Origin: Bacteroidota bacterium
GTDB lineage: Bacteria; Bacteroidota; Bacteroidia; B-17B0; Aurantibacillaceae
Reading direction: 5' to 3'
Assembly: GCA_947450025.1 (NCBI GenBank)
Contig: CANFTW010000004.1
Coordinates: forward strand, 1-64,000
DNA: 64,000 nt
The notes under the pieces are model-generated. The model searched no databases. It worked only from the letters and a program-made list of their open reading frames with translations, and was not told the origin of the DNA. Positions 1-64,000 of the stretch are shown here, one piece after another; the first letter of the stretch is position 1, and every line of letters begins with the position of its first letter. The position numbers were made by a program, and so were the translations under genes.

Positions 1-20
1 ATTTTGTCTGTGAAGTCCAC

Positions 21-54
21 AAAAAAGCCTCTCAATAACTTGAGAGGCTTTTTT
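21..54. terminator. bidirectional intrinsic terminator
   Basis: A perfect 15-bp inverted repeat (21-35 with 40-54, loop TAAC) starts with six A and ends with six or more T, so it can stop transcription on either strand. It lies 11 bases beyond the stop codon of the minus-strand PepSY-like gene and closes that unit. The bases before it (1-20) hold nothing I can name. Confidence 0.88.
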
Positions 55-65
55 TATCATTGAAT

Positions 66-536
66 TTAATCTTTATCTTTTTCGTCTTTTAACTCTGCCA
101 CTTTTTTCAAAAATTGACCATTACTATCAAATAGTAATTCAACTTCCTCTTTCCCTTTTTTTATTTCTGCCTCGTAAGTCATTTTACCAGAAGCATCTGT
201 AATTTTTGCGGCTTCTTCAATTTTACTACCTAAATAATTTTTATTAATATACTCTTCAACTGATTTTGGTAAACTTGATATCGCTATTTCCTCTTCAGTT
301 TCGATTAAGGTTCCATCTGAAGAAAAATTTGCTGACATTTCTACTTTATTCATTTCAAACTCAGCTTCAAATTCACCGTTTTTTTCTTTATCCCAAGCGT
401 TTGCTTTAGCTCCTTTGAAATAAGTTTGAAAAGAAGTTAATACAGATTTAGGAACTTCTGTTTCTTTAATTTTTTGTGCACTTGCCAAGTTCATTGCAAA
501 TACAATAATTGCTGCTGTGATAATCGTTGATTTCAT
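66..536 (-). CDS. secreted PepSY-like (BLIP-like fold) protein
   Basis: The 156-residue product has a clear signal peptide (residues 1-20, cut after ASA) followed by two similar halves of about 65 residues, each beginning with the pattern 'P..V...' and containing alternating charged beta strands (for example GEFEAEFEMNKVE and KMTYEAEIKKGKEEVEL). This is the layout of the Bacteroidota PepSY-like/DUF2874 family, periplasmic proteins of uncertain ligand whose fold resembles the beta-lactamase inhibitor protein. The tail is very rich in Lys, Glu and Asp. It is the last gene before the terminator at 21-54 and stands 60 bases downstream of the barrel gene on the same strand. Function is not known; the family call rests on signal peptide, size and repeat pattern. 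Confidence 0.72.
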   Translation of the reverse strand: MKSTIITAAIIVFAMNLASAQKIKETEVPKSVLTSFQTYFKGAKANAWDKEKNGEFEAEFEMNKVEMSANFSSDGTLIETEEEIAISSLPKSVEEYINKNYLGSKIEEAAKITDASGKMTYEAEIKKGKEEVELLFDSNGQFLKKVAELKDEKDKD

Positions 537-596
537 TTTTATAGTTTTAGTTATAATACAATGTTACAATTAGATTCTAAAGTAAATCTAAATTTA

Positions 597-1934
597 TTAA
601 AATGCATGAGATAAGTTAAAAAAGAATTGATTATCTTCTTTAGAAATCGCATAATCAAATCTTAAAATGGTATTCACGTTCCAAGCAATTCTTAAACCTA
701 AGCCTTCTGATATTCTGAAATTATTGAAATACCCTATTCTACTTAATTTATCCCAAACTGCTCCTGCATCAACAAAAGGAACGGCGCTAAAAGCAAAATG
801 CTGTTTTAAAATATGGCACTGTGCAAAACGATAACGCAATTCCGCATTATTAAAACTCATCACCCTTCCTAAAAAACGACTTTGTTTAAATCCTCTTAAG
901 GTATTTGCTCCACCCAACCCTTCAATACTTCCCTCTGAGCTCCATTGATCTTGATACTCAAAAAATGGACAATCTAATGCCGAATAACCAAATGCAACTC
1001 TCCCAGCAAATACTAATTTTTTAAGACGGCGAGGAAATAATTTTTTATAATAATTAAAATGAAAAAATGTTTTATTAAAATCATACTTAGAGCCTAATGC
1101 TTTTAAAGATAGCTCATTGGTTAATTCTGCAAACACACCATTGCTAGGATCTGTTTCTAAATCTCTTGTATCCCATATCAATCCTAATTGTTCAATGGTA
1201 ACTATTCCCTTTCCTAAACCTGTTATTTTTTTGGCATCATAATCTTGTTGAACCAATGATTTTCCAGCGAACGATGAAAAATCTACATAAGCCACCTCAT
1301 AACCAACCAACATTCTAAATTTTCCATCTAAAAAAGATCGCTCTCCACTCACATTTAAAACAGCTTCTTTTTTGAAATACGTATTATAAAACTCATTTCC
1401 TCCCTTCAACGATTTTTCATAATCATTATAGGTCGCATTTTTAATAGGCGTTTGGGAACTATCATTATTTGAATAATATTGAAGTCCTTTTAAAGAATTT
1501 TCATCCTGACCAAAATATAACAAATTAGGATTAGCTTCATATCCTCCTTCAACTCTTAATCGCCATTTTGTATTAAAAATATAAGGCACATCAAGTGTTA
1601 ACATCAATTCACGTTGACTACGAGTGGTATTAAATAAAATAATCCCTAAACTTGCTCGATAGGGTGTGTAAGCAAAAAAAGGGTCTGATTTTTTTCCATT
1701 AAAAAAAATGGTTCCTTCTCCTCCATAGCCAAATCCATTTACGGGATCACTACTAATATCAGGCGCACCTGTCACATAAGCCCCTTCCTTTTTATTTGCA
1801 AGATCCTCGTCAGATAATCGTTTTTCTTTAGCAATCGCAAAGGGAAGTTTAAGTGTATCACTCACATTTTGAGACATCATGTTGTTCAACAATGCAAAAA
1901 CGATCACTATAATAAATTGATACGATTTAATCAT
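597..1934 (-). CDS. BamA/TamA-family outer-membrane beta-barrel (surface antigen D15-like)
   Basis: The 445-residue protein has an N-terminal signal peptide and a body of alternating hydrophobic strands ending in the C-terminal Phe of an outer-membrane beta signal (FFFNLSHAF). The segment GGANTLRGF, with LRGF at residues 346-349, matches the conserved (V/L)RGF loop motif of the Omp85/D15 superfamily. At this length there is room for the 16-strand barrel but not for the usual string of POTRA domains, so it is not the essential BamA. Such short D15 proteins are common in Bacteroidota and most have no assigned substrate. The gap to the next gene upstream is 225 bases, so it probably has its own promoter. 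Confidence 0.8.
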   Translation of the reverse strand: MIKSYQFIIVIVFALLNNMMSQNVSDTLKLPFAIAKEKRLSDEDLANKKEGAYVTGAPDISSDPVNGFGYGGEGTIFFNGKKSDPFFAYTPYRASLGIILFNTTRSQRELMLTLDVPYIFNTKWRLRVEGGYEANPNLLYFGQDENSLKGLQYYSNNDSSQTPIKNATYNDYEKSLKGGNEFYNTYFKKEAVLNVSGERSFLDGKFRMLVGYEVAYVDFSSFAGKSLVQQDYDAKKITGLGKGIVTIEQLGLIWDTRDLETDPSNGVFAELTNELSLKALGSKYDFNKTFFHFNYYKKLFPRRLKKLVFAGRVAFGYSALDCPFFEYQDQWSSEGSIEGLGGANTLRGFKQSRFLGRVMSFNNAELRYRFAQCHILKQHFAFSAVPFVDAGAVWDKLSRIGYFNNFRISEGLGLRIAWNVNTILRFDYAISKEDNQFFFNLSHAF

Positions 1935-2159
1935 CTGATTATATACACTTTGAAAAATAATTAATTTAAAAAATCAACATAGTCGATCATTTATAGGGTC
2001 AAAGAAACATGTGTCTAAATACTATTTATAACTGCCATGGAAAATTGAAACTATTCTTGACTGTAAAGATGACTATAAATACTGTATGAAACCTGAAGAT
2101 GTCAACTAATACGAAACCTCATTACTATTTTTTAAGAAAATATATAAGAAATACAGGAT

Positions 2160-2705
2160 TTACTTAACAACAGTTCCTAGTTTTATTAGCGAACTTGATA
2201 TTTTAAGCTTATGGGAATCAATATTTTTTTTATTAATCTCAAATTTCAATTCGTCTTCATCAGTTGTTGTAAAACTTATGGAAGCGCCTTTATAAACAGT
2301 CCCATCTCTTTCTCCAACTATCAAAATGGACTTGTCCTTATATTTTTCATCCAAAGGCTTAATACTTGAACTTTTAGAAGAAGTGACATAAAGCAATTGG
2401 CAACCAGCAGCCTCATCAATTGTTTTGCATTGTTTGAATACGATTGTTCTACCTTTTAATTTTTTTTGAGCTGCTAACACTTTAAATTCATTACTGATAG
2501 GTGAATCGCCATAAAGTCCTATCACGAAATTATCTGCACTTTGAGATTCGGGCCATTCAATATATTTCATAAAATTATATACATATAAAGCATATGATTT
2601 ATAATCTGTTTCTTGTGCTTTTAAATGACCATTAAAAAATAGCATCATAAAGCACACAAAAAACCAATTTGTTTTAAAACGAACTATATTGTTAAAAAAA
2701 CTCAA
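2160..2705 (-). CDS. YfiR-family (DUF4154) periplasmic protein, TonB-receptor linked
   Basis: The 181-residue product has a signal peptide (cut near residue 30, LKAQ) and the family hallmark near the N-terminus, YNFMKYIEWPE (EWP at 50-52), plus the C-terminal GASISF/LKF pattern seen in YfiR proteins. In Pseudomonas, YfiR is a periplasmic repressor of the diguanylate cyclase YfiN. Two cysteines (C93, C102) could form a disulfide. It starts with TTG inside the stop of the upstream TonB receptor (TTGA overlap), so the two are translationally coupled. The neighbouring divergent gene is a two-TM histidine kinase, the likely signalling partner (inference). A paralogue with the same EWP hallmark is at 51812-52342, also beside a receptor of the same type. 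Confidence 0.85.
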   Translation of the reverse strand: MSFFNNIVRFKTNWFFVCFMMLFFNGHLKAQETDYKSYALYVYNFMKYIEWPESQSADNFVIGLYGDSPISNEFKVLAAQKKLKGRTIVFKQCKTIDEAAGCQLLYVTSSKSSSIKPLDEKYKDKSILIVGERDGTVYKGASISFTTTDEDELKFEINKKNIDSHKLKISSSLIKLGTVVK

Positions 2706-4756
2706 TTGATTTTTTGTTTAAAATTTAAATTATACTGAATACGAACTATAATTTCTCTTGATGGACCAGGCAATGGAGCATGTCCACCATTATATGGTTG
2801 AATGAACTTAATTTTTTGATTTAACAAGTCGTAAACCCCTGCTCCAATCGTTAATCCTTTAACTGGAGTTTCATATCTCACAAAACAATTGATGAGTGTA
2901 GTAGGATTTAAGCTAGTTTGAACAGCCTGCCCTAAACTATCAAGGCTAGTCACAGCATAACGTTTACTATACCATGATGCTGTAGCGTTAATCGAAAGAT
3001 CCTTTGTAATGTTCCAATTAGCACAAAAATTTACACGGTGATTTGAAAAACCTAACAAAGACATATCATTCGGTGTTCTATAATCATCAATCCTTGATTT
3101 ATGAAGAACTGAATACAGCGCATAGTTAACAGAAAGATATCCCCACTTGTCCTTCATTTTATATTCAGCTTCAAGACCAATGGATCCAGATTTACCATAG
3201 TTTTTATAGCTATCTGTAATAGAAGAGGAGTCTTGAGTTGTATAATAAACAATTGGCTCGGAAGTATTGATATTATATCCATTAATGGTTATTATAGATT
3301 TCCTAGTGATTTGATATCCCAATTCAATTTCTCTAAAATCCGTGTACTCTGAATGAATGCAATTCGAATCGGCATAACTTATATTATCAATAGTTGGTGC
3401 TTTAAACGATTTGCTGTATAATAGTTTAAAATGGAACCGATTATATTTTTTAGTCAACCCTATTCTTGGCACGAAAGCATCTTCTGAAACAGCACTATGT
3501 TTATCATAACGAGCACCTAGAATAATATTAACGTAACGGGTTTTAATTAATCCTTGTGTAAAAAATGCAACATCATAATAATGAACTGTTTTTTTTCCAT
3601 TCGAAAAATAACTGCTATCAATATTATCAGTGGCATAATCTTGAAAACTTTCAGCACCCAAAACAACATTTAAAAATCGATTAGCATCATAGGACACTGT
3701 AATATTTTCTCGATATCGAACCGCTGTTTTTGAAAATACTGACTCATTATCATAGGCTGGCGATTTCCAAGGCATTTGAGTTTTGTAATTAAACTTTGGG
3801 GTAATGGTTAATTTATTATTCACTTTATAGACATATTTTAATTCCGAAAAAACAGAATTAAATTCATGGCTTACTGCATGAGATGCAATTTTTTCATAAC
3901 TATCACGTACTTGTAATTTATAAAAATCACCAATAACTCTTAAACTTAAGCCCTTATAACCTAAAACCGCATTAACATAATTAGTGTTGATATTAGATTG
4001 TCCATTCATAGAATAGCTTGAATCAGTATAATCCTTAAAGGTTTGGTCGCTACGTTGTGCCCTTCCTAAAAATCCAGACACACTAAACGAGAAATCTTTA
4101 GTCTTTTTTCCGATAGATAAATTGACATTTTTTCGCCCAAAGCCTTTTTCCATTTGCCCATAAGTTCCAGAAACGCTAACTCCATTAATATCTTCCGCTT
4201 GACGGGTAATAATATTAATCACACCATACTCCGCAAATCCACCATATATTGCAGAACCTGGCCCTCTAATAATTTCTATTTTTTTAATTTGTTCAATAGG
4301 GAAATGATTGCCATATTGAGTCGTACCATATAATGTCTCATTCATTTCTTGACCATCTAATAAAATTAAGATTTTACCTTCATGTGCCCAGTTACCTCTA
4401 AGCCCAATTCCAACAACCCCCTCAATATCCACGCCAAAATCAAAACCTGGCACTAAACGCAAGACATCAATCAAATCTCTTGCCCCAGACTTTTTGATTT
4501 CTTCTTCGGTTACTAAACTAATAATACTAGGAGTTTCCCGAACATTTATGGGTTTTTTTGAGGAGACTGAAATCAAACTATTAATTAAAGTTTCTAATTC
4601 AGAAGGAACACCATGTGCTTTTAAACTTAACAATTGTTCAAGCGACATGTCGTAATAACTTAAGGTATCTTTTTTTATAAGAGTTGTATCAACCTGGCTA
4701 TAGCCAAAAAAGGACAGGTTAAAAAGCGCAACTAGAAGCACTATAATCTTTTTCAT
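2702..4756 (-). CDS. TonB-dependent receptor of the YfiR-associated type
   Basis: The product (684 residues from the ATG at 4756) has a signal peptide, a short DMSLEQLLSLK segment typical of receptors that lack the carboxypeptidase-like N-domain, a plug domain (about 70-185, with IRGPGSAIYGG) and a beta-barrel running to the C-terminus. An in-frame TTG at 4765 would add three residues, but it overlaps a good -7 promoter element (4763-4770), so the ATG is preferred. It is the first gene of an operon with the YfiR gene, overlapping it by 4 bases. Receptors of this kind occur beside YfiR-like and HAMP sensor genes in proteobacteria, where they may sense or import a ligand for the pathway. The ligand cannot be read from sequence. 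Confidence 0.88.
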   Translation of the reverse strand: MKKIIVLLVALFNLSFFGYSQVDTTLIKKDTLSYYDMSLEQLLSLKAHGVPSELETLINSLISVSSKKPINVRETPSIISLVTEEEIKKSGARDLIDVLRLVPGFDFGVDIEGVVGIGLRGNWAHEGKILILLDGQEMNETLYGTTQYGNHFPIEQIKKIEIIRGPGSAIYGGFAEYGVINIITRQAEDINGVSVSGTYGQMEKGFGRKNVNLSIGKKTKDFSFSVSGFLGRAQRSDQTFKDYTDSSYSMNGQSNINTNYVNAVLGYKGLSLRVIGDFYKLQVRDSYEKIASHAVSHEFNSVFSELKYVYKVNNKLTITPKFNYKTQMPWKSPAYDNESVFSKTAVRYRENITVSYDANRFLNVVLGAESFQDYATDNIDSSYFSNGKKTVHYYDVAFFTQGLIKTRYVNIILGARYDKHSAVSEDAFVPRIGLTKKYNRFHFKLLYSKSFKAPTIDNISYADSNCIHSEYTDFREIELGYQITRKSIITINGYNINTSEPIVYYTTQDSSSITDSYKNYGKSGSIGLEAEYKMKDKWGYLSVNYALYSVLHKSRIDDYRTPNDMSLLGFSNHRVNFCANWNITKDLSINATASWYSKRYAVTSLDSLGQAVQTSLNPTTLINCFVRYETPVKGLTIGAGVYDLLNQKIKFIQPYNGGHAPLPGPSREIIVRIQYNLNFKQKIN

Positions 4757-4762
4757 GGAGAA

Positions 4763-4770
4763 CAAAACTA
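4763..4770 (-). promoter_or_regulatory. -7 promoter element of the TonB receptor-yfiR operon
   Basis: On the minus strand this reads TAGTTTTG, matching the Bacteroidota TAnnTTTG element. Its last G is 6 bases from the ATG at 4756, so the transcript would have almost no leader. No clear TTTG is seen at the -33 position. Confidence 0.5.
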
Positions 4771-4793
4771 TTAAAAAATTCGATGAATTAAGG

Positions 4794-4822
4794 TTTTATT
4801 AAGAAAGAATGTGATATATTTG
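4794..4822 (+). promoter_or_regulatory. promoter of the histidine kinase gene
   Basis: TATATTTG at 4815-4822 matches the -7 consensus TAnnTTTG, with a T-run (TTTT, 4794-4797) 17 bases upstream as a plausible -33 element. It predicts a leader of about 95 bases before the ATG at 4924. The site lies about 50 bases from the divergent promoter of the TonB receptor operon, so one regulator could act on both. Confidence 0.6.
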
Positions 4823-4839
4823 ACAACACCGTATATGAT

Positions 4840-4907
4840 TTAAGTTCGCATAAACTTAATATCCATTTCTAACTATATATATAATTCTACAAATCTATCT
4901 TGTAGAA
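4840..4907 (+). promoter_or_regulatory. two inverted repeats in the histidine kinase leader
   Basis: The predicted leader holds a 7-bp repeat (TTAAGTT 4840-4846 with AACTTAA 4853-4859) and an 8-bp perfect repeat (TTCTACAA 4885-4892 with TTGTAGAA 4900-4907). The second ends 16 bases before the start codon and has no T-run after it, so it is not a terminator. Either could be a protein-binding site or an RNA hairpin near the ribosome start. Confidence 0.4.
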
Positions 4908-4923
4908 GGATGAATGAAAATTA

Positions 4924-6948
4924 ATGAAATCTAATATCTCGAAAATATTTTTTAATTTTCCTAAAATTGCTGTAATATTTTTTATCATCATTTTGACGGT
5001 GATTTTAAATTTTGGAATTAGCTACTATTTAATCAACAGAGAACGAGATAATATTGAGCAAATTTCAGATGTCATTAATCCATTCCTAGATAACTTAGAC
5101 GAATTGAGCGATGTTTTAATGGAATCAAGAATGTATGTAACGAATTGGGTATACCTTCCTTATGACATGCGTGATAAAAAAAATCTTTCCATTATACAAA
5201 AATACAGATACCAGAAAGCAAAAGTAAAAATTTCACAATTTATTAAAATCCTCAAGAGAAAAAATCATTCGATTGATTTGAACCCTGATAGTTTAGCACC
5301 CTTATTTTTTGAATTTGATGATTTGGTGAAATCTCAAAAAAAAATCATGACTCTGTTGGTTAATTTTGATGATTATGAGAATCCTGCGAAAAAATTTGAA
5401 GCAGAAGACATTATAGAAAATGAAGTTATTCCTAAAACTGAATCATTAGTAAAAAAGCTAAATCTTATTATTATTCATAACAAAGTTTTAGCAAGTAGCT
5501 TAAAAACTGAGTTAAATCAAGATACTCAGTTAATTTACAGACTCATCATTTCTTTTTCTTTGCTGACATTAATTTTTGTAATCTTATCCATTCGTTTTAT
5601 TACAATAAACATTAATCGTCCTGTTTTAAAAATGAAAGGTATTGTCAATCAATTAGCCAAAGGCGAATTACCTGATGATACGATTATTGCTGAAAAAAAT
5701 ATTATTGGTGAAATGGCTATCGAGGTTAATCGATTATCTATAAGTTTCACTAAAACGTCTGAATTTGCTAATGAAATTGGGAAAGGAAATTTACATGCTC
5801 AATATCAAAAATTAAGCGACAACGATATGCTCGGTAATGCCTTATTGAACATGCGTGACAGTTTAATTTCCTATTCCTATGATATGGAGACTCAAGTAAA
5901 AATTAGAACTGAAGAAGTGCTTGAGAAAAGCCGAAAAATTGAAGAACAAAAATTATTTTTCGAATCTATCTTTAACAATATTCCAATCGACATTATCATC
6001 TTTAATGAACATCATGAATACATATTTGTAAACAACATCGCCATAAAAGACCCTACCGTTAGAGACTATATGATTGGGAAAACGGATTTTGATTATTGCG
6101 AATTAAAGAAAATTGAGACAGAGGGCGCGCGAAATAGATTTGAGATTTTTGAAGCCGTAAAAATTTCTCGAGAAGATTTTGAATTTGAAGAAACATACCT
6201 CACCAAAAACAATATTCGTAAATGGCGATTACGTAAGTTTTATCCGGTTTATGACAAACAAGAATTTAAGTTCATGATTGGTTACGGCTTAGATATCACA
6301 ACTAAAAAAGAACATGAATTAAGTATTCAAGAATCCTTAGAAGAAAAAGAGGCACTATTAGGAGAAATTCATCACCGTGTTAAAAACAACCTCACTTTAG
6401 TCTTAGGACTTGTTGAAATGCAGCGAGAATATGTTACTGAAGAAAGAATAAAAGGACAATTTTCTGAAATTAGAAATCGAATTGCAGCGATGTCTCTTAT
6501 CCATGATAAGATGTACAGAGGCGTATCCTTTGCGAAAATTGATTTACAAGAATATTTAACCGATTTAATTATTTCGATTGCTAAATTTTACAAGAAAGAT
6601 AAAGAGGTAAAATTAAATTTTGATATTGAGCAAATTTTTGTGACCAGTAAAAACGCCGTACCTTTGGCTTTACTCGTTAATGAAATCATTACCAATGCCT
6701 TTAAATATGCATTTGAAAATAAAACTAATGGTCAACTTCAAATTTCACTTAAAGAAATTGAAGAAAATTATATTCTTCGAATACATGATAATGGAAAAGG
6801 TTTACCGGAAGATTTTGAAGCCTCTCAATCACAATCATTAGGATTTAAATTATTACAAATTTTCTCAAAACAATTAAAAGGACATCTTGATTTTCATAAT
6901 GATAATGGCTTAGTATTTATCATAAAATGGAAAGGCGAACGAGCTTAA
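4924..6948 (+). CDS. membrane histidine kinase: helical sensor-HAMP-PAS-HisKA_2-HATPase
   Basis: The 674-residue protein has TM1 (about 14-37), a periplasmic helical domain (38-204), TM2 (about 206-226), HAMP, a conserved block around E280-FANEIGKGN, a coiled coil, a PAS domain (about 340-455), a HisKA_2 dimerisation segment with EIHHRVKNN (H483/H484, one of which is the phosphate acceptor), and a HATPase_c domain with the N-box NEIITNAFK (N591) and HDNGKGLP. No receiver domain is fused and no response regulator is adjacent, so the partner is unknown. The periplasmic domain and post-HAMP block match the SpoIIE phosphatase receptor at 53287-55071. It is divergent from the TonB receptor-YfiR operon; by analogy with YfiN, YfiR may control it (inference). 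Confidence 0.9.
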   Translation: MKSNISKIFFNFPKIAVIFFIIILTVILNFGISYYLINRERDNIEQISDVINPFLDNLDELSDVLMESRMYVTNWVYLPYDMRDKKNLSIIQKYRYQKAKVKISQFIKILKRKNHSIDLNPDSLAPLFFEFDDLVKSQKKIMTLLVNFDDYENPAKKFEAEDIIENEVIPKTESLVKKLNLIIIHNKVLASSLKTELNQDTQLIYRLIISFSLLTLIFVILSIRFITININRPVLKMKGIVNQLAKGELPDDTIIAEKNIIGEMAIEVNRLSISFTKTSEFANEIGKGNLHAQYQKLSDNDMLGNALLNMRDSLISYSYDMETQVKIRTEEVLEKSRKIEEQKLFFESIFNNIPIDIIIFNEHHEYIFVNNIAIKDPTVRDYMIGKTDFDYCELKKIETEGARNRFEIFEAVKISREDFEFEETYLTKNNIRKWRLRKFYPVYDKQEFKFMIGYGLDITTKKEHELSIQESLEEKEALLGEIHHRVKNNLTLVLGLVEMQREYVTEERIKGQFSEIRNRIAAMSLIHDKMYRGVSFAKIDLQEYLTDLIISIAKFYKKDKEVKLNFDIEQIFVTSKNAVPLALLVNEIITNAFKYAFENKTNGQLQISLKEIEENYILRIHDNGKGLPEDFEASQSQSLGFKLLQIFSKQLKGHLDFHNDNGLVFIIKWKGERA

Positions 6949-7033
6949 TCTTATTTTTTATAGTTTTATTCTCATATTTTCACTAAAATTAGATGATAAT
7001 TGTTAAAATTTGATTAAACTTTTTAATCTCTAA

Positions 7034-7063
7034 TTTGTTTTTATCTCATAATCTGTATATTTG
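7034..7063 (+). promoter_or_regulatory. promoter of the small secreted protein-yidD-TonB receptor operon
   Basis: TTTG (7034-7037), an 18-base spacer and TATATTTG (7056-7063) make a close match to the Bacteroidota promoter. The TTG start codon at 7069 is only 5 bases further on, which implies a leaderless or nearly leaderless message. Confidence 0.65.
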
Positions 7064-7068
7064 ATAAG

Positions 7069-7401
7069 TTGAAACCTAAGTTTAAAATATTTTTATCTAT
7101 CACGCTTTTAGCTGTCGTTTTATTTGCAGCTATACCTAAAGTCTATATTCATGCTTTATTAGGTCATGAGCATAGTATTCTCAAATCAACTTCAGATGTT
7201 ACGGTAGATGAGTTAGAAGGCAACCAAGATTGTAATTTTGAAAAATTTGATACGCCAGTTTATTTTACGGTTTTTCAATTCATTTTAAACTTTCTTCCAT
7301 TAAAAGAATCCAAACAATCTTCATTTATATATAAACAGGAACACATTAATACGTCTCCTGATTATATTTATCCCTTAAGAGGTCCACCAACAGTAGCTTA
7401 A
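7069..7401 (+). CDS. small secreted or membrane-anchored protein ending in LRGPP
   Basis: The 110-residue product begins at a TTG; no ATG is available nearby. It has a hydrophobic N-terminal segment (about 7-26), then a His-containing stretch HALLGHEH, an acidic middle with one Cys, a hydrophobic patch and the C-terminal motif LRGPPT. Short secreted proteins with His residues and an RGPP/RAPP tail are found beside metal-linked TonB receptors (compare the DUF2946 group of proteobacteria), which fits the receptor two genes downstream. A role in metal sensing or trapping is only an inference. A protein of similar size and plan lies at 26660-27016 before the SulP transporter. It is 46 bases upstream of yidD, probably in one operon. 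Confidence 0.6.
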   Translation: MKPKFKIFLSITLLAVVLFAAIPKVYIHALLGHEHSILKSTSDVTVDELEGNQDCNFEKFDTPVYFTVFQFILNFLPLKESKQSSFIYKQEHINTSPDYIYPLRGPPTVA

Positions 7402-7447
7402 TTTATTTTTAAAATAATTTGAGTTATTCACCTTTTTAAAGAAAACA

Positions 7448-7657
7448 TTGAAATTTATACCTCTCGCGATTATTCGCTTTTATCAATACGCCATTTCTCC
7501 CTTACTAAAGCCGTCTTGTCGCTTTACGCCATCATGTTCACAATATGGATTAGATGCAGTGAATAAATATGGAGCCTTTAAAGGAAGTTGGATGACCCTT
7601 AAACGTATTATGCGTTGTCATCCTTGGGGCGGAAGTGGCTATGATCCAGTAAAATAA
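7448..7657 (+). CDS. yidD: membrane protein insertion efficiency factor YidD
   Basis: The 69-residue product starts with TTG and carries all YidD hallmarks: [12 protein letters not shown], the paired cysteines in [10 protein letters not shown], and the C-terminal [13 protein letters not shown]. YidD is a small amphipathic protein at the inner face of the membrane that helps YidC-dependent insertion. In most bacteria it sits in the rpmH-rnpA-yidD-yidC cluster; here it lies between a small secreted protein and a TonB receptor, with gaps of 46 and 39 bases, so it has been separated from that cluster. Length is normal for the family. Confidence 0.95.
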
Positions 7658-7696
7658 AAGAGTACAGAGGATTTAAGTTTCTTTTTCAAAGAAATC

Positions 7697-10180
7697 ATGA
7701 CGATTAAATATATCATTAGCAGTATTGCATTAATACTCTCTTTTCATTCCTATTCACAAAATTCATTAAAAGGAAAAATTACCGACAAACAAACTCACGA
7801 AGCTTTACCTGGTGTCATCTTATACTTCCCAGATTTTAAAAGTTCGAGTGTGACCAATATGAATGGCAATTACGAAATGAATCAATTACCATCTACAACA
7901 ACTTTATTACAAGTTAGAATATTAGGATACCAAACCATTATAAAAACCATTGATTTATCATCGACCTCTCAAATTGATTTTGAAATGGAGCCATCTCATA
8001 TTGAAGCTAATGAAGTTGTTGTAACAGGTGTTTCAAAAGCTACAGAAATCAAACGAAACCCTGTTCCAATGGTGTCAGTTGATCAAACCTATTTAGAACA
8101 AAATACCGCTACCAATATTATTGATGCCGTAAGTAAAGTACCTGGCGTTAATGTGTTAAGCACTGGCCCAAATGTATCAAAACCATATATACGTGGCTTA
8201 GGCTATAACCGTATACTAACTTTATTTGACGGTATTAGACAAGAGGGCCAACAATGGGGGGATGAACACGGCATTGAAATGGATCAATATTTAATAGACC
8301 GTATAGAAGTGATTAAAGGTCCTGCCAGTTTAATTTATGGATCCGATGCATTAGCTGGTGTAGTTAATTTATTACCAGCTAATACAAGCCCTGAAGGAAC
8401 TATAAAAGGAAGCTTACAAACTAATTACCAAACTAATAATGGCTTATATGCAGGTTCAGGAGCATTTTCAGGTAATATCAAAAGTGTGGTATTTGGATTT
8501 AGAGCAACTCATAAAGAAGCAAAAGATTTTCAAAATAAATATGATGGAAGAGTTTATAACACCGGATTTAAAGAAACAGATATCAATGCATACTTAGGTG
8601 TTAATCGAAAATGGGGATACTCACATGTGAATTTTAGCGTATTTAATAATTTACAGGAAATACCAGATGGTAGTAGAGATTCATTGACTAGAAAATTCAC
8701 TAAACAAATTACAGAAGCGGATACCATAAGGCCCATTGTTGATCTTCATGAATTAAACTCATATCAAATGAGTCCTATTCATCAGCAAGTACAACATTAT
8801 CGGTTGTTTTCAAGTAATCAATTTATACTTCACCAAAATAAATTAGCTATAAAATTAGGCTATCAGCAAAGTATTCGTAAAGAATTTGCGCATCCTCAAA
8901 ACCCTGATATTGCTGGACTTTATTTAAAATTACAAACAGTCAGCTATGATGCTAAATTTTATTTCCCTGAAAAAAATGGTTGGGAATCTGCCATTGGAAT
9001 TAATGGGATGTATCAAATTAATGATGTTGCCAAAGGAACTGAATTTGTTATTCCAAATTTTACTCTAATAGACTTTGCTCCATTTATTTATCTAAAAAAA
9101 GAATTAAAAAAATTAACAATAGCAGCTGGTGCAAGATATGATACTCGAACTTTTAACAACACCGAACTTTATACAAATACCAACTCCAATAACGGTTTTG
9201 AAATGGTAGTGAGCGATACAACAGGCGCCACCAAACAATTTTCAAATTACCACCATGTGTTTCATGGAGTATCTGGAAGTATTGGAATAACATACAAATT
9301 AACCGAACAAGTGTTTATTAAAGCAAATATTGCCAGAGGATATAGAGCTCCAAACATTTCTGAGATATCGGCTAAAGGCGTGCATCCAGGAACTGGGTTT
9401 CAACAATTAGGTGATGCTAATTTTAAACCTGAATTTAATTTACAGGAAGATATTGGAATCTTTTTCGATAGTCATCATTTATCCATGAGCGCTGAATTAT
9501 TTAATAACAGCATTGATCATTATATATTTAATCAAAAACTACAAAGTCTTTCAGGCGGAGATTCAATTTATACTGAAGCAGGAAATCAATATCCTGTTTA
9601 TAAATTCAAGCAAACCAAAGCGCAATTATTTGGAGGCGAAGCTCGCATAGACATTCATCCTCATCCTTTAGATTGGTTACATTTTGAAAATTCTATATCC
9701 TTGGTATATGCTATCAATAAAGGTGGAAATGGAGCGATCATTAACGATAGCAATCGATTTTTACCATTTATTCCGCCACTGCATACCAACTCAGAACTGA
9801 GAGCAGAATTTCGAAAAAAACTAGGATTCTTTCATCACGCCTATTTTAAAATAGGTATGCAATATTATGCCGCTCAAAACAGAGTATTACTTGCCGACAA
9901 TACAGAAACAAAAACACCAAGTTATACATTATTTGATTTAGGTTTAGGAACCGATATTTGTACTAAAAAAGAAGTCACTATTTGCACGATTGGTATTTTC
10001 ATCACTAACTTAACGGACCTTGCTTATCAATCAAACATGAGTCGTTTAAAGTATTTTGATAATTACCCAAACAATGGAACAGGCCGTTCAGGTATTTATA
10101 GTATGGGAAGAAATGTCAGTTTTAAATTAACGATTCCTTTAAATATTAATTTGAAAGAAAAAACTATAAATATTAATTAG
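7697..10180 (+). CDS. TonB-dependent receptor with carboxypeptidase-like N-domain
   Basis: The 827-residue protein has a signal peptide (1-20), a carboxypeptidase-regulatory-like domain (about 24-105, GKITDKQTHEALPGVI), a plug (about 115-230, with VPGVNVL and IKGPASLIYGSDALAGVV) and a large barrel with late segments such as RGYRAPNISE. It is the last gene of the operon starting at 7069. The substrate is not readable; the His-containing LRGPP protein upstream hints at a metal or metal complex, which is inference. Its stop overlaps the 3' end of the convergent glycosyltransferase gene by 8 bases, so the two genes share their tails and no terminator separates them. Confidence 0.92.
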   Translation: MTIKYIISSIALILSFHSYSQNSLKGKITDKQTHEALPGVILYFPDFKSSSVTNMNGNYEMNQLPSTTTLLQVRILGYQTIIKTIDLSSTSQIDFEMEPSHIEANEVVVTGVSKATEIKRNPVPMVSVDQTYLEQNTATNIIDAVSKVPGVNVLSTGPNVSKPYIRGLGYNRILTLFDGIRQEGQQWGDEHGIEMDQYLIDRIEVIKGPASLIYGSDALAGVVNLLPANTSPEGTIKGSLQTNYQTNNGLYAGSGAFSGNIKSVVFGFRATHKEAKDFQNKYDGRVYNTGFKETDINAYLGVNRKWGYSHVNFSVFNNLQEIPDGSRDSLTRKFTKQITEADTIRPIVDLHELNSYQMSPIHQQVQHYRLFSSNQFILHQNKLAIKLGYQQSIRKEFAHPQNPDIAGLYLKLQTVSYDAKFYFPEKNGWESAIGINGMYQINDVAKGTEFVIPNFTLIDFAPFIYLKKELKKLTIAAGARYDTRTFNNTELYTNTNSNNGFEMVVSDTTGATKQFSNYHHVFHGVSGSIGITYKLTEQVFIKANIARGYRAPNISEISAKGVHPGTGFQQLGDANFKPEFNLQEDIGIFFDSHHLSMSAELFNNSIDHYIFNQKLQSLSGGDSIYTEAGNQYPVYKFKQTKAQLFGGEARIDIHPHPLDWLHFENSISLVYAINKGGNGAIINDSNRFLPFIPPLHTNSELRAEFRKKLGFFHHAYFKIGMQYYAAQNRVLLADNTETKTPSYTLFDLGLGTDICTKKEVTICTIGIFITNLTDLAYQSNMSRLKYFDNYPNNGTGRSGIYSMGRNVSFKLTIPLNINLKEKTININ

Positions 10181-11474
10181 TAATCTCATTCAACAGAGCT
10201 GAATAATCCTTTGCGCAATTTTCTCGGGAGTATTTATCGATGGAAGATGAATTAATGGAAAGCGTGTTAGATTTATATTTTTGATATAAATCCAGCACTG
10301 CTTTTTTAGTTCCATCATAATCATCAAAGTGAACCATCGTGCCAGCTAGTGTACTTTTTAAAATTGCAGCTGCATCAGCATCTGGTAAACCGATTCCGAA
10401 AATTGGTCGTTTAGCAGCCAAGTATTCAAACAGTTTACCCGATAATACGCCACCGTTATTAGGTGTATTATTTAATGGCAACAATAATATTGGCGATTGC
10501 GCCATTAATTTAACGACTTCGCTATGTGGTAAGTAATCTGTTTTTTGAGCGTTATCTATAATACCGTGTTGTTTTAAACTTTCAAAAGCAATCGCATCTG
10601 TTTTGCCAGTAAATTTAATCACTAAGTCTTTTTTCAAATCCACATGTTCTTGACATAAATCACCTAATACTTTCCACAGTGTGTAAGGATTGCGATCTTT
10701 ATTTAAAGCGCCGATGTGATGAAATAAAAAACCGTTTAGTGTTTTTAAATCAGAACCAAATTTAAAATCATCGGTATCAAAACCATTCGTAATGACATCC
10801 ACTTTGCGATTCCCTAATTTTTCTAAATCAGTACCGCAAGTTGGACTAACCGTGACCACTTTATTTGCTTGAGTTAATACCTGACGTTCTAGTTTCTTAT
10901 GTTTATTATCTGCCCAATTAGATAATTTTAACTGACTATAAAAATCAATCTGTGTCCAAGGATCTCTAAAATCAGCAATCCAAGGAATATTAAATTTATG
11001 CTTTAAACCCATGGCAATTAAATGCATACTGTGTGGTGGCCCAGTGCTAATCACCGCATCAATGTTATGTTGTTTGATATAATCAGATAAATAAGATACA
11101 GAAGGGTTAATCCAAAATTTACGAGCATCAGGAATAAAGAAATTACCACGCACCCAAATCATCGCTGATTGCAAAAATGTATTTTCTTTACCTTCCGATA
11201 AAAACCCTTGATTCACTGTTTCTGTTTTTTTCTTTCTCATAATCTTACGATAGATATCGTAAGGTTCCGTAATTTGAGTTTTTAAAACAGTTAAATCTGC
11301 AGGAATATCTTTTAAAAGCGTTTCGTCATTAATCGGAAAATCAGGATTAGAGGGCGTATAAATAATAGGTTCCCAACCAAACTTCCTAAAATACTTGCTA
11401 AACTTTAACCAACGCTGTACCCCTGCTCCACCAGTTGGAGGCCAATAATAGGTTATGATAAGAACTTTTTTCAT
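10173..11474 (-). CDS. glycosyltransferase, GT4-like (GT-B fold)
   Basis: The 433-residue product begins KKVLIITYYWPP with the Gly-rich GGAGVQRW loop of a GT-B N-domain, and its C-domain has LSGKLFEYLAAKRPIFG, the usual nucleotide-sugar binding region near a conserved Glu. A longer reading frame starts at 11552 but would run 77 bases into the flippase gene; the ATG at 11474 leaves a 1-base gap after the flippase stop and puts the protein start at the expected MKKV. It is the last gene of the four-gene minus-strand glycan operon. It probably adds a sugar to a cell-surface polysaccharide or glycolipid; donor and acceptor are unknown. Confidence 0.87.
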   Translation of the reverse strand: MKKVLIITYYWPPTGGAGVQRWLKFSKYFRKFGWEPIIYTPSNPDFPINDETLLKDIPADLTVLKTQITEPYDIYRKIMRKKKTETVNQGFLSEGKENTFLQSAMIWVRGNFFIPDARKFWINPSVSYLSDYIKQHNIDAVISTGPPHSMHLIAMGLKHKFNIPWIADFRDPWTQIDFYSQLKLSNWADNKHKKLERQVLTQANKVVTVSPTCGTDLEKLGNRKVDVITNGFDTDDFKFGSDLKTLNGFLFHHIGALNKDRNPYTLWKVLGDLCQEHVDLKKDLVIKFTGKTDAIAFESLKQHGIIDNAQKTDYLPHSEVVKLMAQSPILLLPLNNTPNNGGVLSGKLFEYLAAKRPIFGIGLPDADAAAILKSTLAGTMVHFDDYDGTKKAVLDLYQKYKSNTLSINSSSIDKYSRENCAKDYSALLNEITN

Positions 11475-11475
11475 T

Positions 11476-12957
11476 CTACACTTTCTTAAATAGTTTTTGC
11501 TTAACCATCTCAAAAATTTCTGGTGAAATTTTAAATTGATATATAGCCCCAATATACAAAACGGTAACCGAAAGACCTTTAACTAATACATTCGCCAACG
11601 GATTAGAACTGATTTCAGGCATCATGTAGCCAATAAAATTGACTAAAAATATCACACTTATTACCAATAACGATTTGATGTTATAGGGTTGAAATTTAAA
11701 TTTAAAATAAATGAAACTAAATTTTGAGAAATTATAAATCAAAGAGCCTGAGGCAGAAGCAATAGCAGCACCATAAATTCCATATTTAGGTATTAAAATC
11801 ACATTTAATAAAATAGTAATTAATAAAGTTCCCACTAATAAAAAAGTACCTAACACATAATGTTTAGAGTAAAACATGATGGCTGAATTTATTCCTGTTG
11901 ATACATTAATTAATGCAGCAATACTGACAATATAAACTACCTTTAAACATTGCAAATAAATATCGGGTAAATGCCCTATTTGATAAACATATTGCGTGCA
12001 GGTATTAATGCCTATAAATAATAAACCTCCTAAGATTAAAAGATACTTTACTGAATCTTTATAAATTTTTTCAATCTCCACATAATTCTCTTTCGCAAAA
12101 TTGTCGGCAATCTTAGTATGACTAATTCGTTCTAAAGCGCCCAATGGCACTTCAATGAATGAGGCGATGAATATTGCTGTAGTATAAACAGCCACCAGTT
12201 CTAATGAATTGGTCCCTAAAAATAACACATCTACTTTTCGTAAAGCAATCGATGCAAAAGAAGCCAAACACAAAAGCAATCCAAATTTCATCATCTTTTT
12301 TACAGAATGCTCTTTTAACTTTATTTTACTTGGAGTAAATGAAATGGTATCTACCATTAAAATATAAATAATAATAGCTATTAACTCTATGGCATATAAT
12401 CCTATAAATAAATACACATAAAAATCTAAAGTAATCCATCGATTGAAATACATAATAGTGATTACAATTGATCCTAATCGTAAAAAAATGTCATTTAAAA
12501 AGGAGGGAATAGTGGACTTAAATAAAGCTTGACAATAAGCTGTTGTAATCGTAATTGCCGAAACAATGAATGTAAATGGTATAATAAAACTAAAATAGTG
12601 AACAAACAAGCTAGCCTTATCTTGATAATGAGACGTTATAGAGGGTTGAAAGATTAATAAACAAATTGCTGAAATAACAAACCCAACAAAAAACACCAAT
12701 AAAATTAAGCCTGCAAAACCATGGTGTTTTTGTTCTTTATCTTTAAAAAACGGAAAAAACTTCACAATAATATTTGGCAAACCTAATGGAACTGCTAATC
12801 CTATCATATAAGCAAAATCATACAATAAACGCGTTAACCCAAGTTCTTCAGGAGTGAGTAGTTTAGGTTGAATGAAAATAATATTAACAGCGCCAATTAA
12901 TATACCTACATAGGTAATAATGGTATTTTTTATGCCTTGTCGTTTGATGACTCCCAT
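11476..12957 (-). CDS. polysaccharide flippase (Wzx-like, MOP superfamily)
   Basis: The 493-residue protein is almost wholly made of hydrophobic segments, about 14 TM helices, starting with the typical GIKNTIITYVGILIG helix and with the PEELG motif (about 36-40) seen in polysaccharide exporters. It likely moves lipid-linked sugar units across the inner membrane. It sits between two glycosyltransferase genes with 1-base gaps on both sides, so it is part of a tight operon. No ligase or polymerase gene is present in the window, so whether the product is a repeat-unit polymer cannot be told. Confidence 0.88.
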   Translation of the reverse strand: MGVIKRQGIKNTIITYVGILIGAVNIIFIQPKLLTPEELGLTRLLYDFAYMIGLAVPLGLPNIIVKFFPFFKDKEQKHHGFAGLILLVFFVGFVISAICLLIFQPSITSHYQDKASLFVHYFSFIIPFTFIVSAITITTAYCQALFKSTIPSFLNDIFLRLGSIVITIMYFNRWITLDFYVYLFIGLYAIELIAIIIYILMVDTISFTPSKIKLKEHSVKKMMKFGLLLCLASFASIALRKVDVLFLGTNSLELVAVYTTAIFIASFIEVPLGALERISHTKIADNFAKENYVEIEKIYKDSVKYLLILGGLLFIGINTCTQYVYQIGHLPDIYLQCLKVVYIVSIAALINVSTGINSAIMFYSKHYVLGTFLLVGTLLITILLNVILIPKYGIYGAAIASASGSLIYNFSKFSFIYFKFKFQPYNIKSLLVISVIFLVNFIGYMMPEISSNPLANVLVKGLSVTVLYIGAIYQFKISPEIFEMVKQKLFKKV

Positions 12958-12958
12958 T

Positions 12959-14047
12959 CTATTTTAGAATTGTATGATACAACTCAATTTGTTTATTAAT
13001 ATTATCTTTTAAATTATATAACTCATTTACTCTTTGAAACGCATTATTTTTAATAGTCATCATTTGCTCTTCATCTAAAATCAAGCTCGATATTTTATTT
13101 GCTGCATCATCTATGTTATCAATTTCCACAAACAATCCATTGGTTTCCGAATCTACCACCTCCAAAAAGCCAGGGGTTTTGCTCACTACAACTGGTATTT
13201 TACAAGCCATGGCCTCAATCACAGAAACTCCAAAACTCTCATTTCTTGATAAGCAAGCGAATATATTAAAGGTTTTTAAAATGCTTGGGACATCTTCAGG
13301 CAAAATACTTCCTTTAAAAAAAACATGTTCTGATAAATGTAAGTTAGACACAAGCGTTTGATACTCCTTTAATTTACTACCTCTACCAACAATGACTAAT
13401 TTAATATTTTTTTCAGGAAATCTTCTTTTAACGCTTTCAAAGGCTTTAATTAAAATATCAATTCCGTAAATAGGTTCCAAACTCTTTATATTACCAATTA
13501 TGATATCATTTATTTTATTTTGATTGGATTGAGGCTTAAACAAATCCATATCAATACCAAAGGGAATAACTGTTACTGATTTGTTAGTGTACAATGCCAC
13601 TTCTTTTGCCATAGCATTACTCGTGGAAATAATACATAGAGCCTTTTTTAGATTGAACTCAAAAATCAATTTATTCAGTTTTCGCTTTTTAGGAAACACA
13701 TAAACATCACTTCCCCAAACTGTAATAATATGTTTTTTAAATCCTGAAATATTCCCTAAGAACGAATAATGTGTAGCGAAATGTGAATGTAAAATATCAG
13801 GTTTAAAATCACAAATCAATTTTTTTAATGATAAAAATAATGTGACGTAATTTATTTTAGCAAATAATCCTGAAGATGCAATGTCTTTAGTTGGAAAATA
13901 AACATAATCTAATTGCTTATACCAATCATCATTCTTATTGGGACAATGAATGCTAAATAAAGCTATCTCGATACCCTTATCTTTTAATGCTAATGCCCAC
14001 TTCTTTGTATGAGAAGAATCAATTTTGGCAAGCATTAAAACTTTCAT
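12959..14047 (-). CDS. glycosyltransferase family 4
   Basis: The 362-residue protein has a GT-B fold: an N-domain with DILHSHFATH and a C-domain with the donor site pattern EPIYGIDILIKAFE, LVIVGRGS and the E-x7-E motif in ESFGVSVIEAMA followed by KIPVVVSKTPG. It lies 10 bases after the FkbM methyltransferase gene and 1 base before the flippase. It should be a retaining transferase working on the cytoplasmic face on a lipid-linked glycan. Sugar specificity is not readable. Confidence 0.93.
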   Translation of the reverse strand: MKVLMLAKIDSSHTKKWALALKDKGIEIALFSIHCPNKNDDWYKQLDYVYFPTKDIASSGLFAKINYVTLFLSLKKLICDFKPDILHSHFATHYSFLGNISGFKKHIITVWGSDVYVFPKKRKLNKLIFEFNLKKALCIISTSNAMAKEVALYTNKSVTVIPFGIDMDLFKPQSNQNKINDIIIGNIKSLEPIYGIDILIKAFESVKRRFPEKNIKLVIVGRGSKLKEYQTLVSNLHLSEHVFFKGSILPEDVPSILKTFNIFACLSRNESFGVSVIEAMACKIPVVVSKTPGFLEVVDSETNGLFVEIDNIDDAANKISSLILDEEQMMTIKNNAFQRVNELYNLKDNINKQIELYHTILK

Positions 14048-14057
14048 ATAAAATAAT

Positions 14058-14957
14058 TTAAAGAATCGATTGAATCAATGCCATATGCTTTGATGAGACA
14101 CAAAACAAATTATCCTCATCGTTAAAATCATTTTCAAAAGCAACTTCTTTTAATTTCCCTTCTACTCTAGATGTGTCTTTGAATTGAAAAAAACGATATT
14201 CTGAATTTAACTCTTTCAAATATTCAGTAAGCACCTTAGCATTAAACGAATCATCCGATATTTTTTTTATGTACTCTATGCATAAAACAGGTTTATGATC
14301 TGCTATGGTTTTTCTTGCGCCCTTCAATACATCAAATTCAAATCCTTCAACATCAATTTTAATAAAATCAATATTGCTAATATTTTCACTTCTCACAATT
14401 TCATCCAACGACTCAATATCAATCATTTCGGTTGTTCCTTTTTCATCTCTATAGGTTGAAATAACAGAAGGACATCCACCATCTAAATAAATAGGAACCT
14501 TGGCTGAAACCGAACCCACTCCTTTTTTTATAGTTTGGATGTTTTTAAAACTATTCAGTTGAATATTTGCATTTAACTTATCGTAAAAAAATTGAACAGG
14601 TTCAAAAGCAACAACTTTTCCTTTTCCATTTAAAGAGTGTGCTGCATGCAAACTCATTAATCCAATATTTGCACCAACATCTAAAAAAGTATGAGTTGTA
14701 TTTCTTAAAATTAAATCAATGAATTTTAATGTTCCTGCCTCATAAAAGCCTAAATTATAAACCTCTTCGCCCCATTTTGGACTAACTTCAATGCTGTAAC
14801 CGTAAATAGTATTTATTTCTTTATTTGAAGATAATTCAGGTAATATCACTTTACTTATTTTTCTGGCTATTTTTCTGCTACCAGGAAACCTTAATTTATT
14901 AAATAAAATATTTGCCTGAGAATGAGCAAAATTTAAACCAAAACTATTATTTGTCAT
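14058..14957 (-). CDS. FkbM-family methyltransferase
   Basis: The 299-residue protein has the SAM-binding motif FLDVGANIGLMSLHAA (about 94-109), a second motif VVAFEPV, and the family signature FIKIDVEGFEFDVLKGA. FkbM-type enzymes O-methylate sugars or polyketides; as the first gene of an operon with two glycosyltransferases and a flippase, it most likely caps or decorates a surface glycan (inference). A -7 element at 14963-14970 lies only 5 bases upstream of the ATG. Confidence 0.9.
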   Translation of the reverse strand: MTNNSFGLNFAHSQANILFNKLRFPGSRKIARKISKVILPELSSNKEINTIYGYSIEVSPKWGEEVYNLGFYEAGTLKFIDLILRNTTHTFLDVGANIGLMSLHAAHSLNGKGKVVAFEPVQFFYDKLNANIQLNSFKNIQTIKKGVGSVSAKVPIYLDGGCPSVISTYRDEKGTTEMIDIESLDEIVRSENISNIDFIKIDVEGFEFDVLKGARKTIADHKPVLCIEYIKKISDDSFNAKVLTEYLKELNSEYRFFQFKDTSRVEGKLKEVAFENDFNDEDNLFCVSSKHMALIQSIL

Positions 14958-14962
14958 ATAGA

Positions 14963-14970
14963 CAAAAATA
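14963..14970 (-). promoter_or_regulatory. -7 promoter element of the surface-glycan operon
   Basis: On the minus strand this is TATTTTTG, fitting TAnnTTTG, with an imperfect T-run (TTTTC) about 20 bases further upstream. It ends 5 bases before the FkbM ATG, again predicting a very short or absent leader. Confidence 0.45.
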
Positions 14971-15019
14971 GGCTAAAAATAGTTAATTTGAAAAAAAAAG
15001 TACAGTAGCTAAAGCATTA

Positions 15020-15235
15020 GTGCAGCAATCAAAATCATCTATTTACATTGGGTTAAATAACACAAAATACATTAAATTTCTAAACCATTTTGATGTTCTT
15101 TATTTTCATAGCACAACACAAACATCTGCTAATCTGCAAAGTATTGAAAACATAGTAAATATAACTCACCAAATAGTTTATAATAAACAAGATGAAATTA
15201 TAAGTTTAATAAAAGTGCCAATAAGAAAATACTAA
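15020..15235 (+). CDS. doubtful small ORF
   Basis: A 71-codon frame from a GTG ends just before the terminator at 15241. The predicted peptide has no signal peptide, no recognisable motif and no clear promoter (no TAnnTTTG within 60 bases upstream). Its amino acid composition is not extreme. It could be a small gene, a remnant, or chance; the terminator after it also serves the convergent DedA gene and so is not proof of a plus-strand gene. Confidence 0.22.
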   Translation: MQQSKSSIYIGLNNTKYIKFLNHFDVLYFHSTTQTSANLQSIENIVNITHQIVYNKQDEIISLIKVPIRKY

Positions 15236-15240
15236 AAACT

Positions 15241-15270
15241 AAAAAAGGAGCGATAATTCGCTCCTTTTTT
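15241..15270. terminator. bidirectional intrinsic terminator
   Basis: A perfect 13-bp stem (15241-15253 with 15258-15270, loop TAAT) with GGAGCGA at its core is flanked by A6 and T6. It lies 20 bases past the stop codon of the minus-strand dedA gene and ends that operon; it can also stop plus-strand transcripts. Confidence 0.9.
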
Positions 15271-15289
15271 AGTTTCATAAAACTCCATT

Positions 15290-15928
15290 TTACTTAGCCA
15301 TTTTATTTTTAAGTGCTGTAATAATAATTGGCAATACTGATACGCCAACAATTCCAATACAAACTAAATCAACATGCTTTGCTATAATTTCAACATTACC
15401 TAATAAATAGCCTGCAGATAATAATCCACCTATCCATAACGCACCGCCGATAATATCAAAAACTAAATATTTTTTATAATTCATTTCTCCAATACCTGCC
15501 GCAAAAGGCGCAAAGGTTCTTACAAAAGGTACAAAGCGAGCCATGATAATGGCTTTGGTTCCATGCTTTTCAAAAAATAAATGCGTTTTATCCAAGTATT
15601 CTTTTTTAACCAACACCCTGCCTTTGAGTTTTAAGTCAAATATTTTAATCCCAATTTTCCTGCCAATCCAATAATTACAATTATCACCTAATACGGCTGC
15701 TACGAATAATAAGCCAAACAAATAGGTAATATTTAAATTACCTTGAAACGCAAATAAACCTGCTACAAATAACAAGGAATCTCCAGGCAAAAAAGGCATT
15801 GCCACTAATCCTGTTTCAATAAAAATCACCAAGAATAAAACAATATAAATAGCTGTACCATAATGGTCAAATATCCAATTAAAATTTTCTTGATTTAAGG
15901 GTAATAAGTGTTTAAATAATTCAATCAT
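15290..15928 (-). CDS. DedA/VTT-family inner-membrane protein
   Basis: The 212-residue protein shows the DedA layout: hydrophobic segments around FIETGLVAMPFLPGDSLLF and the signature RFVPFVRTFAPFAAG with its conserved Arg residues, then two C-terminal TM helices. Recent work links DedA-family proteins to lipid flipping (undecaprenyl phosphate or phospholipids) and membrane homeostasis. It is the last gene of the minus-strand unit, 41 bases after the rhodanese gene. Several DedA paralogues usually occur per genome, so a specific role is not assigned. Confidence 0.93.
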   Translation of the reverse strand: MIELFKHLLPLNQENFNWIFDHYGTAIYIVLFLVIFIETGLVAMPFLPGDSLLFVAGLFAFQGNLNITYLFGLLFVAAVLGDNCNYWIGRKIGIKIFDLKLKGRVLVKKEYLDKTHLFFEKHGTKAIIMARFVPFVRTFAPFAAGIGEMNYKKYLVFDIIGGALWIGGLLSAGYLLGNVEIIAKHVDLVCIGIVGVSVLPIIITALKNKMAK

Positions 15929-15969
15929 AAAATGTGATAAGTGAAAAAATAAAAAAGTTAAAAATGATA

Positions 15970-16272
15970 TTATAAACCTACTTCGTCGATATAAGCTAAA
16001 ATACCGCCTTTTAAATTGTACAAGTTCGTAAAACCATGTTGGCTTTCTAAAGCGCCAATAACAGTAGCACTGCGTTTGCCACTACGGCAATGAATCACCA
16101 CTTGTTTATCTTTAGATATTTTATCAATATTATCCATCACTTCTCCCATTGGAATTAATTGGCCATTGATATTTGCTTCATCAAATTCGTATTCTTCTCT
16201 GACATCAATTAATTGAAAATCTTTTTTCTCGTCGATTAATTGTTTTAATTCTAGTGCTGTTATTTCTTTCAT
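15970..16272 (-). CDS. single-domain rhodanese
   Basis: The 100-residue protein is one rhodanese domain with LIDVREEYEFD near the start and the active-site loop HCRSGKRS, nucleophile C62. It lacks a signal peptide, so it is cytoplasmic. Such proteins carry sulfane sulfur as a persulfide, and the neighbouring phosphosulfolactate synthase uses sulfite, so a sulfur-handling link is possible but unproven. It lies 98 bases downstream of that gene and 41 bases upstream of dedA. Confidence 0.92.
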   Translation of the reverse strand: MKEITALELKQLIDEKKDFQLIDVREEYEFDEANINGQLIPMGEVMDNIDKISKDKQVVIHCRSGKRSATVIGALESQHGFTNLYNLKGGILAYIDEVGL

Positions 16273-16370
16273 AATAATTAGTTTAAAAGTTAGAAAGTTT
16301 AGAAAGTTAAAGGTTTATAAACTTAAAATTATTTTTCATTATCAAATGGTCTAATCTACTCATTGTCAAA

Positions 16371-17162
16371 TTAAAATGTTTTGTCTTTTGTTCCTTCTGG
16401 TAAATAATTAAAGAAGGTATCGCCACGTAATCCAATACGTAAGGTTTCTAATGGAATCACGTCATCCACGCTAATATTACCAACATTTACATTTGCTCCA
16501 AATAAATTGATAAAATACACTTGCTGAGATTTTTGAGGTGTTTCCCAAATAATATCTTCTACTTTAATTTTACTGGTAATACGAGTAATTAACATGGAAT
16601 GTGCACTTCCATTTTTGTGAAAAATCCCCACGGTTCCACTTTCACGAGCTTCAGCAATCACTTTAAATGAGCCAGCTTCTAATTCGGCCTTCATCATACT
16701 AATCCATTTAGCAGGATGAATAATAATGCCTTCTTCTTTAGACCCTACTTCAGATAATACCGTGTAGTTTTTAGATAACGTATTGATGAATTGACATTTA
16801 CTATCATGATCCATATTAATACTTCCATCACTCACTTCTGCAGTATCTAAGCCATATGAATCAATAAATCTTTGATAGTCATCAAACTTACCACGTGCAA
16901 CAAAGGCTTCAAACAAAGTGCCTCCAACATACGTTTTAATGCCAGCTTGTTTATATAACTTAATTTTTTCTTTTACATTTTTCGACATCACTGATGTGCC
17001 AAATCCAAGCTTCACAAAATCAACGTAATCAGCATAGCTTTCTACAAAATCTTCAGCGTGTTTTAATGAAATTCCCTTATCCATAACCATTGTTAACCCA
17101 CTATTTCTAGGTCTTTCAGTACGTTGGGGTATATGAGATAAGTTTACATTGTATTTTAACAT
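16371..17162 (-). CDS. comA: phosphosulfolactate synthase (ComA-like)
   Basis: The 263-residue protein matches the ComA TIM-barrel family along its whole length: RPRNSGLTMVMDKG, the acidic/Lys strand DFVKLGFGTS, GIKTYVGGTLFEAF, VSDGSINM and the phosphate loop GLRGDTFFNYLP. ComA adds sulfite to phosphoenolpyruvate to give phosphosulfolactate, the first step of coenzyme M synthesis in methanogens. A coenzyme M pathway is not expected in Bacteroidota, so the product may feed sulfolactate, cysteate or sulfonolipid synthesis (inference). No comB or comC gene is adjacent. It lies 10 bases after the TPR gene and probably shares its message. Confidence 0.88.
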   Translation of the reverse strand: MLKYNVNLSHIPQRTERPRNSGLTMVMDKGISLKHAEDFVESYADYVDFVKLGFGTSVMSKNVKEKIKLYKQAGIKTYVGGTLFEAFVARGKFDDYQRFIDSYGLDTAEVSDGSINMDHDSKCQFINTLSKNYTVLSEVGSKEEGIIIHPAKWISMMKAELEAGSFKVIAEARESGTVGIFHKNGSAHSMLITRITSKIKVEDIIWETPQKSQQVYFINLFGANVNVGNISVDDVIPLETLRIGLRGDTFFNYLPEGTKDKTF

Positions 17163-17172
17163 AGTCCTAAAT

Positions 17173-18588
17173 TTATAACGGTTTATTTTTAAATGAATGT
17201 ATCAATTGCATCACCGCAACATCTTGTTCTAATATGGGTAAATATTCTAATAAATCTGAATGTTTATCGTAATCCATTTCTAAGGCATTTTCTAAAAACA
17301 CCATTCCTTCTTGCTTTCTTCCTAATTCCATTTGTAGCCCACTCATGCGGTAATACAATTCTGGTGCATCCGGAAATTTTTGAATGCCTTCGGCTAATAC
17401 CTTCTCACAATCTTTATAATAACCTCCATCATACAAGAGCTTAGCATAATCGATGAATACATCAAATTCATTATAGCCTAATTCAATCACTCGTTGGTAA
17501 GCTGACGCTGCTTCTTCTAAAAAACCAAGTTTATGCTGAACCTCTCCAAACACATACCAATACTCCGGCATATTTGGATTAATTTCAATAGCCTTTTTAA
17601 TATAGTGGATACTTTCTGTAATTCTGTTTTGATAATCTAACACAATACCAATTCCTAACCACGCATCCGCATGCGCCGCATCTAATTTAATAGCACGATT
17701 ATAATTTACTAAGGCTTCTTCGTATTGAGTTAAGTTTTCGTAACACTCGCCTATATAATAGTAGGTATTTGCATCTGGCTCTTCATGTTTAAAGGTTTCT
17801 TTATATACTTCAATCGCCTCTAAATATCGATCCAACTGTGCTAATGAATTTGCTTTATTAAAGTAAGCTGAAGAAAAATTATCTTTAATCGCAATCGCAT
17901 AATCATAGGCATCAATGGCTTTTTCAAATAAACTTAAGCGATTGTAGCTAATCCCCAAATTAAACCAAGCAAAATGATTGTAAGGTTTTTCATCAATATA
18001 ATTTTCGTAAAACGAAATGGCTTCTTCGCTCTTACCAGTCATTTCATAACATAAGGACAATTCGTTTAAAGCCACATCATTATCTGAATTAACTTTAATT
18101 GCCTTTTTTAAATAATATAAAGCATCTTCTGCCTGATCATCATTCAAAAATTCAATACCAATCGCCACATACACTTCATCTTTATATTCTGATAGCGGTA
18201 AGGCTTTTTTGTAATTTTGAATTGCTTGTTCGCTTAATCCCATTTGACTATAGATATATCCCCTAGTCATATATAACTCAGCATTATTACTTTCAACCTG
18301 CTCCACATCATTTAATAAGGACAGAGCTTCGTGTGTTTTATGTTGCGACGATAAATATTGAGCTAACTTAATTTTTAAAGAGGATGAATAGGGATAATGA
18401 TCCAAAGCGAAGTCTAATGCTTTTTTAGCTAACTCCAAATTAAACCATTGCATATAATAATCAATAATCTCCTCTAGTTCATCCGCATCAAAAAACTGCT
18501 GACTACCCGAAGATATCATATCCTCAAAACGCTTTAAACTTTTTTCGAAATCTTGGCTGCTTAATCCATCTCCTTCAAATTCACTCAT
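17173..18588 (-). CDS. cytoplasmic TPR protein
   Basis: From the ATG at 18588 the product has 471 residues (MSEFEGDG...) and consists almost wholly of about 12 TPR motifs with the usual pattern W/L..G..Y....Y..A...Y..AI. There is no signal peptide. An upstream TTG at 18618 would add ten residues but lies inside a -7 element (18616-18623), so the ATG is preferred. It starts an operon with comA. It should act as a protein-binding scaffold; the partner is unknown. Confidence 0.85.
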   Translation of the reverse strand: MSEFEGDGLSSQDFEKSLKRFEDMISSGSQQFFDADELEEIIDYYMQWFNLELAKKALDFALDHYPYSSSLKIKLAQYLSSQHKTHEALSLLNDVEQVESNNAELYMTRGYIYSQMGLSEQAIQNYKKALPLSEYKDEVYVAIGIEFLNDDQAEDALYYLKKAIKVNSDNDVALNELSLCYEMTGKSEEAISFYENYIDEKPYNHFAWFNLGISYNRLSLFEKAIDAYDYAIAIKDNFSSAYFNKANSLAQLDRYLEAIEVYKETFKHEEPDANTYYYIGECYENLTQYEEALVNYNRAIKLDAAHADAWLGIGIVLDYQNRITESIHYIKKAIEINPNMPEYWYVFGEVQHKLGFLEEAASAYQRVIELGYNEFDVFIDYAKLLYDGGYYKDCEKVLAEGIQKFPDAPELYYRMSGLQMELGRKQEGMVFLENALEMDYDKHSDLLEYLPILEQDVAVMQLIHSFKNKPL

Positions 18589-18615
18589 ACAAAAACTTCT
18601 TTCTTTTAATAAAGA

Positions 18616-18623
18616 CAAATTTA
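18616..18623 (-). promoter_or_regulatory. -7 promoter element of the TPR-comA operon
   Basis: Minus-strand TAAATTTG fits TAnnTTTG and predicts a leader of roughly 20-25 bases before the ATG at 18588. It excludes the earlier TTG as start. The -33 element is not clear. Confidence 0.4.
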
Positions 18624-18692
18624 AGGTTTAAAAACACATTTTACGGCTTAATTTTGAACAAAAAATAGTATATTTTGTAGAAAAATAGTTCA

Positions 18693-18721
18693 TTTTAATG
18701 TAAGACCTAATGGTATATTTG
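18693..18721 (+). promoter_or_regulatory. promoter of the phosphohexomutase gene
   Basis: TATATTTG at 18714-18721 is a consensus -7 element with a TTTT (18693-18696) 17 bases upstream. The predicted leader is about 18-20 bases to the GTG start at 18746. It lies back to back with the minus-strand TPR promoter. Confidence 0.6.
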
Positions 18722-18745
18722 TGTCATTAACAAATAAAACATAAC

Positions 18746-20140
18746 GTGACTTTAATAAAAAGTATTTCAGGAATCAGAGGAACCATTGGAGGCAAGCCTG
18801 GTGATGGCTTAAGCCCTTTGGATATTGTAAAATTTGCATCAGCCTATGGGAGCTGGATTATTGCAAACCATCCAGATAAAAAAGTAAGTGTGGTCATTGG
18901 TCGAGATGCCCGTTTATCGGGGCAAATGGTGAACAATATTGTTTGCGGAACCTTGGCAGGATTAGGCATTAACGTCATTGATTTAGGACTAAGTACAACC
19001 CCTACTGTGGAAGTTGCGGTGACTGAACTACAAACGGATGGAGGTATTATTTTAACCGCTAGTCATAATCCAAAACAATGGAACGCCTTAAAATTATTAA
19101 ACAACAAAGGAGAATTTATTAGTGATAGTGAAGGTAAATACATTTTAGAACTCGCTGATAAAGAAGATTTTACATACAGTGACGTTAATCAATTAGGAAC
19201 CTACACTCAACGCCAAGATTTATTGCAAATTCATATTGATAAGGTGTTACAATTACCTTATGTTGATATAGAAGCGATTAAACAAGCTAATTTTTCAGTA
19301 GCGGTGGATGCTGTAAACTCTAGCGGTGGAATTGTTATTCCGATGTTATTAGAAGCCTTAGGTGTCAAAAATATTCATCAAATTCATTGTGAGCCAACAG
19401 GACATTTTGCTCATAATCCAGAGCCTTTGCCTGAACATTTAAGAGATTTATCAGAAGCAGTTATTAAAAGTAAATCTCATGTTGGGATTAGTGTTGACCC
19501 AGACGTTGATCGTTTAGCGTTAGTTTGCGAAGATGGGGAAATGTTTGGTGAAGAGTATACCCTAGTAGCCGTGGCTGATGCTGTGCTTCAATATCATAAA
19601 GGAGGAAATACTGTTTCAAATTTATCTTCTACTCGTGCCTTAAGAGATGTAACCGAAAAAATGGGAGGCGCCTACTCTGCTTCGGCTGTTGGTGAAGTAA
19701 ATGTGGTGAATATGATGAAAGCAACTAATGCCATTATTGGTGGTGAGGGTAATGGCGGTGTCATTTTACCTGAATTACATTACGGACGAGATGCTTTAGT
19801 TGGAGTAGCTATCTTTTTAACACACTTAGCAAAATATGGTAAATCATGTTCTATGCTTCGCAAATCATATCCTAATTACTATATTTCTAAAAATAAAATT
19901 GAGTTAACTCCTGAAATTGATGTTGATAAGGTATTAGTTAGTGTTAAAGATAAATATGCTAAACAGCCAGTTAATATAGTTGACGGCGTGAAAATTGAAT
20001 TTGATAAAGAATGGGTGCATTTGCGTAAATCCAATACTGAGCCTATTATTAGAATTTATAGTGAAAGTGAAAGCGTGAGCACAGCTGACGCCTTAGCAAA
20101 AAAAATTATTGAAGATATCAAAGAGATTATTAAACATTAA
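18746..20140 (+). CDS. glmM: phosphoglucosamine mutase / phosphohexomutase
   Basis: The 464-residue protein, started by GTG, has the four sites of the alpha-D-phosphohexomutase family: the phosphoserine loop TASHNPKQWN (S106), the metal loop DPDVDR (D251, D253, D255), the sugar-binding GEGNGGV, and the phosphate-binding RKSNTEPIIR near the C-terminus. The start ISGIRG fits the GlmM group, which turns glucosamine-6-phosphate into glucosamine-1-phosphate for peptidoglycan and LPS. A phosphomannomutase or phosphoglucomutase role cannot be excluded from sequence. It has its own promoter and is followed by cysteine desulfurase after 78 bases. Confidence 0.88.
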   Translation: MTLIKSISGIRGTIGGKPGDGLSPLDIVKFASAYGSWIIANHPDKKVSVVIGRDARLSGQMVNNIVCGTLAGLGINVIDLGLSTTPTVEVAVTELQTDGGIILTASHNPKQWNALKLLNNKGEFISDSEGKYILELADKEDFTYSDVNQLGTYTQRQDLLQIHIDKVLQLPYVDIEAIKQANFSVAVDAVNSSGGIVIPMLLEALGVKNIHQIHCEPTGHFAHNPEPLPEHLRDLSEAVIKSKSHVGISVDPDVDRLALVCEDGEMFGEEYTLVAVADAVLQYHKGGNTVSNLSSTRALRDVTEKMGGAYSASAVGEVNVVNMMKATNAIIGGEGNGGVILPELHYGRDALVGVAIFLTHLAKYGKSCSMLRKSYPNYYISKNKIELTPEIDVDKVLVSVKDKYAKQPVNIVDGVKIEFDKEWVHLRKSNTEPIIRIYSESESVSTADALAKKIIEDIKEIIKH

Positions 20141-20218
20141 GAATCTGATAATAGCTCAATAAAGGTTTATAAAAAAATAAAACTTTACGAACTTTGCAGT
20201 TCAAATAAAACAGACATT

Positions 20219-21343
20219 ATGAAAGTATATTTAGACAACGCTGCTACAACTAAATTAGATGCAAAAGTATTAGAAGCTATGTTGCCATTTATGACAGAAG
20301 ATTATGGTAACCCTTCTTCAATTCATGCCTTTGGTCGTAAAACACGTTCAGCTATTGAAGTTGCTCGCAAAACCGTTGCTAAACTATTAAATGTAGCTCC
20401 TGCTGAAATATTTTTCACCTCTGGTGGCACAGAAGCCGATAATATGGCGATTAATCAAAGTATTCATTCTTTAGGGATTAAACATGCTATTACTAGTAAA
20501 ATTGAGCATCATGCCGTTGAACATACCTTACAAGTTTTAGAAAAAGAAGGAAAAATAAAATTAAGTTGGGTAAATGTTGATGCCAAAGGAAATGTTGATT
20601 TAAATCATTTGGAAGAATTATTAAAAACCAACGACCGTTCTTTTGTTTCTTTAATGCACGCTAATAATGAAATAGGAACCTTATTACCATTAGAAAAAGT
20701 TGGAGAAATTTGCGCAAAATACGATGCCGTTTTTCACAGCGATACCGTTCAAACGATGGGACACTTTCCTATGGATTTACAAAAAATAAAAGTTCACTTT
20801 GTAACCTGTGCCGCACATAAATTTCACGGACCAAAAGGTGTTGGATTCTTATATGTAAATCATACTATTAAAATTCAACCAATGATTCATGGAGGTGCAC
20901 AAGAACGTAACATGCGTGGTGGCACGGAAAACACACAAGGCATTATTGGTTTAGCCAAAGCCTTAGAAATTTGTTATACCGAAATGGATGAACATATTGC
21001 TCATATCAGAGGAATAAAAAACTATATGAAAGAGCGTTTAGAAAAAGAAATACCAGGCATTGAATTTAATGGAGAAACTGGAGATAATAGTTTGTATACA
21101 GTTTTAAATTGCCGTTTCCCTGCACACCCAGATGCAGAAATGATGTTATTTAATTTAGATATTGCAGGTATTGCAGCAAGTGGAGGAAGCGCTTGCAGCA
21201 GTGGAAGTAACCAAGGTTCTCATGTATTAAGAGGAATTGGAGCTGATGTTTCTCGTGCTTCTGTTAGATTTTCATTTTGTAAATACACAACTAAAGAAGA
21301 CATTGACTACACAATTGAAAAACTAACAGGTATGTTGAAATAA
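20219..21343 (+). CDS. cysteine desulfurase (NifS/IscS-like)
   Basis: The 374-residue protein carries LDNAATTK at the N-terminus, the PLP-binding lysine in CAAHKFHGPKG (K201), HSDTVQ and the catalytic cysteine loop SGGSACSSGS (C326). It removes sulfur from cysteine as a persulfide for Fe-S cluster or tRNA thiolation. The active-site loop follows the class I (IscS/NifS) pattern. No scaffold gene (iscU, sufBCD) is nearby, so its exact use is open. A terminator follows 17 bases after the stop. Confidence 0.93.
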   Translation: MKVYLDNAATTKLDAKVLEAMLPFMTEDYGNPSSIHAFGRKTRSAIEVARKTVAKLLNVAPAEIFFTSGGTEADNMAINQSIHSLGIKHAITSKIEHHAVEHTLQVLEKEGKIKLSWVNVDAKGNVDLNHLEELLKTNDRSFVSLMHANNEIGTLLPLEKVGEICAKYDAVFHSDTVQTMGHFPMDLQKIKVHFVTCAAHKFHGPKGVGFLYVNHTIKIQPMIHGGAQERNMRGGTENTQGIIGLAKALEICYTEMDEHIAHIRGIKNYMKERLEKEIPGIEFNGETGDNSLYTVLNCRFPAHPDAEMMLFNLDIAGIAASGGSACSSGSNQGSHVLRGIGADVSRASVRFSFCKYTTKEDIDYTIEKLTGMLK

Positions 21344-21360
21344 ACATAATTGAAACTATA

Positions 21361-21397
21361 AAAAAACTGCTAACCAATTTGATTAGCGGTTTTTTTT
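21361..21397. terminator. intrinsic terminator between cysteine desulfurase and DUF1295 genes
   Basis: Stem 21361-21373 with 21383-21395 (13 bp with one T-G pair; core CTGCTAA/TTAGCGG) followed by eight T. The A-run on the other side lets it also end the convergent minus-strand gene, whose stop is at 21414. Confidence 0.87.
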
Positions 21398-21413
21398 ATA
21401 TCATAATATCACA

Positions 21414-22340
21414 TTAAAATAACTTCGGTAAAAAACGACCTACTTTATTTTGGTACTCCTTGTATTCAGGATATTTTGATGCCGATATATTTTCAGAAAA
21501 ATCTGCTGAACCTTGAAATAAAATCAACAATAATAAACATCCTGCCATACTCCAGTTAACAAAATGCCCAGTGGATGGAACTGAAAACAAATAGAACACA
21601 ATCCAAATCGCTTGTTCACAAGCATAATTAGGGTGACGAACCTTTGCCCATAATCCAGTATGTGTAAATCCTTTTTTATAAATCCCATCGGGATTTACAT
21701 TCGCTTTTAAACGACGATGTTTTTCGTTTTGATAATTCCATTGTTGCTGATCGGCAATTGTTTCGATGACCACTAAAGCAAGAAACACAACCTCAAGAAT
21801 ATATTCTATAATACTAATAGGTTGTCCAATACTTTTATAAGCAACCAACATAGGGAGAGTAAACATTAAAATCAAACCATTTTGATACAATGAAATAAAA
21901 AATAAATTAAATAAACTCCACTTTAATCGTCCTTTCAATGCAGGTGTTTGGCGTAAAATTTCCCAACGATAATCTTCTTCTCCTGTCCAAAATTTTAATT
22001 TGTAAGCTCCACGACGAGAGAAATTATACGTTAAACGAATGCCCCAAATAGTAGCTAGCACAGCCATTAAAACCAAACGAAAATCAAATGAACCTTTGTA
22101 AGCCATGTACCACACATAAAAAACCGGAACAACGCTCCATAACTTATCTACTTGAGAACAGTTTCCTGTCAATTCACTAACAGTGTAGCATAATAGCGCG
22201 ACTGCCAATGCTCCAAATAAAAGATGTTGAAGAACTTCTTTTTGCAGAACCATTAATGGTTCATCAAAATAAAATGTAACAATTGGTATAACAATTAATG
22301 TAAAGATTAATAAGAAAATGGTTTTAATTAAACTGTTCAT
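21414..22340 (-). CDS. DUF1295 membrane protein (steroid 5-alpha-reductase-like fold)
   Basis: From the ATG at 22340 the product has 308 residues with about seven TM segments and the C-terminal signature of the family: GLWAKVRHPNYACEQAIW followed by SEN-like and YPEYKEYQNKVGRFLP. A longer frame to 22472 adds 44 residues encoded in AT-rich upstream DNA and is unlikely. Members resemble isoprenylcysteine methyltransferases and steroid reductases, but most bacterial substrates are unknown. It is divergent from the BON gene and shares a 177-base intergenic region with it. Confidence 0.85.
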   Translation of the reverse strand: MNSLIKTIFLLIFTLIVIPIVTFYFDEPLMVLQKEVLQHLLFGALAVALLCYTVSELTGNCSQVDKLWSVVPVFYVWYMAYKGSFDFRLVLMAVLATIWGIRLTYNFSRRGAYKLKFWTGEEDYRWEILRQTPALKGRLKWSLFNLFFISLYQNGLILMFTLPMLVAYKSIGQPISIIEYILEVVFLALVVIETIADQQQWNYQNEKHRRLKANVNPDGIYKKGFTHTGLWAKVRHPNYACEQAIWIVFYLFSVPSTGHFVNWSMAGCLLLLILFQGSADFSENISASKYPEYKEYQNKVGRFLPKLF

Positions 22341-22477
22341 AGATTTAATAATTGATAAATACACAAACGTTAAAGTACATGTTTTGTTTAAATATAGAAA
22401 ATTAAAAAAACATGAGAATGATGTAACATAGAATATAAAATATGTAATATATAACTTATCTAACCTTCTCAAATTTG

Positions 22478-22507
22478 TTATGTTGTAAAAAATTATTTAC
22501 AACATAA
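22478..22507. promoter_or_regulatory. 30-bp perfect palindrome upstream of the BON gene
   Basis: Twelve-base arms TTATGTTGTAAA (22478-22489) and TTTACAACATAA (22496-22507) surround a 6-base AT spacer, ending 10 bases before the BON ATG at 22518. There is no T-run after it, so it is not a terminator. A dimeric repressor or activator site, or a hairpin at the ribosome start, would fit; the BON gene is the nearest target and the DUF1295 gene lies on the other side. Confidence 0.6.
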
Positions 22508-22517
22508 ACTAACTCAT

Positions 22518-23192
22518 ATGAAAACGAATTCAGAATTACAAAAAGATGTTCAGGATGCCATTAAATGGGAACCTTTATTAAATGCTGCCGAAATTGGTGT
22601 AACAGCTAAAGACGGGATCGTAACTTTAACAGGAACTGTGAATAGTTATGCGAAAAAATCAGAAGCTGAAATGGCTGCTAAAAATGTAGCTGGTGTAAAA
22701 GCAGTAGTCGAAAAAATTGAATTAAAAATTGGTACCGATTGGGCTAAAAAAGATGACAATGAAATTGCAACAGAAGTTTTAAACGCTCTTAAGTGGAATT
22801 GGGAAGTTCCTAATGACCGACTAAAAGTAAAAGTTGAAAAGGGTTGGATTACATTAGATGGTGAATTAACTTGGAATTTTCAAAAAGAAGCAGCAAGGAA
22901 TTCAGTCAAAAATTTATTAGGTGTGACTGGCGTTACCAATAACATTGCCATTAAAGCTGAATCGCATGACAAAATCGAGAAAGCAAAAGTTGAAGAAGCT
23001 TTAAGTCGTAATTGGTCTATCAACACTCAAGACATTCATGTATCTGTCTCAGGAACTAAAGTAACCTTATCTGGTACAGTAAATTCATGGTATCAAAAAG
23101 ATGAAGCAGGTCGTATCGCTTGGAGCACTCCGGGTGTTTGGTCTGTTGATAATGAATTAGAGGTAGAATACGAATACGCTTTAATTGACTAA
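22518..23192 (+). CDS. triple-BON-domain protein (OsmY-like)
   Basis: The 224-residue product consists of three BON domains (about 2-72, 77-143, 150-220), each with the pattern G.VTLTGTV..... followed by ..GV..V.N.I. Phrases such as KDGIVTLTGTVNSY and GTKVTLSGTVNSW are diagnostic. There is no signal peptide, so unlike E. coli OsmY it seems to be cytoplasmic. BON proteins bind membranes or lipids and are often stress induced. Each domain has an uncommon Trp-rich segment (KWEPL, KWNWEVP, NWSIN), marking them as recent repeats of one another. A strong palindrome precedes the gene and a terminator follows. Confidence 0.9.
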   Translation: MKTNSELQKDVQDAIKWEPLLNAAEIGVTAKDGIVTLTGTVNSYAKKSEAEMAAKNVAGVKAVVEKIELKIGTDWAKKDDNEIATEVLNALKWNWEVPNDRLKVKVEKGWITLDGELTWNFQKEAARNSVKNLLGVTGVTNNIAIKAESHDKIEKAKVEEALSRNWSINTQDIHVSVSGTKVTLSGTVNSWYQKDEAGRIAWSTPGVWSVDNELEVEYEYALID

Positions 23193-23236
23193 TCTATAGG
23201 ATAAACTATATAAATAGGTTATTTATATAGTTAAAA

Positions 23237-23268
23237 AAAATCCCGATACGTATACGTATCGGGATTTT
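23237..23268. terminator. bidirectional intrinsic terminator
   Basis: A perfect 14-bp stem (23237-23250 with 23255-23268, loop TATA, core TCCCGATACG) between A and T runs. It separates the BON gene from the convergent mdh gene, whose stop codon is at 23290. Confidence 0.92.
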
Positions 23269-23289
23269 AATTTAAAATTCAAATTATAC

Positions 23290-24231
23290 TTAAGCAGGAG
23301 TCACTGTAGATAATACGTTATTCATTGATCTAACAGCATCAGCACTTTTAGCAAATAATGCTTTTTCTTCATCATTTAGGTTAAAGTCAACAATTTTTTC
23401 CCAACCGTTTTTACCAATAATTACAGGAACACCCATACAAATATCGGATTGACCATACTCTCCTTCTAATAAAACACTACAAGGAATTAATTTTTTCTGA
23501 TCGTTTAAAATACTATCAACAATTGTTGCAACCGCTGCACCTGGCGCATACCAAGCAGAAGTTCCTAACATACCAGTTAATGTAGCACCACCAACCATTG
23601 TGTCAGCAGCTATTTTTTTCAAGGTATCAGCATCTAATGATTGAGACACAGGAACACCATTATGAGTTGCTAAACGAGTTAAAGGAATCATTGTTGTATC
23701 TCCATGGCCACCAATAACAACACCTTGCACATCGCTAGCTGGAGCATTTAATGCTTGAGATAAATAACAATTGAAACGTGCGCTATCTAAAGCACCACCC
23801 ATACCAATGATACGGTTTTTAGGTATTTTACTTCCTTTTAATGCTAAATAGGTCATTGTATCCATTGGATTAGATACGATGATGATAACTGCATTTGGAG
23901 AATGTTTTAAAACGTTTTCAGTAACTGTTTTTACAATTCCTGCATTGATACCAATTAACTCTTCGCGAGTCATCCCTGGTTTACGAGGAATACCTGAAGT
24001 AACAACAACTACATCAGAACCAGCTGTTTTAGAGTAATCGTTTGTACTTCCACTAATACGAGTATTAAAACCATTTAAAGAAGCTGTTTGCATTAAATCT
24101 AGTGCTTTACCTTCTGCGAAATTTTCTTTAATGTCTAAAATTACAACTTCACTTGCAATTCTTCTTTGTGCAATATATTCTGCACATGTTGCGCCTACGT
24201 TTCCTGCGCCGATAACTGATACTTTTGTCAT
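23290..24231 (-). CDS. mdh: malate dehydrogenase
   Basis: The 313-residue protein has the NAD loop GAGNVGATCAEYIA, the substrate loop IPRKPGMTR (R83, R89), R152 and the catalytic histidine in GGHGDTT (H176). The Arg at the specificity position marks malate rather than lactate dehydrogenase, and the length fits the lactate-dehydrogenase-like MDH group used in the TCA cycle of Bacteroidota. A minus-strand TAATTTTG at 24288-24295 is a possible -7 element, which would sit at the end of gyrB. It is 61 bases downstream of gyrB on the same strand. Confidence 0.96.
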   Translation of the reverse strand: MTKVSVIGAGNVGATCAEYIAQRRIASEVVILDIKENFAEGKALDLMQTASLNGFNTRISGSTNDYSKTAGSDVVVVTSGIPRKPGMTREELIGINAGIVKTVTENVLKHSPNAVIIIVSNPMDTMTYLALKGSKIPKNRIIGMGGALDSARFNCYLSQALNAPASDVQGVVIGGHGDTTMIPLTRLATHNGVPVSQSLDADTLKKIAADTMVGGATLTGMLGTSAWYAPGAAVATIVDSILNDQKKLIPCSVLLEGEYGQSDICMGVPVIIGKNGWEKIVDFNLNDEEKALFAKSADAVRSMNNVLSTVTPA

Positions 24232-24292
24232 TTTTTCTAACGGTTTAATTTATAATTCTTGTTTAACTAATTTTAATTTTAACGATGCAAAA

Positions 24293-26647
<2,355 letters not shown>

Positions 26648-26659
26648 TTGAGGTCGGAA

Positions 26660-27016
26660 ATGAAACTAAGCAAATCTACATACTTCGCATTTTTCTTTTT
26701 GTTTTGCTTTTTAGCATCATTTGGTGCGAGTACTTATAAAAACATTAATTCATCTGTTTTTAAAACATTCATCAAGCATAGCAAAGCCATTTCAGTCTCT
26801 GCAAAGGAAGATGGCAGCTCCATTGATAGTGAATTTTTATTTGAAGAAAATGAAAACGAGACTGAGAACGATTTTCAAGCTCAATCATTTGTTTTACCAT
26901 TTTTTATTTCTTATTTCCAATACGAAGTATTACAACCTATCCGTTTTTCAGAAAAACCTTTTTCAGAAAAACTTTCAAACCCTATATACATAGCGGTTTG
27001 TAATTTCAGAATCTGA
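26660..27016 (+). CDS. small secreted or membrane-anchored protein preceding SulP
   Basis: From the ATG at 26660 the product has 118 residues: an N-terminal hydrophobic helix (about 6-24), a basic then strongly acidic middle (ENENETEND), a hydrophobic FVLPFFISYFQ patch and a C-terminal NPIYIAVCNFRI. A TTG at 26648 gives four more residues but overlaps a -7-like element. The plan (signal helix, charged middle, aromatic patch, conserved short tail) resembles that of the LRGPP protein at 7069. It lies 256 bases before the SulP transporter gene. I do not recognise the family. Confidence 0.5.
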   Translation: MKLSKSTYFAFFFLFCFLASFGASTYKNINSSVFKTFIKHSKAISVSAKEDGSSIDSEFLFEENENETENDFQAQSFVLPFFISYFQYEVLQPIRFSEKPFSEKLSNPIYIAVCNFRI

Positions 27017-27272
27017 TTTTAAAATCCATGTTCTATTATTCATATGGAACATTTTTCAGCTATATTCTATAGTCTGATTTTTATCTACAAAATAATATAA
27101 TTCATTTATTGCTGTCGAGTAATAATTAAAAAAACAAGTTGATATAACTTAAATCTTTCTTAGAGAAGAGTGAATTTTACAAGACTTTAAATCAATTATA
27201 TAACCATTTCATATCAATATAAAATCAAATTTACATCCGTATGAATGCCCTTCATGCTCTAATATAAAAGAA

Positions 27273-28928
27273 ATGAAAACAAACGAAACGAAAAAAAGAT
27301 ATTATCCTGCAGATGGAATTGCAGGATTAAAAGAAAACTTCTCTAAAGATGCTTTGTCTGGATTTTTAGTATTTCTATTAGCACTACCTTTAAGTTTGGG
27401 TATTGCTAAAGCATCTGATTTCCCTGCAATATTTGGATTAGTCACTGCTATTATTGGCGGCGTAGTTGTGAGTTTCTTCGCTGGATCACGACTAACGATT
27501 AAAGGTCCTGCGGCAGGATTAATTGCCATATGTGGCGGTGCTATTGCTGCATTTGGCGGAGGTGATACTGGCTGGCATTTAGCTTTAGGTGCTATTGTAG
27601 TAGCTGGTATTGTGCAAGTACTTTTTGGTGTGTTTAAACTTGGGAAATTAGCCGACTTTTTTCCAGGTGCGGCTATTCACGGTATGTTAGCCGCTATTGG
27701 TATTATTATTATGTCTAAACAAATTCATACCTTATTAGGAATTGATCCTAAATTTTTAAAAGGGAAAGAGCCGTTAGAGTTACTAGCTATGATTCCTGAA
27801 AGTATCATGCATGAAAATGCACATATTGCTGAAATTGGAATAGCTTGCCTATTAATATTAATAGGAATGAGTTTTGTGAAACATCAAAAAATAAAAAAAA
27901 TACCTGCTCCTTTAATTGTTTTAATCGTTGCCATTCCTCTTGGGATTGTTTTACATATCAAAACTGATGGAGCAATCTCAAATTTCTCATTAGTGAAAAT
28001 TGGAAGCATTTTTGAAAGTTTTACTAGTGGAGCTGTCATGAAGGGAGATTTTGTAAGTAGAGGTATATTAAATGCGGATTTTTCAGCCTTAACTTCACAT
28101 ATGGGAGAGTTTGTTATGTATGTCATTTTATTCTCCTTAATAGGAAGTTTAGAGTCTTTATTAACAGCAAAAGCTATTGATCATGCTGATCCATTTAAAC
28201 GTAAATCTGATTTCAATAAAGATTTAATGGCTGTAGGTATTGGAAATACATTTGCTGGATTATTGGGTGGATTACCTATGATTAGTGAGGTAGCTCGTAG
28301 TTCAGCTAACGTTACAAATGGGGCTAGAACACGTTGGGCTAATTTCTTTCATGGTTTATTTTTATTATTAGCTGTATTAGTAGCTGTTCCAGTTATTGAA
28401 ATGATTCCCAATGCTGCTTTAGCAGCGATGTTAACCTTTGTTGGTTTTAAACTAGCTCATCCTAAAGAATTTATCCATATGTGGCATATCGGTAAAGAAC
28501 AATTTATTGTATTCTCAGCAACTGTCATTGTTACTTTAGCCACAGATTTATTAGTAGGTGTTGGAACTGGTATTATATTAGAAATCATTGTGAATTTAAT
28601 TAATGGAGCACCTATTAAAAATGTATTTAAATCCGATGCTACTATTTCTAACAGTAATGATATGGATTATACATTAACCGTGCATAGCGGTTTAATGTTC
28701 TCAAATATTTTAGGTTTCAAAAAAACATTTGCTTTATTACCAAAAGGAAAAAACGTAACTGTAGATGTTAGTCAAGCTAAAATAGTTGACCATACCTCTA
28801 TTTTAACTTTAAATGGATTAGTAGAAGATTATAAAGATGATGGTGGAACCATCCATGTTGTTGGATTTAATCATCATAAACAACTTGGTCATGCTCCTAC
28901 TTCAACAAGAATATTGAAATTGAGTTAA
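27273..28928 (+). CDS. SulP-family anion transporter, probable bicarbonate carrier
   Basis: The 551-residue protein shows the SulP layout: a membrane domain of about 14 helices starting GLKENFSKDALSGF, with the SulP core GSRLTIKGPAAGL and a conserved LIGSLESLLTAKAID helix, then a C-terminal STAS domain (about 455-540). SulP carriers move sulfate, bicarbonate or other anions; the cyanobacterial BicA is the bicarbonate type. The DabA/DabB genes downstream make bicarbonate the most likely substrate here (inference from context). It is 117 bases upstream of the porin gene, with an imperfect stem-loop between. Confidence 0.9.
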   Translation: MKTNETKKRYYPADGIAGLKENFSKDALSGFLVFLLALPLSLGIAKASDFPAIFGLVTAIIGGVVVSFFAGSRLTIKGPAAGLIAICGGAIAAFGGGDTGWHLALGAIVVAGIVQVLFGVFKLGKLADFFPGAAIHGMLAAIGIIIMSKQIHTLLGIDPKFLKGKEPLELLAMIPESIMHENAHIAEIGIACLLILIGMSFVKHQKIKKIPAPLIVLIVAIPLGIVLHIKTDGAISNFSLVKIGSIFESFTSGAVMKGDFVSRGILNADFSALTSHMGEFVMYVILFSLIGSLESLLTAKAIDHADPFKRKSDFNKDLMAVGIGNTFAGLLGGLPMISEVARSSANVTNGARTRWANFFHGLFLLLAVLVAVPVIEMIPNAALAAMLTFVGFKLAHPKEFIHMWHIGKEQFIVFSATVIVTLATDLLVGVGTGIILEIIVNLINGAPIKNVFKSDATISNSNDMDYTLTVHSGLMFSNILGFKKTFALLPKGKNVTVDVSQAKIVDHTSILTLNGLVEDYKDDGGTIHVVGFNHHKQLGHAPTSTRILKLS

Positions 28929-28939
28929 TACTCAATCAT

Positions 28940-29018
28940 ACTTGCTAGGCCATACTATACGTTGGTATTTTATTTCATAGTTTTTTACCAATGATGAATA
29001 TAATATGTGCTTAGCAAG
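28940..29018. promoter_or_regulatory. nested inverted repeats between SulP and porin genes
   Basis: CTTGCTA (28940-28946) pairs with TAGCAAG (29012-29018), and inside it TTGGTA (28961-28966) pairs with TACCAA (28986-28991). The structure ends about 27 bases before the porin ATG. It might tune read-through or translation between the two genes; no T-run follows the outer stem, so it is not a simple terminator. Confidence 0.3.
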
Positions 29019-29045
29019 TCCATATTAATTATACTTAATTTAATT

Positions 29046-30377
29046 ATGAAAAAACTCATTCTATTAATTGCTTTTTGTATTTCATTAAATACAATAGCAC
29101 AATCACCTAGTAGCCGTTTTAAAGACGGACTAAAAATATACCTAAATGATGATAGCACTCGTTATATACAAGGAACTGGTTTAGCTCAAATCTGGTTTAG
29201 ATATAATGATAATAATCCAGCTTCCGCAATTTATGGTACCCCAAATAAGGAAACTTTTGATGTTGGATTAAGACGAGTGCGATACCAGGTTATGAGTCAA
29301 ATAAATAAAAAAGTATTTATGTATACTCAGTTTGGAATTAATAGCTTTAATAGCTTATCTGCTCGAAAACCAGGATTATTTCTTCATGATGTAACTGCCG
29401 AATATAAAATATATAAAAATCATATAACACTTGGTGGTGGTTTAAGTGGCTGGAATGGAACCGCTCGTTATACATCATCAGGCGTAGGAAATATATTAGG
29501 GATGGATTTACCAACAATTGAAGAAACAACAAACGATGTATCAGACCAATTCGTTAGAAAATTAGGTGTATATGCAAAAGGTCAAATTGGTGGTTTAGAT
29601 TATCGTTTTTCAGCAGCTAACCCATTTCCAATTCAAAACTCTCTAACAACAGTTGCCGCATTGAGTGGAACAAACAGTGCGGCATATTCAACTAAGGCGC
29701 CAGAAATGCAATATCAAGGTTATGTGAAATGGCAATTTTTTGATAAAGAAAGTAATTTACTGCCTTATAGTGCTGGTTCTTATCTTGGAAAAAAGCGAGT
29801 GTTAAATATCGGTGGTGGATTTACTTATCAAAAAAATGCCATGTGGTATAGAAATGCTAATATGGATACTTTATCCACTCCCTTACAGCAATTTGCTTTA
29901 GATGTATTTTATGATTCCTATTTAAATAAAGAAAAACAAAATGCAGTGACTGCCTATGCTTCTTTTTTAAATTATGATTTTGGGCCAAATTACATCAGAA
30001 ATGCTGGTGCAATGAATACTGCAAATGGAACTATTGGTGCTTCTAGTTTTAATGGTGCTGGTAATAATGCTCCTTTAATAGGAACAGGTCAAGTTGTTTA
30101 TGCTCAGGCAGCTTATTTGTTTAAAAAAGATTTATTAGGTAAAAATGGTACTTTGCAACCTTATGCTTCTGGAAGTTATGCCATGTATCAAAAATTAAAA
30201 GACCCCGTATTAATTTATGATATTGGTGTTAACTGGATTATTGCTGGACAAAATTCAAAAATATCTATAGACTATCAAAGCAGACCTATTTTTAACATGG
30301 GTATTGATGGAAATATCCATGAAACTAAAAGTGCAAGAAGAGGTCAAATTGTTCTGCAATATCAAGTCGCATTTTAA
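29046..30377 (+). CDS. outer-membrane porin-like beta-barrel of the carbon-uptake cluster
   Basis: Starting at the ATG at 29046 (a longer frame from 29007 only adds 13 residues before the signal peptide) the product has 443 residues: signal peptide to about residue 19 (NTIAQ), then repeated amphipathic strands with YIQGTGLAQIWFRYND, RVRYQVMSQ and GQIVLQYQVAF, ending in Phe as outer-membrane barrels do. It looks like a phosphate-selective-porin-type (porin O/P) barrel. Its place between SulP and dabA suggests an outer-membrane path for an anion such as bicarbonate, which is inference. Confidence 0.75.
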   Translation: MKKLILLIAFCISLNTIAQSPSSRFKDGLKIYLNDDSTRYIQGTGLAQIWFRYNDNNPASAIYGTPNKETFDVGLRRVRYQVMSQINKKVFMYTQFGINSFNSLSARKPGLFLHDVTAEYKIYKNHITLGGGLSGWNGTARYTSSGVGNILGMDLPTIEETTNDVSDQFVRKLGVYAKGQIGGLDYRFSAANPFPIQNSLTTVAALSGTNSAAYSTKAPEMQYQGYVKWQFFDKESNLLPYSAGSYLGKKRVLNIGGGFTYQKNAMWYRNANMDTLSTPLQQFALDVFYDSYLNKEKQNAVTAYASFLNYDFGPNYIRNAGAMNTANGTIGASSFNGAGNNAPLIGTGQVVYAQAAYLFKKDLLGKNGTLQPYASGSYAMYQKLKDPVLIYDIGVNWIIAGQNSKISIDYQSRPIFNMGIDGNIHETKSARRGQIVLQYQVAF

Positions 30378-30411
30378 ATACAAATATTAAAGTTTTATTA
30401 AAACTAAAATT

Positions 30412-32907
30412 ATGCATACACATCAACATATTTTCAATGAGCATGAGGTTCTTCATGAATTGAAACATTTTTTACCTGCACAAGCTCCATTAAAAGATTT
30501 TATTCATCATAATACGCTTCATGCATTTCAACATTTAAAATGGGATAATGCTATTAGACAAGCTGAAGTCATGTTTGGATATAAGGTCTCTCTATCATTA
30601 GAGGAATACAGAGGACTATATCAATCAAAACGTATAAAACCAGAAAATCTAAAAAGAATTATTTCTGAAAGAAAAGGCGATAAACATTTATCAGAATGGC
30701 TAGATAAAACTATAAACAAAGTATATGAATTGTCATTACAAGCAAGAATAGGTAATCTTCGTTCTCATTGGAAATCTCAGTATCATATAAATTTAGATTC
30801 TGTCACTCATCCTAAAATTTTCAGGATTTTATGTAGCTACCTTGATCAAGGAATTTCCATTTGGAAATTTCCGGTTCATGAAAAAGGATTTCTCACATCT
30901 ATTCGAGAGATTGAAAAAACTAGTACAATCAGTTTATTTAATTCTGAAAGAGCAAGAAAATTATTCATTAATAACCGATTAGAAATTGATGAACTATTAG
31001 CTATTTTGGTGGGAGATGAAAATCTTTACAAACAATATATTTTTGATCAACAATTTGCACATCAAGGTTGGAGTGGCATGGTCTCTTCAATTGAAGATCA
31101 ACCACAATCTTTATTAGACCCTAAAAAAATATCAATTAAAGAATTAATTATTTTAGAATGTTTATTAGAGATAGATACACTAGATAATAAATTTGGTGAA
31201 AACTGGGCGCCATTATCTCATAAACTTTCGGAGAAACCAATAGATTTATTTGCATCAATACAGTCTACTGAATTAAACGAAGTGTTATCAATTTGGCAAA
31301 GTGCATTTGAATGGAGTTATTATGACGGAGTATTAAATGGAATTAAACAATTAAAAGCGCTTCCTAAAAATAATCTTCCAAAATCATTTCAAGCCATGTT
31401 TTGTATGGATGATCGAGAAGGATCTATAAGAAGGTACATTGAAAAAAACGACCCTTATAGTGAAACCTTTGGAACTCCAGGTTTTTTTGGTGTAGAATTT
31501 TACTTCAAACCAGAACATGGTAAGTTTTACAGTAAACTATGCCCAGCACCTGTTACTCCAAAATATTTAATAAAAGAAATTGATACAACAAGCATTCGTA
31601 AAAAAGATGCTCACTTTACCAATCAATCTCATTCTTTAGTTAGAGGATGGTTAATTTCTCAAACTTTAGGCTTTTGGTCAGCCATTAAATTATTCTTTAA
31701 TATTTTCAGACCAACTATGAGTCCTGCAACGGCGCATTCCTTTAATCAAATGGATAAATTTTCAAAATTAACGATTGAAAATACTAATCCTAATGACAGA
31801 GAAAATGATTTGCAAATAGGATTTACCATTGAAGAAATGGCTAACCGAGTAGAAGCCCAATTAAAAAGTATTGGATTAGTAAAAAACTTTGCATCACTAA
31901 TTTATGTCGTTGGACATGGCTCTAGTAGCGTTAATAATCCTCATTATGCAGGATACGATTGCGGAGCTTGTTCTGGAAGACCAGGGTCTGTAAACTCACG
32001 TGTATTATGCTATATGGCAAATAAAAATGAAGTCCGAAAGCTCTTAACACAAAGAGGAATCGACATTCCTCATACAACTCAATTTGTAGGAGCTTTGCAT
32101 GACACTTCTCGTGATGATATTGATTTTTTTGATGAAAGTTCATTAACTGAATTAAATTTAAAAAACCATCAGAAAAATAAATTAGTTTTCGAAAAAGCAT
32201 TGGATTCAAATGCTAAAGAGCGTTCAAGAAGATTAGTTTCTATTGACACCAGTTTAAGTGACAAAAAAATTCATGAAAAAATCAGAACAAGAACTGTATC
32301 GATATTCGAGCCTCGTCCAGAACTAAATCATGCTACAAATGCTTTATGTATTGTTGGAGGAAGAGATTTGACTAAAGGACTATTTTTAGATAGACGTTCC
32401 TTTATGAACTCGTATGATTATCGTATTGACCCTGATGGTAAAATATTAACGAACGTCATGAAGCCCTTAGGGCCAGTAGCAGGTGGTATTAATTTGGAAT
32501 ATTATTTTTCGAGAGTAGACAATCATAAATTAGGGGCGGGCACAAAACTTCCTCATAATGTAATGGGTTTATTTGGCGTAGCAAATGGAATTGACGGAGA
32601 TTTAAGACCAGGCTTACCAAGCCAAATGATAGAAGTTCATGATCCAGTAAGATTATTAATCATTGTTGAACATTTCCCTGAAGTGGTTTTAAACGTTATT
32701 AAATCGGTGGATGCCATGTATGAATGGTTCATTAATGAATGGATAAATCTCGTTGCTGTAAATCCAGAAACTCATGAATTCTATTTATTTAAACAAGGAT
32801 CATTTGTACCATATAATCCTATAGAGCAAACTATAGAACATATAAGTGATATCAAGCCAATTGTAGAAAAAACATTAGACAACATTCCAGTTTATTTAAC
32901 TAACTAA
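30412..32907 (+). CDS. dabA: DabA, inorganic carbon transporter subunit (DUF2309/UPF0753)
   Basis: The 831-residue protein matches the DabA family. The four residues of the beta-carbonic-anhydrase-like zinc site are present with the family spacing: C331 and D333 in FCMDDREGS, H502 in VVGHGSSS and C517 in GYDCGACSG (the His-to-Cys distance of 15 equals that of the Halothiobacillus protein). DabA is thought to hydrate CO2 to bicarbonate on the cytoplasmic side, driven one way by ion flow through DabB. The N-terminal FIHHNTLHAFQH and the SGRPGSVNSR segment are also typical. It lies 34 bases after the porin gene and 5 bases before dabB. Confidence 0.95.
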   Translation: MHTHQHIFNEHEVLHELKHFLPAQAPLKDFIHHNTLHAFQHLKWDNAIRQAEVMFGYKVSLSLEEYRGLYQSKRIKPENLKRIISERKGDKHLSEWLDKTINKVYELSLQARIGNLRSHWKSQYHINLDSVTHPKIFRILCSYLDQGISIWKFPVHEKGFLTSIREIEKTSTISLFNSERARKLFINNRLEIDELLAILVGDENLYKQYIFDQQFAHQGWSGMVSSIEDQPQSLLDPKKISIKELIILECLLEIDTLDNKFGENWAPLSHKLSEKPIDLFASIQSTELNEVLSIWQSAFEWSYYDGVLNGIKQLKALPKNNLPKSFQAMFCMDDREGSIRRYIEKNDPYSETFGTPGFFGVEFYFKPEHGKFYSKLCPAPVTPKYLIKEIDTTSIRKKDAHFTNQSHSLVRGWLISQTLGFWSAIKLFFNIFRPTMSPATAHSFNQMDKFSKLTIENTNPNDRENDLQIGFTIEEMANRVEAQLKSIGLVKNFASLIYVVGHGSSSVNNPHYAGYDCGACSGRPGSVNSRVLCYMANKNEVRKLLTQRGIDIPHTTQFVGALHDTSRDDIDFFDESSLTELNLKNHQKNKLVFEKALDSNAKERSRRLVSIDTSLSDKKIHEKIRTRTVSIFEPRPELNHATNALCIVGGRDLTKGLFLDRRSFMNSYDYRIDPDGKILTNVMKPLGPVAGGINLEYYFSRVDNHKLGAGTKLPHNVMGLFGVANGIDGDLRPGLPSQMIEVHDPVRLLIIVEHFPEVVLNVIKSVDAMYEWFINEWINLVAVNPETHEFYLFKQGSFVPYNPIEQTIEHISDIKPIVEKTLDNIPVYLTN

Positions 32908-32912
32908 AAATT

Positions 32913-34778
32913 ATGCACACATTAATTCAATTTTTTGTCATACTCCCTTTAATAGGATTTTTGATAAGCGTATTACTGCCAAGAAAAAAAGAAAATTTAA
33001 TTTCTAAATTAAGTATCTACACTGTGGGAATTCATCTCATCAGTTTTATCGGATTTATAGGTTATTGGCTATTTCATAACCATCCAACTATTGATTTCAA
33101 AAACATTATATTATTTGAATCTAAAGGTTATGAATTTTTCATTGATTTTTATTTTGATAAAATCACTTTAGTTTACATGTTAGTTGGTTCTTTTTTAACT
33201 TTCCTAGTAACCATCTATTGTAGCTATTATTTGCATAGAGAACATGGCTACAAACGTTTCTTTAATACCATCATGTTCTTTTATCTAGGATATAATATCA
33301 CTGTATTCTCTGGTAATCTTGAAACTTTATTTGTTGGATGGGAAATTTTAGGAATTTCGTCATTTTTATTAATTGCATTTTATAGAGATCGTTATCTACC
33401 TGTTAAAAATGCATTTAAAGTTTTTTCAATATACCGATTGGGTGATGTTGGATTAATTTTGGCAATGTGGGCATGTCATCATTTGTTTCATGAAAACATC
33501 ACGTTCTTTCAACTACAAAATGATTTATTAGTAAGTCATCATTTAGAAAATCATAGCTTCATAGGTTTTTTTGTTGCCTTTATGATTTTAATTACTGCTG
33601 CTGCTAAATCCGCTCAATTACCATTTTCATCTTGGTTACCAAGAGCAATGGAAGGCCCTACTCCATCTAGTGCCATTTTTTACGGTTCTTTATCAGTTCA
33701 CTTAGGAGTGTTTTTAATGTTAAGAACCTATGAATTATGGGAACATCAAACATCCGTTAGAATTTTAATTGGTTTACTAGGTCTTACAACAAGTATTGTT
33801 GCATCAGGAATCGCCAGAGTACAATCCTCTATTAAAGCGCAAATTGCTTATTCATCCATCTCTCAAATTGGATTAATATTTATCGAATTATCTCTTGGGT
33901 TTCATATATTAGCCTTAGTGCATTTTGCTGGTAACGCCTTTCTAAGAACTTACCAATTACTTGTTTCACCTTCAACAGTAAGTTATTTAATTAGGGAGCA
34001 GTTTTATAATTTTGTTCCACGACCAACAAGTATCGAAGATTCCTTTTCTAAAAAAATAAAATATACATTCTATATCTTATCACTAAGAGAATTTAATTTG
34101 GATACTCTTGTATATTGGATGTGGCGTCCATTAAAAATCATGGGAAGAAGTTTAAAGTTTATTAATTCTAAAAATTTCTTATACTACTTTGTACCAGCCT
34201 ATGTAGTAGGCATTATATTATTGATTAATGAACAATACATTCCTACTCAAGTTCATGAATTATTACCAACCATATTTGCGTTTATTGGATTTTTAATGGT
34301 TTTAAAATCTTATACGGAAAGAAAAAATGTACAATTGGCTTGGATATTAATTATCATGAATCACTTTTGGATTGCTCTAGCAATTTCATTTAATGAGCAT
34401 TACATCTATACACAATCCTTATTATATTTGAGTGGAATCGTGATTATGGGAATGGTTGGTTTATTAACGATTAGGAAATTAAAATCATTGGAAGATCATG
34501 TAGATTTAAATACATTTAATGGGCATTCCTATGAACATCCGAAATTTGCTTTTATATTTTTATTAGCATGCTTAGGGTTAACTGGTTTTCCTATAACTCC
34601 AACATTTATTGGCGAAGATATTATTTTCACGCATATTCATGAAAATCAAGTTGCACTAGCGTTTTTCACGGCTTCGAGTTTAATTATAGATGGTATTGCA
34701 TCAATTCGTATTTATGCAAGAGTATTCTTAGGCCCACATGTAAAAACTTACCATGAGAGTGCATTTAAGTCTTCGTAA
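32913..34778 (+). CDS. dabB: DabB, NuoL-like cation-conducting subunit
   Basis: The 621-residue membrane protein belongs to the NuoL/MrpA proton-channel family. Key charged residues are in place: E144 in GWEILGISS and K232 in AAAKSAQLPFSSWLP, the pair that drives proton movement in NuoL. No other nuo or mrp gene is near, so with dabA directly upstream (5-base gap) it is the DabB partner and not part of complex I. It should couple proton or sodium flow to CO2 trapping by DabA. The C-terminal half is longer than in some DabB proteins and has extra TM helices. Its last 26 bases overlap the start of the next gene. Confidence 0.93.
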   Translation: MHTLIQFFVILPLIGFLISVLLPRKKENLISKLSIYTVGIHLISFIGFIGYWLFHNHPTIDFKNIILFESKGYEFFIDFYFDKITLVYMLVGSFLTFLVTIYCSYYLHREHGYKRFFNTIMFFYLGYNITVFSGNLETLFVGWEILGISSFLLIAFYRDRYLPVKNAFKVFSIYRLGDVGLILAMWACHHLFHENITFFQLQNDLLVSHHLENHSFIGFFVAFMILITAAAKSAQLPFSSWLPRAMEGPTPSSAIFYGSLSVHLGVFLMLRTYELWEHQTSVRILIGLLGLTTSIVASGIARVQSSIKAQIAYSSISQIGLIFIELSLGFHILALVHFAGNAFLRTYQLLVSPSTVSYLIREQFYNFVPRPTSIEDSFSKKIKYTFYILSLREFNLDTLVYWMWRPLKIMGRSLKFINSKNFLYYFVPAYVVGIILLINEQYIPTQVHELLPTIFAFIGFLMVLKSYTERKNVQLAWILIIMNHFWIALAISFNEHYIYTQSLLYLSGIVIMGMVGLLTIRKLKSLEDHVDLNTFNGHSYEHPKFAFIFLLACLGLTGFPITPTFIGEDIIFTHIHENQVALAFFTASSLIIDGIASIRIYARVFLGPHVKTYHESAFKSS

Positions 34779-35490
34779 AGTTTTTATAATCGTATCTATT
34801 GTTTTTCAATCTATACTTGCTTTTTCTCAACAAAATTTCATTAATGTTCCTTCTAGCGAAGTGACCACTAAACATAAATTGTTTTTTCAGCAACAATTAA
34901 ATTTTAATGAATTAATTCAATCTAATAGTACACTCGACTATGGATTAGGAAAAGGATTTGAAATTGGAGCTAATGTCTTAGGATTAAATTTTAATCAAAA
35001 ACAAAAATCTTTTCTAAATAATGATACCACTGATACCGATCCTTACAATCCATTATTAATGCTAAATGGATTAAAGCAATTTGAATTAAATGAACATATT
35101 TCAATTGCAGCAGGAACACAATTAGGATTAAATTTTACCGATGGAAAAAGCCGAAGTCAAGCAGGTTTGTTTTATGGTAATCTAAGATTTTACAATATTT
35201 TAATCAAAAATAGTTGTTTAGTCCTTGGATCATACTATAATACAAAACATTATGGAGGGAAAGGAAATAGATTTGGGGCATGGGCTGGAGCAGAAGTGCC
35301 TATTACACCATACTTTCACATTATGGCTGAAAGCGTTTTAGGAACAAATGCTCTATGTTATACATCAGCAGGTGTAATTATATATCCATTTAAATGGATG
35401 CCACTTACGTTTGGTTTACAAATTCCTAACACCAAAAACAATTCTTATTCGTTTGTATTTGAGCTAACAATTATTCCAATTAGTAAATAA
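34753..35490 (+). CDS. outer-membrane protein translationally coupled to dabB
   Basis: The 245-residue product starts at an ATG inside the end of dabB (26-base overlap) and has a signal peptide (cut near SILAFSQ, residue 26). The rest has alternating strands (for example GKGFEIGANVLGL, SIAAGTQLGLNF, NSYSFVFELTII) that suggest a small beta-barrel. I do not recognise a named family. Tight coupling to dabB suggests it belongs to the inorganic-carbon system as an envelope component, a link that I have not seen described. The convergent next gene begins 9 bases beyond its stop. Confidence 0.7.
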   Translation: MRVHLSLRKVFIIVSIVFQSILAFSQQNFINVPSSEVTTKHKLFFQQQLNFNELIQSNSTLDYGLGKGFEIGANVLGLNFNQKQKSFLNNDTTDTDPYNPLLMLNGLKQFELNEHISIAAGTQLGLNFTDGKSRSQAGLFYGNLRFYNILIKNSCLVLGSYYNTKHYGGKGNRFGAWAGAEVPITPYFHIMAESVLGTNALCYTSAGVIIYPFKWMPLTFGLQIPNTKNNSYSFVFELTIIPISK

Positions 35491-35499
35491 AATAAGGTT

Positions 35500-37287
35500 C
35501 TAAAAAGGCACAAAGGTTAATCCTGCCATTAAATTAAATCGTTGACTTGGATATTTTTCCCAACGATAATAACGCGTATTAGCAATGTTGTTAAAGTTGA
35601 CAAAAAATGATAGCATTTTACTATAACGGTACTCAGCTCCTAAATTAATGTCAACAATTCCTTTCATTACTTTTGGTTCTGTAGAATAAACAAAATTATT
35701 AGATACTTGAGTTAAGGCGAATTGATTACCGATAACAAACACATCAGCCTTAATAATAATTTTACTCTTTAAATTATAGACAGTAGAAAATGTCAAATCA
35801 AAATCAGGTTTATGATATGCTTTAACTAAATTTTTAGTCTTATACATGTAATAATTTCCTTTTGCAATAAAATGAATTTTTTCTTTATACTGATATTTTA
35901 ATTGTCCAGATACATTAAATAAATTAGTATTATCATACAAGACTTTATATTGATTATCTAAGGTTCCGTTTTGAGTATAATCAATAACAAAAAAATGCAT
36001 ACTATCAACAACACTATAACTAGCCTTAGCATCATAGCTTGTCTTGGAGCTTAAATTACCTTTTAAACCACCAAATACATTAATTTTAGTGTTGGAATTT
36101 TTATAATTGATATTTGATGTAATAAAAGGATTTTCATTAGACATACTTCTTAATGAGTTTTTTTGAAGCCCTCCATTAATTCCAGCATATGGAATAATAA
36201 TATTTTCAAACACATCAAACTGAGCATTTAACTGAGGATAAAAATAAAATTTTGCCGAATTTTGATTTGAAAACATATCTAATGTTGCTGTTAAACCAAT
36301 ATCAACCATCCATTTTTTACCATGAGTTTCAAAATATGGATTCAATTTAACAATCACATCATTAAAGGTATCGTTTGGTAATTTATGATTATAATAATCA
36401 GCATCAAAAGCTACAAATAATCGTTCCTTATTGATATAAGTATTGAAAACTGTATTTAACTTGATATTATTTTCAGCAACATTATATAAATCTGTTAAAT
36501 TATAGTATCCTAATTTGATAAAATGATTAATCTTCGTGCTATCTGTATAATGGCTTTGTAGTTTTACCACTGGTTCAAATAATTGATATCGTTGCTTGGT
36601 ATAATCCTTAGTAAGCTTATTTTCAGTGGTATCATATCCATAAAAACGAACCACATTTCTTTTGTAGTTAAATTCTCCTGTTAAAGTGTGTTTTTTATAA
36701 AATTTCTTTCCAAATACTTCCCCTTCATTATCACTATATCCACTATAACCAACATTTTTTAAATGCGACGAAGAAGAAATGTGTTTTAAGTGAGCGCCAT
36801 AAGCAATATCTCTTGTTCTTAAACTATTAATCCAAAATTCACCGTAAGGAGTGGTGTATGTTCCCATCCCAACTTTTAATAATGAATGATAAAGTTTAGA
36901 CAAAGGCTCATTTTGCATTTTTGCAGCATCAATTGGAATTACTTCATATTTAGAAACTAGAGGTGTAGAATTTATAGCGTAATTAATATTCGCAATTTTT
37001 TTAACGGTGTCTTTAATATCTGGCAAGTCCCCTAGTTTCACAGCATCTTTCACCGTTGGCTCAAATATACTTTCAGCCGTCATATTAATATCTTTCATCC
37101 CTCCTGTTTGTGCCAAAGTAGCCGCTACATATCCTAAAATCAAAATTAATACAAAAAACCATTGTAGCTTTTTAATTTTTCTTTTTTGAATTTGCTGTTC
37201 TTGCTCAAACATAAACGAATTACCATATTTACTAGAAGATAAAATGGTATCGCTTGTATAATGTTTATTCTCTTTCATATGAGACAT
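35500..37287 (-). CDS. outer-membrane beta-barrel, TonB-receptor-like but plugless
   Basis: The 595-residue protein has a long charged N-terminal region, a hydrophobic helix (about 41-60, FFVLILILGYVAATLAQ) and then a large barrel with many strands; the end NLMAGLTFVPF is an outer-membrane beta signal. No plug domain or TonB box is clear. The true start may be Met4 or Met26, as the extra N-terminal residues before the signal helix are unusual. It is 29 bases downstream of the giant TPR gene. This TPR-barrel pair, divergent from ftsE, seems to be a conserved Bacteroidota arrangement, but I cannot state its role. Confidence 0.72.
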   Translation of the reverse strand: MSHMKENKHYTSDTILSSSKYGNSFMFEQEQQIQKRKIKKLQWFFVLILILGYVAATLAQTGGMKDINMTAESIFEPTVKDAVKLGDLPDIKDTVKKIANINYAINSTPLVSKYEVIPIDAAKMQNEPLSKLYHSLLKVGMGTYTTPYGEFWINSLRTRDIAYGAHLKHISSSSHLKNVGYSGYSDNEGEVFGKKFYKKHTLTGEFNYKRNVVRFYGYDTTENKLTKDYTKQRYQLFEPVVKLQSHYTDSTKINHFIKLGYYNLTDLYNVAENNIKLNTVFNTYINKERLFVAFDADYYNHKLPNDTFNDVIVKLNPYFETHGKKWMVDIGLTATLDMFSNQNSAKFYFYPQLNAQFDVFENIIIPYAGINGGLQKNSLRSMSNENPFITSNINYKNSNTKINVFGGLKGNLSSKTSYDAKASYSVVDSMHFFVIDYTQNGTLDNQYKVLYDNTNLFNVSGQLKYQYKEKIHFIAKGNYYMYKTKNLVKAYHKPDFDLTFSTVYNLKSKIIIKADVFVIGNQFALTQVSNNFVYSTEPKVMKGIVDINLGAEYRYSKMLSFFVNFNNIANTRYYRWEKYPSQRFNLMAGLTFVPF

Positions 37288-37316
37288 CTATTGTTTTAGT
37301 ATTTAAGAAATATTAA

Positions 37317-40300
37317 TTATTTTTTTAAAGAATCCTGTTTTGCTTCATATAACTGATCAAATAAATCCTTATCACCTTTCTGTTCTTTAAATTCAATTTT
37401 CATTTCATTTCCTGAATTTCCTTCTTGAATAGTTTTCATCGCTTTTTTAGCTTTTAACTTCTCTAATTTCGTTGTAGCTTCATCAATGAATTCCTGCTTA
37501 GGTTTTCCATCAATAACCGTTTGTAACATTAATTCAGCATCAGAATCATCCCCTTTAGAAATATATGAATCTGCTAACAATAATAATCCTTTCGTATTCC
37601 AATCATCATTAGAAAACTCATAACTAATTAAGCTACCAATCGTTTTTTCTACAGCCGTATAATCTTGTCGTGCTAGTTGAATTTTAGCCATATAATATAA
37701 GGCTTCAGCTCCTGTAATATTTTTAGCTGATTTATGTATTGTTTTAAACTCAATTAAAGCATCATCAAATCTATTTAATTCATATAATGATTTTGCTTTA
37801 TCATATTTAGCTTCATTTAATTGCTGCGGAGTAATTTTATCGGTGTTTAATACTTTAATTGCAAAATCAAGTGCGATATCAAATTTCTTTAAATTAAAAG
37901 CGCTTCGCATAACCCCTATTCTGCCTGTTAATTTATTAGATGGTGTTTCTGCAAACTCCTCCAATTTTTGATAAAGCGGTAATACTTCTTCATACTTTTT
38001 ATCCTTATATAACAAATAGGTTAATTTTAATAAAGCAATTTCTGAATAAATCCCTCTTGACTTACTAACGATGTATTGATAAGAAGGTATCGCTTTATCA
38101 TATTGACTATTGCCATATGCACACTCTGCTAAACAAAAATGGGCTTCTGAAATATATTTACCATCAGGATACTTCGAAATATAACTTTCAAATTTAGACA
38201 TGGCCTTATCACAATTTTTTTGATTATAATAAGCCTCCTTAGCCGATTCGTATAATGAAACCTCCAGTTCATTAACGCTTAAAGGATTTCCAATAGAAGT
38301 AAAGTATTTTTCTTTTCCTTCAATATCTCCCTTTTCATCATAAATTTTCTTAATCGTTTCAAGAACCTCTTTAGCCTCAGAACTTTTCGGGTCTTTTTTA
38401 ACTAACTGATCAAAATACAAAAAGGCTTTATCATCATCATTTTTATTAAAATACATCAATCCTAAACCCGCTAATGATGAATTTACATAGGATGTTTGGG
38501 AATAGTTATCTAATATTTTTTGGTAATAGATAATAGCATTATCCTTGTCTCCTAAATCATTATTATACGTTTCTGCGATGTTATAAACTGCCGAAGCCAC
38601 ATAGTTTGAATTAGGATATTTAGTTATCAATTGTTTTAAATCATTAATTTTTTCTAAATTATTTTTCAGTAAGCCACTACATAAGGCCTTCTGGTAAATA
38701 CAATAATCAACATCTAATAAATTTAAGGCGATAGCAGTCTCATAATAATCAGCAGCTTGAGGATACACATTATTCATAAAATAACTATCTGCCGTTCGAA
38801 TATTAGCATCAGCTATTTTTTTTGCATCATAGGCATTTTTAGACAATAAAAATTTACGAAATGAAATATTAGCATTCTCATAGTCTTTTTTACTTTTTAA
38901 CTGAAAATAAGCATATCCAATATTGTAATTAGATAAATCATATTCTTTTAAACTAATCGCACCTTCATTAATCTGAAAAGTCTTCCAAATTTCAATAGCT
39001 GTTAAATAATCTTTTTTGATATACGAAATTTCGCCTAACCAATATTGAGACAAGGCATTAAATGTTTTATCGAAATTAACCGACAATGATTTTTTAAAAT
39101 AACGCATAGCGCTATCCAAATCAAGATTATTAAAATACTCGACACCTTTAAAATAAATTAATTTTTGGTAGGTAATTTTTAATATAGGATCTAAGGGTTT
39201 AATTTTCTCGATAGAGGCAATAGCTTGAGAATAATTTTTGGTAGTAGAATAGACATTGACTAAATAATTGTAAGCTTCCGCTTTTCGAGAAGAATTTGGA
39301 TACTCGTTTATGTATTTTTGAAAAGCAACTACGGCATCATTATAAGGAGCAAAAGATAATTCATAACATAGCTTAGCATAACTAAACAAGGCATCTTCTG
39401 AAATAATTGAATCATAAGATGAATTAGATGCTGCGTAAAAAGCATTGCGCGCTTTTGTTTTATTATTTGATTTAATATGACAGTCAGCTAAATGATACCA
39501 TGCATTTTGAGCTAAACTATCTTTTGCTTCAGTTGCCTTTTCGAAATTTAAAATCGCATTTTTATAATCTTTAATTTGATAATAACAATATCCAATTTCA
39601 TAACTTCCAGTTGTATTAAAGCCTCCACCAGATGTTTCAGATTTCTTAAAATACGAAAGAGCATTTCCGAAATCTTTTAAATTAAAGTATGATTCACCAA
39701 TCATTCTGTTAATCTCGCTCTCTTTTTGAATTTTGGAAGAATCATTTAATAAAGCAGGAGCATTTTTAACTACCTCAGAATATTTACCTTGAATAAAATA
39801 AATTTGAGTGATATAATAAGGGACAATCGTACCAAATGTTTCATCATTGGCTAAACGATTAAATCCTTGTAAAGCAATTTCGTATTTCTTTTCCTGATAA
39901 GCTATATGAGAGTAATAATAATTAGCTGGAGCAGCATATTTATTATCAACATCTTTTATTTCAAACAAATCTAATTTAGATTTCTCAAAATTTCCAACTG
40001 TAAAATAACTATAACCTCTCTTAAAATATAACTCTGCTAAATTCTCTTTACTCAATTCATAAATATCTACTTTTTCCAAATACTGAATTGATTCGTCATA
40101 TTTCTTTTTTCTAAAATTAGATTTTCCTAAATAAAAATAAGCCCATTTTACTTTATTACTCTCTTGGTGACGTTCTATGAATTCCTTCATTCTCCACTCG
40201 CCATCTTTATGAAATAGCTCTATACCACAGGCGGCAGCGTAATACTCTGCATCTGTTTTTAATAATGTGTTACCTTTTACAGAAGCCATGTAATCAATAA

Positions 40301-40457
40301 ATGATTTTTGAGCAGCGGTATATTGTTTCTTATCAAATAATTCTAATCCTATTTTATAAGAAGCGTCCTTGTCTAAATAAATTTGCGTTTTTTGAGCAAA
40401 TCCTATACCCGTCAACGTGAGTAATAACAAGCCAATAAGATATTTTTTAATCATCAT
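37317..40457 (-). CDS. giant periplasmic TPR protein
   Basis: The 1046-residue protein has a signal peptide (cut near GIGFAQ, residue 21) and about 25 TPR or TPR-like repeats along its whole length, with clear units such as AIIYYQKILDNYSQTSYV and AIPSYQYIVSKS, ending in a charged Lys/Glu-rich tail. It should be periplasmic or attached to the outer membrane. Its operon partner is the barrel gene (29-base gap), and it is divergent from ftsE (222 bases). It may work as a scaffold in envelope building near division sites, but that is only suggested by context. Confidence 0.85.
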   Translation of the reverse strand: MMIKKYLIGLLLLTLTGIGFAQKTQIYLDKDASYKIGLELFDKKQYTAAQKSFIDYMASVKGNTLLKTDAEYYAAACGIELFHKDGEWRMKEFIERHQESNKVKWAYFYLGKSNFRKKKYDESIQYLEKVDIYELSKENLAELYFKRGYSYFTVGNFEKSKLDLFEIKDVDNKYAAPANYYYSHIAYQEKKYEIALQGFNRLANDETFGTIVPYYITQIYFIQGKYSEVVKNAPALLNDSSKIQKESEINRMIGESYFNLKDFGNALSYFKKSETSGGGFNTTGSYEIGYCYYQIKDYKNAILNFEKATEAKDSLAQNAWYHLADCHIKSNNKTKARNAFYAASNSSYDSIISEDALFSYAKLCYELSFAPYNDAVVAFQKYINEYPNSSRKAEAYNYLVNVYSTTKNYSQAIASIEKIKPLDPILKITYQKLIYFKGVEYFNNLDLDSAMRYFKKSLSVNFDKTFNALSQYWLGEISYIKKDYLTAIEIWKTFQINEGAISLKEYDLSNYNIGYAYFQLKSKKDYENANISFRKFLLSKNAYDAKKIADANIRTADSYFMNNVYPQAADYYETAIALNLLDVDYCIYQKALCSGLLKNNLEKINDLKQLITKYPNSNYVASAVYNIAETYNNDLGDKDNAIIYYQKILDNYSQTSYVNSSLAGLGLMYFNKNDDDKAFLYFDQLVKKDPKSSEAKEVLETIKKIYDEKGDIEGKEKYFTSIGNPLSVNELEVSLYESAKEAYYNQKNCDKAMSKFESYISKYPDGKYISEAHFCLAECAYGNSQYDKAIPSYQYIVSKSRGIYSEIALLKLTYLLYKDKKYEEVLPLYQKLEEFAETPSNKLTGRIGVMRSAFNLKKFDIALDFAIKVLNTDKITPQQLNEAKYDKAKSLYELNRFDDALIEFKTIHKSAKNITGAEALYYMAKIQLARQDYTAVEKTIGSLISYEFSNDDWNTKGLLLLADSYISKGDDSDAELMLQTVIDGKPKQEFIDEATTKLEKLKAKKAMKTIQEGNSGNEMKIEFKEQKGDKDLFDQLYEAKQDSLKK

Positions 40458-40679
40458 ACTATATATAATCGTCTATAAATAATTGGTTACAATAAAAAAT
40501 CTTAAAAAAATTTTATTGCAACTTTTCTCCTTTAAAATCTGTTCTTAAAAATAGTCGTCAAATAAGTTCACATAACATATTGATTATGTAGTTATTAACC
40601 CATCCTTGTTAAAACATGAAGTGACGCAATCCTTAAATTAACTGAATAACTCTCTAACTTCACAACACAATTATTTATT

Positions 40680-41363
40680 ATGATTAACGAACCTGTTATT
40701 GAATTTAAAGACGCTACCATTTTTCAGGGTGATGTTCCTGTGATTACTCAGTTAAACTTAACACTGCATAAAGGTGAATTTGTTTATTTATTAGGGAAAA
40801 CTGGAAGTGGAAAAAGTAGTTTACTGAAAACTATTTATGGTGACATTGAGCTAACTCAAGGGTCAGGAGAAGTTGCGGGCTTCAAACTTCATAATTTAAA
40901 ACGTAAAGAGATCCCATTTTTACGTCGCAAATTAGGTATTGTTTTTCAAGATTTTCAATTACTGAGCGATAGAAACGTTTTTGAAAATTTGAGATTTGTA
41001 ATGAAAGCAACAGGTTGGACAGATGAAATAAAAATTAAGGCTAGAGTCAAAGATGTATTATCTAAAGTTGGATTAGAAAGCAAAGAACAAGCCATGTCCT
41101 TTCAATTATCTGGCGGAGAGCAACAACGAATCAGTATTGCCAGAGCGTTAATTAACGAGCCTGAAATTATTTTAGCGGATGAGCCAACTGGGAATCTAGA
41201 TCCAGAAACCTCTGAAGAAATTATGAAAATATTATTAGACATTAGCAAACAAGGTCGTTGTATTTTATTTGCTACGCATGATTTATTATTATATAGTAAG
41301 TTTCCTGCAAGAACCTTGATGTGTGATAATACAAAAATTGCAGATAGTATTTCTCTAAAATAA
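40680..41363 (+). CDS. ftsE: FtsE-like ABC transporter ATPase
   Basis: The 227-residue ATPase has Walker A GKTGSGKSS, the Q-loop VFQDFQLL, signature LSGGEQQR, Walker B IILADEPTGNLD and the switch His in FATHDL. The sequence LLSDRNVFENL is characteristic of FtsE among ABC ATPases. FtsE works with the membrane protein FtsX to activate peptidoglycan hydrolases during division; no ftsX is adjacent, as is usual in Bacteroidota. It overlaps by zero bases with the next gene, which begins right after its stop. Confidence 0.9.
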   Translation: MINEPVIEFKDATIFQGDVPVITQLNLTLHKGEFVYLLGKTGSGKSSLLKTIYGDIELTQGSGEVAGFKLHNLKRKEIPFLRRKLGIVFQDFQLLSDRNVFENLRFVMKATGWTDEIKIKARVKDVLSKVGLESKEQAMSFQLSGGEQQRISIARALINEPEIILADEPTGNLDPETSEEIMKILLDISKQGRCILFATHDLLLYSKFPARTLMCDNTKIADSISLK

Positions 41364-41858
41364 ATGAAAGACGCTTTTGATATCTCTTATTATCTTTCAC
41401 CCATTGGATTAATTCAAATAAAAAGTATTAATCATAAAATCTGTTCGGTATTATTTGTCGAAAAAGAAACAGAAGCACTAATGATTGACTCTCCTTTGAA
41501 TAAGGAATGCATCAAACAATTAAAAGAATACTTTTTGGGTACTCGTTTACATTTTGATTTACCTTATTTTCAAATCGGAACCGACTTTCAACAAAAAGTT
41601 TGGCATGAGGTTTCAAAAATTACTTACGGAGACACTAGTACCTATGCTCTATTAGCTCATAAAATCGGTGATATTAAAAGTATTAGAGCAATAGGAACTA
41701 CGAACGGTAAAAATAAAATTGCTATTATTGTTCCATGCCATCGTGTGATTGGCACAGATGGAAGTTTAACAGGTTATGCTTGGGGACTGGATAAAAAAGA
41801 ATGGTTACTAAAGCATGAAATAGCTCATTCGGGGCCTGTTGATGGTAGATTGTTTTAG
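41364..41858 (+). CDS. ogt: methylated-DNA-protein-cysteine methyltransferase
   Basis: The 164-residue protein has the alkyl acceptor motif VPCHRVIG (C125), the helix-turn-helix region KVWHEVSKITYGDTSTY, and the DNA-binding Arg in IRAIGTTNGKN. It removes O6-alkyl groups from guanine by transferring them irreversibly to its own Cys. Length is normal for the Ogt/MGMT group without an Ada domain. It begins with ATG immediately after the ftsE stop and should be translated from the same message. Many family members have N at the position before the PCHR loop (here AII), a minor variation. Confidence 0.93.
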   Translation: MKDAFDISYYLSPIGLIQIKSINHKICSVLFVEKETEALMIDSPLNKECIKQLKEYFLGTRLHFDLPYFQIGTDFQQKVWHEVSKITYGDTSTYALLAHKIGDIKSIRAIGTTNGKNKIAIIVPCHRVIGTDGSLTGYAWGLDKKEWLLKHEIAHSGPVDGRLF

Positions 41859-41893
41859 AAATAAGGCTTCGACTTCGATCAACCTAGCATAAA

Positions 41894-43537
41894 TTATTTT
41901 ACTTTTTCCAATTTCACATACACATTTCTATCTAATGAAATAGTTTTTGATTTATTTTTTAAATCAATCGATTGCCATTGAATAGTTGGATTAATCCAAT
42001 AATCAGTATTAATTTTTACTGGCATGTTAAACTCATTGATGCAATTTATATATCTAAACAATAATTTATGATTCTTTATTTTGTATTGAAGAACTGGTAT
42101 TTGGGTTGTTCTCAAATACTGATTAAATAAAGGCGTAAAATTAATTTCTGTGCTTTTATTAATAAAAGATTCTAACTCTTTTGTAGAAACCGTTTTGTGA
42201 TAAAAAGTTTGATTCATTTCTCTTAACAACATCCTAAATTTATCATCATTATTCATCACTTGCCTTATCATATGCACAACTTGACTTCCTTTGTTATACA
42301 TGTCTCCACTCCCCTCTTCATGCACCTCATATCTACCAATTATAGGAACATCATTACTAATGGATTTTTTCACTCCTTCACAGTAATCATTGCCAGCTTC
42401 TTTGCCAAATTCACATTCAGTAAATAAAACCTCTGCATAAGAAGTAAATCCTTCGTGAATCCAATTATCAGCAACATCACTCGCGGTAATATTATTTCCA
42501 AACCATTCATGCCCACTTTCGTGCACAACAATAAAATCCCATTTCATACCCCAGCCTGTATTGGATAAATCACGCCCAGCGTAGCCATTTAAATAATAAT
42601 TCCCATAGGCGACATTACTTTGATGTTCCATTCCTAAATAAGGTGCTTCTACAATTTTATAGGAATCTTCATAAAAAGGATAAGGACCAAACCAATGCTC
42701 AAAACATTTGATTGTTTTAATCACGTTAGGTTTTAAATGATTAATTGCTTTTTGTTGATGATAACTCAATACCCAATAATCAGTAATTAATTTACCTTTT
42801 TCTCCATTAACAGAATCATGCAACAAAGTATACTTACCTATATATGGAACAATGTTATAATTGTTTATTGGATTTACAACAAGCCAACTATATTGGTCAT
42901 ATCCACTATTTAATGATGTTTTTTTAGCTAAGCGTCCATTACCAATACCAACTAAAGTGTCAGGAACGATTATATTTAGGATGGTCGCATTATCTGGCTC
43001 ATCACTTTGCAAATCTTTGCATGGATACCAAATACTAGGTCCATTTCCTTGACAAGCAACACTCATCCATGGATTCCCTAATGAATCCTTTTTCCAAACC
43101 CAACCTCCGTCCCATGGCGGATTTGAAGCTTCTTTGGGTTTACCTGAAAAATAAACTTTTAAAACATGCCGAGAATTTTTATACTGATTTTGTAAAAAAA
43201 TCATCCATCGATTATGATACTTTACAAATGAATTGATTTTTACCTCATCATAAAAAACACTATCGATAGCCATTGGAAATTGCAAATCTAATTGCATCGC
43301 TTGAAGAGAATCTCCTTTTAAAACAGTATACTCAATGACATTAACGCCAGTTAAAGTTTTACTCTTATAATCTGGTTTAACCGTTAAGTTATAGACTTTA
43401 ACATCCCACCAAGACCGATATAAATGATTACTCCCAAGAAGTGAATCTTCTCTTGTGAAAAATTTAGTTTGAGAAAATATATTAAAATGGCTAAATACAA
43501 ATAAAAATAATAAGGCTTTTATGAAGGCTTTATTCAT
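41894..43537 (-). CDS. secreted M1-family metallopeptidase
   Basis: From the ATG at 43537 the product has 547 residues with a signal peptide, and the gluzincin active site HESGH-x18-E is present (H339, H343 and E362 in IHEGFTSYAE when counted from the ATG start), followed by the family helix. The exopeptidase GxMEN loop region is seen as LGMEHQSNVAYG. M1 enzymes are mostly aminopeptidases; the secretion signal suggests a periplasmic or extracellular peptide-degrading role. It is a short member with no ERAP-like C-terminal domain. It lies 32 bases downstream of the DUF922 gene and is convergent with ogt. Confidence 0.9.
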   Translation of the reverse strand: MNKAFIKALLFLFVFSHFNIFSQTKFFTREDSLLGSNHLYRSWWDVKVYNLTVKPDYKSKTLTGVNVIEYTVLKGDSLQAMQLDLQFPMAIDSVFYDEVKINSFVKYHNRWMIFLQNQYKNSRHVLKVYFSGKPKEASNPPWDGGWVWKKDSLGNPWMSVACQGNGPSIWYPCKDLQSDEPDNATILNIIVPDTLVGIGNGRLAKKTSLNSGYDQYSWLVVNPINNYNIVPYIGKYTLLHDSVNGEKGKLITDYWVLSYHQQKAINHLKPNVIKTIKCFEHWFGPYPFYEDSYKIVEAPYLGMEHQSNVAYGNYYLNGYAGRDLSNTGWGMKWDFIVVHESGHEWFGNNITASDVADNWIHEGFTSYAEVLFTECEFGKEAGNDYCEGVKKSISNDVPIIGRYEVHEEGSGDMYNKGSQVVHMIRQVMNNDDKFRMLLREMNQTFYHKTVSTKELESFINKSTEINFTPLFNQYLRTTQIPVLQYKIKNHKLLFRYINCINEFNMPVKINTDYWINPTIQWQSIDLKNKSKTISLDRNVYVKLEKVK

Positions 43538-43569
43538 ACTTAGCTGACAAAAAACAATCAATATTCAAT

Positions 43570-44151
43570 TTACTTAGCAATATCAATCGCAGATGATTTA
43601 TAATCATCTAAATCTTTGATTTGCTGTTGAATGGATTCATTCCATATAGCCTGCTTTGCTGAATTTAAGCCATGTTCTGTTTCTTTATCATATTTCTCTT
43701 GCTCTTTCATTAATTGCGTGTTGATTGTATTATACATTCGTTCAATTTCAAACTGTAGTTTTTTTACTTTCTTGAAATCGGTATCCGCTAATTTTTTTCT
43801 AAGCTTTCGAGCATATAACTCGCAAATATCAAAATGAATTTGCTCATGTTTTAAAACATATTCAGAATATTTTGTGATATATGATTTTGATTTTACAAAT
43901 AGGGCTTCAACATAAAATATTAATGCACCATCACTTTCGCCAGGATAAATAAAAATTCCAGAAGCTGTAAATCCTAATGGTCCATTCGCTTTACCTCTTG
44001 CTTTAAAATCTTCCTTTTTTAATAAAGAATCTGGTTTCCAGATAATCGTATCATTCTTAAATTTTCGTATTGTTGGTCTTATCTGTGCCTTTTGAGAGAA
44101 TGCAGTGATTGTAAAAACTAAAAAAAGACTAGCTAATAAAAAATTTTTCAT
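43570..44151 (-). CDS. secreted DUF922-type putative zinc protease
   Basis: The 193-residue product has a signal peptide (cut after AFSQ, residue 20) and the metal-binding motif HEQIH (H102, E103, H106) in a family pattern that starts LVFTI and continues with HFDICELYARKL. DUF922 proteins resemble small zinc proteases; activity is not established. It is followed by an M1 peptidase after 32 bases, so both could take part in protein turnover in the periplasm. A Lys/Glu-rich helical C-terminus is probably a coiled coil. Confidence 0.75.
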   Translation of the reverse strand: MKNFLLASLFLVFTITAFSQKAQIRPTIRKFKNDTIIWKPDSLLKKEDFKARGKANGPLGFTASGIFIYPGESDGALIFYVEALFVKSKSYITKYSEYVLKHEQIHFDICELYARKLRKKLADTDFKKVKKLQFEIERMYNTINTQLMKEQEKYDKETEHGLNSAKQAIWNESIQQQIKDLDDYKSSAIDIAK

Positions 44152-44242
44152 GTAAAAAATGCGTTAGTGTGATTAATTGATGTTAGGATATATGTTATTT
44201 GTAATAAAAGTAATTAATTGTTTTGATAAAAAATAAAAATTA

Positions 44243-46600
44243 TTATTTCCCTTCCTTAGCTTTTTGCATGGGATTTCCGCCTGTACTTTGTCCACGACCA
44301 ACTGTTTTACCTTTAAAGACATCAAAACGACTTGGAGCTTCTTTTACATTCCAAGTATTATTTTTTTCATCAATGTCGCAAGTTTCTTTGTTTGGATCAA
44401 AAACAATAGAAGTCACTTCTTTATTTTTCGAATAGGTCTTTATGACATTTCTTTCGTTCTTGCGCCATACATAAGCGTTTACTCTGTCAATCTCTGAAGT
44501 GCCATCTTTAAAATTCCATTGAATAATTAATGGCGTCACGCAACCTCCTTTATTGGTGAAATAAATTTCGTAATTGTATTTTCCTTTTATACTCGCAAAA
44601 GCAGAGTCATTTACTGCTTCTAAATTTTCATAACGATTTACTACTTTTTTCTCAACCTCTGTTTTTACTTCGGGTTTATAGAAATAATAAAAATCACGTA
44701 AAGTAGTATCCACATCTACTAAAAACTTTAAACCTTGCTCTCTGTTTCTGATTTTTGAAATGGGTTCAAATGCATCTTTAGCTCGTGGATAAATTCTCAT
44801 GGTATCCATTTTCACAGGCACTTCTTTATTATTAATTAAAGTATACGCTTTCACAGAATCAACAGATACATCTACTGGTTCGATATCAAAAAACCATGCT
44901 CTCCAATACCAATCTAAATCAACAGCACTCGCATCTTCCATCGTTCTAAAAAAATCAGCTGGCGTAGGATGTTTAAATGCCCAACGTGAACAATATTGTT
45001 TGAATGCAAAATCAAATAATTCGCGTCCCATAACTGTTTCACGTAAAATATTTAAAGCCGTGCAAGGTTTACCATAAGCGTTTGCACCAAAATTATTGAT
45101 ATTCTCACTATTCGTCATGATTGGTTCTAACTGGTCTTTTGGTAAACGCATATAATCCACCATTTTATGCGCAGGTCCACGATTAGAAGGATAATTATTA
45201 TCAAACTCTTGCTCTGTTAAAAATTGCACAAAGGTGTTTAGGCCTTCATCTAACCAGCTCCATTGACGCTCATCACTATTAATAATCATTGGAAAGAAGT
45301 TATGACCAACTTCATGAATAATCACCCCTATCATACCATATTTAGTTCCTTCGGTATAGGTACCGTCTTTTTCTGTTCTTCCAAAATTAAAACAAATCAT
45401 CGGATACTCCATTCCATTAGAGGCTTCAATACTTTGAGCAACAGGATAGATATAAGGTATCGTAAACTTTGAATAGGTTTTAATTGTATGCGCTACCGTT
45501 TTAGTTGAATACTTTCTATACAAACCATGAGCTTCTTTTCCATAAAAACTCATGCACATTACTTTTTTTCCTTCTACTTTAATTGGCATGGCATCCCACA
45601 TAAATTTACGAGAAGAGCCCCAAGCAAAATCCCTTACGCTATCTGCTTTAAAAATCCATGTTTTGGTTGCAGTGGATTTATTTTTTTCTGCTGCTGTACA
45701 TTCGTCTAAAGTCACAATTTCGGTAACATCTGCATAATTCGAATTTGCTTTTGTCCAACGTGTCATTTGACTTGGTGTTAAAACCTGCGCATAATTTTGG
45801 CACTCTCCCGTTGAGCAAACTAAATGATCTGCCGGTACCGTCATCTTAACAGTATAGTTTCCAAAAGCTAAAGCAAATTCTCCACGACCAGTAAATTGTT
45901 TGTTTTGCCATCCCTGAAAATCACTATAAACACACATACGAGGGTACCATTGCGTCATTGTAAATAAATAGTTGCCATCATCTTTAAAAAATTCGTAACC
46001 ACCACGTCCACCAACTTCCATACGGTTACCAATTTTATACTGCCATTTCACAACAAACTTCACTTTAGAATTTGGCATTAATGTTTTAGGCAAATCAATA
46101 CGCATCATCGTTTGATTAATTGTATATTTTAAAGGTTTTCCTAACTCATCTGTTACTGATAAAATTTGATCTCCCAATCCTTTTAATCGCTCATTCACAT
46201 CCATTCCTTTTGCCGAATTCAAATCATAAGGCGCACCCATTTTATTACTATCAAAAAAGTTAGCGTCGTTTGAAGGATTATGTTGATTTTCATCCAATTG
46301 CAGCCATAAATAATCTAATTTATCTGGCGAATAGTTATGATATGTTACCACTTCTTTTCCAATTAACATTAGATTCTTTTCATCTAATGTTGCTTCAATA
46401 TTATAATCAGCCTTTTGTTGCCAATACTTAGCACCTGGAGCCCCTGACGCTGTTCTTTGCTCATTAGGAGTTGGTAAAATGGTTCCTAGTTGCTCAAATT
46501 TATTCCCATGATTTGACATAGGATTGTTTTTAATGTTTTGGGCAACAACTGCAGATGCTGTTAAGCAAACAATAGATGTTAATTTTAAAAATCGAATCAT
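44243..46600 (-). CDS. secreted M1-family metallopeptidase (large)
   Basis: The 785-residue product starts at the ATG at 46600; a TTG at 46612 would overlap hupE by 11 bases. It has a signal peptide, an N-terminal beta domain, the active site VIIHEVGHNFF with the third ligand Glu in WLDEGLNTF, and the catalytic loop SNGMEYPMICF. The C-terminal tail ends in a basic stretch (GRGQSTGGNPMQ). This is the Bacteroidota M1 group that often occurs beside HupE and DUF6702 genes, as here. It is not closely related to the shorter M1 gene 0.7 kb away. Confidence 0.92.
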   Translation of the reverse strand: MIRFLKLTSIVCLTASAVVAQNIKNNPMSNHGNKFEQLGTILPTPNEQRTASGAPGAKYWQQKADYNIEATLDEKNLMLIGKEVVTYHNYSPDKLDYLWLQLDENQHNPSNDANFFDSNKMGAPYDLNSAKGMDVNERLKGLGDQILSVTDELGKPLKYTINQTMMRIDLPKTLMPNSKVKFVVKWQYKIGNRMEVGGRGGYEFFKDDGNYLFTMTQWYPRMCVYSDFQGWQNKQFTGRGEFALAFGNYTVKMTVPADHLVCSTGECQNYAQVLTPSQMTRWTKANSNYADVTEIVTLDECTAAEKNKSTATKTWIFKADSVRDFAWGSSRKFMWDAMPIKVEGKKVMCMSFYGKEAHGLYRKYSTKTVAHTIKTYSKFTIPYIYPVAQSIEASNGMEYPMICFNFGRTEKDGTYTEGTKYGMIGVIIHEVGHNFFPMIINSDERQWSWLDEGLNTFVQFLTEQEFDNNYPSNRGPAHKMVDYMRLPKDQLEPIMTNSENINNFGANAYGKPCTALNILRETVMGRELFDFAFKQYCSRWAFKHPTPADFFRTMEDASAVDLDWYWRAWFFDIEPVDVSVDSVKAYTLINNKEVPVKMDTMRIYPRAKDAFEPISKIRNREQGLKFLVDVDTTLRDFYYFYKPEVKTEVEKKVVNRYENLEAVNDSAFASIKGKYNYEIYFTNKGGCVTPLIIQWNFKDGTSEIDRVNAYVWRKNERNVIKTYSKNKEVTSIVFDPNKETCDIDEKNNTWNVKEAPSRFDVFKGKTVGRGQSTGGNPMQKAKEGK

Positions 46601-46601
46601 A

Positions 46602-47198
46602 TTATAAAGCAATTAATTGTTGTATAAATAATAAAGTTGAAACCAATAATACCGCTGAGGAAATAATCAATATCCCATCCGCTTTTTTGATTCTTGTAAA
46701 TCTAGCTAAAAAAACAGAAAATAAAAGCATTGTCCCAACGATAATTATCTGCCCAGTTTCTAATCCTAAATTAAATGAAAGCAAGGGAAATAGTATTTTT
46801 TCCTCCTTACCTAACAAAGATTTTAACAAATAAGAAAAACCCATTCCATGAATAAAGCCAAAAATCAAGGCAAGTGAATAGTTAAGATTATAATTAATTT
46901 TAGTCTGTGGTGTTTGTAATTTCTTGTGATAAACAATATTAACGAAACAAGTGATTATAATGGTTAAAGGAATCAATACCTCAATGAAAGATTGCCTTAT
47001 TGAAATAATCTCCCAAGTACTCAAAACTAATGTTAGGGAATGACCGATTGTAAAAGCTGTCACTAAGACTAATAATTTCTTCCAATCTTTTAATGAAAAC
47101 AACACACATAATGCCATTATATATAAAATATGATCGTAGCCATTCCAGTCTAAAATGTGCTGAAAACCAGTACTAAACCAAATCCAAAAATCGTTCAT
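46602..47198 (-). CDS. HupE/UreJ-family membrane protein
   Basis: The 198-residue protein has about six TM helices, the family segment WNGYDHILYI with its conserved His near the N-terminus, and FTIGHSLTL and GFIHGMGFS histidine motifs. HupE/UreJ proteins are thought to move nickel, but members of this Bacteroidota group are better known by context than by substrate. It is divergent from the DUF6702 gene, whose long reading frame overlaps it by 42 bases. It is directly upstream of the M1 peptidase (1-base gap). Confidence 0.87.
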   Translation of the reverse strand: MNDFWIWFSTGFQHILDWNGYDHILYIMALCVLFSLKDWKKLLVLVTAFTIGHSLTLVLSTWEIISIRQSFIEVLIPLTIIITCFVNIVYHKKLQTPQTKINYNLNYSLALIFGFIHGMGFSYLLKSLLGKEEKILFPLLSFNLGLETGQIIIVGTMLLFSVFLARFTRIKKADGILIISSAVLLVSTLLFIQQLIAL

Positions 47199-47208
47199 TT
47201 AAAATTGT

Positions 47209-47216
47209 TATTTTTG
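47209..47216 (+). promoter_or_regulatory. -7 promoter element for the DUF6702 gene
   Basis: TATTTTTG fits TAnnTTTG. It lies 11 bases beyond the hupE start, on the divergent side, and 3 bases before the GTG at 47220. It supports an initiation point near or after 47220 rather than at 47157. Confidence 0.45.
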
Positions 47217-47219
47217 CCT

Positions 47220-47768
47220 GTGTTAAAGTTAAAAAATATAGACTCGATTCTTAAAAGTATTACACCTACGGCAAAATACTTGTTTTTAGGGCTAATCCTA
47301 ATTTTAGGTTCATCATTCTACCATTTAAAGCATCCTTACTACATCAGTGTGATTGACATCAAGCACAATGGTCCTCAAAAAACCTTACAAATAAGTGCTC
47401 GCTTTTTTACAAATGATTTAGAAGATGCTTTAGAAAAATTAAACCACAAAAAAATTGACGTCTTAAATCCTAAAAACAAAACTGAAGTTGATTCAATTCT
47501 ATTCAATTACATTAAACAACGCTTGGCTATTTCTATCAATGCCAAAGTTCAATCAATACAATTTATTGGCTACGAAAAAGAGGACGAATCAATATGGGCA
47601 TACTTAGAAATTAAAAAAGTACCAACACCCAAAACACTTAGCGTTAATACGAAACTACTTTATGATTATCAAACATCTCAAGTCAATATAGTTCATGCAG
47701 AAGTAAATGGAATTAAGAAAAGTAGTAAAGTTACAAACCCTGATAGTAAAGTAGATTTTAGTTTTTAG
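47220..47768 (+). CDS. DUF6702-family protein
   Basis: The frame is open from a GTG at 47157 but this runs into hupE on the other strand; with a -7 element at 47209-47216 the start is more likely GTG 47220 or TTG 47280 (uncertain). The product (182 residues from 47220) has a hydrophobic helix (GLILILGSSF) followed by KHPYYISVIDIKHN, the family motif HP(Y/F)Y.S...I.. and a beta-rich body with GYEKEDESIWAYLEI. DUF6702 proteins accompany HupE and M1 peptidase genes in many Bacteroidota; their function is unknown. It runs into miaA, which starts 1 base after its stop. Confidence 0.72.
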   Translation: MLKLKNIDSILKSITPTAKYLFLGLILILGSSFYHLKHPYYISVIDIKHNGPQKTLQISARFFTNDLEDALEKLNHKKIDVLNPKNKTEVDSILFNYIKQRLAISINAKVQSIQFIGYEKEDESIWAYLEIKKVPTPKTLSVNTKLLYDYQTSQVNIVHAEVNGIKKSSKVTNPDSKVDFSF

Positions 47769-47769
47769 T

Positions 47770-48678
47770 TTGAAAAAGAACCTCATAATTATCGCAGGGC
47801 CAACAGCAGTTGGCAAAACAGCTTTGTCGATTGAACTAGCTAAGTTTTATAATTGCCCTATTATTTCAGCAGATTCTCGTCAGTTTTATAAAGAAATGAG
47901 TATTGGAACAGCCAAACCTACAAAGGAAGAAATGCAAGATGTTCCTCATTATTTTATTGATAATATCAGTATTCATGATACTTATAACGTAGGGCAGTTT
48001 GAAAGAGACGCGATTGATTGCATTGAAAATTTGTTTAAAGAACATGAACAAATCATTTTAGTTGGAGGCTCTGGATTATATATTAATGCGATATTAAATG
48101 GGGTGGATGAATTTGAGGAAATCCCTTCGCAAATCAGAGAGCAATTAATAAAAAATTTTGAAGAAAAAGGATTAATCTATCTCCAAGAAGAATTAAAACA
48201 ACTAGATGAAGTTTATTATCATCAAGTCGATTTAAATAATCCTCAGCGCATCATGCGCGCCTTGGAAGTGTGTATTCATAACAACAAGCCCTACTCTAGT
48301 TTTAGAACTAAAGAAAAAAAACAACGCCCATTTGACACTATTAATATTTTAATTAATACGGAAAGAGAAACTTTATACGCTCGAATTAACAAACGAGTTG
48401 ATGTGATGATGCAAAATGGATTATTAGAGGAGGTAAAATCTCTTTATCCTTATAAACATTTAAATGCGCTCAATACGGTTGGATATAAAGAACTCTTTGA
48501 TTTCATGGATGGCAAATATACTCTGGAAGACGCGATTAATTTAATTAAACAAAATTCTCGTCGATATGCTAAACGTCAATTAACCTGGTTTAATCATCAA
48601 GGTGATTTTGAAACGTTTGAACCAACAGATATAGAAAAAATAAAAGCGTATATAGACATCGTTACCAAATTCTCTTAA
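47770..48678 (+). CDS. miaA: tRNA dimethylallyltransferase
   Basis: The 302-residue protein starts with TTG and has the P-loop GPTAVGKTALS, the SADSRQFYKEMSIGTAKP motif, DTYNVGQFERD, LVGGSGLYI and NPQRIMRALEV, all diagnostic of MiaA. It attaches a dimethylallyl group to A37 of tRNAs that read UNN codons. Length is normal. It is 3 bases upstream of the MFS gene. Confidence 0.97.
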   Translation: MKKNLIIIAGPTAVGKTALSIELAKFYNCPIISADSRQFYKEMSIGTAKPTKEEMQDVPHYFIDNISIHDTYNVGQFERDAIDCIENLFKEHEQIILVGGSGLYINAILNGVDEFEEIPSQIREQLIKNFEEKGLIYLQEELKQLDEVYYHQVDLNNPQRIMRALEVCIHNNKPYSSFRTKEKKQRPFDTINILINTERETLYARINKRVDVMMQNGLLEEVKSLYPYKHLNALNTVGYKELFDFMDGKYTLEDAINLIKQNSRRYAKRQLTWFNHQGDFETFEPTDIEKIKAYIDIVTKFS

Positions 48679-48681
48679 TCT

Positions 48682-49932
48682 ATGTTCGCGTTTATAAAAG
48701 ATTATAAAAAATTAAAGCCTGCCATCATGAATGTGATTGTTGCCGAATTTTTTATACAATTAGTTAATGCTACCTTTATGTTAATTCTGCCATTATACAT
48801 GGATAGAAAAGGGTACTCAGAAGAGGAGATTGCTCTATTTATCACCTTTCGATTTTTAGGTGTTTTCGCCTTAGCATTACCAATTGGAAATATTATTAAA
48901 GGACGAGTGATGAAACCATTTTTTATCATATCCTCCTTATTTGTTCCTCTATTTGGCTTGTGTATAGTGCTTTGTGTGAATCTTCAATTAACCAATCTTA
49001 TATACGTTTCACTTTTATTGTGGGGAGCATCATTTACCTTCATGCAAATACCAATCACTCCTTACATATTAAGAAACGAACGAAAGGAAGAACACACCTC
49101 CGGAATTGCATTAAGTTATAGTACCTGGAGTTTTGCTGGTATAGCAAGTGGTGTTATCATTGCCTTTTTAGATAGAATTAATCCATGGTATTTTGATGAA
49201 GAAAAAATATTAATTCTCTTTTCTATTCTCGGCTTTGGTGGTTTATATTTTATGAGTAAAGTCAATTTAAAAGAAGAAATAGATGATGATAAAACCACCA
49301 TTAAAAAAACGAAGACCCATAAAAACGATTGGTTTTTAATTTTTAAAGGCTTAGTTCCAACACTTATTATTGCTACTGGAGCAGGATTAACCATTCCATT
49401 TATTAGTTTATTTTTTGATAAAGTTCACCACATGGGTAAAGGTGATTTTTCTTTTGTCAGTGCTATTGCCGCTGTTTTAGTTGTTTGGGGAGCCTTAATG
49501 GTACCTCGTATTAAAGCAACTATTGGTTATAAAATTGCCATTCCTACCACACAATCGTTAGCCGTGATTTCATTAGTTGCATTGGCTACCACTCAATTTT
49601 ACAGTCAACATAGTATAGCTGTTTACATTGCCATTATTTGTTATTTATTACGTCAGCCACTCATGAATATGGCTGGGCCAATGACTTCTGAACTTGTGAT
49701 GAATTATGTAGGAGAAAAAAACAGAGAAATTACGAGTGCGTTAACTGCAGCTATTTGGAGTGGAAGTTGGGTTATTAGTGGCTATATGGTAAAAATTATG
49801 TTTAGTAAAGGCTATCCATACGTCAACATTTTTTTAATCACAGCAGGCCTTTATGCCTTTGGTGTGTTAATGTATTATTTTTTGATTGTTGATTATGGGA
49901 AACGAGAAAAGAAAGGTTTAATAAAATCCTAG
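48682..49932 (+). CDS. MFS transporter
   Basis: The 416-residue protein has about 12 TM helices in two bundles with a charged loop in the middle (KEEIDDDKTTIKKTKTHKN), and an Arg in ITFRFLGVFALALPIG of the typical MFS loop. Substrate is not readable; drug or small-metabolite efflux is possible. It follows miaA by 3 bases and its last 4 bases overlap the end of the convergent anti-sigma-like gene. Confidence 0.85.
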   Translation: MFAFIKDYKKLKPAIMNVIVAEFFIQLVNATFMLILPLYMDRKGYSEEEIALFITFRFLGVFALALPIGNIIKGRVMKPFFIISSLFVPLFGLCIVLCVNLQLTNLIYVSLLLWGASFTFMQIPITPYILRNERKEEHTSGIALSYSTWSFAGIASGVIIAFLDRINPWYFDEEKILILFSILGFGGLYFMSKVNLKEEIDDDKTTIKKTKTHKNDWFLIFKGLVPTLIIATGAGLTIPFISLFFDKVHHMGKGDFSFVSAIAAVLVVWGALMVPRIKATIGYKIAIPTTQSLAVISLVALATTQFYSQHSIAVYIAIICYLLRQPLMNMAGPMTSELVMNYVGEKNREITSALTAAIWSGSWVISGYMVKIMFSKGYPYVNIFLITAGLYAFGVLMYYFLIVDYGKREKKGLIKS

Positions 49933-51101
49933 AAATTTAATGTAAATTCAGCAACCGATGAAGCGTTCCAGTTTTTCATTGTATTTAAGGCTTCTTTAAT
50001 TTTATCAGAGCAACCCTCACAATACTCTTTACTAATTTGCGTAATGGTATCTACCTTCAATTCTCCTTTTGCATTTACCTTACCTAAAACTTCATATTTC
50101 CCTTTCATTGAACTATTTTGTGAATGCTCCTTTAAATAGTTTAATACATACTCTTTAATTGCTGATTCACCTCCCGAATAGGATGTTATATTCGATTGTT
50201 CCTTATTAATAGAAGTGGCTGGTGCAGATGCTTTATTAACTGTTGTTAACGTCATTTTTTCAGAAGCAGCAATTTCTTTAGTTCCGTTTTGACTTTCCTC
50301 ATTTTTAGTCACTTTGTAATCTCCATCTACTTTACTCGTATATTCGACTTGAGAAACCGAATTACCATTAGAAAGAGATTTACTTTCTAAAACAACAGAA
50401 GCCTTATCAATTTCGATTTTATCATTATTTGAACTTATTTTTTCTTTTTGTTTTAATTCTGCTTTTTTATCAATCGCAATTGACTGAGCATTCAATTCGT
50501 CTAAAGATTCTTCTTTCCTGTTTTTAAAATAATCTTTCGATTCATCTGTTAATCTGGCAACTGGGGTCATTGATTTATTTTGAGATAATGTTGAAGCTGA
50601 TGAAGAATTATTTTTTGTTTCAGATTCTGATAAAACGTTTTTTGAATTAATAACCTCTTCCAACTTTTCAACCTTATCTGATTCGATTTCTTTAGAATCA
50701 GAATTTGATGGATTAATAAACTCTTGTAGTTTTTGACCTTCCGTTACAGTTTCTTTATTTTCATTAATCGCTAAATTTGAATCGGATGATTGTTTGGCTT
50801 TATTAAAGAAAAATATTGAAATCATGACCACTAAAACTATAGAGGCTGCTGCGCTAAACCAAACAATCTTATGTTTTTGACCGCCCTTTTGTTCAGTAAC
50901 TTTTTTTGAAATTGACGCATTGACTTCCTCTACTAAAGTTTTTGCTTTTTCGGAATTTGCGAGAGAAGTATATCCTTCCAAGGCTTCTTTTTCAAAATCA
51001 TCCATATCATCAAAATTCATCTCAGAGTTAGATGGATGATCTAACCACTGAAATAATTCTTCAGAGCTTAATGGATGTTTATGTTTATCTTGGTGCTTCA
51101 C
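49929..51101 (-). CDS. probable anti-sigma factor, single-TM
   Basis: The 390-residue product has a cytoplasmic N-terminal part with the SSEELFQWLDHP segment and acidic DDMDDFEKEALEGY seen in Bacteroidota anti-sigma factors, one TM helix (about 79-99), a long low-complexity Ser/Asn/Lys/Glu-rich periplasmic region, and a C-terminal domain (about 300-390) with one CEGC pair and a KGKYEVLGKVNAKGEL strand pattern that resembles a TonB-C-like domain. Its start overlaps the sigma gene end by 17 bases, as expected for a sigma/anti-sigma pair. Confidence 0.75.
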   Translation of the reverse strand: MKHQDKHKHPLSSEELFQWLDHPSNSEMNFDDMDDFEKEALEGYTSLANSEKAKTLVEEVNASISKKVTEQKGGQKHKIVWFSAAASIVLVVMISIFFFNKAKQSSDSNLAINENKETVTEGQKLQEFINPSNSDSKEIESDKVEKLEEVINSKNVLSESETKNNSSSASTLSQNKSMTPVARLTDESKDYFKNRKEESLDELNAQSIAIDKKAELKQKEKISSNNDKIEIDKASVVLESKSLSNGNSVSQVEYTSKVDGDYKVTKNEESQNGTKEIAASEKMTLTTVNKASAPATSINKEQSNITSYSGGESAIKEYVLNYLKEHSQNSSMKGKYEVLGKVNAKGELKVDTITQISKEYCEGCSDKIKEALNTMKNWNASSVAEFTLNF

Positions 51102-51675
51102 TGTTTTTTTCTAATTTAATTTTCAAATTTCTTTTTCCATTTTGAATAAAGCTTTTTACCTCATTCAAAGAATATCCTGTTTCATCTGCAATTTCGTTAT
51201 ATGATCTTTCTTTTAGATAAAATAACATGATACATTTTCTCTGATCTTCATTTAACTCTTCAATCGCTTTCTCTAATAGTGTATATTGAATCTCTTTTTC
51301 TGATGCTTGATTAAGATGAGAACTTGATTCAGTTTCCATAAATAAATCAGCATGTACCTCCAAATTAATCTCTTTTTTAAGTTTAGACTGCTGATTTCTT
51401 AAGATCATCAAACAATGATTTTTAGAAAAGGTATATAACCAACTTTTAAAATACTCTATATTAAATTTTAATAAATCGGCCAATAGCTTTTCGAAAATTT
51501 GCATCACGGCATCTTTTGCCTCATCTTCATCTTTTAAATATTTTAAAGAAAGACCCAATACCAAATGAGCATAGCGCTTATATAACATCCCTACAAACAC
51601 ATTGTTTTTGGTGTGTTTATACTCCGTAATTAACTCGTTATCAGAGAAATGGTTATATTTTTCGTTATATAGCAC
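51085..51675 (-). CDS. ECF-type RNA polymerase sigma factor
   Basis: The 196-residue protein has region 2 (YKRYAHLVLGLSLKYLKDEDEAKDAV, read in parts) and region 4 with the helix-turn-helix RSYNEIADETGYSLNEVKSFI. Regions are joined by a normal-length linker. It overlaps its partner anti-sigma gene downstream and is divergent, across 136 bases, from the second YfiR operon, so it may control that operon too; however that operon has a vegetative-type promoter (51735-51765). Confidence 0.9.
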   Translation of the reverse strand: MLYNEKYNHFSDNELITEYKHTKNNVFVGMLYKRYAHLVLGLSLKYLKDEDEAKDAVMQIFEKLLADLLKFNIEYFKSWLYTFSKNHCLMILRNQQSKLKKEINLEVHADLFMETESSSHLNQASEKEIQYTLLEKAIEELNEDQRKCIMLFYLKERSYNEIADETGYSLNEVKSFIQNGKRNLKIKLEKNSEAPR

Positions 51676-51734
51676 CTATTTAATTCATCATAAATATAAG
51701 CTATTTAGATTAGATTTTTAAATCAAAAAAATCC

Positions 51735-51765
51735 TTTGAATAATATTTTGTTAATGTTATATTTG
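51735..51765 (+). promoter_or_regulatory. consensus promoter of the second YfiR operon
   Basis: TTTG (51735-51738), 19 bases, then TATATTTG (51758-51765) is the best promoter match in the window. It predicts a leader of about 40 bases to the TTG at 51812. Confidence 0.72.
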
Positions 51766-51811
51766 TTTGTTGCTGAACTTTAGCAAACCATTAGAGAAAC
51801 CGAACTAAGAA

Positions 51812-52342
51812 TTGAAAAACATCATAAAATATTGCTTATTATTCATTTTGGCTTTTTCGAGTCTTGGATTTCAGCAAATTCAAAATTATGATACTAACTC
51901 AAAACTAAAGGCTGCCTATTTATTTAATTTTACTCGAAATTTTGAATGGCCTGAAAAAATGAAAACAGGAAGTTTCATCATTCAATTAGTTGGTAACAAT
52001 CCTAATCTTTCTAGTGAATTAAATAAAATGGCTTCTACAAAACAAGTAGGAAGTCAAAAATTAGAAATTAGAACAACAACCTCCATCGAATCTTCCATTC
52101 AACCTCATATTATTTTTTTATTAAACGAGTCTTCTGATTTATTAAAAGAAGCCTCGTCCAAATATAAAGGCAAAGGCTCATTAATTGTGACAGAAAAAGC
52201 TGGATTAGCCAAATCTGGGGCAACCATAAATTTTATTGCAGTAGATAATAAATTGAAATTTGAATACAGTAACAATAATGCGAAAAAAGCAGGATTAAAA
52301 ACGAGTGAAGTACTTAAAGGACTAGCTATTGCAGTTGATTAA
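51812..52342 (+). CDS. YfiR-family (DUF4154) periplasmic protein, phosphatase-linked
   Basis: The 176-residue product starts with TTG (GAAAAACATC follows), has a signal peptide and the family motif AAYLFNFTRNFEWPE (EWP at 45-47). The paralogue at 2160-2705 shares EWP, the following FVIGL/FIIQL strand, the KYK.K..LIV strand and GA.I.F. It lacks the two cysteines of that paralogue. It opens an operon with a TPR protein (14-base gap) and the SpoIIE-type receptor (12-base gap). By analogy with YfiR-YfiN it may control the receptor from the periplasm (inference). Confidence 0.85.
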   Translation: MKNIIKYCLLFILAFSSLGFQQIQNYDTNSKLKAAYLFNFTRNFEWPEKMKTGSFIIQLVGNNPNLSSELNKMASTKQVGSQKLEIRTTTSIESSIQPHIIFLLNESSDLLKEASSKYKGKGSLIVTEKAGLAKSGATINFIAVDNKLKFEYSNNNAKKAGLKTSEVLKGLAIAVD

Positions 52343-52356
52343 ATATATTATTAAAT

Positions 52357-53274
52357 TTGTATAAAGTGTTAAAATACTCAAAATCATATCATTACCTAAA
52401 AAACATTCTAAGTTTTTTAATGGTGATTTTTTGTCATAACTCCTATGCACAAAATGATTTGTTATTTGAAGCACAAAAACTTTGTAACGAGAAAAAGTAC
52501 GACTTAGCGATTCCAATGTTGGAAAAAGTCATTGTTCATCCAGAAACAAAAAATGATCCTGCATCTTGGCATATCCGTTCTTTTGCCTATTTACAAACCT
52601 ATAAATTAGCGGGGGCAGGAAATACTTCTAAAATCAATTTATTAGATACAGCTTTATCGTCTGCCTTAATCTCCATCAAATTAGATACCGCTAAAAACTA
52701 TTTAGACAATAACATTGCTTTTGTTAAAAATGGGGCTGCTAGCTATTATAAAATAAGCACCATTTTATTACAAGATTCCATTAATAATATGAAGTCTGAA
52801 TTGTATTATAATAAATATAAAAAGTACACTGCAATAATTAATCCTGGTTTTGATTTCAAAGAAAAAGACATTGAATATTACAAAACAACTGGCAGTATTT
52901 ATGCTGACTTGTACATGAAAAATAATTTTTATCAAAAATATGGAGACATTGCTAAAACGTCTCTATTAAAAGTGTTAGAATTAGATCCTAAAAATATTAA
53001 TGCAAATGTGAACTTAGGCGTTTTATACTATAACCAAGGTGTTACCTTAATGAAAATGATGGAATACGATGTGGATTTAGCACAACTAGATGTCATTCAA
53101 GAAAATGCTAAAAAATTATTTAAACAATCGTTACCATTTATGATCAAAGTGTATGAGCAAGACCCTAAAGCTGAAAAAGTTTTAGAAAGCTTAGAAGGCA
53201 TATACTCAGCCTTAATGGATGACAAAAAAGCAAACGAATTTAAACAAAAAAAAGAAGCCTTAAGTAAACCATAG
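52357..53274 (+). CDS. secreted TPR protein of the second YfiR operon
   Basis: The 305-residue product starts at TTG (GTG at 52366 is possible), has a signal peptide (cut near YAQ, residue 32) and three or four TPR-like units including AIPMLEKVIVHPE, TSLLKVLELDPKNINANVNLGVLYY and QSLPFMIKVYEQDP, read as separate segments. It sits between the YfiR gene and the phosphatase receptor, so it may be a periplasmic scaffold or accessory for that pair. I do not know a named family. Confidence 0.72.
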   Translation: MYKVLKYSKSYHYLKNILSFLMVIFCHNSYAQNDLLFEAQKLCNEKKYDLAIPMLEKVIVHPETKNDPASWHIRSFAYLQTYKLAGAGNTSKINLLDTALSSALISIKLDTAKNYLDNNIAFVKNGAASYYKISTILLQDSINNMKSELYYNKYKKYTAIINPGFDFKEKDIEYYKTTGSIYADLYMKNNFYQKYGDIAKTSLLKVLELDPKNINANVNLGVLYYNQGVTLMKMMEYDVDLAQLDVIQENAKKLFKQSLPFMIKVYEQDPKAEKVLESLEGIYSALMDDKKANEFKQKKEALSKP

Positions 53275-53286
53275 GCTGGCTGTTAT

Positions 53287-55071
53287 ATGGCATTCAAATT
53301 TACCATCGGAAGAAAAATAGGAACAGGATTTGGTATTTTACTAATACTAACACTTATTGCGTTTATATTTACGATTGTTACGATTAAAAAAAGTAAACAA
53401 CAAACCGATTCGGTAGTTGGGCAAGTAACACCATCTGTTTCTGCACTCAAAGAATACAACTTTATTTTACAAAAGTCACAAACATTAATTTCTAAATGGT
53501 TTTTCAATCAAACATCTAACGACGATGCTTCTAAAACTGAACTCAGAACGTTAATTAGCAGAGATTATCCAAGTATCAAATCTAAAATAGGTGAACTATC
53601 CACTGATTGGACGAAAGATGAGAGAGAAAAAGTTAAGTCGATTATTTTTTTTAGTGATGGGTTATTTAAACTTTACCAAGAGGAAATCATGACTCCTTTA
53701 AATTCTTGGGAAAGCTATCAAGACCCTAGTATTAAATTGGTTGCTACCATTCCGTTTGAAGATAGTCAAGAAAAAATACGAATACTATACACACAGTTAA
53801 ACGAATTAATTACTCAAAAAGAATTAAATGCGGAAGAAACAACCGATCAAATGTTCCAGTCTTTTGATTTTTTAGATCAATTTGTAAAAGCCCTAGGGAT
53901 TAGTTTATTTTTTGGTGGAATTTTAATTGCCTTTTTAACCACACGTTCAATTACTAAGCCCATTCAACAGCTTAAAAAAATGTTATTATCAATGGGCTTA
54001 GGTATTTTACCAAAAGAACGGATTAATTACAGAACTGATGAAATTGGCGAAATGGGCATTGCCTTAAATAGTTTGGTGGAATCAATGGAAAGCACCACGG
54101 AATTTGCCAAACAAACGGGTAAAGGAAATTTTGACGCCTACTACAAACCACTTAGTAAAGACGATAGTTTGGGGCATGCTTTATTAAAAATGCGTAACGA
54201 TTTATCGGAAAACGAACGCGTTTTGGAACAAAAAGTTATTGAGCGTACCGAACAAGTGGTTAAGCAAAAAGAAGAAATTGAAGTTAAGACCAAGGAGCTT
54301 GAAATTCTATTCAAACAAGTGACCGATAGTATTCATTATGCCAAGCGTATACAAGAAGCTATCCTTCCGCCAAATAATTTGGTAAAAAAATTCTTACCAG
54401 AATCGTTTGTTTTATACAAACCGAAAGATATTGTAAGTGGTGATTTTTATTGGATCGATCAAAAAGGAGATTGGAGTTATTTTGCAGCGGTAGATTGTAC
54501 TGGACATGGAGTACCTGGTGCTTTTATGAGTATTGTAGGGTATAACTTACTGAAAGATATTTTAAAAAATACAGAAAGCATGGAGCCATCCATTATTATG
54601 GATAAGATGAATGATGGCGTTGCACATACCTTGCATACCAATACCACATCGGGTAAACAAACTAAAGATGGGATGGACATGGCTCTTTGTGCCTTAAATT
54701 ATCAAACCTTAGAATTACAATATTCGGGAGCCTTTAATCCACTTTATATTATTAGAGGAGAAGAATTAATTCAATACAAGGCCAATAAATTTCCAGTAGG
54801 GATGTTTATTGGAGACAAACAAAACTTTACAAACCATCGTATTCAATTGCAAAAAGGTGATCGGATTTATATTTTCTCTGATGGATATGCTGATCAATTT
54901 GGTGGACCGAAAGGAAAAAAATTCATGGCAGGAAATTTCCGTCAATTATTAATGGATGTGAGTAAATTGCCTATTGAAAAACAAAAAACAACCTTAAATC
55001 AAACCATTGAAGAGTGGAGAGGGAATTTAGAACAGGTTGATGATATTCTAATCATTGGAGTCACGATTTAA
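53287..55071 (+). CDS. two-TM receptor with SpoIIE/PP2C-type phosphatase output
   Basis: The 594-residue protein has TM1 (about 11-30), a periplasmic helical domain, TM2 (about 201-220), HAMP, a conserved block at E272-FAKQTGKGN, a coiled coil (about 300-350) and a SpoIIE-like phosphatase: SGDFYW (D386), AAVDCTGHG (D403), DGMDMAL (D464) and FSDGYADQ (D532), the aspartates that hold the two metal ions. Such phosphatases act on phosphoserine or threonine of STAS-type or other regulators; the target here is unknown. The periplasmic domain and block match those of the histidine kinase at 4924-6948. It ends the YfiR operon, before a terminator. Confidence 0.92.
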   Translation: MAFKFTIGRKIGTGFGILLILTLIAFIFTIVTIKKSKQQTDSVVGQVTPSVSALKEYNFILQKSQTLISKWFFNQTSNDDASKTELRTLISRDYPSIKSKIGELSTDWTKDEREKVKSIIFFSDGLFKLYQEEIMTPLNSWESYQDPSIKLVATIPFEDSQEKIRILYTQLNELITQKELNAEETTDQMFQSFDFLDQFVKALGISLFFGGILIAFLTTRSITKPIQQLKKMLLSMGLGILPKERINYRTDEIGEMGIALNSLVESMESTTEFAKQTGKGNFDAYYKPLSKDDSLGHALLKMRNDLSENERVLEQKVIERTEQVVKQKEEIEVKTKELEILFKQVTDSIHYAKRIQEAILPPNNLVKKFLPESFVLYKPKDIVSGDFYWIDQKGDWSYFAAVDCTGHGVPGAFMSIVGYNLLKDILKNTESMEPSIIMDKMNDGVAHTLHTNTTSGKQTKDGMDMALCALNYQTLELQYSGAFNPLYIIRGEELIQYKANKFPVGMFIGDKQNFTNHRIQLQKGDRIYIFSDGYADQFGGPKGKKFMAGNFRQLLMDVSKLPIEKQKTTLNQTIEEWRGNLEQVDDILIIGVTI

Positions 55072-55085
55072 TCTTTAATAAACAT

Positions 55086-55112
55086 AAGCCTTCCTAATGG
55101 AAGGCTTTTTTA
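55086..55112 (+). terminator. intrinsic terminator of the second YfiR operon
   Basis: A perfect 9-bp GC-containing stem AAGCCTTCC (55086-55094) with GGAAGGCTT (55099-55107), loop TAAT, is followed by five T. It is 15 bases after the phosphatase stop and separates it from the TPR gene at 55131. Confidence 0.9.
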
Positions 55113-55130
55113 TCTTAAACTAAATGAACT

Positions 55131-56114
55131 ATGCTAAAATCTCTCAGTATACTGATTATATCAACCATATTGGTTAATCCTATTTTTGCTCAAGATAATA
55201 CCCTTGACACGTCAAAGTATAAAGATTTAAGAAACCGCATACAAGACCAAACTATTTTCTTGAAATTTGACCCACAAAACAAAGATGCCTATCTTAAAAG
55301 GTCGTATTACAAATCGCAAATGAATAATCATCAAGGCGCTATTGAAGATTTAAATACCTATTTAGAATTAGACCCTACAGATTATAAAGCCTATAACAGC
55401 AGAGCGTTTTCGAAAGAAAGAATTGACGATATTAAAGGCGCAATGGATGATTACACCCAAAGCATTGAATTAAAAAAAGATTTTATGGATCCATACTATG
55501 GAAGAGCCATTAATTTTTATAAAATGAAAAATTTTAAGGCCGCTTTAAATGATTTAGATGTGGTTTTAAAATTAGATCCCAATTACATGGAATGTTATTT
55601 ATATAGAGGATATACGTTAATGGAATTGAAAGACTATGAAAGTGCTATTCGAGATTTTAATCGTGTGATAGAAGTCTACCCTGATAACTCAAAAGCCTAC
55701 AATAACCGTGGCATGTCTAAATATTTTTTAAAAGATTATATTGGCGCTATGGAGGATATGAATATTGCTATTAAACTAACACCTGACTATGCTCAAGCGT
55801 TTAATAAGAGAGGACAAGTAAAACTTGCGTTATTGGATTTTAAAGGGGCTTTAGATGACTTAAATAAATCCATTCAATTATTTGCCTTTAATGCCTCTGC
55901 CTACAATAACAGAGCGGCGGCCAAAATTGAATTAAAAGATTATGCAGGAGCCATTTCCGACCTTGATCAATCTATTGAATTAGACCCCGAACTTCCTGAA
56001 ACCTACAATAACAGAGGGGCACTTTATGAACAAATGGGAAATCTGCAAAAAGCTAAACTTGATTACAAAATGGCGGATTTTAAAATGAAAACAAATGCCG
56101 TTCAAAACAAATAA
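55131..56114 (+). CDS. secreted TPR protein
   Basis: The 327-residue product has a signal peptide (cut near IFAQ, residue 21) and about eight TPR units of the type AI.DL...LELDP..Y.AY.NR, typical of periplasmic TPR proteins. The repeats are regular and share phrases such as AYNNRG and DLDQSIELDP, showing recent duplication within the gene. It sits 8 bases before the Crp/Fnr gene, so the two are likely cotranscribed. Function unknown. Confidence 0.85.
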   Translation: MLKSLSILIISTILVNPIFAQDNTLDTSKYKDLRNRIQDQTIFLKFDPQNKDAYLKRSYYKSQMNNHQGAIEDLNTYLELDPTDYKAYNSRAFSKERIDDIKGAMDDYTQSIELKKDFMDPYYGRAINFYKMKNFKAALNDLDVVLKLDPNYMECYLYRGYTLMELKDYESAIRDFNRVIEVYPDNSKAYNNRGMSKYFLKDYIGAMEDMNIAIKLTPDYAQAFNKRGQVKLALLDFKGALDDLNKSIQLFAFNASAYNNRAAAKIELKDYAGAISDLDQSIELDPELPETYNNRGALYEQMGNLQKAKLDYKMADFKMKTNAVQNK

Positions 56115-56122
56115 ATGTCACG

Positions 56123-56707
56123 ATGGATTATACTTTATTATTAAATAATTTTTCGAAACATATTACGCTAACAAAAAAAGAGCAAGAATTTACCTTATCG
56201 TTATTTGACTATAAGAAACTCCATTCAAAAGATACTTTATTAGAACAAGGCGACATTTGTAAGCAATCCGCATTTGTTTTAAATGGCTGCTTAAGAGGAT
56301 TTACAATTGATAGTAATGGGTTTGAACATGTGTTGAGTTTTGCGCCAAAAGATTGGTGGATTGGCGACATGTATAGTTTAATTTCGAAAAAGCCTGGGAA
56401 TTTAAATATTGAAACCATGATGGATTCAGAGGTTGCCCTTCTTTCAAAAAAAAATCAAGATATCTTATATGATCGAGTACCAAAGTTTGAACGTTTCTTT
56501 CGCATCATCATTGAAAAATCATTAGTTGCCTTTCAGCAACGCTTAAATGATAATTTAAGTTTAACGGCACAAGACCGTTATTTAAAATTCTGTAAAACCT
56601 ATCCACAACTCATTAACGAGATTCCTCAAAAACAAATTGCTGCCTATATTGGTGTAACTCCTGAATTTTTAAGCAAATTAAGAGCTAAGCAAGCTAAAGC
56701 AAAATAA
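56123..56707 (+). CDS. Crp/Fnr-family transcription regulator
   Basis: The 194-residue protein has a cyclic-nucleotide-binding-like beta barrel (LLEQGDICKQSAFVL and FEHVLSFAPKDWW) and a C-terminal winged-helix HTH (QKQIAAYIGVTPEFLSKL). There is no CxxC or Fnr Fe-S cysteine set; only isolated Cys are present, so its ligand is unknown. It is immediately upstream of the pirin/YceI group and likely regulates it. Crp/Fnr next to pirin genes recurs in Bacteroidota. Confidence 0.9.
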   Translation: MDYTLLLNNFSKHITLTKKEQEFTLSLFDYKKLHSKDTLLEQGDICKQSAFVLNGCLRGFTIDSNGFEHVLSFAPKDWWIGDMYSLISKKPGNLNIETMMDSEVALLSKKNQDILYDRVPKFERFFRIIIEKSLVAFQQRLNDNLSLTAQDRYLKFCKTYPQLINEIPQKQIAAYIGVTPEFLSKLRAKQAKAK

Positions 56708-56752
56708 TCAATTTCTTAATCTAGGTTAAGTGTTTTTGATGATTTTGAAACG

Positions 56753-56760
56753 TATCTTTG
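56753..56760 (+). promoter_or_regulatory. -7 promoter element of the pirin-YceI group
   Basis: TATCTTTG fits TAnnTTTG. The nearest TTTG upstream is only 14 bases away, so the -33 element is unclear and an activator such as the neighbouring Crp/Fnr protein may be needed. The ATG is 20 bases downstream. Confidence 0.45.
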
Positions 56761-56779
56761 TTATGAAAAACAAATCATC

Positions 56780-57652
56780 ATGGACAGAAAAGAGTTTTTA
56801 AAAAAGGGCTTATTAGGTACTGGAATGTTTGTTGCCTCGGCCGCATTAGGCGATGTTATCAAAAATAACATTGACGAATTAACAGAATTAGATATCATTG
56901 GTTTCAATCATTTACCAAACACAACCTCAAAAATTATGGCAAATACAATCTTACACAAATCTGAATCTAGAGGAGATGCCAACCATGGATGGTTACATAG
57001 TAAACACACCTTTAGCTTTGCAAATTATTATAATCCTGAAAGAATGCACTTTGGTGCATTAAGAGTTTTAAATGACGATACCGTTGCTGAAGGCATGGGT
57101 TTTGGAACTCATCCACACGATAACATGGAAATTATTAGTATTCCATTAGAAGGTGATTTAGAGCACAAAGATAGTATGGGCAACACCACGGTCATTAAAA
57201 ATGGTGATATTCAGGTGATGAGCGCTGGTACTGGCATTCAACATAGTGAGTATAATAAAAACGCTGATAAAGCGGTGAAATTTTTACAAATATGGGTGTT
57301 TCCGAATCAAAAAAATGTGACGCCACGATATGATCAAATAACCTTAAAATTAGAAGATCGACAAAATAAATTACAACAAATTTTATCTCCAAACGCAGAT
57401 GATGCTGGAGTATGGATTCATCAAAACGCATGGTTTCACTTAGGGAAATTTGACAAGGGCATTAGCGCAGACTATGCCTTAAAAGCAAAAGGTAATGGTG
57501 TTTATTTATTTAATCTAAACGGAACATTACTTGTTAACGATCAATTAGTAGAACAACGTGATGGCTTTGGAATTTGGGATACCGACACTATTCAAATTAA
57601 AGCCAATACCGATTCGGAATTTTTAATCATGGAAGTTCCCATGACTCTATAA
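56780..57652 (+). CDS. pirin-family protein with Tat-like N-terminal extension
   Basis: The 290-residue protein has a pirin body from about residue 53 (ILHKSESRGDANHGWLH) with the metal ligands in GFGTHPHDNMEI and the GTGIQHSEYN His/Glu, and a C-terminal cupin. Its first 50 residues, DRKEFLKKGLLGTG plus a hydrophobic stretch, look like a Tat-type signal although the twin Arg is RK; an internal ATG near residue 53 would give the usual pirin start. Pirins are Fe-binding cupins with regulatory or quercetinase activity. It is the first gene after the Crp regulator; the yceI gene follows 28 bases later. Confidence 0.88.
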   Translation: MDRKEFLKKGLLGTGMFVASAALGDVIKNNIDELTELDIIGFNHLPNTTSKIMANTILHKSESRGDANHGWLHSKHTFSFANYYNPERMHFGALRVLNDDTVAEGMGFGTHPHDNMEIISIPLEGDLEHKDSMGNTTVIKNGDIQVMSAGTGIQHSEYNKNADKAVKFLQIWVFPNQKNVTPRYDQITLKLEDRQNKLQQILSPNADDAGVWIHQNAWFHLGKFDKGISADYALKAKGNGVYLFNLNGTLLVNDQLVEQRDGFGIWDTDTIQIKANTDSEFLIMEVPMTL

Positions 57653-57679
57653 ATTTATAAACCAATAACAACAAATAAC

Positions 57680-58213
57680 ATGAGCACAACTAAATGGGCA
57701 TTAGACCCAACACACAGCGAAATAAACTTCAAAATTAAACACATGATGATTTCTCATGTTTCAGGAAGTTTTACAAACTTTAATGTTACTGCTGAAACAG
57801 ATGGCGATCACTTTGCAAACTCAAAAGTATCGTTTACAACAGAGGTTAATTCAATTAACACCAATAACGAACAAAGAGATGGACATTTAAAATCAGCAGA
57901 CTTTTTTGATATGGAAAAATATCCTCATATCTCATTTGAAGGAACAAAATTTGAAAAAACATCTGATGAGGAATATGCCTTACATGGTAACTTAACCATT
58001 AGAGATGTAACGAAACCAGTTAGCTTAAAAGTTGATTTTGGTGGTATTGCAAAAGATCCATACGGAAACATTAAAGCAGGCTTTACTTTAGATGGAAAAA
58101 TTAACCGTAAAGATTTTGGTTTAACTTGGAATGCGGCTACGGAAGCTGGTGGCTTATTAGTAGGCGAAGATTTAAAAGTACAAGCTGAAATTCAATTAGT
58201 GAAACAAGCTTAA
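57680..58213 (+). CDS. YceI-family protein
   Basis: The 177-residue protein has the YceI lipocalin-like pattern: WALDPTHSEINFKIKHMM, SVSFTTEV-type strand, the GHLKSADFFDMEKYPHISFEG motif (read in parts) and the C-terminal GGLLVGEDLKVQAEIQL. The family binds polyisoprenoids or similar lipids. There is no signal peptide, unlike E. coli YceI, so it should act in the cytoplasm. It is cotranscribed with the pirin gene and ends at a terminator. Confidence 0.94.
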   Translation: MSTTKWALDPTHSEINFKIKHMMISHVSGSFTNFNVTAETDGDHFANSKVSFTTEVNSINTNNEQRDGHLKSADFFDMEKYPHISFEGTKFEKTSDEEYALHGNLTIRDVTKPVSLKVDFGGIAKDPYGNIKAGFTLDGKINRKDFGLTWNAATEAGGLLVGEDLKVQAEIQLVKQA

Positions 58214-58235
58214 TATCTTCTTAACCATTTATTTT

Positions 58236-58268
58236 ATAAGGGAGAAAATCAATCATTTTCTCCCTTAT
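58236..58268. terminator. intrinsic terminator after yceI
   Basis: A perfect 14-bp stem (58236-58249 with 58255-58268, loop CAATC, core AAGGGAGAAAAT) lies 23 bases after the yceI stop. The T-run after it is short (GTTTTT, starting at 58269), so it may be partial, but the stem is strong. Confidence 0.75.
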
Positions 58269-58341
58269 GTTTTTAAACTAGTCTATATATCATGCGTTTA
58301 TTGAAATAATCGTACATTTAGCTAAACGAAATCACATTTTA

Positions 58342-58557
58342 ATGAAATCTCCTAAAAAATGGAAAATGGCTATTGTTATTTGGCTAGCGATATACCCTCT
58401 TATTACCACGATATTTGCCCTGTTAGGTAAACACCTAATTTTAATAGAACCACTTCCTCTCAGAACCTTAGTGATTACAGCGATTGCTGTTCCAATCATG
58501 GTATTTATCCTGATACCAATTTTACAAAAATTATTACACAACTGGTTATCAAAATAA
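58342..58557 (+). CDS. two-TM protein, free-standing tail of the ABM membrane family
   Basis: The 71-residue protein is nearly all membrane: a basic N-terminus, one helix (about 10-28), a short PLPLRTL turn and a second helix (about 43-64). This order of KKWKMAIVIWLAIYP, then PLPLRTL, then a helix, resembles the C-terminal membrane tail of antibiotic-biosynthesis-monooxygenase (ABM) membrane proteins, without the ABM domain. It lies 6 bases before the second pirin gene, so the two are coupled. Function unknown; the link is by sequence pattern. Confidence 0.6.
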   Translation: MKSPKKWKMAIVIWLAIYPLITTIFALLGKHLILIEPLPLRTLVITAIAVPIMVFILIPILQKLLHNWLSK

Positions 58558-58563
58558 ACGCTT

Positions 58564-59406
58564 ATGTATAGGAAAATACAATCCATTCATACAGCTCCCG
58601 AAACCATGATGGGGCCTGTAAAAATTCGTCAAGCATTTCCTTTAAGAGGCATTGAACAAGTGAGTCCGTTTATTTTATTACATCATTTTGATTTTACATT
58701 TCTACCTCACCAAAATAATTTTAATGTACCCCCTCACCCACACCGTGGTTTTAGTCCAGTTACTTTTTTGTTTGAAGGCTCAATAGAGCACGAAGACTCA
58801 TTAGGAAACAAACATGTTGTGTACCAAAACGAAGTGCAATGGATTAATGCCGGCAGAGGCATTATACATAGTGAAAAAGCTGATAAGGCATTTGTTGAGA
58901 AAGGTGGCCGTTCTCAAGGCATTCAGTTATGGATAAATACGCCTAAGGCCGAGAAAATGAATCCTCCAACCTATCAACCAATTACTAAGCAGGAGATTGT
59001 GTTAATTGAAAAAGAAGGTGTTGAATTTAGATTAATATCAGGCCATTATGATCATAAAAAAGGACCTGCAAAATCAGATGTCGTAACAGCTATGTTGCGC
59101 ATGAAAGCCAATAGTGAATTTTTATTAAATTTTCCTGCCAACCATCATGTAACATTTTATGTATTGGAAGGCGAATTAAATTTAAATACTAATCAACCAT
59201 TACAGCAACATGAATTAGTAGTATTTGAACCATCCAACGATGAGATTTTATTACGAGCTAAAACCGATTCGAAATTATTAATCATGGCTGGTGTGCCCAT
59301 TCATGAACCCATGGTATCACATGGCCCATTTGTCATGACTTCTGAAACCGAAATTATGGAAGCCATGCGTGATTATCAGCAAGGTAAAATGGGTTTTTTG
59401 TATTAA
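58564..59406 (+). CDS. pirin-family protein (second copy)
   Basis: The 280-residue protein has the pirin N-terminal metal ligands in VPPHPHRGFSPVTF and NAGRGIIHSEKA, and a C-terminal cupin with FYVLEGELNLN and ELVVFEPSN. It is a different pirin from that at 56780, with no N-terminal extension and its closest features to the YhhW/Pir-type. It follows a two-TM gene by 6 bases. Its 3' end overlaps the convergent gene at 59403 by 4 bases. Confidence 0.92.
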   Translation: MYRKIQSIHTAPETMMGPVKIRQAFPLRGIEQVSPFILLHHFDFTFLPHQNNFNVPPHPHRGFSPVTFLFEGSIEHEDSLGNKHVVYQNEVQWINAGRGIIHSEKADKAFVEKGGRSQGIQLWINTPKAEKMNPPTYQPITKQEIVLIEKEGVEFRLISGHYDHKKGPAKSDVVTAMLRMKANSEFLLNFPANHHVTFYVLEGELNLNTNQPLQQHELVVFEPSNDEILLRAKTDSKLLIMAGVPIHEPMVSHGPFVMTSETEIMEAMRDYQQGKMGFLY

Positions 59407-59810
59407 AGGTTCACTTCCCACAAATCCCATTGGCTATCAAAACGATACCAAGTACCATGAATATCTTGCCAGGTTTTATTTGGAATTTCTTTCCACTGTG
59501 TGCCATTTTCGCTACACATTAATTGATGTTCAAAAATATATAACCATCTGCCTTTATAATCTTGCCAAGTGGCAATACCCGAAGTTTCTTTCCACTTTTT
59601 TTTATTATAGGAAATTTTGATGGCGCCACTTTTTTTGTCAATCTTATACCATACATTATAATTACCCAGCCAAATGCCTACTTGCGATTTTACCCAAGCC
59701 GATTCGGAAGGTAAAGGCTCAACATGGCTAACTAACACTGTTTTATGCAACACAAAACTAAGCTGTAAAACAGCAAAAAAACAAAGCGTGATTATTTTTT
59801 TCATATACAT
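59403..59810 (-). CDS. secreted small protein of unknown function
   Basis: The 135-residue product (start Met1 or Met3) has a signal peptide and a Trp-rich body with repeated units like W.......W and WQDY/WQDIHGTW. Two similar segments (residues about 74-95 and 109-130) suggest a repeat with pattern WQD..G.W..... . It resembles no family I can name. It is convergent with the pirin gene. The signal peptide and the two related segments support a real gene. Confidence 0.55.
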   Translation of the reverse strand: MYMKKIITLCFFAVLQLSFVLHKTVLVSHVEPLPSESAWVKSQVGIWLGNYNVWYKIDKKSGAIKISYNKKKWKETSGIATWQDYKGRWLYIFEHQLMCSENGTQWKEIPNKTWQDIHGTWYRFDSQWDLWEVNL

Positions 59811-60314
59811 ACAATCATGGCCTAACCATAAACACCATCCTCTTATCCATTATAAAAGAAATAGAGGAATGATGATCGTTAATGCGTAACCAATTAAGCA
59901 ACAAAAATAGGACTCCTCAAAAGCTCTCCATAAGTTTAATGCCTGAGATGTGAAGATGAACCTGTTAATTAAACTGGATTAGGATTGTGGTATTGAACTA
60001 AATAATTTGACTTTACATTTACTTAACTATTTAATATGCGGAAAAGGTCAATGACTTATTATCGAAATCTTTTTAGCTGGAAATCAAAAAATTATTGAAT
60101 TTATTTATATTAGTTATAAAATAAAAGATACTATATTTTGATAAGCTATATTTTGATAAGCTATATTTAAATTTGATATACTACTCTACAATAATTGGGT
60201 TTTTCTTTTATAACCCTCAATTTGTAAAATTCAAAATTCTTATTTGTTATTAGTATTATCAATATTTGCTGTAATTTGATAAAATCTTCTTATACAAATT
60301 ACAACAATTATTGT
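59811..60314. other. intergenic region without a recognised gene
   Basis: About 500 bases with no convincing reading frame. The only distinct structure is a 15-base tandem repeat at 60131-60168. The right half is clearly more AT-rich than the left, marking the start of the accessory segment. Confidence 0.6.
60131..60168. repeat. 15-bp tandem repeat, two and a half copies
   Basis: CTATATTTTGATAAG occurs at 60131-60145 and 60146-60160 without change and its first 8 bases recur at 60161-60168. It lies 147 bases downstream of the stop of the minus-strand gene at 60315. Too short and AT-rich for a CRISPR; slippage is the simplest origin. Confidence 0.7.
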
Positions 60315-62285
60315 TTAGTTATTTAAGATTTTTTTCTTTGCTGTTTCATATTCCTCAGAAGTAATAGCTCCTGAATCTTTTAGTTCCTTTAATTTTTTAA
60401 TCTCATCTGCAACTGAAAAATTCGAAATCTGCTTACTATCTTTTTTTATTATTGACTTTTTTGAATTTGTTGGGTTATTTGTTTTAAGGATCTCTTTTTT
60501 GTCAAGAGACAAATTAATTTTAGGTTTACTAAGACTTGCTAATTTTTTTATTGAATATTTTTTAGTAACAAAAAATTTATAGTCGTCGTAACCTTGAACG
60601 AACAAGGTATAATCACCATTTTCTTTACCAAAAAATGAATTGGTTGGAGGAAATGTTAATTTATAATTATATACCTCATTTAAATTTTCTGGATTGATTA
60701 TACTTAAATTATCATTTGATATATATACAAGCCACTTTTCATCGGGTGTTAATTTTAAAATAGGAAAAATAGTTCCCGTTTCATCTGATGATAAATAATT
60801 ACCATGAATACTAATAAAAGATCTTTCAGCTATAAACTCATAAGGTTTTAATATTTTATTTCCGAATGAACTTCTAATTTTATTTGTAATCTCTTGATCA
60901 TCTGGTTTAAAATTTTCATTTTCTAATTTTCCAATTTGACCGAAACTGTTAGTGAAATAAAATACTCCATTTTTATTTTTTGCAATCCCAGTTAATTCAT
61001 TAACCATTCCGTCAACGTTATAAAAATTATTTAAGTTTGAAATCTGAAAAATAGAACTGGAAAACATTGGTCCATTGTTAGCATACCTGACATTTCCAAA
61101 AAAAAGGCTAATTAAGAAATTTTCATGTTCAATTACAATATAATTATTTTTATCTTTTCTCGTATCACATACGTTTTGTGTAATTTTTTCTTTTGTACCA
61201 TTAAAATTAAAAAACTTTCCATCGTCAAGAAAAGAATAATTACCATCTACTTTTTTTAAATAAAAATCACGCTCTTGAAATCCATAAGTTTTTTTATAGA
61301 ATTTAGGACGCGTTGGAATTTCACCTATGCCTGTGCGAGGCAGCCATGCCTCCCAAATAATAAATTTATTAGAAGTGTAATTCATTTTCCTTACATTATT
61401 TAAATTTACACTGAATACTTTTCTATGAATTTCGTTCAAAATTTGTCCAGTTGCTGACTCAATTCTATAACCTGATTTTTCGGGAAAACAATCCTTACAT
61501 TTATTTCCTGTAATTACATTTTTTCCAGTAAATATGTAAAATGTTGAATCGTTAGGCCCAATTGCAATTGATATTTCTCGATTAATTTCACCATATGGAT
61601 GAAAATTTTCTTTATGAAATTTCATGTCATGTCTTTGTTCAACTTTACATAGGTTTTTGACTAGATTTTTGTTTGGATTTATGTATTTTAATATATCATT
61701 TTCAACTTTTAAGCTAGCTCCATTTTCAAAATCATATCTATATATAGAAGTTACCATGTGATTAGATTCTATATGTATCATAGCATCAATTAATGCTTTA
61801 TTTAAATTTGAATCAAGTTCGGTATAAATAGTTTTGCTACTAATCTCAGCGAGTTTTTCATAATCACTTATGAATTTGTTATTAATTTCATTTGAAGCTG
61901 ATTGTTCCGTATTTGTGTTTTTTGGGTTTGAAGAAGAATTTAAAATATCTGCAATTAAATCAATCCCCATGCTTGCTGCAGCACCTTCAGAATAAGAGCC
62001 TGTTAATTGAGATAATCCATATACTAGTTTTGAATCAGTCATAAAAACACCTGGTTTATAACTACTTGTTCCGTCCTTAAGGTTAGAAGTAATTAGATTA
62101 GAATTATTAAAAAGTATATCAAGACCAAGCTGTACCTTAGAAAATTCACTTGTGGAATTGAGATTTGGATTTTGCTCAAACGCTGCTCCAATATCATTAT
62201 AAATTTGCCTATAACTTAAATTTGGATCGTTTCCAATTGTATTAACATAACTTGTAAGAATGTTTTTTAAATTTCCATTAGGCAT
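60315..62285 (-). CDS. downstream part of the interrupted gene, SHOCT C-terminus
   Basis: If translated on its own this frame gives 656 residues from the ATG at 62285. It has no signal peptide. The body contains beta-rich stretches (HGNYLSSDE, DGKFFNFNGT, NENFKPDDQEI) and a long region without a known motif; the end is a SHOCT-type short helix hairpin (about 620-655). I do not recognise the main domain. The frame is open upstream to the TAA at 62412, so the ATG start is likely not the original start. Confidence 0.5.
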   Translation of the reverse strand: MPNGNLKNILTSYVNTIGNDPNLSYRQIYNDIGAAFEQNPNLNSTSEFSKVQLGLDILFNNSNLITSNLKDGTSSYKPGVFMTDSKLVYGLSQLTGSYSEGAAASMGIDLIADILNSSSNPKNTNTEQSASNEINNKFISDYEKLAEISSKTIYTELDSNLNKALIDAMIHIESNHMVTSIYRYDFENGASLKVENDILKYINPNKNLVKNLCKVEQRHDMKFHKENFHPYGEINREISIAIGPNDSTFYIFTGKNVITGNKCKDCFPEKSGYRIESATGQILNEIHRKVFSVNLNNVRKMNYTSNKFIIWEAWLPRTGIGEIPTRPKFYKKTYGFQERDFYLKKVDGNYSFLDDGKFFNFNGTKEKITQNVCDTRKDKNNYIVIEHENFLISLFFGNVRYANNGPMFSSSIFQISNLNNFYNVDGMVNELTGIAKNKNGVFYFTNSFGQIGKLENENFKPDDQEITNKIRSSFGNKILKPYEFIAERSFISIHGNYLSSDETGTIFPILKLTPDEKWLVYISNDNLSIINPENLNEVYNYKLTFPPTNSFFGKENGDYTLFVQGYDDYKFFVTKKYSIKKLASLSKPKINLSLDKKEILKTNNPTNSKKSIIKKDSKQISNFSVADEIKKLKELKDSGAITSEEYETAKKKILNN

Positions 62286-62411
62286 ATTATTTGAAAGATT
62301 TAAAATAAATTTATCATCAATATTTAACGGATTATCAGGATTTTTTTCAAGTTGGATTAGGATAGCCTTTAATGTTTTCGATAATTCTTCGTTACTAGAA
62401 CCTTTTTCTTT

Positions 62412-62831
62412 TTAATTAATATCTATCCCTAAATTATTATTGTTATCAATATTTGTAGTATTAGATGTAATTCCTTGATTTGCAACTTGAGTGTTTGATT
62501 TTCCAACCATTATGCCCCATTCCGGCTCTTTACTCAGATATTCTGGACAACAATATGGCTGGCCCATTTGTTTAATATTGCCTTTACAAGCTGTAATCAT
62601 GGCCGAAACTTTTCTTTTATCCTCAACTTTTTCACAATATTTTGCTGAACAAAAATATAATGCAAGCATGGCACATTGTGAACAGCCTTGGGCGTCTTGA
62701 GTTTCTGTTAACTTTTTGTATTTAGCCATTTCTGAGTCTTTGGCTTCTGTACATTGCCCAAAAGCTTGTATTTGGCTCTGAATAAGGATTATAATTAAAT
62801 AATATTGTATAAATTTTAGTTGTGTTGTCAT
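62412..62831 (-). CDS. upstream part of the interrupted gene, secreted Cys-rich domain
   Basis: This 139-residue frame has a signal peptide (cut after AFGQ, residue 26), nine cysteines between about 27 and 104 (CSQCAM, YFCSAKYC, YCCPEY) and a tail rich in Asn and Thr that ends in the middle of a low-complexity linker. It shares phase with the downstream frame. As a protein it may be exported and disulfide-bonded. Confidence 0.6.
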   Translation of the reverse strand: MTTQLKFIQYYLIIILIQSQIQAFGQCTEAKDSEMAKYKKLTETQDAQGCSQCAMLALYFCSAKYCEKVEDKRKVSAMITACKGNIKQMGQPYCCPEYLSKEPEWGIMVGKSNTQVANQGITSNTTNIDNNNNLGIDIN

Positions 62832-63540
62832 TTACTTGTAAATTATTATGTAATGATCTAAATTACTGAATACTACTTAAATAATTTATTTTTTTATAGA
62901 TTATAAATTATAGTCTCTAATATTTATTAAATATTTAATACAGAAGTGATATTATCTTTCCAATTGGATTATTATATGCAGAAATTATAGAATAGTTTAT
63001 TATTATTATTATAGTTTATATTTTCTGATTTAAGACCGGGTATATATCAATTTTATCTTTTTAGTTTTGAGCTTTTACTTTAAATTTAAAATAAAATTAA
63101 TTATTTATTCAAAAATTATCAAGAAAATTAAAAGATAAATCATAATTAAAAAACCAAAAAAATTTCATTAACTTTAATTTTATATCTATCGAAATTTTAA
63201 ATTAATTAATCGTATAATAAAAATATTTAAACATTATTTAAATTTTGATAAGACTTTTTTTATTTTGGATTTAAAAAATAGAAAGGTGTATTATTGGTTA
63301 TGTCATGTAAATTAAAATGTAAATTTAATATAATTAAAATGAATAATATTTTTATTTAATATTTTCTCGTTCATAATATTTTATTTTTATATTTACTTGT
63401 CTTAAATTCTGTTTTATAGTTATTATTTTCCAAATTATGCAAGATACATCTATACAAATCATTTACAAGTCTTCTGAAAACAATTAAATATTTAATTTCA
63501 AAAATTATTACAATAAAAAATTAATTATTTTGAAACTATT
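62832..63540. other. very AT-rich intergenic region, no gene seen
   Basis: About 700 bases, by eye well over 80 percent A+T, made of A and T runs. No frame of more than about 40 codons with believable composition is visible on either strand, and no repeat longer than 15 bases stands out. It should hold the promoters of the flanking genes but the AT content makes any TAnnTTTG match uninformative. Confidence 0.65.
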
Positions 63541-64000
63541 ATGAAAAAAAAATATTTGTTCGAATTTAAAAATTTAGATGTTTTTAAAAATGATTTTTTT
63601 TTGCAAATCAAAAATATTTTATTTGCACTACTTTTTATAAATATTTTTCAATTAAAAGCTCAAACAGGAAATAAAAATAATATTACAAATAATTGTGATG
63701 CTTTAGTGAAATATCGAGATGAAATACTGATTCTTAAGTATGATAAAATAGCAAAAGATTATTCCGTTAAAAAGGATAATTTAAACTGGATAATTGCTAT
63801 GAAGCAAGAAGCAAAAGACGAATCAAAATGGGCCGCAAGTAATTCAGTCGGAATCTTAAAATACATTAATACAATTTGTAACGGAATCCAAAATGCATTT
63901 GCTATTGCAAGTCCTCAAGGCAATATTTTAAACTTAGCAAAAAAAATCCATGATGTTGATCAAATAAAAAGGAAAGAAAAATATTTTAATACTTTTTCTA
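63541..64000 (+). CDS. secreted protein, partial at the right edge
   Basis: An ATG at 63541 opens a frame with no stop to the window end (153 complete codons). The N-terminus (MKKKYLFEFKNLDVF, then a hydrophobic helix FALLFINIF and cut site LKAQ near residue 41) is a signal peptide with an unusually long basic start. The mature part is Lys/Asn/Asp-rich with a Cys (NNCDALVKYRD) and mostly helical. No family is recognised. It is divergent from the interrupted gene at 60315-62831 across a 700-base AT-rich gap. Confidence 0.68.
   Translation, partial: MKKKYLFEFKNLDVFKNDFFLQIKNILFALLFINIFQLKAQTGNKNNITNNCDALVKYRDEILILKYDKIAKDYSVKKDNLNWIIAMKQEAKDESKWAASNSVGILKYINTICNGIQNAFAIASPQGNILNLAKKIHDVDQIKRKEKYFNTFS

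Follow-up and report, generated by a model that had tools for sequence, protein, structure and literature searches.

In the literature so far, as represented by the parts cited here, YfiR regulates receptors of the PAS type, most of which are diguanylate cyclases controlling biofilms. The closest described system is YfiBNR of Pseudomonas aeruginosa, in which residues F162 and L183 of YfiR are implicated in YfiN binding (PMC3375315). The section on related systems in the same paper (Malone et al., 2012) describes modules of YfiR and the YfiN PAS domain whose outputs are GGDEF-EAL, HPT or histidine kinases. The second system to be considered here is SiaABCD, where, in the part of the work cited, the Pseudomonas phosphatase SiaA dephosphorylates SiaC at T68 (PMC7647112).

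Two YfiR loci in one window

The host genome is 3.2 Mb in size and 99.96% complete, and the window (the whole 64-kb stretch of DNA that was analysed) lies on its contig C4. The genome has two DUF4154/YfiR genes, both inside the window and one in each of two receptor loci, with the following features.

2160-2705, minus strand: yfiR1, YfiR/DUF4154 of the kinase locus (PF13689, 1e-35)
2702-4765, minus strand: TonB-dependent receptor between yfiR1 and the divergent kinase (Plug, 9e-18)
4924-6948, plus strand: receptor with HisKA_2/HATPase kinase output, 674 aa (HisKA_2, 8e-23; HATPase_c, 7e-9)
5029-5535, plus strand: periplasmic sensor of the kinase, homologous to the phosphatase sensor (profile comparisons)
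5761-5865, plus strand: post-HAMP block E280-L314 of the kinase (alignment with the phosphatase receptor)
51085-51675, minus strand: ECF-type sigma factor, divergent, upstream of yfiR2 (Sigma70_r2/r4)
51812-52342, plus strand: yfiR2, YfiR/DUF4154 of the phosphatase operon (PF13689, 5e-26)
52357-53274, plus strand: putatively exported TPR protein, third component of the phosphatase operon, 305 aa (TPR_11, 6e-6)
53287-55071, plus strand: receptor with SpoIIE/PP2C-type phosphatase output, 594 aa (Pfam SpoIIE, 1e-18; HAMP, 1.5e-6)
53386-53874, plus strand: periplasmic sensor of the phosphatase, residues 34-196, predicted four-helix bundle (sensor profile, AlphaFold, VIA)
53938-54090, plus strand: HAMP domain of the phosphatase receptor (Pfam)
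54100-54204, plus strand: post-HAMP block E272-L306 of the phosphatase receptor (alignment with the kinase)
54481-55065, plus strand: SpoIIE phosphatase domain (Pfam)

In the kinase locus yfiR1 overlaps the TonB-dependent receptor gene by 4 bp and the kinase gene is divergent, while in the phosphatase locus all three genes are on the plus strand with gaps of 14 and 12 bp. A sequence-only reading of the window had placed each receptor beside a YfiR paralogue. They are indeed in the same locus, but in each case one gene that was not mentioned there, for the TPR protein or the TonB-dependent receptor, stands between them.

The middle part of the kinase reads as PAS-like and has no Pfam match. The phosphatase output is predicted to be a SpoIIE domain, with 68 bits against a Pfam cut-off of 25. 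Its residues D386, D403, D464, D532, D585 and D586, which we take to be the metal ligands, are invariant among 34 aligned relatives.

Some neighbours of the phosphatase operon are worth recording. The ECF sigma factor gene is followed by a gene for a 390-aa protein, read as an anti-sigma factor from its context, the pair occupying 49929-51675 on the minus strand. The sigma factor could, on this sequence context, possibly be part of the yfiR2 system. A sigma gene is the divergent neighbour in only 27 of the 49 yfiR-tpr loci that have an upstream gene in view, and it was dropped as a fixed part; in 24 of these 27 it is followed by a gene of the 390-aa type. Directly after the phosphatase gene there is a second TPR-rich protein (55131-56114, plus strand); among the neighbours listed, no related phosphatase is directly followed by a match to it.

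A common input half

Judged by their sequences, the phosphatase and the kinase share their entire input half, that is TM1, the periplasmic domain, TM2, HAMP and the post-HAMP block, and the relationship is real. The sequence-only reading had proposed that the second receptor shares its sensor and post-HAMP block with the kinase and ends in a phosphatase, and BLASTP, profiles and Pfam all bear this out. The residues it quoted are exact, both in position and in sequence, namely E272-FAKQTGKGN...LSKDDSLGHALLKMRNDL for the phosphatase and E280-FANEIGKGN...LSDNDMLGNALLNMRDSL for the kinase.

Over their full length the two receptors align with 110 bits, covering 369 residues at 27% identity (BLASTP). 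In their own genome the first 350 residues of the phosphatase match the kinase alone (E 2e-27), and its first 345 residues match the kinase at E 5e-30. The other two HAMP receptors of the genome above the Pfam cut-off match the phosphatase only from residues 151 and 180 on, with E-values of 8e-7 and 5e-4, one of them (L133) being N-terminally cut in the stretch compared. The sensor similarity therefore lies above the background of the genome's other HAMP receptors.

For the periplasmic domains alone, pairwise BLASTP is weak, giving E 0.001 in one direction and no real match in the other. Their Smith-Waterman score is 86, compared with 34.5 +/- 5.6 for 500 shuffles (maximum 58), which is about 9 SD above. 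Profiles of the sensor from 34 phosphatases and 7 kinases, made from alignments that excluded receptors shorter than 450 aa, match each other with an hhalign probability of 99.7% and E 2e-25. An HMM of the phosphatase sensor detects the window kinase at E 2e-15. Run against the ORFs from the window and from 64 loci, its matches up to E 1 were confined to these receptors, two of which are truncated at a contig end. Because the profile match is clear and the Smith-Waterman score lies above all of the shuffles, the sensor domains are homologous.

Residues 220-330 of 33 phosphatases match the equivalent part of 7 kinases, HAMP included, at E 3e-36 (hhalign). The post-HAMP block is modelled by AlphaFold as helix-connector-helix. 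It was suspected of being a degenerate second HAMP, for which the sequence comparisons gave negative or ambiguous results. Eight strict block sequences gave no HAMP match; 5 of 13 longer pieces match HAMP, but these contain the tail of the first HAMP, and hhalign of the block against the first HAMP aligned only their 6-residue overlap. Two proteins encoded directly after a YfiR-linked receptor (L121 10101-12443 and L126 10076-12418) match the block weakly, at 21-26 bits. The former is dCache-HAMP-GAF-PAS by Pfam; the latter is like-placed. Because of these weak matches the block is perhaps not peculiar to YfiR receptors; it was dropped as a marker for them, and it may be a wider sequence feature.

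Predicted structure of the sensor

No Pfam family covers the sensor of either window receptor, and neither has a CHASE8 match. Among the sensor receptors scanned with Pfam, only that of L116 matches 4HB_MCP_1, at 23.2 bits, below the cut-off of 27. AlphaFold, supplied with 26 sequences, predicts the phosphatase sensor as four long helices, with a mean pLDDT of 87 for the receptor model and 86-96 in ten-residue blocks of the sensor. In the VIA comparison the sensor matches the MCP2201 ligand-binding domain with Z 15.5 and rmsd 2.1 over 139 residues, and chain L of XylFII-LytSN with Z 15.5 and rmsd 1.8 over 122 residues, followed by NarQ, PcaY, TorS, Tsr and Tar. Because mostly helical models without true relatives can reach a best Z near 14, the likeness of fold rests on the run of periplasmic sensors that tops the VIA list. 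Foldseek gave nothing below 1e-3 for the sensor model, its first match being NarQ at 1.7e-3. Sequence matches of the sensor in the PDB, to designed coiled-coil bundles (E 0.003-0.2), were put down to composition and rejected. The sensor is thus modelled as a four-helix bundle of the chemoreceptor type, unlike the PAS-like CHASE8 domain of YfiN.

Two residues of the bundle, W71 and Y144, are invariant in 26/26 sensors. In the AlphaFold model they adjoin loops at what, from the order of the helices, is predicted to be the membrane-distal tip. The proposed YfiR site on Pseudomonas YfiN is likewise placed on the membrane-distal surface (PMC3375315, in the part cited).

Many of the closest folds are, going by their titles, ligand-bound chemoreceptor or nitrate-sensor domains (MCP2201, NarQ, Tsr and Tar). 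An alternative explanation is that the bundle is itself the direct sensor of a small molecule, in the manner of Tar and NarQ, and that YfiR works only with the TPR or TonB component, sharing a stimulus with the receptor and making no contact with it. We consider this unlikely, although it is the most probable of the rivals. Against it, bundles of this kind are also found, again by PDB title, in structures with partner proteins (TorS-TorT, LytS-XylFII and QseE-QseG), and the linkage, distance and fusion results described below bear on it too.

Linkage to YfiR across genomes

In a set of 60 relatives that includes the host genome, 48 have YfiR (PF13689) and 43 match the sensor profile. Every one of the 43 sensor-bearing genomes also has YfiR, which argues against direct ligand sensing. 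Of 52 sensor matches, 45 are within 5 kb of a YfiR gene, one probable single gene split across two contigs (G012) being counted twice. Six of the other seven are on a contig other than that of any YfiR, five of these in assemblies of 120 to 1130 contigs and the sixth in G050, and one is 75 kb away (G043). Further afield, taking one genome for each other family of the class, the sensor occurs in 11 of 23, all among the 13 with YfiR; in a sample of the phylum it occurs in 5 of 198, all five among the 26 with YfiR. The linkage that the earlier reading expected in other genomes is accordingly present.

In named Bacteroidota there are at least 27 loci, of which 25 carry the sensor by HMM. Among the matches listed, 14 of these end in SpoIIE and 11 in GAF. 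YfiR is in view in 10 of the 14; the contigs of L105 and L106 start too late to show an upstream YfiR, and L112 and L113 have no YfiR match upstream. Of the 11 GAF loci among the matches listed, 4 have YfiR adjoining (L118, L120, L121 and L126), 2 are cut, and 5 have no YfiR neighbour (L116, L122, L124, L127 and L128). These five of nine GAF-type loci in view are the point in the genome data that favours a sensor acting directly on its ligand. For the GAF output the linkage is only partial. That every sensor gene is linked to YfiR was dropped as a statement, the exceptions being the GAF subgroup, L112, L113, G043, and G050 and G242, whose sensors are unlinked with YfiR elsewhere in the genome. 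In L124 a protein with three LysM matches and a periplasmic-binding-protein domain (6008-7906) is encoded just upstream of the sensor-GAF receptor, and from its sequence could possibly be a replacement partner for YfiR.

Since both copies lie within one 64-kb stretch, it might be supposed that these are ordinary paralogous HAMP receptors, and that the YfiR linkage is a leftover of duplication without function. This is disfavoured, and we give it very little credence. The linkage is retained in other families of the class as well as in records with the titles Flavobacteriales, Salibacteraceae, Salinivirgaceae and Bacteroidales; the outputs are swapped while input and YfiR stay; and the kinase-linked and phosphatase-linked YfiRs of the genus fall in different starred clades of the YfiR tree.

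YfiR proteins and the third component

A profile of 20 YfiR sequences matches structures of P. aeruginosa YfiR in the PDB (E 7e-7); as a single query, YfiR1 of the window matched no PDB chain. In the profile alignment to 4zhu, the YfiN-binding residues F162 and L183 correspond to F150 and L171 of YfiR2, positions that are conserved in at least 90% of 20 YfiR homologues, the check being limited to these two. The columns of the YfiR disulfide C145-C152 have no cysteines in either window YfiR. Our own YfiR HMM missed the YfiR of L072, which Pfam detected. We also record two tandem YfiR genes (170 and 222 aa; G202 contig C14, L161 7200-8473), beside which our HMMs recognised no receptor.

The loci compared contain 49 sensor-SpoIIE genes. 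Two of these run into a contig end, and 42 of the other 47 are immediately preceded on their own strand by the TPR gene and, before it, YfiR (L040 and L108 represent a single locus). Median intergenic gaps of 13.5 and 12 bp were measured in 40 complete operons; these were picked for having three complete genes in that order, and the order among them is not itself a result.

The third gene was tallied according to the receptor that accompanies YfiR. Where YfiR has a sensor-SpoIIE partner, a TPR gene is present in 42/44 loci and a TonB-receptor match in none. With a sensor-kinase partner TonB is found in 7/7 loci, and with a CHASE8-kinase partner in 6/7. Five loci with a sensor-GAF partner have neither; two more, L035 and L065, which have a TPR gene and were at first labelled GAF, were relabelled because their receptors are truncated at a contig end. 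The phylum sample gave 35 YfiR matches, and the surroundings of 16 were compared: 4 encode fusions, 11 include a CHASE8 receptor, and the remaining one shows no receptor. In this second CHASE8 set a TonB match is present in 6/11, and in a further CHASE8 locus (L166) Pfam identifies a TonB-dependent receptor at a distance of two genes.

The TPR protein of the window scores 26.3 bits for TPR_11, just below the cut-off of 26.8. It is modelled as a TPR superhelix (pLDDT 89.6), and its VIA list consists mostly of TPR proteins, with Z up to 14.7. It starts like an export signal, with a conserved 'AQ' after an N-terminal hydrophobic stretch, and is thus predicted from its sequence to be exported.

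YfiR sequences also tend to group according to their partner. On a YfiR tree (84 rows, quick method, pieces below 100 aa excluded) the partner labels need 20 changes, as against 38.3 when shuffled, with 0/200 shuffles as low; both shuffles and hypergeometric figures take related genomes to be independent. The groups are not cleanly separated, and the sensor-SpoIIE label alone needs 14 changes. In the 40 operons (L108 removed as the same locus as L040), YfiR and sensor distances remain correlated when the HAMP/block distance is removed (partial r 0.52, 0/500 permutations). The corresponding values are 0.58 (0/500) for TPR and sensor, 0.27 (1/500) for YfiR and TPR, and 0.12 (78/500) for YfiR and SpoIIE, the last becoming 0.23 (12/500) without L061 and L062. 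Tree and distance tests alike remove shared ancestry only in part. A correlation of sensor with YfiR beyond that of HAMP and block speaks against a bundle that only binds a small molecule, although the TPR-sensor value is as high.

Outputs, swaps and fusions

The sequence-only reading had seen one sensory module coupled to two outputs. The module is supported, and across relatives the outputs are in fact more than two. Besides the SpoIIE phosphatase and the HisKA_2 and HATPase kinase of the window, the sensor is found with a GAF and HisKA hybrid kinase with receiver (L086 and L089) and with GAF (L116, L118 and L120-L128). Among the matches listed, 4 of these 11 GAF-output receptors have a PAS over the Pfam cut-off, and Pfam detects no catalytic domain in any of them. 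The receptor of L058 is without HAMP and block.

Two receptors are natural swaps of the SpoIIE half. The input half of L061 (9378-11135) is 77% identical to the window receptor, and its output half finds its best match in a different SpoIIE protein from the genome that contains the window (67%, 373 bits); the phosphatase of the window is absent from its four best matches. L062 (9448-11199) is swapped likewise, with 57% identity in the input and 76% in the output to another SpoIIE protein. Both could possibly be assembly chimeras.

YfiR is also fused straight to outputs. In three genomes it is joined to SpoIIE (L066 7875-9665, L067 7908-9830 and L068 7917-9650), with a TM helix between the two on reading the sequence, and in four genomes to HisKA/HATPase (L162-L165). 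These are apparently one-component versions of the system, and their existence counts against the notion that YfiR acts without contact with a ligand-sensing receptor.

Downstream of the receptors

At E 0.001, Pfam finds no GGDEF domain in the host's own 99.96% complete genome. In the 60 relatives there is one weak match, with an internal stop, and none in the other 59. This points to a YfiR signalling route that would be independent of c-di-GMP. YfiR and SiaA do act on c-di-GMP in Pseudomonas (PMC2837407 and PMC7647112, in the parts cited), and the C-terminal half of the phosphatase matches the NCBIfam SiaA model with 210 bits, so the system might be supposed to feed c-di-GMP as YfiBNR or SiaABCD do, through a cyclase encoded elsewhere. 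Given that GGDEF is absent from the genome itself and from 59/60 relatives, this is the least probable of the explanations considered here, a shade below a leftover of duplication. What might still sustain it is a GGDEF domain that has diverged beyond the reach of Pfam, or a different cyclic nucleotide.

In the phosphatase operon we recognised neither a SiaC nor a STAS nor a partner-kinase gene. Genome-wide there are 20 SpoIIE domains, and 2 SiaC, 1 STAS (PF01740) and 2 DUF6272 matches, which makes for many phosphatases and few proteins of the substrate type in the SiaC, STAS and DUF6272 families searched. Contig C17 has four adjoining genes: one for a Reg_prop-Y_Y_Y-SpoIIE protein, one other, and those for DUF6272 and SiaC. 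The YfiR-linked phosphatase may be one of many inputs onto a few phosphoproteins; this is the weakest step in the argument, the search having covered SiaC, PF01740 and DUF6272.

Proposed mechanism

We propose that these receptors form a YfiR-gated family with one input module and exchangeable outputs, and put the chance that this reading and the following mechanism are correct at about two in three. YfiR, in the periplasm, would dock on the membrane-distal end of the bundle and keep the receptor in one of its states. Control of YfiR would fall to a third component, also exported, in place of the Pseudomonas YfiB, this controller being the TPR protein in phosphatase operons and the TonB-dependent outer-membrane receptor in kinase loci. 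Release or binding of YfiR, whichever the sign of regulation may be, would then be passed through HAMP and the block to the output. The phosphatase copy in the window probably acts on a phosphoprotein of the SiaC or STAS type that belongs to a partner switch; the HisKA_2 kinase would be driven by the second copy, in both cases without c-di-GMP. In favour of the proposal are the homology of the sensors, the linkage, gene order, fusions, swaps and distance correlations, the conserved residues of YfiR and of the bundle, and the missing GGDEF. Against it stand the sensors that have no YfiR neighbour, the phosphatase operon in which no substrate or partner-kinase gene was seen, and a TonB match in no more than 6/11 of the second CHASE8 set.

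A broader reading, for and against which we see the case as evenly balanced, is that YfiR serves generally as an adaptor in the periplasm and has passed from a PAS fold to an unrelated four-helix bundle of the chemoreceptor type. In Bacteroidota without c-di-GMP it would then connect a kinase with an outer-membrane TonB receptor, or a serine/threonine phosphatase with a secreted TPR protein, the third component going with the output and not with the sensor fold.

If the proposal is true, a single adaptor works with two receptor folds that are unrelated and with three or more kinds of output, and Bacteroidota without detected GGDEF possess a YfiR pathway of their own that leads from the envelope to partner-switch phosphoproteins. 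The swaps of output found in nature are, moreover, ready-made chimeras for studying signal transfer through HAMP and the block.

Comparison with known systems

The loci resemble YfiBNR in that a periplasmic YfiR is encoded with a two-TM HAMP receptor, in the conservation of the YfiN-binding residues F162 and L183, and in the presence of a third exported component. They differ in that the sensor is modelled as a four-helix bundle where that of YfiN is PAS-like, that the output is SpoIIE or HisKA_2 in place of GGDEF, that a TPR or TonB gene stands at the locus where YfiB, an OmpA/Pal-type lipoprotein, would be, and that cysteines C145 and C152 of YfiR are not conserved.

In the SiaABCD system, SiaA is likewise a HAMP-linked PP2C/SpoIIE phosphatase, and its NCBIfam model matches over the block and phosphatase. 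However, the match to NF038263 is 209.9 bits, far below the cut-off of 700, and no SiaB, SiaC or SiaD gene adjoins, the SiaC and DUF6272 genes being on other contigs. TorS-TorT, LytS-XylFII and QseE-QseG are of the same fold class and, by PDB title, have partner proteins, but those partners are not YfiR and the identities are 7-10%.

The modules of Malone et al. (2012) show the same principle of one YfiR input with exchanged outputs, the PAS sensor there being kept (PMC3375315, in the section cited), and the CHASE8-kinases that adjoin YfiR in the present phylum look like that PAS type. Section 12 of that paper names neither a SpoIIE output nor a non-PAS sensor; its Table S4 may possibly include a SpoIIE output. 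Among the papers listed by our search of CC-licensed PMC articles there was none on YfiR signalling in Bacteroidota, YfiR with SpoIIE, this sensor or the TPR partner. The earlier view that such a family is absent from the literature therefore needs to be divided: exchange of outputs is known for the PAS type (PMC3375315), and what is unreported, within the sources cited, is the four-helix sensor and the SpoIIE output. Compared with the known YfiR modules, the present ones differ in the fold of the receptor, in having SpoIIE and GAF outputs and a TPR partner, and in the absence of GGDEF.
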